From positions 1-30,446 of the IMG/VR virus record IMGVR_UViG_3300035659_001266: a DNA stretch of 30,446 bases, one strand, 5' to 3'. The notes under the pieces were generated by a model. It worked only from the letters and a program-made list of their open reading frames with translations. It searched no databases and had not been told where the DNA came from. The translations under genes were made by a program, and so were the position numbers. How positions within the stretch are numbered: the first letter of the stretch is position 1; every line of letters begins with the position of its first letter. Shown one piece after another: positions 1 through 30,446 of the stretch. Source of the stretch: a virus.

Positions 1-1
1 C

Positions 2-394
2 GCGCTCGGCATCGGCAGCGCGAACGGCTTGCGCGTCGACGTGGCCCGCGCCCGAAAGAAACTGAAGGCCGTCTCGTATGCGTTCGACGCCGCCGTTGCG
101 CGCATCGACAGCGAAATTTTCCCGCTAGCCGTCGAACGCCTCGCCGGGATGGTCAACGCGGGGGTCCCAGAAGCCGTCTTCCGCACGCTCGCCGGACGCG
201 CGGGCGGGCTCCAGCCGCCACGCGCCGACGCCGCGCCGCCCCCGCTCATGCAAACCACGCTCAACGTCCAATTCAGTTTGCCCCCGGGCATCGACGTGGC
301 GAGCCGCCCCACGATTGCGCTTGGGTCCGTCGTGGGCGCGCCGCGCGCGCTGCTCGCCGCGCCCGTGATGGAGACACCCAATGCCACCGTATAA
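2..394 (+). CDS. Possible small terminase subunit or DNA-binding protein, C-terminal part (5' truncated)
   Basis: The frame is open from the left edge of the window, so this is the C-terminal 130 residues or so of a longer gene; a TTG at 29 lies inside it and need not be the true start. A basic helical stretch (R-A-R-K-K-L-K) is followed by amphipathic segments and a Pro/Ala-rich tail. I do not recognise a family. Its place immediately before a small gene and the large terminase fits a small terminase subunit, which binds the packaging site and regulates the large subunit, but this rests on position only. It overlaps the next gene by 14 bases, as in a co-translated operon. It could equally be an unrelated phage protein. 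Confidence 0.45.
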   Translation, partial: ALGIGSANGLRVDVARARKKLKAVSYAFDAAVARIDSEIFPLAVERLAGMVNAGVPEAVFRTLAGRAGGLQPPRADAAPPPLMQTTLNVQFSLPPGIDVASRPTIALGSVVGAPRALLAAPVMETPNATV

Positions 395-569
395 AGCCGT
401 CGTCTCCGACGCACAGCGCCGGAAACTCTTTGCGCTGGCCGGAGAAGGCAAGCTCTCACTGGCCGAGGCGCGGGGAAAAGCACGCGCCGCCAAGGGGCGC
501 GACTTACCCGAACACGTCGGATCCGCGCGTCCCTCCATGCGCGCGCTCCACGCGCACAGTCACCGATAA
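381..569 (+). CDS. Small conserved-type phage protein (62 aa), unknown function
   Basis: A short basic protein that starts within the end of the previous gene and has a good ribosome site (GGAGA, about 7 bases before the ATG). Its pattern of S-x-A-Q-R-R-K-L-F-A-L-A, then G-K-L-S-x-x-E-A, then G-R-D-L-P-E-H resembles the many 50-70 residue phage proteins with an 'AQQRKMYAL...LPEHV' layout found beside terminase or structural genes. Their function is unknown. The C-terminus is His/Arg-rich. It ends six bases before the large terminase start. Another forward frame overlaps it but has the Arg/Ser/Pro-rich look of a shadow. Confidence 0.7.
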   Translation: MPPYKAVVSDAQRRKLFALAGEGKLSLAEARGKARAAKGRDLPEHVGSARPSMRALHAHSHR

Positions 570-575
570 TCCAGC

Positions 576-2030
576 ATGGCTAAGGGCGCCATCGTCTCCG
601 CGAACGCGACGGGGTCCGTCGATCTCCTCTACAACCCCTATCAGCAAGCCTTTCTCGAAGCGAAACGCGCACGCCTCAGCGACGGCCGCCGCGCCTTCAA
701 TCGGCTCGGCGTCTTCGCGGGACGGCGGGGCGGGAAAACGCGCATCGGCGCCGTCGGTGTCGCCGAAGAACTGACGATTCCCAATAGCCTTGGATGGGCG
801 TGCGCGCCAAGCTACCCCGAACTCTACGATTACGTGGTCCCCGCCGTGTTCGCGACGATTCCGAATGCGTGGATCAAGGATTGGAGCCTCCAACATCTGA
901 CGTTGACCTGTCACAACCACGCGCGAATGTCCTTCCGCTCGCTCGACGATCCCGAACGGGCGCGCGGACCCGGGCTGGATTGGGCATGGCTCGACGAAGC
1001 GCGGAAGATTGCCGAGAAAGCGTGGAACACGCTGCTTCCAGCCCTCATCGACAAGCGCGGCACCGCATGGGTGACGACCTCACCCAATGGCTTTGACTGG
1101 ACGTACAAGCGGTTCTATCTGCCGGCATACGAGATGGACCCCGGCTTCTGGGCGTGCAAGTACAAGACGCTCGATAATCCCGCCATCGACGCGAGCGAAG
1201 TGATCGCGGCGAAAAAGCAACTCGACCCGCTGTTCTACCAGCAGGAATTCGAGGCGGACTTCGTCTCGTTTGCGGGCGCCGTGTTCGGCAACCTCATCGA
1301 CGCCAGCGTCATTCCACGCGGAGAGATTCGGCGCGTCCTTCCCACATGGCCCGACATCCCGACACATCTGCGCTGCATCGTGGGGCTCGACCCGGGCGCC
1401 GATCACCCCTTCGCCGGCGTGCTGCTGCTGGAGACGGAAGCGGGCCTCGTCTGCATCGGCGAATACGTCGCGCGCCACAAGCCGGTCGCCGACCACGTCT
1501 TCGAATTGCACAAACTCATCGGGAACCTCCACCCCGAACAGTGGGCGTGCGACAAAACACAACTCCAGACCATCATCGAACTCCAGCAACACGGCATCAT
1601 GGCGGCGCCGGCCCCCTACGACGTGGTCGGCGGCATCACCCGAGTCGGCTCGTGGCTCCGGGCGCGACGGCTCTGGCTCCCAGAAGATACCTGTCCAAAA
1701 CTCATCGAACAACTGCGCGGCTACCGATGGGACGAAAACGTCGGTTCGGACGGGCAAATGCGCCGAGAACGAGTCGTCAAGATTCAAGACGACCTCTGCG
1801 ATGCCCTTCGGTACGCGATTATGCTCTGGCCGTTCCAGCCGCAGGAGATTGACGGCGACGTGCCGTCATCGTCGCTCCGCGACCTCTCCGCCATGCCAGA
1901 ATCCGTCCGCTGGAGCGTCGAACGGATGCGCCGCTGTGACGGCGACGTTTCCGAACAGGAGTCGTTTGGTGTAGACTTCCTCGCGGAAGTGCCAGACGGC
2001 GACAACCCGCTCGGTGATTTCTGGAGGTAG
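576..2030 (+). CDS. terL: Terminase large subunit (packaging ATPase-nuclease)
   Basis: This is the motor that drives DNA into the procapsid and cuts the concatemer. The N-terminal ATPase domain has a Walker A motif G-R-R-G-G-K-T at residues 49-55 and a Walker B-type motif W-A-W-L-D-E with the acidic pair at D140-E141. The C-terminal RNase H-like nuclease domain begins at G-L-D-P-G with D272 as the likely first metal ligand. A second acidic residue lies in A-C-D-K-T, near residue 327, and a third group is D405-D406-L-C-D409. The length of 484 residues is normal for the family. No strong ribosome site precedes the ATG, so translation may be coupled to the 62-residue gene just upstream. The portal follows after one small gene, the usual packaging-module order. 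Confidence 0.95.
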   Translation: MAKGAIVSANATGSVDLLYNPYQQAFLEAKRARLSDGRRAFNRLGVFAGRRGGKTRIGAVGVAEELTIPNSLGWACAPSYPELYDYVVPAVFATIPNAWIKDWSLQHLTLTCHNHARMSFRSLDDPERARGPGLDWAWLDEARKIAEKAWNTLLPALIDKRGTAWVTTSPNGFDWTYKRFYLPAYEMDPGFWACKYKTLDNPAIDASEVIAAKKQLDPLFYQQEFEADFVSFAGAVFGNLIDASVIPRGEIRRVLPTWPDIPTHLRCIVGLDPGADHPFAGVLLLETEAGLVCIGEYVARHKPVADHVFELHKLIGNLHPEQWACDKTQLQTIIELQQHGIMAAPAPYDVVGGITRVGSWLRARRLWLPEDTCPKLIEQLRGYRWDENVGSDGQMRRERVVKIQDDLCDALRYAIMLWPFQPQEIDGDVPSSSLRDLSAMPESVRWSVERMRRCDGDVSEQESFGVDFLAEVPDGDNPLGDFWR

Positions 2031-2035
2031 GGCGA

Positions 2036-2437
2036 ATGTGGATCAACCGAACGACCTTCGAACACCTGCTGACGCGCGTGCATATCGCCGAAAGCCTCAC
2101 GGCTGAAATCCGCCAGAAATCAGCCGTCCAGCAGCAGAATTTCGACTGGTTGGCCAACCACGTCAACCGCTTGGAAATCGAACGGTCCACGCTCCTCGCC
2201 CGCGTCCTCGGCGTCAGTCTCATGGCGCCGCAGATCGCGCGCGAAGACTCGCCGCCACCCCCGCGAGCATGGATGGGCGAACCGTTGACCGCCGAATCGC
2301 GACCAGAGGGAGAAGCGCCGGGGATGGCCCTCACCGCGATGCAGACGGGCAGTTTCGACGACATGGGCGACGAGGCGGCACGCACCTTCGGCGTGCAACA
2401 CGACCCCGTAACAGGCGCCGTGGTCTACACACGGTAG
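2036..2437 (+). CDS. Hypothetical protein with N-terminal helical segment (133 aa)
   Basis: It lies between terminase and portal and starts after a strong GGAGG site inside the end of terL. Residues 1-60 form an amphipathic helix with regularly spaced Leu, Ile and Val and many Glu, Gln and Arg, suggesting a coiled coil. The middle is Pro-rich and the C-terminus has short acidic segments. No catalytic motif is visible and I do not recognise a family. Its position suggests a packaging or portal-assembly role, but this is inference. Confidence 0.7.
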   Translation: MWINRTTFEHLLTRVHIAESLTAEIRQKSAVQQQNFDWLANHVNRLEIERSTLLARVLGVSLMAPQIAREDSPPPPRAWMGEPLTAESRPEGEAPGMALTAMQTGSFDDMGDEAARTFGVQHDPVTGAVVYTR

Positions 2438-2447
2438 GAGTCCGCTC

Positions 2448-4868
2448 ATGGACCTCGGCACGGCGTTTCAACCCCCTCCGATGGCACCCCCGGCCGTCGG
2501 CGACCTTGCCACCAATACCCGCATCACGGGCAAACTCCTCGAACTCCTCCGCACCGGCAAAATCGACAAAACACAGAAAGACCCCTACGAGGACGAAAAA
2601 GCCCTCCTCAAGTTCTTCGAGGAGTGCAAGAAAGAAGCCCTTGACAACCGCTGGGTACACGAACGGTCGTGGTGGAGAAATCTGCTGTACTTCCTCGGGC
2701 GCCATTGGATCTACTACGACACGTCGCGCGGTCAGTGGATGGACAAGCGCCTCGCGAAATGGATTCCGCGGCCTGTCACCAACAAGATCGCCGAAGTCCA
2801 CCAGACCATCCTCTCCCTCTTTGAAGCCGTCGACCTCATCGCAAAAGCGCGACCAACAGGCAGCCGGCCGAAAGACATCAGCACGTCCGAAGTCGCCGAC
2901 AAGATGGAGCCCGCCATTCGCGCCGAACACGAAATGTCGCGGATCCAACGCTGCGCCGACTTCTGGCTGATTGCGGTTGGCAACGTGTTTCTCCATCCGT
3001 GGTGGGACAAGTTCGCCGAAGACGCCTCCACGTTGCAAACCTTCCAGACGTGCGGCATCTGCGGCACGAACAATGCCAGCGCAGACGTAGAAACCTCGGG
3101 CACGTGCGAAACGTGCGACATGCCGATGGCCCGCACCGCCGACGCCTCGACCATCTCCAGCGGCAAAGGCAAAACCGACGTATGTTCCCCGTGGGAGATT
3201 GCCTTCTCTCCGGGCTATTCGGATTTCCACGAAGTCCCCTACGTCATTCGCCTCCGCTGGCGCACGAAGGCATGGGTCGAAAAAGCCTATCCCGAACTCG
3301 CATTGAAACTCCGGTTCGACAAGTCCTCGAACGAACGGTCGATACAACTCCTCCGGTCACTCGCGGTCCAATCGGACCTCTCCGCGAATCCGCTGGCGCT
3401 CATGGCGGGATCGGGCCTCGAACAAGGCGAGGGCATCGTCGAATACGAACTCTGGCAGAAGCCGAATCGCACGTACCCCAAGGGCTTGATGATGCGCGTC
3501 ATGGGGGACACGCAACCCGAACTCGTGGAAGACGAAGGCCAAAGCCTCCCCGGGCCGCTGCCCTACATGACCCCGCAGGGTGACGCGATCTGGCCGTGGA
3601 TTCACGAACCATACGAACGGATCGGCGGGCGCGTGTGGGGACGCTCCCCGCTCGATTCGATCATCCAGAAGAACGACCAACTCAATCAGCACGACTCGCT
3701 CGTTCAACTCATCGTGCAGCGCACGAGCAACCCCGTCTGGCTCGAACCGAAAGGCGCCGAAGTCAAGAAGTTCACGGGCGAACCGGGCCTCGTCGTGCGG
3801 TACAACCCCCTGATTGCTGGCGGAGCCGCCAAGCCGGAAAAGATCGAAGGGTCCAACGTACCCGCCAGTCTCAACAACCTCCGCCAGCAGTACCTCTCCG
3901 ACATCGAAATGCTCGCCGGCACGCCGGACGTGCTGAAAGGCGCGAAACCCGCCGGCGTGGAAGCCTTCTCCGCGATGCAACTACTGGTCGAACGCTCGCA
4001 GAGCCGGTTTGGAATGGTCCTCAGCGAACGCGGCGAGGGGTATCGCCTCTGGTATCAGATTGCGCTCGAACTCGAACGCGCCTTTGGTCCCGACGAGCGG
4101 TTCTTTGCCGTCATCGGACCGAACGGCACATGGCAAGGCACGCAGTTCAAGAAAGCCGATCTCATGGGCAGCATCCAGATTGTGATCGAAGATGGATCAC
4201 AAGCGCCCAAGACGAATCTTGGCAAACGCGCCGCCGTCCAACAACTCCAGCAACTTGCGGTACTGAATCCACAAGACCCCGACCAGACGTACTCGATTCT
4301 GCGTATCTTCGGCCAGCAGGAATTGCTCCCGTCGCTCGACGCCGACGTGAAATCGGCGCTCCAAGAACAGGACGCCTTCGAACGGTGGATTCTCTCGCCG
4401 CTGTCGCAGATGGTGCCCGGACCACCCCCCACCGACCCCATGACCGGCGCCCCGCTGATGGGACCGATGGGGCTCCCGCTTCCCGGCGCGACGCAGCCGA
4501 TGGCCCCGTCACCCATGCTGCGAAAACCGTGGCACAGCGACGTGATTCATATGTCCGAACATCGGAAATGGGCTTTGTCGGACGCCGCACGCCAGATGTT
4601 TGCGAAACGGCCGGACGTGGAACAGCAATACACGAAACACATGGCTGACCACGAAGCCGCACAGATGGCAACGCTGGCCGGCCAGCCCAAGTTCTTCCAA
4701 ATGCCCCCGATGCTGGCCGCGCCCCCGGGCCCGCCCGGAAGCCCGACACCGCCGCCCGGAGCCCCGGGAGTCGGACAGGCATTGTCGAATTCGAATCGAG
4801 AATCAGGCAGTCCCGCAGATGCGGGACGAGAAGTCGCGCAAGGGACCGAAGGTGTCGCGCGAGCCTAA
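2448..4868 (+). CDS. Portal protein with four-cysteine insert
   Basis: A large portal protein of 806 residues, close in size to P22-like portals. It would form the dodecameric ring through which DNA enters and leaves the head. Portal-like features are an N-terminal Trp/Arg-rich helical region (W-W-R-N-L-L-Y-F-L-G-R-H-W, roughly residues 75-90), an asparagine-rich motif I-Q-K-N-D-Q-L-N-Q-H-D near residue 410, and a long helical region from about 460 to 560. Residues 202-223 carry C-x2-C-x14-C-x2-C (C202, C205, C220, C223), a zinc-ribbon-like insert. The C-terminal 150 residues are Pro/Met/Gly-rich and probably disordered. The ribosome site is GGAG before the ATG. The call rests on size, position after terL and these patterns; a search would confirm it. 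Confidence 0.9.
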   Translation: MDLGTAFQPPPMAPPAVGDLATNTRITGKLLELLRTGKIDKTQKDPYEDEKALLKFFEECKKEALDNRWVHERSWWRNLLYFLGRHWIYYDTSRGQWMDKRLAKWIPRPVTNKIAEVHQTILSLFEAVDLIAKARPTGSRPKDISTSEVADKMEPAIRAEHEMSRIQRCADFWLIAVGNVFLHPWWDKFAEDASTLQTFQTCGICGTNNASADVETSGTCETCDMPMARTADASTISSGKGKTDVCSPWEIAFSPGYSDFHEVPYVIRLRWRTKAWVEKAYPELALKLRFDKSSNERSIQLLRSLAVQSDLSANPLALMAGSGLEQGEGIVEYELWQKPNRTYPKGLMMRVMGDTQPELVEDEGQSLPGPLPYMTPQGDAIWPWIHEPYERIGGRVWGRSPLDSIIQKNDQLNQHDSLVQLIVQRTSNPVWLEPKGAEVKKFTGEPGLVVRYNPLIAGGAAKPEKIEGSNVPASLNNLRQQYLSDIEMLAGTPDVLKGAKPAGVEAFSAMQLLVERSQSRFGMVLSERGEGYRLWYQIALELERAFGPDERFFAVIGPNGTWQGTQFKKADLMGSIQIVIEDGSQAPKTNLGKRAAVQQLQQLAVLNPQDPDQTYSILRIFGQQELLPSLDADVKSALQEQDAFERWILSPLSQMVPGPPPTDPMTGAPLMGPMGLPLPGATQPMAPSPMLRKPWHSDVIHMSEHRKWALSDAARQMFAKRPDVEQQYTKHMADHEAAQMATLAGQPKFFQMPPMLAAPPGPPGSPTPPPGAPGVGQALSNSNRESGSPADAGREVAQGTEGVARA

Positions 4869-4885
4869 CTGACACCCTCGAACCG

Positions 4886-4906
4886 TGCCGATGCGGTCCA
4901 TCGGCA
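4886..4906 (+). other. Perfect 8-bp stem-loop in portal-scaffold gap
   Basis: TGCCGATG and CATCGGCA pair perfectly around the five-base loop CGGTC. The 135-base gap (4869-5003) is the longest clean gap in the rightward module before the lysis end. It also has a weaker stem at 4962-4977 (CGGGG/CCCCG). No T-run follows either stem, so a Rho-independent terminator is unlikely; an mRNA processing or stabilising element ahead of the scaffold and coat genes is possible. No convincing -35/-10 pair is visible. The scaffold ribosome site AAAGGA closes the gap. Confidence 0.5.
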
Positions 4907-5003
4907 AGCGGACACCACGCGCCAGCGGAACTAACCGCGTGACAGCAAAACAAGGGTTGAACGGGGAACCGACCCCGCGCTGCCAAACCAAAGGACACCG
5001 CGC

Positions 5004-5858
5004 ATGAGTACCGACTTTCCGGAATTCGGCGTCGATTTCGAAACGGGCACCATCACACAGCCCGATTCGGCCGGCTCCGATGATCGTCAGATCCCCGATG
5101 ACGGAGACGACGATCAATCGCTCGCTCCTCCGGTCGCTCCGCCTCCAAGCGGACCTCCAGAGGGGATTCCACGTTACCGTTTTGATGAAGTCAACCAAGC
5201 GCTTCGGACCAGTCAAGAGAGGGAAGCGAAGCTGATTCAGATCTTGGAACATCTGAGTCCGAAACCCACCCCGCCCGCACCGCCCGGAATCGATCCGGCG
5301 GACACGAAAGCGGTTGCGCGGGAACGCATCAGGCAGCAGTTTCTTGAGGTATTTCCTGAGTGGAAGCAGTATCTCGACATTCAGGACAAAATCCCGGCAC
5401 TCCTCTCGGCAGGGGAGGCGATCCCCCGGCTCCAAAAGGATACGGAAGTGTACTGGGGCAACGTGGCCGACGCCACGCTCGCCTCCGCAACCGTGGCCCT
5501 TGGAAAAACGCTTGGCCAAACCATCGAGCCGAACAGTCGGCTCGGACGGTTCGTCGCCCAATCGTTTTTCGAGACGATTGCCGTCGACCCGCGCCTCACC
5601 GCTCGATACGAAGCGCGGGACCCGACCTTGATTGGCGAGTTCGTTCAGGCATTCGAGAAGGACGTGTTTGGGCCAATGCGCGCCCAAGCCGCCGCCGCGA
5701 AACGTCTCGATACGACTCGCCGGCTGCCCGTCGCCGGACGCACCAGTTCGCCGCCCTCATCGGCGGTCCCGAAGCACGATCCAGCGGAGGACGAGGACGC
5801 CGTGTTCAAACAGGCATGGGACTTGGTGAACAACGACCGTCGCTCGATGACTCCATAG
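5004..5858 (+). CDS. Probable scaffolding protein
   Basis: A 284-residue protein between portal and coat, where scaffolds normally sit. Its composition also fits: an acidic, disordered N-terminus (D-D-G-D-D-D near residue 35), a Pro-rich linker, and helical stretches from about 65 to 130 and 150 to 230. A basic segment (A-A-A-K-R-L-D-T-T-R-R) and a short acidic-to-basic tail follow. In P22-like phages the C-terminus of the scaffold binds coat protein, and the protein leaves during maturation. No sequence motif proves the function. AAAGGA precedes the ATG and the coat gene follows 13 bases later. Confidence 0.7.
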   Translation: MSTDFPEFGVDFETGTITQPDSAGSDDRQIPDDGDDDQSLAPPVAPPPSGPPEGIPRYRFDEVNQALRTSQEREAKLIQILEHLSPKPTPPAPPGIDPADTKAVARERIRQQFLEVFPEWKQYLDIQDKIPALLSAGEAIPRLQKDTEVYWGNVADATLASATVALGKTLGQTIEPNSRLGRFVAQSFFETIAVDPRLTARYEARDPTLIGEFVQAFEKDVFGPMRAQAAAAKRLDTTRRLPVAGRTSSPPSSAVPKHDPAEDEDAVFKQAWDLVNNDRRSMTP

Positions 5859-5871
5859 CAGGAGCAGTCTC

Positions 5872-7176
5872 ATGGCAAACCCCGGTGGCGCCGACACCCA
5901 GTTGATTCAAGGCGCCCTCAAGACCGTGTTCGAGGACTATGTCGCCGAACAGGTCAACAACAAGAACCCCCTGAAGGGCTTGTTCAAGTGGACCCCGGTG
6001 GAGTACGCCGGTCAGGAAGTGGTCTACGACGCACACGTCACCCGCAACACGTCACCGATGTTCGTCGGTGAGGATGGAGCGTTCGCGGACGCCGGCGTGC
6101 AGGGCCACATCAAGGTTCACGTCGGGCAGAAGAAGCTCATGGCGCGCGTTCGGATGACCTCCGAAAGTATCGCCGACTCGATGAAGTCGGAAGGCGCGTT
6201 CGTCTCGACCAAGAAGGACGAGATGACCCGCCTCATCGACGACATCGCGCGCAAGGACGAGTACTCGCTGGCCAGCGACGGCCGCGGTGTGCTGGCCCTC
6301 GTCGACGGCGCCGCCAATTCCGTCACCCAGACCGTCGATGCGCCGGGCGGCATCACGGGCAACGACTTCGGCAATCGGTTCTTCAACGTCGGGATGTATA
6401 TCGGGTTCGTCAACCCGGCGACCGGCACCTTGCGAAGTTCCTCGATTCGCAAGGTCACGGCCTGTGCCGCCGACGGCACGAGCATCACCATCGACTCGAC
6501 GTTCTCGTCGACCGACAACGATTACATCGTTCAGGCGGCGAACAGCGCGGTTGATGACATCCTCGACACCAGCTACGAACACGGGTTCTGGGGCTTGATG
6601 GCCCTGTTCGATGACGGGACGTACCGGAACAACTACTTCAACGTGGACCGGAGCCTCTGGCAGCAGTACCAGTCCTACGTGAAGGCGTCAACCGGCGCGC
6701 TCTCACTCGACCTGTTCCAGCAGATTGCGGACGTGCTGGACCAGAAACTCGGCGCGGAAATCAGCTTGATGACCGCGCACCACAGCGTTCGTCGTCTCTA
6801 CATCAAGATGTCCGAAGCGGATCGCCGCTACTCGGGCGCCAGCTTGATGAAGCCCGACGGGGGCACGGCCGCCATGAAGCAAGGCGACCTCTCGATGGGC
6901 GAAATCCCCATCAAGGCCATTCGCACCCACCCGCTCGGCACGATGTTCCTGCTCGACACCAAGGGCACGGGCATGGTCGAGTACGGCTCCGAGAAAGGCA
7001 AGTGGGTTGACGAGGACGGACACATTCTCGTTCGCTGCGGAACGGGCACGGCAGCGCGGGATTCGTTCGAAGCGTGGTATCGCATGCGGAAGCAGCGCCA
7101 CGCGCGGTACCCCGGGAAGGCCGCACGGCTGGACGGCATCACCGGACAGACGCTCATCGTGGTCCGCGACTTCTGA
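5872..7176 (+). CDS. Major capsid (coat) protein
   Basis: A 434-residue protein of the HK97-fold type that would build the icosahedral shell. Supporting patterns are an N-terminal helical segment (T-V-F-E-D-Y-V-A-E-Q-V), a conserved-type block V-Y-D-A-H-V-T-R-N-T-S-P around residue 57, a long helix K-K-D-E-M-T-R-L-I-D-D-I-A-R-K-D-E, and a C-terminal part with R-H-A-R-Y-P-G and G-I-T-G-Q-T. Base choice at third codon positions is strongly biased to G and C, with many AAG and ATC codons, as expected for a highly expressed gene. A good AGGAG site precedes the ATG. A stem-loop follows the gene and could limit read-through. I see no protease gene nearby, consistent with scaffold exit without cleavage. 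Confidence 0.9.
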   Translation: MANPGGADTQLIQGALKTVFEDYVAEQVNNKNPLKGLFKWTPVEYAGQEVVYDAHVTRNTSPMFVGEDGAFADAGVQGHIKVHVGQKKLMARVRMTSESIADSMKSEGAFVSTKKDEMTRLIDDIARKDEYSLASDGRGVLALVDGAANSVTQTVDAPGGITGNDFGNRFFNVGMYIGFVNPATGTLRSSSIRKVTACAADGTSITIDSTFSSTDNDYIVQAANSAVDDILDTSYEHGFWGLMALFDDGTYRNNYFNVDRSLWQQYQSYVKASTGALSLDLFQQIADVLDQKLGAEISLMTAHHSVRRLYIKMSEADRRYSGASLMKPDGGTAAMKQGDLSMGEIPIKAIRTHPLGTMFLLDTKGTGMVEYGSEKGKWVDEDGHILVRCGTGTAARDSFEAWYRMRKQRHARYPGKAARLDGITGQTLIVVRDF

Positions 7177-7236
7177 TAGTCGCGGCAAGACGTTCGTTCG
7201 TCGATGACTCATATCGTTCGAACGGACACTGGACGC

Positions 7237-7262
7237 GGGGAGCCGATTCGCCCCGGTTCCCC
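7237..7262 (+). terminator. Stem-loop after the coat gene, possible terminator or attenuator
   Basis: GGGGAGCCG (7237-7245) pairs with CGGTTCCCC (7254-7262): nine base pairs including one G-U, with loop ATTCGCCC. It is followed by CGTCCTTTTCC, a weak T-run. Its place directly after the most abundant virion gene fits partial termination that lowers downstream expression. The poor T-run makes full termination doubtful. The rest of the 112-base gap holds a palindrome CGTTCGAACG near 7216 and the ribosome site for the next gene. Confidence 0.5.
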
Positions 7263-7288
7263 CGTCCTTTTCCAAAGGACAGAGGTTC

Positions 7289-7663
7289 ATGGACATTGTC
7301 ACCATCGTCAACCGCACGAGTGTTCCGGTCGAAGGCACCTTTGACGGCCGCGTGTCCGTCATTCCGCCGCACGGTCGAACACCGATGCTCGCCAACGCCG
7401 CCGAGAAGATCAAGTCGCAGAATCCGCTCATGGGCAGTGAAGACCCGGCGGACCCTCGGAGTCCGACGTTTCTTCTTGGCGTCGTCGAATGGAACGACGA
7501 CATTTCGCCCATCGAACAGAGTGACGCGGAAGAACGCTTCGACCGGAGCCTCGTCGCCGGACCCGGAGCCAAAGCCATCAAGATGAACGTCGGCTCGAAG
7601 AAGACCACGCGCGTCCACGTCGCCCTCAACGACGACAACCCCGTGGGGATTGATACCCGGTGA
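7289..7663 (+). CDS. Hypothetical virion-module protein (124 aa)
   Basis: It opens with a hydrophobic beta-type segment (M-D-I-V-T-I-V-N-R-T) and looks mostly beta, with a charged C-terminal half (E-R-F-D-R-S, then K-K-T-T-R-V-H-V). I do not recognise a family. The position just after the coat gene suggests a head decoration or minor capsid role. Good ribosome signals (AAAGGA and AGAGG) precede the ATG. Its stop overlaps the next gene's GTG start in a GTGA, a sign of translational coupling. Confidence 0.7.
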   Translation: MDIVTIVNRTSVPVEGTFDGRVSVIPPHGRTPMLANAAEKIKSQNPLMGSEDPADPRSPTFLLGVVEWNDDISPIEQSDAEERFDRSLVAGPGAKAIKMNVGSKKTTRVHVALNDDNPVGIDTR

Positions 7664-8172
7664 ACTTTCTCGCCTACGTCCCCAATCCGTTTGGCCTCGC
7701 TGCGCCCCCCGCGTGGTTTCTGGCCGACCTCACGCGGTTCGACCCGGACCTCGTCATCTTCCCGTCGCAGCAAGAAGCGGTGTACCGCCTCGGCCGAAAA
7801 GTGAAACACGCGCCGGACATCTGGCGGTCGGTCAAATCGCTGTCCAGCACCACGGCGGACGACGGAACACCCCTGCACGCGCGCCCAGACTCGAAGGTCA
7901 TGGCGCAGCACGGCCTTGTTCCAGTGACCTCGATTCTGCCATCTGGCCTCACGCATTGGGGACCAGAAATCCTCCGGGATCTGGCCCATCGAGACATTCA
8001 GCGGTATGGCGGAGGAGACGCCTTCGTGGACGCCCTCGAAGCCAACGAAGACGCCGAAGCCGCCCGCCAGAATCAGGCGATTGCGGGGGATCTTGCGGCG
8101 CTCTCGCATCAAGCGTATAGTGACATCGCATGGAAGTCGGGCCGCCGTGTGGCGGTTCGCGGTAGCCTCTAA
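7660..8172 (+). CDS. Hypothetical protein (170 aa), GTG start
   Basis: The GTG start overlaps the stop of the previous gene by four bases (GTGA), so the two are probably translated together. The N-terminal half has an aromatic, Pro-rich patch (P-N-P-F-G-L-A-A-P-P-A-W-F) and a basic stretch; the C-terminal 60 residues are acidic and helical (D-A-L-E-A-N-E-D-A-E-A-A-R). No membrane segment or catalytic motif is visible. Function unknown; context suggests a virion or head-completion role. Confidence 0.7.
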   Translation: MNFLAYVPNPFGLAAPPAWFLADLTRFDPDLVIFPSQQEAVYRLGRKVKHAPDIWRSVKSLSSTTADDGTPLHARPDSKVMAQHGLVPVTSILPSGLTHWGPEILRDLAHRDIQRYGGGDAFVDALEANEDAEAARQNQAIAGDLAALSHQAYSDIAWKSGRRVAVRGSL

Positions 8173-8176
8173 CACC

Positions 8177-8207
8177 GTCAGTCCGCTCGCCTCGCGAGTC
8201 CGCTGAC
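8177..8207 (+). other. Nested symmetric stem-loop between two virion genes
   Basis: GTCAG (8177-8181) pairs with CTGAC (8203-8207), and inside it CTCGC (8186-8190) pairs with GCGAG (8194-8198) around the loop CTC. Identical TCCG tetramers form a symmetric internal loop between the two stems. No T-run follows; the ribosome site AAGGAG begins one base after the stem. It could protect or process mRNA, or tune initiation of the next gene. Confidence 0.45.
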
Positions 8208-8220
8208 AAGGAGCAGACCA

Positions 8221-8694
8221 ATGGCACTCACTCTCGAACGTCTCAATCTCGTCAAGCAGCGTTGCCGGATGGACGCCCACAAGCCGGGGATCGTCGAAAA
8301 TCTCCGTGCGCTGTGGAAGCACATGGAACAGGCCGGACAGCTTGACATGCAGTTCCTGCCCATCTACGGCGCCGACATCACGGGCGCCGCCGACGTGGTC
8401 CTCGCCAACGTGCCGTGCAAGCTGTACGCGCTCGTGCTGGAGAAGCCGGCCGCCTCGACCGTCGATGTCTGGTCGAAAATCAGCAATCACATTTCCGCCA
8501 CGGAAGCCCACGGCGACATCGTCGTCAACTTCGTCGGCACCGGCGGCGGCGGTCGGACGTGTGCCCTGATTTTCCCGGACGGACACATCTTCTCCGCGGG
8601 AGCGACGTTCTGCAATCACACGGCCAACGACGGCACCACCCGCAGCGCCCGCGTGGACGCCCCCGTGGGCTTCGCCATCGTCGGCGCCGCGTAA
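8221..8694 (+). CDS. Hypothetical virion-module protein (157 aa)
   Basis: The N-terminal 45 residues are helical and charged (L-E-R-L-N-L-V-K-Q-R-C). The rest alternates beta-type segments with Gly-rich turns (G-T-G-G-G-G-R-T) and ends in a hydrophobic strand. The build suggests a small beta-sandwich with a helical arm, common in decoration and head-fibre proteins, but I do not recognise a family. AAGGAG gives a strong ribosome site. It sits in the run of small genes between coat and adaptor. Confidence 0.7.
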   Translation: MALTLERLNLVKQRCRMDAHKPGIVENLRALWKHMEQAGQLDMQFLPIYGADITGAADVVLANVPCKLYALVLEKPAASTVDVWSKISNHISATEAHGDIVVNFVGTGGGGRTCALIFPDGHIFSAGATFCNHTANDGTTRSARVDAPVGFAIVGAA

Positions 8695-8738
8695 TCAACT
8701 GGGTGTGACGGCACCCTCATTGTCGATCTATCCTGTGG

Positions 8739-8768
8739 CCCTCCGCGACCGTCGGTTTCGCGCGAGGG
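8739..8768 (+). other. GC-rich stem-loop ahead of the beta-helix gene
   Basis: CCCTCCGCG (8739-8747) pairs with CGCG and GAGGG (8759-8768), with one bulged C at 8763 and an 11-base loop. No T-run follows, and the AGGAGGAG ribosome site lies just downstream. The remainder of the 93-base gap shows nothing else. Confidence 0.35.
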
Positions 8769-8787
8769 AGCAGGAGGAGAGACAATC

Positions 8788-9714
8788 ATGCCCACTCAAT
8801 CTATCGCTCGCGTCGTCTCCACCGGGTACGTTCCGTCGTTCAAGTACGCAGACGGATTCTCCAGCGTCGACGGCATCCTCTACCAGCGCACCGACGACGG
8901 CGTCTTCCCCATCGCTCACGGATCGTACGGCGCCATCGTGGTCGATCCCCTCGGGCCGATCACCACGCTGACGCAAGCCTTCTCGAAAGTCACCGCCGAC
9001 ATCAAAACGATTCTCCTCAACCCCGGCGAATACACCGAACCGGCGGCCGTGGACTGGCCGACACTGAAGGGTGTCTCCGTCATCGGCATCGGCGGCGCCG
9101 CCGTGACACAGATTTTGGCCTCCGCAGGAACGAAGGTCATCAACGTCGCTCCCGGCGTCCAGACATCGAGCTTCACCGGCCTCCTGCAAGGCGTGGAAAT
9201 CGTCCACGACCTCGGCAGCCAGTCGGGAATTCGGTTCGACAACACCGGGATGACGAAGAAACTCGGCTTCAACATCGTGGACTGCATGTTCTCGCCAGAC
9301 GACGGCGAAGTCGACAACTCGATTGACGTGGCCGTCCACGGAGACGCCGGAAATTCCATCCGGATCTACGTGCAGGGGAAACCCGGCCAGAACGAAATCG
9401 GCGGACGTGTCTACTTCAAGACCGTCAACAACGCCGACCGGCTGCATCTGGAAAACTGTTGGCTCGTCGGCGGCGACGGCAGCACGAACGCGGCGATCTA
9501 CACCAGCAGCGATGCGATTGAATTCCGCTTGCGGCTATTCCGCTGCGTCGTGCCGCACAATTCGGGCACGTCAGGCGGCAACGGACTCCAGCGGATCGCC
9601 GCGGTAAATTGCTACTCGTGGATCGACTACGACGATCTCACGCAGGAAATCTTCGCCGCGCTCGACTCCAACGACATGATCGGCAGCCACACCGAACAGA
9701 CCATCGTCGCGTAA
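8788..9714 (+). CDS. Beta-helix-like protein, probable head fibre or decoration
   Basis: A 308-residue protein that looks like a right-handed parallel beta-helix: short repeated strands with N, G and D turns, as in V-S-V-I-G-I-G-G, G-V-E-I-V-H-D-L, R-L-H-L-E-N-C-W-L-V-G-G and R-L-R-L-F-R-C-V-V. N-P-G-E-Y-T near residue 75 opens the helix, as is typical of pectate-lyase-like proteins. Such folds are usual in spikes that bind or degrade polysaccharide; no catalytic residues can be assigned. Lying between the coat and adaptor genes rather than among tail genes, it may decorate the head. The ribosome site AGGAGGAG is very strong, implying high expression. Confidence 0.7.
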   Translation: MPTQSIARVVSTGYVPSFKYADGFSSVDGILYQRTDDGVFPIAHGSYGAIVVDPLGPITTLTQAFSKVTADIKTILLNPGEYTEPAAVDWPTLKGVSVIGIGGAAVTQILASAGTKVINVAPGVQTSSFTGLLQGVEIVHDLGSQSGIRFDNTGMTKKLGFNIVDCMFSPDDGEVDNSIDVAVHGDAGNSIRIYVQGKPGQNEIGGRVYFKTVNNADRLHLENCWLVGGDGSTNAAIYTSSDAIEFRLRLFRCVVPHNSGTSGGNGLQRIAAVNCYSWIDYDDLTQEIFAALDSNDMIGSHTEQTIVA

Positions 9715-9739
9715 CGTCAGCCAACCAGAGGAACACACA

Positions 9740-10150
9740 ATGGCATGGCGTTCACAGGGAGACGGCGGGCGGTTCATCCGTGAGAAATACACGGATGTCT
9801 CTACCTCCGTCCGCTTCATCAACACCTACGGGGGAAGCGATCCGTTGATTGTTTCGCCCGGAGCAAAATACACGATCTTCATTCAGCGAGTGCTGTTCCT
9901 TTGCACCACTGACGCGGCGCAAACGCTCACCGTGAGAGATAGCGCCAGCACGCCGGTTGTGGCCGCCTTCGTCGCGTCCAGTCCCGGCGTCGTTCTCAAG
10001 ACGTTTGACTTCGGCGCCGACGGGCAGCCGATGACGCAGGGCAAAGACATCGACATCTCTGTCTCCGCCGCGGGACTCGCGGGATGGGTGTCGGTAGAAG
10101 CCTACGCACGAATCCTGCCAGAAGCCGGACTCGTGCCAAGCAATCTCTAG
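9740..10150 (+). CDS. Hypothetical beta-rich virion-module protein (136 aa)
   Basis: Alternating hydrophobic strands (Y-T-I-F-I-Q-R-V-L-F-L, T-L-T-V-R-D, V-V-A-A-F-V-A) and few helices suggest a beta-sandwich. No family recognised. The ribosome site is AGAGGAA. It ends just before the strongest stem-loop in the window. Its place last in the small-gene run before the adaptor suggests a head decoration or minor head protein. Confidence 0.7.
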   Translation: MAWRSQGDGGRFIREKYTDVSTSVRFINTYGGSDPLIVSPGAKYTIFIQRVLFLCTTDAAQTLTVRDSASTPVVAAFVASSPGVVLKTFDFGADGQPMTQGKDIDISVSAAGLAGWVSVEAYARILPEAGLVPSNL

Positions 10151-10158
10151 TCGCCGCA

Positions 10159-10188
10159 CGGCGGGAACATCGCACGGTGTTCCCGCCG
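10159..10188 (+). other. Perfect 11-bp stem-loop before the adaptor gene
   Basis: CGGCGGGAACA (10159-10169) and TGTTCCCGCCG (10178-10188) pair perfectly around the loop TCGCACGG. It fills most of a 54-base gap. The bases after it (CTCCCCGGGAGATTC) hold the adaptor's ribosome site and no T-run, so it is not a standard Rho-independent terminator. It could be a transcript 3'-end or cleavage element separating head and tail genes. Confidence 0.65.
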
Positions 10189-10204
10189 CTCCCCGGGAGA
10201 TTCA

Positions 10205-10906
10205 ATGGCTACCGCGCTGTCCTCGCTCATCACCATCGCACGGTACAACCTCAACGAGCCCGTCGCCTCATTTTGGAGCGATGCCGAACTCCTCGCATGG
10301 ATGAACCTTGGCATCAAAGCCCTCTGGCGGGCACTCAACGACAACTATCAGGATTTCTTTCTGACCAACGACGCCAGCAACGTCTCGATGGCCGCCGCCA
10401 CCACCACCTTGACCGGCGTACCCGCGAACGTTGCAACCATTCGTGGCATCGAACCGCGCGTGCCCTCGAATTACCCCGGCATCCGGTTCGAATCGCGAAA
10501 CTACATGCACCCGCTGTTTCAGTCGGCCCGGTCATCGTCGCCCATCGACCCGGCCCAAAGCGCCTTGATCTACTTCTGGATGACTGGCGCCGGCGCACCC
10601 GTCGCAGCGCCCACCATCTACGTCGCCCCCACCCTCTCGTCCACCATGCTGCTTCGGCTCGTGTACGTCCCCACGCTTGCCCTCGTCGCATCGTCAGGCA
10701 ACAATCCGATTCCCTTCGAGTCCGACGCCGCGCTCGTCGCGTGGACGACCGCCTATGCGCTCGCCAAGCGAAAAGAAAGCCAGACGCCAGACGCGGAATG
10801 GATCTCGATCTTCGCGACGGAAAAGGCCAATATCCTCACCGCAGCCACACCACGCCAAACCCAAGACGACGAAGTCGCCGAAGGCTTATTCGAGGGAATG
10901 ATGTGA
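10205..10906 (+). CDS. Head-tail adaptor, P22 gp4-like
   Basis: A 233-residue protein whose N-terminus, L-x-x-L-I-T-I-A-R-Y-N-L-N-E-P, then F-W-S-D-A-E-L-L-A-W-M-N-L-G-I-K-A-L, matches the pattern of phage adaptors (P22 gp4, HK97 gp6-type) that bind below the portal: a helix, an acidic turn and a helix. A beta region (residues ~60-160) and a C-terminal helical segment with A-L-A-K-R-K-E follow. It stands between head genes and tail-hub genes, as expected. It would close the filled head and give the tail its docking surface. Confidence 0.75.
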   Translation: MATALSSLITIARYNLNEPVASFWSDAELLAWMNLGIKALWRALNDNYQDFFLTNDASNVSMAAATTTLTGVPANVATIRGIEPRVPSNYPGIRFESRNYMHPLFQSARSSSPIDPAQSALIYFWMTGAGAPVAAPTIYVAPTLSSTMLLRLVYVPTLALVASSGNNPIPFESDAALVAWTTAYALAKRKESQTPDAEWISIFATEKANILTAATPRQTQDDEVAEGLFEGMM

Positions 10907-10909
10907 CCG

Positions 10910-11359
10910 ATGGGCAAGAAACTCAACATCTACAATCTTGCCGACATCGGCGTCGACGTGACCGCATCTCCCCTCCACCGCAAACCGGGCACGCTCACCA
11001 AGGCCCAGAACGCCGTCATGCTGCCCAACGAGGCGGAAGGCGCGATTGAAAAACGCGGTGGACTGCAAGCCATCGGCGACGACCTCACGCAACACATCTG
11101 GGGCGGCGCGAATATCCCGCTCAACCCGGCCACCGTTCAGCGGCTCTGGGTCGCCCTTGAAGACACGTCTGTAGAAAAGACATGGATCCACTCGATTGAC
11201 GGAACAACGTGGCTCGTCGCGACGATTCCGGCTGCCGCCTTCCAAGCGCAACGCCGCAAGCCGTCGTACCACCACCTGTTTCAACCCCCGGCCACGGTCG
11301 CCATTGTCAATCGGATGATCTATCCCTCGGACGCCTACGCCATCTATGAGGACGCCTAA
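10910..11359 (+). CDS. Tail-hub/nozzle N-terminal fragment (149 aa)
   Basis: The N-terminus has the pattern of phage tail nozzle or stabilisation proteins (P22 gp10-type role): a short lead-in, then K-A-Q-N-A-V-M-L-P and an E-K-R-G-G-L motif near residue 50. This motif normally opens a long propeller protein, yet here the ORF stops after 149 residues at Y-P-S-D-A-Y-A-I-Y-E-D-A. The stop shares bases with the next ATG (TAATG), so ribosomes may pass straight on. I infer that the 149, 669 and 532-residue ORFs are parts of a tail-hub system usually carried on fewer, longer polypeptides. No good ribosome site precedes it; translation is likely coupled to the adaptor gene three bases upstream. Confidence 0.7.
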   Translation: MGKKLNIYNLADIGVDVTASPLHRKPGTLTKAQNAVMLPNEAEGAIEKRGGLQAIGDDLTQHIWGGANIPLNPATVQRLWVALEDTSVEKTWIHSIDGTTWLVATIPAAAFQAQRRKPSYHHLFQPPATVAIVNRMIYPSDAYAIYEDA

Positions 11360-13368
11360 TGCCAGCAACCATTGACGCCTTTGCTGGCACCATCGGAGTC
11401 TCTGGCGCCACAGGCGACGGCGGACTCGCCACGGCCGCCACGCTCGCCGGAGTTGGGGCGCTCGCACTCGCTTCGAACGGCGACGTATATTTCTCCGATG
11501 ACGCCAACAACGCCGTCCGGAACATCGCCGCGGCCACCGCGTTCATATCGCTCTACGGAGGAATCTACGGCAACGCCGGCGCACCCGTGGAAGGCGTCAT
11601 TCCGACAGCATCTCCAATCGCGAAGCCAGTTGGCATCGCGATCAACGCGGCCGGAGACATCTACATCGGCGACCGCGGCAATGCGTGCGTTCGAAAAGTC
11701 TCTATCGCAACAGGATTCATTGACACCATCGCGGGCATCCCCGGAGACTCCGGGACGAGCGGCGACGGCGGCGCCGCAACCGCAGCCAAACTGTTTAATG
11801 TCCAAGGGCTAGCCCTCGATTCGGCGGGCAATCTCTATATCGCCGATTCAAACCGCATTCGCAAAGTCACGGTCGGAACCGGACTCATCTCGACCGTCGC
11901 CGGACATCTGCTGCCCGAAACAACCCTCGGAGACGGCGGCCTCGCCACAACCGCCACGATCTTCAGATACAACTACGCGGTAGCACTCGATGCCTCCGAC
12001 AATCTGTATATCGGGGGATGGTCCGATGGTGTCGGCGTCTGCGAATTTCGCATTCGCAAAGTCGACGCGGGAACGGGCAACATTTCAACCATCGCTGGCA
12101 CGGGCGTAGAAGGATACGACGGCGACGGCGGACTCGCCACGGCCGCGAAAATTGGCGTGCCCATCGCGATCACCATCGACACCGACGGAAACGTCTATTT
12201 CTCCGACACGGACTTCGCTCCGTATATCCGCCGCATCGACGCGGATACAGGCATCATCACGACCGTCGCTGGTATCGGCACATGGGGAGCCACCGGAGAC
12301 GGCGGCGACCCACTCGCCGCAGAAATCAGCACCGTCAATGCGCTCGTCGTGTCTCCAGACGGCGACACCCTCTATCTTGGAGATTCCGACAACTACCTGA
12401 TTCGCGTCATCACCGGACTCCTGCCCGTTCCCCCATCACCCGGCGCTATCGGCGGTCCCCCGCTCCGCCTCTTTGACGGCGTCAACGACTATCCGTTCTG
12501 CACGATTCCATACAATCAACAAATTCAAATTGCCGCCGGATCGACGCCGACCTACGCCTCGACCGTCGGACAAATTGTGAAGTTCCAAGGAACGTTCTAC
12601 GCCATTTCGCTCGACGACTCCGCCACGGTACGAGGAACGGTCTGGCGCATCAACCCACGTTCGGGACAACTGAGTCGCCTTGGCAACGGCTTCGCCAAGA
12701 CCGGATCGGCCATAGGAACGGAAAGCAATCACGGCGCCCCGTGGCGTCTGGCGGCATGGAACGGCCGTCTCTGGGTAGTCACCAATCAACTCGAATCGGC
12801 GACATGCGCCGTCCTCAGTATCCGACCAGACTCAGACACGACATGGGACGAAGACAAGGAAATCGCGACCAGTTTCGGGACCGGGCTCGTCGCTGCCTTC
12901 GGCAATCTCTACGTCACGTTCATGTACGCCGCGGCTGCCACACCGAAAGCGATCTGGGAACGCAACGCGCTCGGGACGTGGACAGCGCGCGCGACGATGG
13001 TGTCCGCTGGCTACGCGGGGTTTTTCAAACCATTCGTCTTCGACAGCAAACTCTTTGCCTTCAAACAGGATGAAGTCTCGGGGTCCGTCACGTCGATCAT
13101 CGCGACACTCGACGGCACAACATGGACCGAAGACCTCTCAGATGGCGACCTCAACACGCTAGTCGGACAAGAACTCAACGACGCGAAGGTCGGAGGCATC
13201 ATGACGTTCAAGGGCAACCTGTACGTCATCATCATCGGCGAAGAACCCGGGGCGGCGGGCAAGATTCTCAAACGAATCCCCGGCGCGATTGGCGGCACAT
13301 GGACGCTGCAACACACCGCCACGGAAGGCTTGACAGGCTACGGCGCCGTGTTGACGACGCTGGAATAA
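11359..13368 (+). CDS. NHL-repeat propeller protein fused to a second tail-hub domain (669 aa)
   Basis: Residues ~7-354 form six NHL-type repeats, each with a G-D-G-G-L-A-T-A-A-like entry, an A-x-D-x-x-G-N-x-Y-x-x-D core and an I-R-K-V...T-G-x-I-S-T-V-A-G exit. This is the layout of a six-bladed beta-propeller; repeats 1, 2 and 6 are the most diverged. After a Pro-rich linker, residues ~370-669 are a different region with alternating strands and W, G and D turns (P-L-R-L-F-D-G-V-N-D-Y-P; G-R-L-W-V-V-T-N), like the body of phage hub proteins. NHL propellers usually bind proteins or glycans, so a receptor or docking role is plausible. It starts in TAATG overlap with the 149-residue ORF. Codon choice matches the phage neighbours. 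Confidence 0.8.
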   Translation: MPATIDAFAGTIGVSGATGDGGLATAATLAGVGALALASNGDVYFSDDANNAVRNIAAATAFISLYGGIYGNAGAPVEGVIPTASPIAKPVGIAINAAGDIYIGDRGNACVRKVSIATGFIDTIAGIPGDSGTSGDGGAATAAKLFNVQGLALDSAGNLYIADSNRIRKVTVGTGLISTVAGHLLPETTLGDGGLATTATIFRYNYAVALDASDNLYIGGWSDGVGVCEFRIRKVDAGTGNISTIAGTGVEGYDGDGGLATAAKIGVPIAITIDTDGNVYFSDTDFAPYIRRIDADTGIITTVAGIGTWGATGDGGDPLAAEISTVNALVVSPDGDTLYLGDSDNYLIRVITGLLPVPPSPGAIGGPPLRLFDGVNDYPFCTIPYNQQIQIAAGSTPTYASTVGQIVKFQGTFYAISLDDSATVRGTVWRINPRSGQLSRLGNGFAKTGSAIGTESNHGAPWRLAAWNGRLWVVTNQLESATCAVLSIRPDSDTTWDEDKEIATSFGTGLVAAFGNLYVTFMYAAAATPKAIWERNALGTWTARATMVSAGYAGFFKPFVFDSKLFAFKQDEVSGSVTSIIATLDGTTWTEDLSDGDLNTLVGQELNDAKVGGIMTFKGNLYVIIIGEEPGAAGKILKRIPGAIGGTWTLQHTATEGLTGYGAVLTTLE

Positions 13369-13371
13369 CAC

Positions 13372-14970
13372 ATGGCCGACTATCTCGTTCAGAGCGGAAC
13401 CAAACTGTACAAGGTCACTCCGGGCGGAGTCGCAACCGAACTGACGCTTCCCTCTGGCGTCACGTTGCGCGCAGAACGGTCGCGCTTCGCCCAACTCGCG
13501 AAAAACACCGTGATGGTCGGTTCACCCACCCGCTCACTCTGGATCAACGAAGACTTCACCGTTCGCACCCAGACCCTTCGTCCTCCAGCCTACGCGCCCA
13601 TTCTCAGCGCGACCGGCAGCGGTTCTCTCAGCGGCAGTTTCCGAGTCCGGGTGTCCTTCTACGTCGCCGACGCAGACGACAACATCATTCTCGAATCCCC
13701 ACTCGGCCCGCCCTCCGAAGCCTCCGCCACCCTTGCGTCACAACTCCTAAAGTGTCAGGCCATCCCCCTCAGCGGAGACAGCCTCACAGGATTAGGCCGG
13801 CGCCTCTACCGCACCACCACAGGCCCGGGTTCGGTGTACTACCCGTGGCTCGACCTCGGGAACAACACCGCCACTGACGCGGCCGACGACCTGTCCGATG
13901 CCGCGCTCATTCTCTTGCCCGCCGTCACGACATTGGTCAACCCTCCGGGCACCACGCCGGGAGACTCCGCGCGATTGATTACGGTCTGGAAAAATCGGCT
14001 GTTCCTCTGCGGCGAGGAAGACATTGACGTAGTTCATTTCAGCGAAGACGGGAGCTTCTACCAATTCCTCGACGGCAACGACTTCCCGGTCAAACCGCTG
14101 AATCAGAACGCGCGCGGCCTTGTCGCGTTTGCCGCCCGACGCGATGAACTCGGATTGTTCAAAACCAACGTCGCATGGAAACTCGTCGGATCGTCGCCCG
14201 CCAACTGGGATCAACTGAAGATCGCGGAACAGATTGGCTGTGTCTCGCAAGACAGCGTCGTCATCATCAAGGATGTCGCCTACTGGCTCGGGCGAGACGG
14301 CGTCTATTCGTGGGGACCAGAAGGACTCGCCCCGATCACACGAGAACGTGTCCACCCGTGGTTTACCACGAACGATGTCTTTAACCGGGAAGCATTCGAA
14401 AACAGTTTCGCCGCGTACAACCCGGTCCTCGACACCTATGAACTATTCCTTCCCGCGACAGGCGGAACGGCGATCAACCGTTGGGTGTCCTATTCGCTCG
14501 CCCGCAAAACATGGATGGGACCACACAAGACCGGCGGATTCACGCCGTCGTTTGCCTTCAACGTCGATGATGCCACCGACCAACAGATTCCACTCGTCTG
14601 CGGCACCAACGGCACTCTCTATGCGATGAATAGCGAACTGGCCCGAGACGGCGCGAACACGTCCATCGACTTCGACGTGGACCTCGCACATCTGCACATC
14701 GACGTTCCCGACGACATCAAACACTTTGGCGAAATGGGCGCGCGCGCACGGGTAGAATCCGGTGGCGTCCTCACCATCACTCCCTCGGTTGGCGAACTGG
14801 ACGCTCCGGCTGGAGCCCCGATTGCGTTTGCGCTCACGGAAGGCCGCCTCCGCGCTCGAATCCTCGGGAATGGCCGTTTCGCGCGCCTCAACATCAACCA
14901 GAACACGGTCAACGTCGCCGTTCGTCTCTACGGTTGCGAAGTGCCCTACCACGTCATCGGGAGAGACTGA
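13372..14970 (+). CDS. Tail hub/nozzle-type propeller protein (532 aa)
   Basis: It opens with Y-L-V-Q-S-G-T-K-L-Y-K-V, a propeller blade pattern, then has an Ig/fibronectin-like insert at roughly residues 65-130 and further blades: W-K-N-R-L-F-L-C-G, V-A-Y-W-L-G-R-D-G-V-Y-S-W-G and W-V-S-Y-S-L-A-R-K-T-W. This layout is common in podovirus hub or nozzle proteins that cap the tail. The C-terminal 100 residues are beta-rich with a final domain suited to fibre attachment. The ATG follows the previous stop by three bases. The sequence reads like the C-terminal continuation of the 149-residue ORF's protein, supporting a split gene. Confidence 0.8.
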   Translation: MADYLVQSGTKLYKVTPGGVATELTLPSGVTLRAERSRFAQLAKNTVMVGSPTRSLWINEDFTVRTQTLRPPAYAPILSATGSGSLSGSFRVRVSFYVADADDNIILESPLGPPSEASATLASQLLKCQAIPLSGDSLTGLGRRLYRTTTGPGSVYYPWLDLGNNTATDAADDLSDAALILLPAVTTLVNPPGTTPGDSARLITVWKNRLFLCGEEDIDVVHFSEDGSFYQFLDGNDFPVKPLNQNARGLVAFAARRDELGLFKTNVAWKLVGSSPANWDQLKIAEQIGCVSQDSVVIIKDVAYWLGRDGVYSWGPEGLAPITRERVHPWFTTNDVFNREAFENSFAAYNPVLDTYELFLPATGGTAINRWVSYSLARKTWMGPHKTGGFTPSFAFNVDDATDQQIPLVCGTNGTLYAMNSELARDGANTSIDFDVDLAHLHIDVPDDIKHFGEMGARARVESGGVLTITPSVGELDAPAGAPIAFALTEGRLRARILGNGRFARLNINQNTVNVAVRLYGCEVPYHVIGRD

Positions 14971-14971
14971 C

Positions 14972-17011
14972 GTGGCTCCGCCGAAACGCTCTCGGTCGAA
15001 ACTCTACGACATCCAGTGGCCGATTGTCGCGCAGCAGATCGAAAACATCAATGCCAACTTCGACCGGCTCTTTGCGGACCTCTACGCGGCAGACACAGCG
15101 GCGCTCTTTGCTGACAACATCCTCGCGGCTGAATGGGGCGGAACCGGCCTTGGCACGTACACGATTGGCGATCTGCTGTACGCCGACGGCGAACACACTC
15201 TCGCCGCACTTCCAGCGGGCACAGCCGGATACCATCTGGCGTCAGGCGGCGCCGCCACCGCTCCATCGTGGGTCACGAATCTCCACAATCTACTCTCCGC
15301 CACCCACCCCGACACGACGGCCGCCGCCGTAGTACGCGGCGACCTCATCGCGGGCATCGGCGTGAGTCCGAAGTGGGAACGGCTGGCCAAAGGCTCAGCG
15401 ACCCACATTCTCACAATGGGCGCCAATGAGCCATCGTGGGCAGCCCCCGTATCCCAGACCTCCGCCTTGCTCTCAGCCACCCACACTGACACGACGGCCG
15501 CCGCCGTGGTACGCGGCGACCTCATCGCGGGCATCGGCGTGAGTCCGAAGTGGGAACGGCTGGCCAAAGGCACCAGCGGCTATGCCTTGATCATGGGCGC
15601 GGACGACCCCGCGTGGACCGCAATCCCGTACCCAATCACCGGCAGCGGCACCCTCAACGTCGTCACGAAGTTCACCGCCGCCGGCGCCATCGGCGATACC
15701 CCGTGGACCGACGTAGGCGGCATTCTCCGCGGCCTCACCGACCCAACCGCCCCAACCGACGCGGCCACCAAGGAGTATGTCGACCTCGCCGTCCGTTCGC
15801 TGGAAATCACCGAATTCTATACCGCCGCCGTCGTCTCGCCGAACCTGTACACGATGGACAACGCCGCGACCGCCGCCGGAACCGTCACGTCTCTCTCGAC
15901 GGTTGGCGCAGCCGATGTCTTGATGTTTTCGTTCATCACACCAGTCGGGCATCCCAATCTCGACCGTATGCTCCAAGGGATGTACGACTCGCACTTCCAC
16001 ATGAAAATCGCGACAGCGGGTTCCACCATTGTCGCCTACTTCAAACTGCGCCACTGTGACGCCGCGGGCGCGACACTCGCCACGCTCGGTACCCAATCTG
16101 ACAATTCAGACCCGCTGACCTCCGACAACCTCGAATACAACGTCCACCTGTATCTCGCGGCTGAAGTCACCTTCGCGCTGACCGACCGTATACGCATCGA
16201 CTTCTACGGCACCCACACGGCCGGAGCCGCGAAAAGCGTCATCATGGCCATCGGAGGCGTCGACAACTCGCACTTCTCTCTGCGCGTTGACGCGACCGAA
16301 CTCGCTGCGATCTTCGTGCCCTACTCAGGCGCCGTACACGACCTCACGATGGGCACCAAGGTCATTACGGCAGCAGGGTTCAACGGGTTGGTACTGACGG
16401 AGACGGCGGGAGGCTTTACCATCGAAGGCGGCACGGGCAGCCAGACCTTGACGGTGACAACGACCGGCACCCTCGGCACCGCGGCCTACACGCCAGTCGG
16501 AGACTACTCACCCGTTGCCGGATCCAGCAGCATCGTCACCGTCGGCACCATCACGAGCGGGATCTGGAATGCGGGCGCGCTCACCAGCAGCGGCGCGATC
16601 AAAGAACGCGCACGCGCAACGGCCCTCGGCGAATGGATCACTCCAGCATTCTCGGCCGGAAACTTCACGGCGATCAACGCGATGACGTGGACCGTCGGGG
16701 CGGGCGATGTCATCACCTACGCGTACACACTCATCGGTAAAACGATGGTTGTGGTCTTTGCCATCCACACCAGCAGCATCGGCGGCACGCCAGACGCCTA
16801 CATCTATATCGCCATCCCCGGCGGATTCACCGCGGCGAAACAGGCCAACTCGTTCGCCCGCATCTGGGAGAATGGCGCGGATTCGTCCGGTATCGTCTAC
16901 GTCCTTCCCGGCGGGAGCGTCATCAACATCATCATACAGGGCGGCGGCAACTTCGCGGCCTCGACGGATACGACCTACGTGCAAGGCGAAATCGTCTTCG
17001 AAATCTCCTAA
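14972..17011 (+). CDS. Tail fibre with tandem repeats (679 aa), GTG start
   Basis: I place the start at the GTG at 14972, two bases after the hub stop, with GGGAGAG upstream; the frame stays open farther upstream but overlaps the hub gene with shadow-like sequence. The N-terminus has a helix with I-E-N-I-N-A-N-F-D-R-L-F, typical of fibre or baseplate anchors. Fibre-type modules follow: W-G-G-T-G-L-G-T-Y-T-I-G-D-L-L-Y-A, then two copies of a 59-residue unit with D-T-T-A-A-A-V-V-R-G-D-L-I and S-P-K-W-E-R-L-A-K-G. The C-terminal 250 residues are Gly/Thr-rich strands ending in a compact domain that is probably the receptor-binding tip. Roles are inferred from these modules and from position after the hub. 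Confidence 0.85.
   Translation: MAPPKRSRSKLYDIQWPIVAQQIENINANFDRLFADLYAADTAALFADNILAAEWGGTGLGTYTIGDLLYADGEHTLAALPAGTAGYHLASGGAATAPSWVTNLHNLLSATHPDTTAAAVVRGDLIAGIGVSPKWERLAKGSATHILTMGANEPSWAAPVSQTSALLSATHTDTTAAAVVRGDLIAGIGVSPKWERLAKGTSGYALIMGADDPAWTAIPYPITGSGTLNVVTKFTAAGAIGDTPWTDVGGILRGLTDPTAPTDAATKEYVDLAVRSLEITEFYTAAVVSPNLYTMDNAATAAGTVTSLSTVGAADVLMFSFITPVGHPNLDRMLQGMYDSHFHMKIATAGSTIVAYFKLRHCDAAGATLATLGTQSDNSDPLTSDNLEYNVHLYLAAEVTFALTDRIRIDFYGTHTAGAAKSVIMAIGGVDNSHFSLRVDATELAAIFVPYSGAVHDLTMGTKVITAAGFNGLVLTETAGGFTIEGGTGSQTLTVTTTGTLGTAAYTPVGDYSPVAGSSSIVTVGTITSGIWNAGALTSSGAIKERARATALGEWITPAFSAGNFTAINAMTWTVGAGDVITYAYTLIGKTMVVVFAIHTSSIGGTPDAYIYIAIPGGFTAAKQANSFARIWENGADSSGIVYVLPGGSVINIIIQGGGNFAASTDTTYVQGEIVFEIS
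15294..15571 (+). repeat. Two tandem 177-bp units within the fibre gene
   Basis: The 84-base segments 15311-15394 and 15488-15571 differ by one base (GTAGTACGC versus GTGGTACGC). The match extends leftward with more mismatches, to about 15294 and 15471. The spacing is 177 bases, exactly 59 codons, so copy number can change without breaking the frame. Confidence 0.9.
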
Positions 17012-17012
17012 G

Positions 17013-17429
17013 ATGGGATGGGCAGAACGGCGTAACCACGAAAGGGCGGACATGCTACGCAAACTCGCACTCGTCGCCAATCTCGACGCAGCCCGATTCA
17101 CGACCGCGTACAAAGCCTTCTGTTTCGGCCGCATCGTCTGGCTACAGGCCGACCTCAAGGCCGAACCACAGAAGCGAGAAGACCGCCGGATCGACCTTCA
17201 AATCATCCGAGCCTTCGAAGCGGTATCAGTTCCCGACCCGGCGGCTACCAGACTCCACGGGGACGTACCCGCCCGCAAACTCGTCGCCGACGGCGTTCTG
17301 ACGCTCAAACAGCCGGAACTCGAACGGCTCCAGAAGTACATGAATCGAGGACCGTGCGATACGGGACATCTAGCACTCCTCGAAGAAACCCTTGACTGGC
17401 TCGACAGCGCCGACAAGGAGCATGAGTAG
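17013..17429 (+). CDS. Hypothetical charged helical protein (138 aa)
   Basis: The ATG at 17013 sits one base after the fibre stop. A second in-frame ATG at 17052 has a better ribosome site (AAAGGG, five bases away) and would give 125 residues; I cannot decide between them. The protein is helical and rich in Arg, Glu and Leu, with A-R-F-T-T-A-Y-K-A-F-C-F-G near residue 27 and a C-terminal helix L-E-E-T-L-D-W-L-D-S-A-D. No family recognised. Position between the fibre and the ejection block suggests a minor virion or assembly protein. Confidence 0.65.
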   Translation: MGWAERRNHERADMLRKLALVANLDAARFTTAYKAFCFGRIVWLQADLKAEPQKREDRRIDLQIIRAFEAVSVPDPAATRLHGDVPARKLVADGVLTLKQPELERLQKYMNRGPCDTGHLALLEETLDWLDSADKEHE

Positions 17430-17525
17430 CGCGAAACCCGAGAAAGTCCTATACTCTCGACGAGTCGAAACTGCACCCATTTACCGGCACAGGGCGAACC
17501 GTAACGGGGCTTCACGGAGACGCCA
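17430..17525 (+). other. 96-base gap before the ejection block, weak promoter-like hexamer
   Basis: TATACT at 17450-17455 matches a sigma-70 -10 box well, but the spot 17 bases upstream (TAGCGC) is not a -35 box. The hexamer sits between CGAGA and TCTCG, a five-base inverted pair. No ORF with a start codon fits in the gap. It could be an internal promoter for the ejection and lysis genes, but the evidence is thin. Confidence 0.2.
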
Positions 17526-18173
17526 ATGGCGGGACCAGCATACACGCCCTACGCAACGACACCAAGCCCAAACCCCTCATACGGGGGTCCGGGCGCAGGA
17601 CGAATCGGCGTGCAGCCCTACGTCGCGCCGCTCACCGACGCGGAAATCAAAGCGAAACGCCTCGCTGAAGAAGACGCGCAACGCCGAGCAGGAGTCGCCG
17701 CCACCGAAGCGGAAACCGCGGCGAACGTCGCCACCACCAACTACGGGCGCAATACCGAAACGCTCAACGCGAACAAGCAGTACATCGCCGACATGATGGC
17801 GAAATTGGGGATCGGCGGCAGCACCAGCACATCCTCATCGACCTCCGGACTGAGCCCTGCCGACAAAGCCGCCTCCGACGCATCCTTCGCCCGCGCCAAA
17901 GACCGTCAGGCGGAAACCATCGGCGCCAGTATGGGCGCGTTGAAAAACGCGGCCAGCGCCCGCGGCATGGGCGGCTCTGGACTCGAACGACAGTCGATGG
18001 CCGACATCGTCGCTGGCGGCGCCGCGAACCTCGGCGAATTCGAACGTGAACGTGCGCTCTCAGAAGTCCAACAGCGCCAAGTCGCCGCCGCACAAGCCGC
18101 ATCAACCAAGGGACAAGATTACGGGTTCATTTCATCGCTCATGGGACTGCTAAACGCGGGAGTCAGGTACTAA
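17526..18173 (+). CDS. Ala-rich internal virion protein candidate (215 aa)
   Basis: A Tyr/Pro-rich N-terminus is followed by Ala-rich helices: E-E-D-A-Q-R-R-A-G-V-A-A-T-E-A-E-T-A-A and L-S-E-V-Q-Q-R-Q-V-A-A-A-Q-A-A. A Ser/Thr linker (S-T-S-T-S-S-S-T-S) lies near residue 100. A Gly/Met/Ser patch G-M-G-G-S-G-L-E-R resembles small ejection proteins encoded ahead of the large ones in podoviruses. It opens a block of five genes with increasing size toward the giant protein, like the P22 gp7-gp20-gp16 or T7 gp14-gp15-gp16 runs. Function inferred from this order and composition. Confidence 0.7.
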   Translation: MAGPAYTPYATTPSPNPSYGGPGAGRIGVQPYVAPLTDAEIKAKRLAEEDAQRRAGVAATEAETAANVATTNYGRNTETLNANKQYIADMMAKLGIGGSTSTSSSTSGLSPADKAASDASFARAKDRQAETIGASMGALKNAASARGMGGSGLERQSMADIVAGGAANLGEFERERALSEVQQRQVAAAQAASTKGQDYGFISSLMGLLNAGVRY

Positions 18174-18174
18174 C

Positions 18175-18573
18175 ATGCCGGTCCAGTTAGGGTCGAATCA
18201 AGACACCCAAACGTGGCAACCGCCACAGTTCGCCAGTCTGGGCCTCAAGTTACCCGGCACCGCGGGGATTGGACTCCCTCCGGCGCCCGCTCCGGCGCCC
18301 CCTCCGGCACCATTCCAATCGGCGCCACCCACGACAGGGCCGAGCGAGAGTGTCACGCCTACGGCCGCAACCGCTGCTTCATCAGCGGGAGGAACGTCCC
18401 CACTGACGCCAGCGCCCTTACCCCCGGCACCCTTGCCCCCCTCGTCGGCAAGCCCCATCGCTTCAGACGTTCTTGGCGGACAACGCGGCGCGGCCGGCTC
18501 AGCATGGATTGGCAACATGCCAACCGGAGGGTCCCGACAATCGCTCGCCTCACTGAAATCACGAGTCTACTAG
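18175..18573 (+). CDS. Pro/Ala-rich low-complexity protein (132 aa)
   Basis: It starts one base after the previous stop. Residues ~38-100 are dominated by Pro, Ala and Ser (P-A-P-A-P-A-P-P-P-A-P-F), with a short more complex C-terminus (A-W-I-G-N-M-P-T-G-G-S-R). It is probably disordered and could be a linker protein in the internal head assembly. Coding is supported by tight spacing on both sides and by third-position bias. No function can be assigned. Confidence 0.6.
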   Translation: MPVQLGSNQDTQTWQPPQFASLGLKLPGTAGIGLPPAPAPAPPPAPFQSAPPTTGPSESVTPTAATAASSAGGTSPLTPAPLPPAPLPPSSASPIASDVLGGQRGAAGSAWIGNMPTGGSRQSLASLKSRVY

Positions 18574-18582
18574 GAGACTGAC

Positions 18583-18987
18583 ATGGCTTTCCCACCCCGC
18601 CCACCCGTCGCCGCTGCCCAACCAACGCCGATGGGACCGCCATCCGGCAACTCGGGTTTTAACATCGCGAGTCTGTTCGGCGGGGCTGGCGCTCCCCCCG
18701 GAATGCCCCCCGGGCCCCCGGGCATTCCACCACCCGCGCCGCCAATGCCCATGATGCCCGGAGAGGAACCGGCACCAATGGGCGATCAGGCGATGGGCGG
18801 AGAAACCGAAGACGAGGGACAGGGCGGAATGACGTGCTGCCCAATGCCGCCACGGTACCCGATGCCGCTGGCCGTCGGCCCAGAAACGCAAGGCGCTCCG
18901 CCGGACATGAATGCGCTCGGTCCCGCGCTCATGGCACTCAAGGCGAAACTCGCTGGCGGCGCTCCCGCTGGCCCGCCACAGATGTAG
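18583..18987 (+). CDS. Pro/Gly/Met-rich low-complexity protein (134 aa)
   Basis: A second Pro-rich protein with a P-P-G-M-P-P-G-P-P-G-I-P-P-P run near residue 40, an acidic patch (G-E-T-E-D-E-G-Q), two adjacent Cys residues and a final short helix (A-L-M-A-L-K-A-K-L-A). The run resembles the tail of the portal protein. AGGAGA precedes the ATG. Function unknown; likely a disordered virion component. Confidence 0.6.
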   Translation: MAFPPRPPVAAAQPTPMGPPSGNSGFNIASLFGGAGAPPGMPPGPPGIPPPAPPMPMMPGEEPAPMGDQAMGGETEDEGQGGMTCCPMPPRYPMPLAVGPETQGAPPDMNALGPALMALKAKLAGGAPAGPPQM

Positions 18988-18999
18988 GTGGAGGGAATC

Positions 19000-19995
19000 A
19001 TGGCGTACTCGACAGCCCAAAGTTCCCGCAGTTCCGTTGAGGGTCGCACCACGGCAAGTATGGCCGCGCTCCAGAAGCGTCTCGACAGTCTTCAAGCGGA
19101 CCAACTCGAAGCCTTCCAAGCACGAGAGGAAGCGAAACTCGACCCGAGAAATCAGACCGTCGGCCTTGTAACTGGCGGCTTGATGCCCAAGGGTTTCGAC
19201 GAGTACCGCACGAACCTCAACAATCAAGGCGAAATCGCAAGGACCAAAAGCATCTTGGCCGGAGGGTCCGGGGAACTCTCCATACGGTCTGGCGGAAGCG
19301 CCGTCGAAAATCCGAGCGAACCGCCATCGAATCCCGCTCCAGAATCGGTAAAAGGACTCGGACGCGCCGCCTTCGACCCCGGCGACATCAACGACCCGTC
19401 TGGCAAGATGAAACTGGCGGTCTACAACAAGCGCATGGCGGACCTCGAAGCCGGAACCGCGCAAGCGGAAGCCGCGCGCCGCCGCGCCGTTGTGTCAACC
19501 GACCCGCGCGCCGGATACATCGAAGACCAAGCCGGGACCGCCGCCGAGATCGAAGACGCCCGAGCGAAGGCAGCCTTCGGGCGGGAACAGATCGGCCCGA
19601 ACATGGAAGCACAACTCGGCGCCGAGCGTGACCGCTGGAACGACCCAACGCAAGAACGAATGCGTCAACGTCAGGAACGCATGTTGATCGCGCCCACAGC
19701 AGAACGAGGCGACGCGGCGCGCGACGTGGCAAACATCAAAGCAGGGTCCGCAGAAACCGTCGCGGGCACCGCAAGTCAAGGGCGACAAAACGTCGCCCTC
19801 ATCCAGCAAGCCGCGGCGAATCTCCGCAACGCCACCGACAACTACAACCCCGGGGACCCGGCGTCCATCCAACGCTACAAGGACGCCCTCGATGAAGTGA
19901 ACCGTCTGAAAACACCGGCCGCGCGCACGGCTGGCCCCGACGCTCCCAACCCGGCATATCAAGCATTCGCCGACCGGAACGTCCCGATTTCGTAA
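19000..19995 (+). CDS. Coiled-coil internal virion (ejection) protein candidate (331 aa)
   Basis: I chose the ATG at 19000 because GGTGGAGGG ends five bases before it; a GTG at 18988 is in frame but overlaps that site. Residues ~15-55 form a charged helix (L-Q-K-R-L-D-S-L-Q-A-D-Q-L-E-A-F-Q-A), and residues ~140-220 are a long Ala/Glu/Arg-rich coiled coil. No hydrophobic membrane segment is visible. Size and place directly before the giant ORF suit a middle ejection protein, ejected with the DNA and forming part of the envelope channel. This is positional inference. Confidence 0.7.
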   Translation: MAYSTAQSSRSSVEGRTTASMAALQKRLDSLQADQLEAFQAREEAKLDPRNQTVGLVTGGLMPKGFDEYRTNLNNQGEIARTKSILAGGSGELSIRSGGSAVENPSEPPSNPAPESVKGLGRAAFDPGDINDPSGKMKLAVYNKRMADLEAGTAQAEAARRRAVVSTDPRAGYIEDQAGTAAEIEDARAKAAFGREQIGPNMEAQLGAERDRWNDPTQERMRQRQERMLIAPTAERGDAARDVANIKAGSAETVAGTASQGRQNVALIQQAAANLRNATDNYNPGDPASIQRYKDALDEVNRLKTPAARTAGPDAPNPAYQAFADRNVPIS

Positions 19996-20001
19996 AGGCC
20001 C

Positions 20002-23000
20002 ATGCCGACGACGCGCGCGCCCTACACGCCGTTTCAACCCGGCACACTCCACCGGACCCTTGCCGAGTGGGACCAAACCCACGCGCCCGAAGCCACGCCG
20101 GGAATCAAGCCGCCGAGAAATCGTCTCTCGGGCAGACTTCGCCGCCAGCCAGACGGCTCCATCCTCAAGACGGACCTCGACGCGGCTATCGCCGACGACC
20201 CGTACATCAACGACAACGACGTTGCTGATTGGCTGAAAGAACAAGACGAGGTTGACGCGGCCGAAGAAAAGGCGCGGGGATTCGACTACGTCGGCACCGG
20301 CATTCGCGTCGTCCCCGGCATCGCAGGAAGCGTCATCGGCGGACTCATCGGCGGCGGCGCGGGCGCGGCTGGAGGGTCGGTCGTTCCGGTCGCCGGGACC
20401 GCCGCTGGCGCCGCCGGCGGCGCACTTCTCGGCTCACGAGTCGGCGGCGGTCTGGGTTCTGCAACCGGCGAAGCCCTCGCCCAACTCTGGGAGAAAGCGA
20501 GCGGGAGACGCAAAGGCCCGATGTCATGGGGCTCGGTTGGCGTACAGGGCGGCCTTGGCATGGCGATCCCCGGTGGAGGACTTGGCGCGAAACTCGCCTC
20601 ACCCGCCATGCGTGCGCTCGCTCGAACCGCCGGGGAAGGCGTCCTCGGCTCGGCACTTGGCGCGACCGGCACCGTGGCAACCGGAGTCACCGAACGACAC
20701 GCCGCGGAACCAGACAAAGGATGGGTCGCCGCGCTCCCCACGGCAGAACAAGCCCTCCAAGAAATCAAAATGGGCGGCGCCGTCGGCGGCGCTTTGGGTC
20801 TGGTTGGAGGCGGCGCCGGCAACTACTACCAGTACCGAAAAGGGCTTCCGGCTCCGGGCCGCGCTATCACCGGCCGACGGCCACCCCCCGGATACGTTCC
20901 CGATGAACGCTTCGCTCCGACACCGCAGACCGAACTCAAGCCGTGGGAAATCGCCGACAAAGCAGACCCGTGGTATGGCGGCCTCAAGGAATCACTGACC
21001 GAACCACCGCCCCCGCCACCCCCCGGAGCCGAACCACCTTCACGTCGCATCATCGTCCGGGACGAGACAACCGGCGAACTCGTCGGTCGGGATGTCGTAT
21101 CGGAACCCGCCCCAGTACTCACCCCAGACGAACTCGCAGCGACAGAAGCAGAAGCCGCGCGAGAAGCAGCCCGGGTTGCCGCCGGAACGAGTCAGGAACG
21201 GTCCGCCTTCGCGGAACTCGAAGCGATCCTTGGTCGGAACCCGAACGCCGACATTCGCGCCACCTACGATGCGGCCGGCCGCCTCATCCCAACGGTGAGA
21301 CGCCCTCCAATTCAGCGACGTGCCCCGGTCACGCCCGAACCGGCAGCCGTCGCCCCCGTCGCGCCCGAACCCGTCGCGGCTGTCCCACCCCCGCCGCCGG
21401 TAGAATCTCCCTACTCCGTGGGAGAAACCGTTTCCGTCAAACGCGGCGCGTACCGCGAACCCGGGACCGTAACCGCCATCATGCCAAACGGCGAAGTCAT
21501 CGTTCAAGTCGGCAAAGAAGCCGGCCCGAACTCTCGCCCCATTCGTCGTCAATACGCCGCAGAAGACGTGCAACCCATCGACCTTGCCACCGAAACGGCG
21601 CCAGTCGTCGCCGAGCCCCCGGCCGAACCAATCCAGACCGATACGCCCATCATGGGCAAGAAAAGCCGCGGACAACTCGGCACGCTGGAGCGGGTATTGG
21701 TGAGCAGTCTGACGCCAGCCGAACGCAACGAAATTGGCCGAATCGCGGCAGAACTCGAAGAAGTCGTCTACACGCCCCGCCGAGGCGTCGAACAATTCGG
21801 CGAGCCCGGCATGGAACAACTCCCCGGCTCCGGCGGCGCCCCGGTCCTTGGCGACATCTCGAACGTGTTTGACACCCGCGGCGCACTCGGAAAACTCAAG
21901 CCGAGTACCAACGCGCGAACACTCATCAACTCGATTCGTAGGGCCATTGAAACCGGCCAACACCCCGGGGATATCTGGTGGGAACGCATCGTCGACGTAG
22001 CCCGCAAACGTCTCGCGGGAGATACAGAAGTCAGTAAGCCGTTCTTACCCCCAGAAGCAGGAGAACTCTGGAATGCCGCTCACACGCAGTCAACTGCTCT
22101 CGGAAATGAAAACCTTGATGCAGTCGGGAACGCCAGTCGGCCAAGCCCTGAAGGAATCGCTGGCGAAATTCGGCCTCGACCGGATGCCACCGAGATTGAC
22201 TACGGGCGGCACGCAACCGCCGCTCGATCCACTGGATTCGCCGGAACAGACGCCCAACTTCAAAGCGCCTTCGACGAGAAGCTGACCCAAGCCCGCCAGT
22301 TACAGGAAGACATCCTCGCCGAAACCGGCGGAACGCTCGACCTACCGGCAGCCCTCGACGGTGTCGGCGTCTACGACGGCGCCCGATGGTGGGAACCCGC
22401 TACCGGAGCCGCGGATTTCGCGCCGCCACCAGAAGACCTCAATTCCTTGCTGGCAGGACCGCCAGAAGGCGGGAACCTCTTTGGACGACCTCTGGCACCC
22501 CCGACACCAATCGAGCCTCCAGCGGTCACACAACCGCCGTCTACCCTCGAACAGATGTTCACGCCACCGGAGCCGATTGTTCCACGGGAAACACCGGCCC
22601 CGGGCCCGGATAACTTGGCTACACTCCTCGAACCTTCGCCAACTGCCGGGATTCCGGCAGAAACCGTCCCCGTCGGAGTCCGTCCTGTAGCGCCAGCGAA
22701 ACAAGCCCAAGGCGGCTCATTCCTCGCGCCAGCGGACAAGGATTACATCTTCGTCGAATTGACCCGGGACCAAGCTACCCCGGAGACACGCGCCGCCCTG
22801 AAAGCGGCAGGATACGTCTTCAGGCGGAAACAGGGACCGGAGGGCCGATGGTTCAAGAACACCATCGACAGGGACGGAAACGTCTTGATGACGCCGGCAG
22901 ACGCCGAAGCGGAAGCTGCCGCCATTCTCGGACGGGCTGAACCCGCCGCCGAAGCGCCACCGCCCCAAACCCTTGAAACCACGTTGACACCGGAACCAGC

Positions 23001-25701
23001 CGCCACCGCCGCCGACATGCCTCCGGCGCCATCGTCCCCCGAAACCGCCGCCGCCCAGACGGACATCGAAGCCCTGCTGCAAGGTGAACTGACACCCAAT
23101 CTCCAGCGGCGCACCGTCGAACAGAACATCCGAGCCGGAGAACGCAAAGCCCGAACGCTCGCACAAGCCCGCGAAATGGGAGTCACGCCAGAAGCAGCCG
23201 TGACCGGCGGCCAACCACGCCGAGAAACCCCGCTCCCGCGCCCACGGACGACCCCGGACCTTCCCGAGCCCGGACTGACACCGCAAGACGCCCCGCGCCC
23301 GTCACGCCGGGAACCGGATGCGTTTGCCCAATCGACGCCGGAACGGAAACTCGGTTGGGCGATGAACCATCTCGACCAGTACATCGGCGCCGAAGTGCGC
23401 ACGCTCCGTAACCTTGGCGACCCGGGCGCACAACTGCCACTCCACGAAACATGGAAGGGCATCAAAACGAGCCGGCCAATCAACGCGACCCTCATCGACG
23501 CGCTCGACACACTCAAAGCCGCCGCCGATGCGGGCGACCCGCAATCGCAGTACTACCTCAGCGCATGGGAACAGACCGCGAACGAACGATTCACCGCCAA
23601 GTCCCTGAAGAAGGGCACGCGGGGAGACGTGGCAACCGAAGGCGATATGTTCGAAACCTCGGAGCCGATTGAAAATCGCCAGACGCCCGGAGGAGTGACC
23701 CTCTACGGCGGAGTCGCCGGAGTCGACAAGGCCGTCGACGCAGCGATGGATACCGCCTTCGGCCGCGACCCCAATCTGGCCAAGAATCTCGCGAATCGTC
23801 TGACCCGAGCCGTCTTCGGCTACGTCGCCGGAATGCAAATGGACAAAGGCGACAAGGACGACTCTCACAAGTGGAGACTCGCGCTCTCCGCTGGAGGATT
23901 CTTAAGCAAAGACATCGGCCGCATCCTGAGTCGCGCCGCAGCCTCGGCTTCGAAAACCGCCCGCACCCAAGTCGCCAAGCAAATCGAACTGCGGGAACCC
24001 CGGCCCGTTGTGCAGCCCAAACTACCGCCGAAAGACGTGGCACCGACACCAGACGGGCTGGCGCAGATTTTCTACCCGAAAGAAGAACTCAACTTCTTCC
24101 AGTGGCTCCGCGGATCAACAGCCGAAAATCTCCCTGAATGGGCGAACGAAATCAGCGCAGCCGAACACAACTTCAATGCGGCGCGTTCACGCCCCACCTT
24201 CAAGGGTACGCCACAAGAAATCGCTGCGCTCCGAAAGCAATACCTCGAACCCGTCGCGAAACGCATGGCGAAGACCGCGATCGACATCAAAGGCACGTCG
24301 AAAAGGAAAGCCTCGGTCATGTTTGCCGTCGTCAACGCGCTTCGAGACAGACCTGAAGGTCTGAGCAAGTGGCTGGACGAAGCCGGATTCAAGTACAACC
24401 TCCAGAAGAAAATATCGCGCACCACTTCTGCGCTCACCTATCGCACCCTCATCGGGTACAACCCGGGGACGATGGTGCAGAACGCAACGCAGCCGTTGCT
24501 CGCGCTGTCCTACGTGCCGATGAAGTTCATTCACAATGGAATGGTCACGGCAAAAACAGCCGCCGGGAAGATGCGCTCGATGTCCGTTCATCTGGACCGA
24601 CCAGTGGACCTCATCGACGAAGCGACCTACAAGGGCGCACGGATCAACAATCCGAAGCTGGAGAAAGCGATAGCCTACTGGAAGAAACTCCCCGTCCCTG
24701 ACGCGATGGCCATGCTTCGATGGGGCGACAACTGGAATCGACAAGGCGTCTTCCTCGGAGCGATGGACTACGCGCTATCCAAGGGCGCGGCCGAACAACG
24801 AGCAATGGAATGGGCCACGCAAGTCGTTTTCAAGACCCAAGGGGCAACCGGAATCCTCGGATCGAATCCGAACTGGCGCGGTCCCGTAATGGGCCTCATC
24901 GCGCCGTTCACAAAGTTCCCAACCTTGTTCGTCGAACAGATGGCCACACTCTTTTCCCGCCCCGGGAACGAAGCTGGCAAACTGCGAATTATGAGTACGC
25001 TCGGCGCACTCATGGTTGCCGGAGAAGTGGTCGGAATCGACACGGAAGACCTCCTCGTTTCGGGCGGCAGACCGTTCGGCCTCGACATCGGCAACCCCGG
25101 AAAGTCGATTGCGCGACTCAAGAGCGGCCAAGCCCTGCCCATCGTCAAGGGTATCGGAGAAGGACTCGCCGCGAGCTGGCAAGCCGTCTCGGGCGCCGGC
25201 GCCGGTCGTCTTGGCGAAGACCTCACCACGCTCGCCCTCACCAAGTCTGTCACCCGCGCGGGCCAGACGGCTCGCGAAATGCTGCCTCAAGCCGCCAAGG
25301 GCAACTTGCTCGGCACCCACGTCGGACACGATCCGATGGGCGCCGCCGTGCCACACACCGGGTACGAAGACCTCCTCAACCTTATCGGACTCCGCACGCA
25401 ACGCCAGAACGAAACCCGGCAAGCCTACGATGCGTTCCAAGGGGAAAACGCGCCGAAGCAAGCATTACATGCGCGTCAACTGCAAGAAACCAAGGCCGCC
25501 GCACTCAAGGCGCTCGACCAGAACGACCTCGAAGGCATGGCGACAGAAATGGCAAAGCTGAATAGCAAACAGCGCCGCTCGCTACTGTCAGGCCGCAACC
25601 GCACTCGGTTCCAGCGCATCGTGCAAGGGATGTCGAAAGCCGATAGACTGCAAGTCGAAAAAGACTGGAGCGAGAAATTCAAGAGTCTCGAATTACGATG
25701 A
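20002..25701 (+). CDS. Giant ejection/internal virion protein (1,899 aa)
   Basis: The largest gene in the window. Regions in order: charged N-terminus (1-93); Gly/Ala zipper-like hydrophobic stretch (~98-160, V-I-G-G-L-I-G-G-G-A-G-A-A-G-G) and a second one near 255-275, both able to insert in membranes; Pro-rich region (~320-465); KOW/SH3-like domain (~469-520, Y-S-V-G-E-T-V-S-V-K-R-G, then G-T-V-T-A-I-M-P-N-G-E-V); mixed linker (690-760) where another frame looks more natural; Pro-rich linkers (~780-1110); and a conserved-looking helical C-terminal half (~1110-1899) with G-Y-N-P-G-T-M-V-Q-N and I-A-P-F-T-K-F-P-T-L-F-V-E-Q-M. Such giants are packed in the capsid and ejected with DNA to span the envelope. 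No lytic transglycosylase motif is visible. The ATG follows the previous stop by six bases. Confidence 0.8.
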   Translation: MPTTRAPYTPFQPGTLHRTLAEWDQTHAPEATPGIKPPRNRLSGRLRRQPDGSILKTDLDAAIADDPYINDNDVADWLKEQDEVDAAEEKARGFDYVGTGIRVVPGIAGSVIGGLIGGGAGAAGGSVVPVAGTAAGAAGGALLGSRVGGGLGSATGEALAQLWEKASGRRKGPMSWGSVGVQGGLGMAIPGGGLGAKLASPAMRALARTAGEGVLGSALGATGTVATGVTERHAAEPDKGWVAALPTAEQALQEIKMGGAVGGALGLVGGGAGNYYQYRKGLPAPGRAITGRRPPPGYVPDERFAPTPQTELKPWEIADKADPWYGGLKESLTEPPPPPPPGAEPPSRRIIVRDETTGELVGRDVVSEPAPVLTPDELAATEAEAAREAARVAAGTSQERSAFAELEAILGRNPNADIRATYDAAGRLIPTVRRPPIQRRAPVTPEPAAVAPVAPEPVAAVPPPPPVESPYSVGETVSVKRGAYREPGTVTAIMPNGEVIVQVGKEAGPNSRPIRRQYAAEDVQPIDLATETAPVVAEPPAEPIQTDTPIMGKKSRGQLGTLERVLVSSLTPAERNEIGRIAAELEEVVYTPRRGVEQFGEPGMEQLPGSGGAPVLGDISNVFDTRGALGKLKPSTNARTLINSIRRAIETGQHPGDIWWERIVDVARKRLAGDTEVSKPFLPPEAGELWNAAHTQSTALGNENLDAVGNASRPSPEGIAGEIRPRPDATEIDYGRHATAARSTGFAGTDAQLQSAFDEKLTQARQLQEDILAETGGTLDLPAALDGVGVYDGARWWEPATGAADFAPPPEDLNSLLAGPPEGGNLFGRPLAPPTPIEPPAVTQPPSTLEQMFTPPEPIVPRETPAPGPDNLATLLEPSPTAGIPAETVPVGVRPVAPAKQAQGGSFLAPADKDYIFVELTRDQATPETRAALKAAGYVFRRKQGPEGRWFKNTIDRDGNVLMTPADAEAEAAAILGRAEPAAEAPPPQTLETTLTPEPAATAADMPPAPSSPETAAAQTDIEALLQGELTPNLQRRTVEQNIRAGERKARTLAQAREMGVTPEAAVTGGQPRRETPLPRPRTTPDLPEPGLTPQDAPRPSRREPDAFAQSTPERKLGWAMNHLDQYIGAEVRTLRNLGDPGAQLPLHETWKGIKTSRPINATLIDALDTLKAAADAGDPQSQYYLSAWEQTANERFTAKSLKKGTRGDVATEGDMFETSEPIENRQTPGGVTLYGGVAGVDKAVDAAMDTAFGRDPNLAKNLANRLTRAVFGYVAGMQMDKGDKDDSHKWRLALSAGGFLSKDIGRILSRAAASASKTARTQVAKQIELREPRPVVQPKLPPKDVAPTPDGLAQIFYPKEELNFFQWLRGSTAENLPEWANEISAAEHNFNAARSRPTFKGTPQEIAALRKQYLEPVAKRMAKTAIDIKGTSKRKASVMFAVVNALRDRPEGLSKWLDEAGFKYNLQKKISRTTSALTYRTLIGYNPGTMVQNATQPLLALSYVPMKFIHNGMVTAKTAAGKMRSMSVHLDRPVDLIDEATYKGARINNPKLEKAIAYWKKLPVPDAMAMLRWGDNWNRQGVFLGAMDYALSKGAAEQRAMEWATQVVFKTQGATGILGSNPNWRGPVMGLIAPFTKFPTLFVEQMATLFSRPGNEAGKLRIMSTLGALMVAGEVVGIDTEDLLVSGGRPFGLDIGNPGKSIARLKSGQALPIVKGIGEGLAASWQAVSGAGAGRLGEDLTTLALTKSVTRAGQTAREMLPQAAKGNLLGTHVGHDPMGAAVPHTGYEDLLNLIGLRTQRQNETRQAYDAFQGENAPKQALHARQLQETKAAALKALDQNDLEGMATEMAKLNSKQRRSLLSGRNRTRFQRIVQGMSKADRLQVEKDWSEKFKSLELR
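22073..22285 (+). CDS. Possible nested gene in another frame inside the giant ORF (70 aa)
   Basis: In the second frame this stretch encodes M-P-L-T-R-S-Q-L-L-S-E-M-K-T-L, then Q-A-L-K-E-S-L-A-K-F-G-L-D-R-M-P, an ordinary protein composition with G or C at most third positions. The giant's own frame over the same bases has A/T-rich third positions and unusual composition. CAGGAGAA lies about nine bases before the ATG. Either it is a real overlapping gene, or the giant ORF arose by reading through a former small gene between two larger ones. A pair of compensating frameshifts, in evolution or assembly, is also possible. Confidence 0.45.
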   Translation: MPLTRSQLLSEMKTLMQSGTPVGQALKESLAKFGLDRMPPRLTTGGTQPPLDPLDSPEQTPNFKAPSTRS

Positions 25702-25985
25702 CCGAACAACGCCCAAGCTGGTTGCAGCGAAACTTCACCCTCGGCAACATCCTCACCATCATCGCGATGCTGGTTGCCGCATGGACCGTAGGATCCAAGT
25801 GGACCCAGAACGCCGAACTCGTCTCCGCGGCAACAACCGCGAAAGTCAACCACATCGAAACCGACCTCAACGCGCTCCGCGACGCATCGATTCCACGGGA
25901 AGTACTTACAACAAAACTCGATTCCATCACGGACCAACTCAACAAGATCGACAAGCGCCTTGACCGAATCGAGACACGAAAGTAG
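25698..25985 (+). CDS. Membrane-anchored coiled-coil protein, lysis cassette (95 aa)
   Basis: The start overlaps the giant's stop in ATGA. One hydrophobic segment (~14-32, L-G-N-I-L-T-I-I-A-M-L-V-A-A-W-T-V) is followed by a helix with heptad-like spacing to the end (I-E-T-D-L-N-A-L, then I-T-D-Q-L-N-K-I-D-K-R-L-D-R-I). The build of one N-terminal anchor plus a coiled coil fits an inner-membrane spanin or a haemolysin XhlA-like holin accessory. Its place directly before the peptidase supports a lysis role. Confidence 0.65.
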   Translation: MTEQRPSWLQRNFTLGNILTIIAMLVAAWTVGSKWTQNAELVSAATTAKVNHIETDLNALRDASIPREVLTTKLDSITDQLNKIDKRLDRIETRK

Positions 25986-25991
25986 CCCCCG

Positions 25992-26459
25992 ATGTCTAGT
26001 CCGCTCTGGCCACTCAGTTTCAAGGCGTCAGAACACTTCAAGGTGTCTGACTTCAACTGCAACGACACCGCCGGAACGCCCTACCCACCAGACAAAATCA
26101 TGACGGTTCTCTTGCCGTTCTGCCTCACCATCCTCGAAGTGATCCGCACCTACGTCGCATCCGACCGCCCGATCATCGTGCTGTCCGGCTACCGCACCCC
26201 CGAATGGAACGAACACGAAGGCGGCGCCCCCGACTCGCGCCACATTCACGGTGACGCCGCGGACATCTGGTGCCCCTCGCTTGGACTCACCGCAGGGCCA
26301 GAACTCTATCTCGCAGTCCTCAGTCTGCACCGAGCAGGATTCCTTCCACGCCTCGGCGGACTCGGCAGATATTCGAATCGAATCCACGTCGACACCCGAC
26401 CCCATTCAGCGGGAACGCTCAGTACGTGGGACAATGTCGCCATCGGTACACGCGGATAG
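25992..26459 (+). CDS. M15-family peptidase, probable endolysin
   Basis: A 155-residue peptidase of the D-Ala-D-Ala carboxypeptidase-like M15 group, which cleaves peptide crosslinks of the cell wall. The signature S-x-H-x-x-G-x-A-x-D is complete: S82, H84, G87, A89, D91, with H84 and D91 as zinc ligands and H132 in R-I-H-V-D as the third. S-G-Y-R-T precedes it, as in the family. There is no signal peptide or transmembrane segment, so a holin would be needed for access. Neighbours on both sides are membrane-type proteins. The weak ribosome site and six-base spacing suggest translational coupling. Confidence 0.9.
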   Translation: MSSPLWPLSFKASEHFKVSDFNCNDTAGTPYPPDKIMTVLLPFCLTILEVIRTYVASDRPIIVLSGYRTPEWNEHEGGAPDSRHIHGDAADIWCPSLGLTAGPELYLAVLSLHRAGFLPRLGGLGRYSNRIHVDTRPHSAGTLSTWDNVAIGTRG

Positions 26460-26469
26460 AAAGGACATC

Positions 26470-27099
26470 ATGGAACTGCCAACCACGCGCGATTCGGTCT
26501 TCTGGAAACTCCTGTTCTGGGGCGGAGTCGTTCTCGCCGTCGTCGTTGAAGCCCTGAACGTCATCGGGCCAGCCGAACTCGGCTTGTCGCTGAAAGTCGT
26601 TGCATGGCTCCGCTTGTTCTACGCCATCACCATCGGCCTCGGTGGAAAGATGGGCTTGTCTGCCTTGCCCTCATCAAAGGACAAGGAAATGAAAGTCAAT
26701 CTGAGCAAGTTGACCGGACCGCTCGTACTGCTGCTGGCGTTTGCGATGTATGCGTGTGACCGCCCAGTCACGATCACGACGCCGGAAGGCAAAGCCGCAT
26801 ACACAGCCAACGAAATCCTGAAGCGCGTGCAGAATCTCCAGAACGCCACTATCGAAGCCGCAGCCTCGGGCGCGCTCTCCACAAATTCGGCGCGCGTCAT
26901 CATCACCTTCACTGTGGAAAGCGCAAAGGTGCTTGACGCAACACCAACCGGATGGGGAGGAATTATCGCAACCGCATGGAACGCTGCGAAGAAACAACTA
27001 CCGGCCACGGTTCTCACGAACCCCGTGATTCAAGCCGCTGCTATCGCCGTTGACGTGGCACTCGCCGTCTACCTACCACCGAAGGGACCAGTTCAATGA
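26470..27099 (+). CDS. Holin-like N-terminus fused in frame to a lipoprotein-like domain (209 aa)
   Basis: The ATG at 26470 has AAGGA upstream. Residues ~10-32 and ~38-66 are two hydrophobic segments, as in small holins. A second in-frame ATG at 26689 (M74) follows AAGGACAAGG, and the protein from there opens like a lipoprotein: basic start, hydrophobic run L-V-L-L-L-A-F-A-M-Y-A, then C96. The lipobox is weak (M-Y-A-C). The remainder has T-T-P-E-G-K-A-A-Y-T-A-N-E and helical segments. One gene may therefore make both a full-length membrane protein and a shorter lipoprotein (outer-spanin-like). The ribosome site for the second start is better than for many genes here. A simple fusion without the internal start is the alternative. 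Confidence 0.7.
   Translation: MELPTTRDSVFWKLLFWGGVVLAVVVEALNVIGPAELGLSLKVVAWLRLFYAITIGLGGKMGLSALPSSKDKEMKVNLSKLTGPLVLLLAFAMYACDRPVTITTPEGKAAYTANEILKRVQNLQNATIEAAASGALSTNSARVIITFTVESAKVLDATPTGWGGIIATAWNAAKKQLPATVLTNPVIQAAAIAVDVALAVYLPPKGPVQ
26689..27099 (+). CDS. Candidate internal start: lipoprotein-like product (136 aa)
   Basis: This is the shorter product of the previous entry, starting at M74. Evidence is the AAGGACAAGG site just upstream of its ATG and an N-terminus with a basic start, hydrophobic run and Cys at residue 23 of this product. Lipoproteins with similar T-T-P-E-G-K-A-A sequences occur as separate genes in phage lysis cassettes, as far as I recall. Whether the internal start is used cannot be read from the sequence. 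Confidence 0.4.
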   Translation: MKVNLSKLTGPLVLLLAFAMYACDRPVTITTPEGKAAYTANEILKRVQNLQNATIEAAASGALSTNSARVIITFTVESAKVLDATPTGWGGIIATAWNAAKKQLPATVLTNPVIQAAAIAVDVALAVYLPPKGPVQ

Positions 27100-27281
27100 A
27101 CGCACTCGCCATCGCATTCCTCAAGTCGTTCGTCATCCCTGAGATTCTGGCGATTGTCCAGCGGAGACAGGCAGCGAATCTGACGATCACATCCGAAGAC
27201 ATTATCGCCGAACTGCACGCGCGCGTCGGCGCGGTTGTTGAAGCCGGGACCATATGGCTGGACTCGAATCCGAGTACCTGA
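27096..27281 (+). CDS. Small hypothetical protein (61 aa) at the end of the lysis cassette
   Basis: ATGA overlap with the preceding stop indicates coupled translation. The first 20 residues are hydrophobic and helical (A-L-A-I-A-F-L-K-S-F-V-I-P-E-I-L-A-I-V), followed by Q-R-R-Q and an acidic helix. It may be membrane-associated. I do not recognise a family. Confidence 0.6.
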   Translation: MNALAIAFLKSFVIPEILAIVQRRQAANLTITSEDIIAELHARVGAVVEAGTIWLDSNPST

Positions 27282-27509
27282 CTTCACTGACTATGCCAGC
27301 AAGGATTCGATTCAACGCAGCATGGCACTTCCGCCTCCGAACGTAACTCTCGGAGACGGCGAGAATCCGTCCGTTCCCGGCCACAAACCGAAAACGAAAC
27401 CCCCACACAGAACGCACAATTTCAGCCCGAACAGGTCTACGCACAGGAACCCCGCGCCGACAAAGCCGAAGCGCGCCGTCTGTCACAAGCGGCTCCGAGT
27501 ACCAACTAG
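27235..27509 (+). pseudogene. Possible frameshifted small gene at the convergence point
   Basis: No single frame gives a complete gene here, yet natural-looking protein pieces follow one another. Frame two from an ATG at 27254 gives M-A-G-L-E-S-E-Y-L-T-S-L-T. Frame one gives S-M-A-L-P-P-P-N-V-T-L-G-D-G-E-N-P-S-V up to about 27390. Frame three gives E-N-E-T-P-T-Q-N-A-Q-F-Q-P-E-Q-V, ending at a TAG at 27507-27509. That TAG shares CTAG with the stop of the convergent gene, a common arrangement for real genes. The frame-three piece has no start codon. Base errors, decay, or programmed frameshifting could explain it. A six-base stem (CTCCGA/TCGGAG, 27335-27355) has no T-run, and I see no convincing terminator between the modules. 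Confidence 0.3.
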
Positions 27510-27802
27510 GATGGACGGGTATCTTCGCGGCCACTCATTGCCTCCATATCGCTCAGAATCGACAGACAGACCGCCTTCAGCGCCGCCCCCATGCACCCAT
27601 CGCAGAGCAACATCGCTGAACTCTGCTCCGGACCAATCGGACGCATTACGGCGAAACGAAACGACGCGATCCCCCGCGTCTGGCCAGCCTGAGTCGGAGA
27701 TGTTAGGGCAACCTCGGTCCCGTAAATCAATTCCCGCGCCTCGGGACGCTTCGTCTCCATCCCACAATTCGCACACGACAAGCCGATCATCAGAACGCCC
27801 AC
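27506..27802 (-). CDS. Small four-cysteine (zinc-binding) protein, GTG start (98 aa)
   Basis: I chose the GTG at 27802 because GGAGG ends six bases upstream; an ATG at 27829 would overlap the nuclease gene more deeply, and an ATG at 27790 is too far from the site. C10-x2-C13 and C67-x2-C70 could bind one zinc ion. The region between is beta-like and the C-terminus helical. It is the last gene of the leftward module, and its stop shares CTAG with a rightward ORF. Function unknown; small Cys-cluster proteins often regulate or modify host processes. Confidence 0.65.
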   Translation of the reverse strand: MGVLMIGLSCANCGMETKRPEARELIYGTEVALTSPTQAGQTRGIASFRFAVMRPIGPEQSSAMLLCDGCMGAALKAVCLSILSDMEAMSGREDTRPS

Positions 27803-27803
27803 T

Positions 27804-28247
27804 TCAGACCTCCAGAATGCTCCACCCATACTCCGCCTTCACATGCCGCTTTTTCCACAAGTACAAATCCTCACGGCGCATCATCCCCTTCACGTCCTCA
27901 ACCACTTGCTTGCCCGAATCGGTGTACATGAAGTCCGCGACATAGACCCCAATCACCACCCGCTCTCCACCCGGCGAGCGCGTTGAGAGGGGAATCCGCA
28001 CTTGACGCCGAAGCCCGCCAATCAAGCCGCGCGTCTGGTACTGAGAGAGCAAGACCCACCGGCCAGCCTCTTTTTTCGAATGGAAGTACTCGCCCTTCAC
28101 GCCAAACGCATCAGCCTGAATCTTCTCGATGACGTTCATCTGCGCGTCAACAATCGCGGGCTTCGCGTGCATCCGATCCCCGCGAGACAACTTCGCCTTC
28201 AGCGCAACACCACCCGGCACGAAATGCTCCCACCCCGGCCACGACAT
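27804..28247 (-). CDS. DUF1064-type nuclease (PD-(D/E)xK, possible Holliday junction resolvase)
   Basis: A 147-residue protein with the DUF1064 layout: F-H-S-K-K-E-A near residue 56 (E60), Y-V-A-D-F with D105, and V-V-E-D-V-K-G with D118 and K120. These residues form a PD-(D/E)xK-type active site. The family occurs in phage early or replication regions and is thought to cleave branched DNA before packaging; that role is family knowledge, not shown here. AGAGGAG lies five bases before the ATG. The family is often near 120 residues; the extra length is an N-terminal extension of about 50 residues. Confidence 0.85.
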   Translation of the reverse strand: MSWPGWEHFVPGGVALKAKLSRGDRMHAKPAIVDAQMNVIEKIQADAFGVKGEYFHSKKEAGRWVLLSQYQTRGLIGGLRRQVRIPLSTRSPGGERVVIGVYVADFMYTDSGKQVVEDVKGMMRREDLYLWKKRHVKAEYGWSILEV

Positions 28248-28262
28248 CGTTGCTCCTCTACC

Positions 28263-28559
28263 TCACAGAGCGAGCGTGGATTGAATTCGCGCCAGCATGC
28301 TCGTCAACGTCTGAATCTGCATCACCGCTGTCCCGATACGTTCATTGACCGAACAGACCAACACGTCGGGATGCCCAACAACCGGCGCATCCCCACCGAC
28401 ATTGACTGTCACAGACCCCAAGGCATCCCCCAATGCGGCAACCTGTTTCTGAAGCTGCGCGATATTCTCAAGAAGATAATCGCAAAGCCACTCAGTACCG
28501 CGCCGCGCCTCACCCTTAGACACACCGCCCAGATCCCTACTCGGCAGGTTCGATGTCAT
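28263..28559 (-). CDS. Hypothetical helical protein (98 aa)
   Basis: Start chosen at 28559, where GGAGA lies five bases upstream; an ATG at 28595 also has a fair site (GGAAG) and would give 110 residues with more overlap. Helices with regular hydrophobic spacing (L-L-E-N-I-A-Q-L-Q-K-Q-V-A-A-L) at residues ~25-45 and at the C-terminus (I-Q-T-L-T-S-M-L-A-R-I) suggest a coiled coil. No motif indicates function. It lies between the Cys-cluster gene and the nuclease. Confidence 0.6.
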   Translation of the reverse strand: MTSNLPSRDLGGVSKGEARRGTEWLCDYLLENIAQLQKQVAALGDALGSVTVNVGGDAPVVGHPDVLVCSVNERIGTAVMQIQTLTSMLARIQSTLAL

Positions 28560-28782
28560 CTGCTTCTCCGCGGCCGCTGCTTGCTGTCCGTACATCGCCC
28601 ACTTCCATTCTGGCACGCGCCGCAGCGAATGCCTGTTCGATGTGCGCCCCACAGTACCCGGCGGTACCGACGAAACGCAACACGGGTTTGTTCCCACACA
28701 CACGACAGACCGTCGGCATCGGCGGTCTGACCCACCGCTTCTGAATCACAATCGTCTCACAGCCAAAACCGAGATATTTCAC
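28537..28782 (-). CDS. Small zinc-finger-like protein (81 aa), GTG start
   Basis: A GTG at 28782 overlaps the stop of the upstream gene in GTGA, favouring this start; an ATG at 28719 would give 60 residues. C26-x2-C29 and C44-x2-H47 form a compact zinc site, followed by a helix (I-E-Q-A-F-A-A-A-R-A-R-M) and an acidic tail. It overlaps the next gene by 23 bases. Probable nucleic-acid- or protein-binding protein; function unknown. Confidence 0.6.
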   Translation of the reverse strand: MKYLGFGCETIVIQKRWVRPPMPTVCRVCGNKPVLRFVGTAGYCGAHIEQAFAAARARMEVGDVRTASSGRGEADDIEPAE

Positions 28783-29321
28783 AGACGCCCCGTTTCCGGC
28801 AAACCTCCGAACGTTCTTGGTCGGACGGGATGGGCGCGGAAATAGACGGGATTCGTCGGCCGACACGAACACGACGACACGAACGGATGGGGCTCGTGGG
28901 GCTTCCGCAGCGTCACCCACGAACACTCAGCGAGTTCGTGACGTTTCGAATTCAAGGTCGCCAGCGTGCCAAGATAGTACGGCTCACCCTGCCCCGGACA
29001 AAAGAACGGCTCCCATCCGGTATCACCACAGACCGAACACCACGATACCGCCTCCAGTTCGGGGCTCCCGGGCGGTAGCGCCTTCGTCTGGATCACGTCG
29101 CGCGCCTTGTCGCAATATGCGAGAAGCGTTGAGATACGCGGCATCAGACGTTCCGCTTCAAGCGCCATGATGATTGCTTTTTTCAACACGCTCAGAGGCA
29201 CGAATTTCCTCTGGAGAATGCGGAAGTACATCTCCATCGCATCGGGAGCCAGTTTCTTGCCTTGCGCCGCCCCCATCTGCCGGAGCAGAACGAAACAAGC
29301 GTCACGGTCGCCGTCAGTCAT
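28779..29321 (-). CDS. Replication-associated-like protein with zinc ribbon (180 aa)
   Basis: Start at 29321 with GGAGAG five bases upstream. Residues 1-75 are helical with L-L-R-Q-M near residue 12 and L-x-P-D-A-M-E-M-Y-F-R-I-L, then M-P-R-I-S-T-L-L-A-Y-C, a layout like phage helicase loaders or replisome organisers, where a helical domain ends in a proline-containing 'P-S-x-x-E-L' type segment. C95, C98 and C108, then C133, C151 and C153, could form a zinc ribbon; C-G-D-T-G-W is typical of such ribbons. The replication assignment is inference from this pattern and the early-type neighbourhood. Confidence 0.6.
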   Translation of the reverse strand: MTDGDRDACFVLLRQMGAAQGKKLAPDAMEMYFRILQRKFVPLSVLKKAIIMALEAERLMPRISTLLAYCDKARDVIQTKALPPGSPELEAVSWCSVCGDTGWEPFFCPGQGEPYYLGTLATLNSKRHELAECSWVTLRKPHEPHPFVSSCSCRPTNPVYFRAHPVRPRTFGGLPETGRL

Positions 29322-29523
29322 CGTCGCTCTCCGTCGGATGTGGCGCGACCGCAACCAGTGTCGCCCCGCAGTAAGGGCAGAACCGCATGTTGTTCTCGAC
29401 GGGACCACCTTCGATGAATGTAAACTTCTCGCCGCAGGCCGTGTCCCATCCATCGCAGAAGTCCGGGTCATTGTCGCCCGTCCACTCGCATGTTGGCCGG
29501 TGCGTGAGATCGGGGTCAGTCAC
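29314..29523 (-). CDS. Small Cys-rich protein (69 aa), GTG start
   Basis: The GTG at 29523 has AAAGGGA just upstream, inside the end of the preceding gene. C12-E-W, then W-D-T-A-C30-G, and F-C49-P-Y-C52-G make a zinc-binding pattern seen in many short phage proteins of unknown function, loosely like the Lar family. The end overlaps the next gene's start by eight bases. Confidence 0.7.
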   Translation of the reverse strand: MTDPDLTHRPTCEWTGDNDPDFCDGWDTACGEKFTFIEGGPVENNMRFCPYCGATLVAVAPHPTESDDD

Positions 29524-30127
29524 GTGTCCCTTTCTGACTACTGAGGATCTGGCGCAGATCGTCAATCTGCTGCTCGCGCTCTGCCGCCCGTGCCGCCCGT
29601 GCCGCCTCCCGTGCCGCCGCCCCTGCCGCCTCTACCGCCGCCCATGCCGCCGCCCGTGCCGCCCGTGCCGCCTCCCGTGCCGCCTCCCCTGCCGCCTCTG
29701 CCGCCGCCCATGCCGCCGCCCGTGCCGCCGCCCGTGCCGCCTCCCATGCCGCCGCCCGTGCCGCCCGTGCCGCCCATGCCGCCGCCCATGCCGCCGCCCG
29801 TGCCGCCGCCCGTGCCGCCGCCCCTGTGCGGTCAGTGCCGTCGAGCCAGCTCTGCGCCCACACCTCGACCGCCGGGATGCCGCAGCGCAACGCGTGAGTT
29901 GTCACCGCCCGTGAGACGATGCGCTCCAGCCACGCATCCTGCACAGCGGCAGGCAGCGCCGCAGGCAGGCACGCCACCCACACGCGGTCTTGTGCGGCGA
30001 TTGGCACGTCCAGAATCTCCGCCAGCGTCAGCGCCTCACGCCCCGCCCACAGTTCCGCCATCCGCTCACGGGTGTACTCCGGGCACGGCCGCTCGGCCAC
30101 CATCTCCTCAACCGTCCACGTCTTCAT
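29516..30127 (-). CDS. Ala-rich repeat protein, copy 1 (203 aa)
   Basis: Three parts. Residues 1-105 are a normal globular-looking domain with Y-T-R-E-R-M-A-E-L, a W-V-A-C-L-P segment and H-A-L-R-C-G-I-P-A-V-E-V-W-A. A 78-residue repeat follows, built of A-A-A-x and A-A-x units with x = Arg, Trp, Glu or Gly. The C-terminus is E-R-E-Q-Q-I-D-D-L-R-Q-I-L. The repeat would form a long helix with Trp and Arg on a regular face. The layout resembles Imm5-like putative immunity proteins with Ala repeats, but this is from memory and unproven. AAAGGGA precedes the ATG, and ATGA overlaps the upstream copy's stop. Confidence 0.75.
   Translation of the reverse strand: MKTWTVEEMVAERPCPEYTRERMAELWAGREALTLAEILDVPIAAQDRVWVACLPAALPAAVQDAWLERIVSRAVTTHALRCGIPAVEVWAQSWLDGTDRTGAAARAAARAAAWAAAWAARAARAAAWEAARAAARAAAWAAAEAAGEAAREAARAARAAAWAAVEAAGAAAREAARAARAAEREQQIDDLRQILSSQKGTRD
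29582..29820 (-). repeat. GCC/GGC-rich codon repeat coding A-A-x units, copy 1
   Basis: Imperfect units of GCCGCC with CGT, CAT or CTC triplets (plus strand) encode Ala-Ala with Arg, Trp or Glu on the minus strand. Units are 9 or 12 bases long, so changes in number keep the frame. Other frames of this stretch also lack stops, which gives misleading long ORFs. Confidence 0.85.
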
Positions 30128-30446
30128 GGTGTCCCTTTCTGACTACTGAGGATCTGGCGCAGATCGTCAATCTGCTGCTCGCGCTCTGCCGCCCGTGCCG
30201 CCGCCCATGCCGCCCGTGCCGCCTCTGCCGCCGCCCATGCCGCCGCCCCTGCTGCCACCCATGCCGCCCCTGCTGCCGCCTCTGCCGCCGCATCTGCCGC
30301 CCCTGCTGCCGCCCATGCCGCCGCCCGTGCCGCCTCCCATGCCGCCGCCCGTGCCGCCGCCCCTGTGCGGTCAGTGCCGTCGAGCCAGCTCTGCGCCCAC
30401 ACCTCGACCGCCGGGATGCCGCAGCGCAACGCGTGAGTTGTCACCG
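30124..30446 (-). CDS. Ala-rich repeat protein, copy 2 (partial, 5' end outside window)
   Basis: A paralogue of copy 1, cut by the window edge. The visible part has the same H-A-L-R-C-G-I-P-A-V-E-V-W-A region, a 56-residue A-A-A-x repeat and the same C-terminus up to Q-K-G-T, after which it ends in Pro and a stop that overlaps the next ATG. Flanks are identical to copy 1 at DNA level while the repeat differs in length and order. The true start lies beyond 30446. Confidence 0.75.
   Translation of the reverse strand, partial: VTTHALRCGIPAVEVWAQSWLDGTDRTGAAARAAAWEAARAAAWAAAGAADAAAEAAAGAAWVAAGAAAWAAAEAARAAWAAARAAEREQQIDDLRQILSSQKGTP
30186..30359 (-). repeat. GCC/GGC-rich codon repeat coding A-A-x units, copy 2
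   Basis: The same kind of repeat as copy 1 but 66 bases shorter, with extra Gly and Asp in the variable position. CTGCTGCC variants are seen only in this copy. Confidence 0.85.

Follow-up and report, generated by a model that had tools for sequence, protein, structure and literature searches.

An NHL-repeat propeller inserted into a tail propeller gene that is divided between two reading frames in a viral contig

The nozzle protein gp12 of phage T7 is a seven-bladed propeller whose nozzle-tip domain is reached through a loop of blade 3 (PMC6702177), and the muzzle protein gp44 of crAss001 carries one additional domain between blades 2 and 3 (IG1) and another in blade 3 (IG2) (PMC10172136). 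The nozzle protein TTPB of a short-tailed Vibrio phage binds a host receptor (PMC7241545). Phage genes may also be split: nrdA of Aeh1 and 43A/43B of phage 25 each yield two chains that are functional together, and T4 nrdA and mobE overlap by one base in the sequence UAAUGA (PMC2988022).

Here we describe a locus in a viral DNA of 30,446 nucleotides (IMG/VR record IMGVR_UViG_3300035659_001266, positions 1 to 30,446), the whole of which is called the window. Like T7 gp12, the protein at this locus is a tail protein encoded after an adaptor, with a predicted seven-bladed propeller and an extra domain in a blade loop. While gp12 is a single chain, the window propeller is divided between two genes and its insert is another propeller; no sequence similarity between the two proteins was detected. 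The likeness to crAss001 gp44 lies in domains placed in or between the blades of a tail-end propeller, but those of gp44 are Ig-like and belong to one chain without fission. As in nrdA and 43A/43B, one coding region has become two polypeptides, which would cooperate. The inserts in those genes are homing endonucleases or untranslated sequence, whereas the window has gained a folded domain that is continuous with the C-terminal piece. The features of the locus are as follows.

10205 to 10906, plus strand: head-to-tail adaptor-like protein of 233 aa, the anchor of the locus (phrog_399, E = 1.6e-07)
10910 to 11359, plus strand: 149-aa ORF, N-terminal fragment of a 460-aa tail propeller protein (by alignment to relatives L003 and L004)
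11348 to 11361, plus strand: fission junction, with GAGG at 11348-11351, 7 nt, and a one-base TAA/ATG overlap at 11357-11361 (from the sequence)
11359 to 13368, plus strand: 669-aa ORF, NHL repeats and the C-terminal fragment of the tail propeller protein
11359 to 12420, plus strand: inserted NHL segment, six-bladed propeller (Pfam NHL and TEN_NHL; structural model; absent in relatives)
12421 to 12456, plus strand: linker from the NHL propeller to the resumed tail propeller, within LLPVPPSPGAIGG (from the sequence; low pLDDT at residues 357-364)
12457 to 13368, plus strand: C-terminal fragment of the 460-aa protein, residues 367-669 of the 669-aa ORF, fused in frame behind NHL
13372 to 14970, plus strand: 532-aa nozzle/hub-like protein, a separate older gene (phrog_511, phrog_3287; separate ORF in relatives)

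The interrupted gene and its intact relatives

An earlier, sequence-only reading of this DNA placed an EKRGGL motif in the 149-aa ORF, which ends at YPSDAYAIYEDA, and found the natural continuation, PPLRLFDGVNDYP, only behind six NHL repeats in the next ORF. All of these are present; in the 669-aa ORF, PPLRLFDGVNDYP occupies residues 367-379, immediately behind the repeats. TAATG at 11357-11361 and a three-base gap (13369-13371) separate the ORFs as described; they were said to keep three reading frames together, which is true of the 669- and 532-aa ORFs, in a common frame, and not of the 149-aa ORF, which is offset from the 669-aa ORF by -1.

Relatives, all of them IMG/VR contigs, were found by capsid and terminase scans, and a broader scan, using profiles of the adaptor and the hub, gave 68 non-redundant neighbourhoods. 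Capsid, terminase, and adaptor worked as anchors; single-protein scans of viral contigs with the 532- or 669-aa ORF were unsuccessful, and tblastn searches of a named-phage collection with the 532-, 669-, and 460-aa proteins and with family consensus sequences gave no match.

The two closest relatives (L003 and L004/L050) possess one intact 460-aa ORF between the large tail gene and the adaptor-like gene, which is the upstream neighbour kept in relatives. The 149 residues and residues 367-669 of the 669-aa ORF together align with this protein end to end; in L003 and L004 only a few residues lie between the two aligned parts, and NHL is absent. The 149-aa ORF corresponds to the first ~148 residues of the 460-aa protein (identity of 59% to L003 and 48% to L004), and the C-terminal fragment is 50% (L003) and 55% (L004) identical over 303 codons. 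Since 669 codons are open and both flanks align with one uninterrupted protein, the arrangement of NHL and flanks is not a product of chance. When each fragment is compared with L003 and L004, dN is 0.32-0.48 and dS is 1.3-1.6, which indicates that both flanks have been under purifying selection since the window and these kin diverged; the values combine the periods preceding and following the split.

An intact single gene of about 400-480 aa is found in about 30 of the 68 neighbourhoods, and in a tree of 61 hub proteins the window groups with the intact-gene relatives L003 and L050 (support 100/100), as the sister of that pair. Because the two closest relatives have an intact ORF without NHL, the insertion in the window would be derived, which the alignments make highly likely. 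Were the NHL-bearing split form ancestral, the position of the window as sister to L003 and L050 would require one loss before the pair and further losses outside it; NHL is absent from the other surveyed neighbourhoods, including outgroups with intact genes, and such a history is very improbable. Insertion of NHL and splitting of a tail gene, as first read from the sequence, are thus upheld by an uninterrupted gene in the nearest kin.

The proposal that a hub gene was split three ways, with the 532-aa ORF as a third piece from the same event, is not supported. By its profile matches the 532-aa product is a nozzle-like protein (phrog_511, E = 7.1e-13; phrog_3287, E = 2.2e-08), and the profile of the ~532-aa family matched a virion-associated phage protein in the PDB (8jov_A, E = 1.9e-4), with nozzle gp16 (8zkk) reached at E = 0.08 only. 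In the relatives read, the ~530-aa gene stands as its own ORF immediately downstream of the propeller gene; a downstream copy of 480-640 aa is present in 61 relatives, and most copies begin just behind the upstream stop, their first residues resembling MxFxLxQAGT. As the 532-aa gene is separate, the interrupted gene is the 460-aa arm-plus-propeller gene and not a whole hub. In MW202795, a distant phage, the protein annotated as phage stabilization protein (phrog_3287) is a nozzle made as one chain. Its N-terminus shows a weak alignment to the arm of the 460-aa family, and arm and nozzle may have been separated long ago, before this clade. The hub ORF of another relative (L018, 16188-19241) has 1018 aa and matches the hub over its first ~436 residues; a long stretch and then an end resembling the conserved C-terminus follow, which suggests that the nozzle-like gene has itself received an insertion.

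The fission junction

The fission sits at the insertion point, on the 5' edge of the insert. The GAGG that ends 7 nt before the ATG of the 669-aa ORF is formed by E-D codons that are absent in L003 and L004, and similar Shine-Dalgarno-like sites precede several other genes of the window. A search for words of at least 6 bases common to both junctions found none. A single missing base in the sequencing or assembly could also produce the frame change, in which case the insertion would be real and the true product one ~819-aa chain with NHL in a loop; a single contig covers the site, and two kin (L119 and L096) have insertions inside one ORF. However, the ATG that overlaps the stop has a GAGG at a suitable distance, the site contains no homopolymer, and similar stop/start overlaps occur in split relatives. 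Single-base deletions simulated in 31 intact kin genes, a rough null given that they were not at an insert edge, created an overlapping ATG in 8% of cases and an ATG with a Shine-Dalgarno-like site in 0.01%. We consider the fission very probably real and an indel improbable.

Two other origins of the arrangement were rejected. A slipped reading that fuses both chains was rejected because GAGGACGCCTAATG has no slippery heptamer of the X XXY YYZ type. Splitting of the gene by an intron or a mobile endonuclease was likewise discarded, as the insert contains neither and consists entirely of NHL coding sequence and a short linker.

The NHL insert and predicted structures

The insert comprises ~354 aa and the linker. 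As claimed from the sequence, the 669-aa ORF has six NHL repeats, of which five carry a GDGG motif; it scores 39.7 bits with Pfam NHL (PF01436; cut-off, 20) and 81.4 bits with TEN_NHL (PF25021; cut-off, 27.1). The GC content of the segment (0.614) equals that of its neighbours. Among the 68 non-redundant neighbourhoods NHL is present at the propeller locus of the window only, in a form known from a single contig; a six-frame search with PF25021 was positive in 1 of 10 neighbourhood records, the window's own, and a search of other viral contigs for the window junction sequence gave no match. The inserted propeller is bacterial-looking. The closest NHL relative seen is a bacterial protein (Sphingobacteriales L047; 48% over the common repeats), which shares the GDGG-type repeats of bacterial NHL-repeat proteins, although in the window these lie in a phage tail gene. 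A literature search for NHL domains in phage structural proteins found no paper with the terms tried. NHL proteins of ~710 aa are encoded in unrelated viral contigs (L173, 7467-9599; also L172 and L177-L179), where the tail propeller family is absent.

The 460-aa protein of L004 was modeled with a pLDDT of 79 and a pTM of 0.79, as a poorly ordered arm (residues 1-75; block pLDDT of 46-67) and a propeller (76-459) with seven blades by strand list; strand 449-459 and strands 77-110 together close the last of them. VIA-align gave Z values of about 20-24 to propellers; the fold matches listed for the model are generic propellers and do not include T7 gp12, which may nonetheless be alike in fold. 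The 460-aa family has a predicted propeller fold and is encoded beside the adaptor. It had no significant match to PHROG or PDB nozzle families, and the arm profile found no nozzle in the PDB.

In the L004 model the insertion point lies in a coil (residues 142-155) that is flanked by strands 136-141 and 156-160, which places NHL in a loop of the first blade. Because of this position, the 149-aa chain would carry four tail-propeller strands, assigned from the L004 model, behind the arm (about residues 1-75). In the model of the 669-aa chain (mean pLDDT of 86.5), a six-bladed NHL propeller comes first, then a flexible linker, and then the remainder of the tail propeller. The NHL propeller is predicted to be closed by its first strand (residues 4-9), which completes the last blade, and its ends meet, as an insertion into a loop needs. 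The tail propeller resumes at the strand following the insertion loop, and the strands of the 149-aa ORF are missing there.

We propose that an NHL-coding segment entered a blade loop of the 460-aa tail propeller gene, and that the gene came apart where the insert begins, giving two translation units that TAATG and a Shine-Dalgarno-like site couple. The sequences show the insertion, its absence in kin, the split, and the selection on both flanks; the rest is inferred. The 149-aa chain, with its arm and four strands, would pair with the NHL-bearing chain and complete the host propeller, from whose loop the NHL propeller may project as a host-surface contact or tail-tip module, as T7 gp12 and crassvirus gp44 suggest. 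We assign this explanation as a whole a probability of roughly 0.6.

As the gene is cut in two by NHL, the tail part is probably reassembled from two chains, and the models make assembly into one propeller a reasonable expectation. The 149-aa piece could instead be a relic or have a separate role, with the C-terminal propeller closing alone, for example in an incomplete or domain-swapped form: the missing strands might be replaced, and since split relatives break near residue 87, the strands of the first chain vary. Yet the 149-aa ORF retains the arm invariants G14, N34, and R49 as well as its 59% identity to L003, with a dN of 0.32 against a dS of 1.57, and we find this alternative unlikely. 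Pairing of the two chains would make a natural split-propeller pair, the assembly of which is directly testable.

NHL propellers have many protein-protein roles, so that the inserted one may serve as a structural spacer or as a contact between subunits instead of contacting the host. Against this, indirectly, it is borne on a loop, a single lineage gained it, and kin carry inserts of unrelated kinds, as would be expected of variable host-facing modules. We rate the spacer role as unlikely; for host contact, proposed by analogy, the odds are about even.

Independent split of the gene in a second clade

In the tree of 61 hub proteins, a separate, fully supported group of 14 members holds all 13 loci that are split after the arm; the 14th member (L124) was labelled intact by default, yet has a long ORF of the split type. 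In this clade the first ORFs are short and stop near residue 87, with the arm retained. The second ORFs, most of which open on a TAATG or TGATG overlap, with small gaps instead in L115, L168, and L166, run through several hundred residues of other sequence before the tail propeller begins at about family residue 120-135. TIG domains are present in the second ORFs of L095, L107, L160, and L166.

The tree indicates that this clade split the same gene independently, and since it did so with other inserts, the gene is a recurrent site of insertion and fission. The window provides a case in which a tail propeller was opened at a loop, received a second propeller, and became split into two genes, with uninterrupted sisters for comparison; taken with the second clade, it suggests how short-tailed phages in general might alter their tail tips. 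More tentatively, the propeller gene beside the nozzle may be a general cassette site in this phage group, where breaks at propeller loops recur and the resulting arm-bearing and module-bearing chains assemble. If so, phages could exchange tail-tip modules (NHL, TIG, and others) without refolding the tail.

Three relatives (L163, L015, and L010) have the arm module twice between the adaptor and hub genes, and in L104 an arm-only ORF is separated from the hub gene by a family 2 glycosyltransferase gene (11017-11949; PF00535, E = 2e-27). Further along the window, the ORF after the hub (14970-17011), possibly a tail fibre and lacking a PHROG match, contains a duplicated segment, SATHxDTTAAAVVRGDLIAGIGVSPKWERLAKG. 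A 1899-aa ORF (20002-25701) has a weak match to the unknown PHROG phrog_34863 and none in Pfam, and an M15-type peptidase endolysin is encoded at 25992-26459 (phrog_894, E = 7e-24; PF08291).
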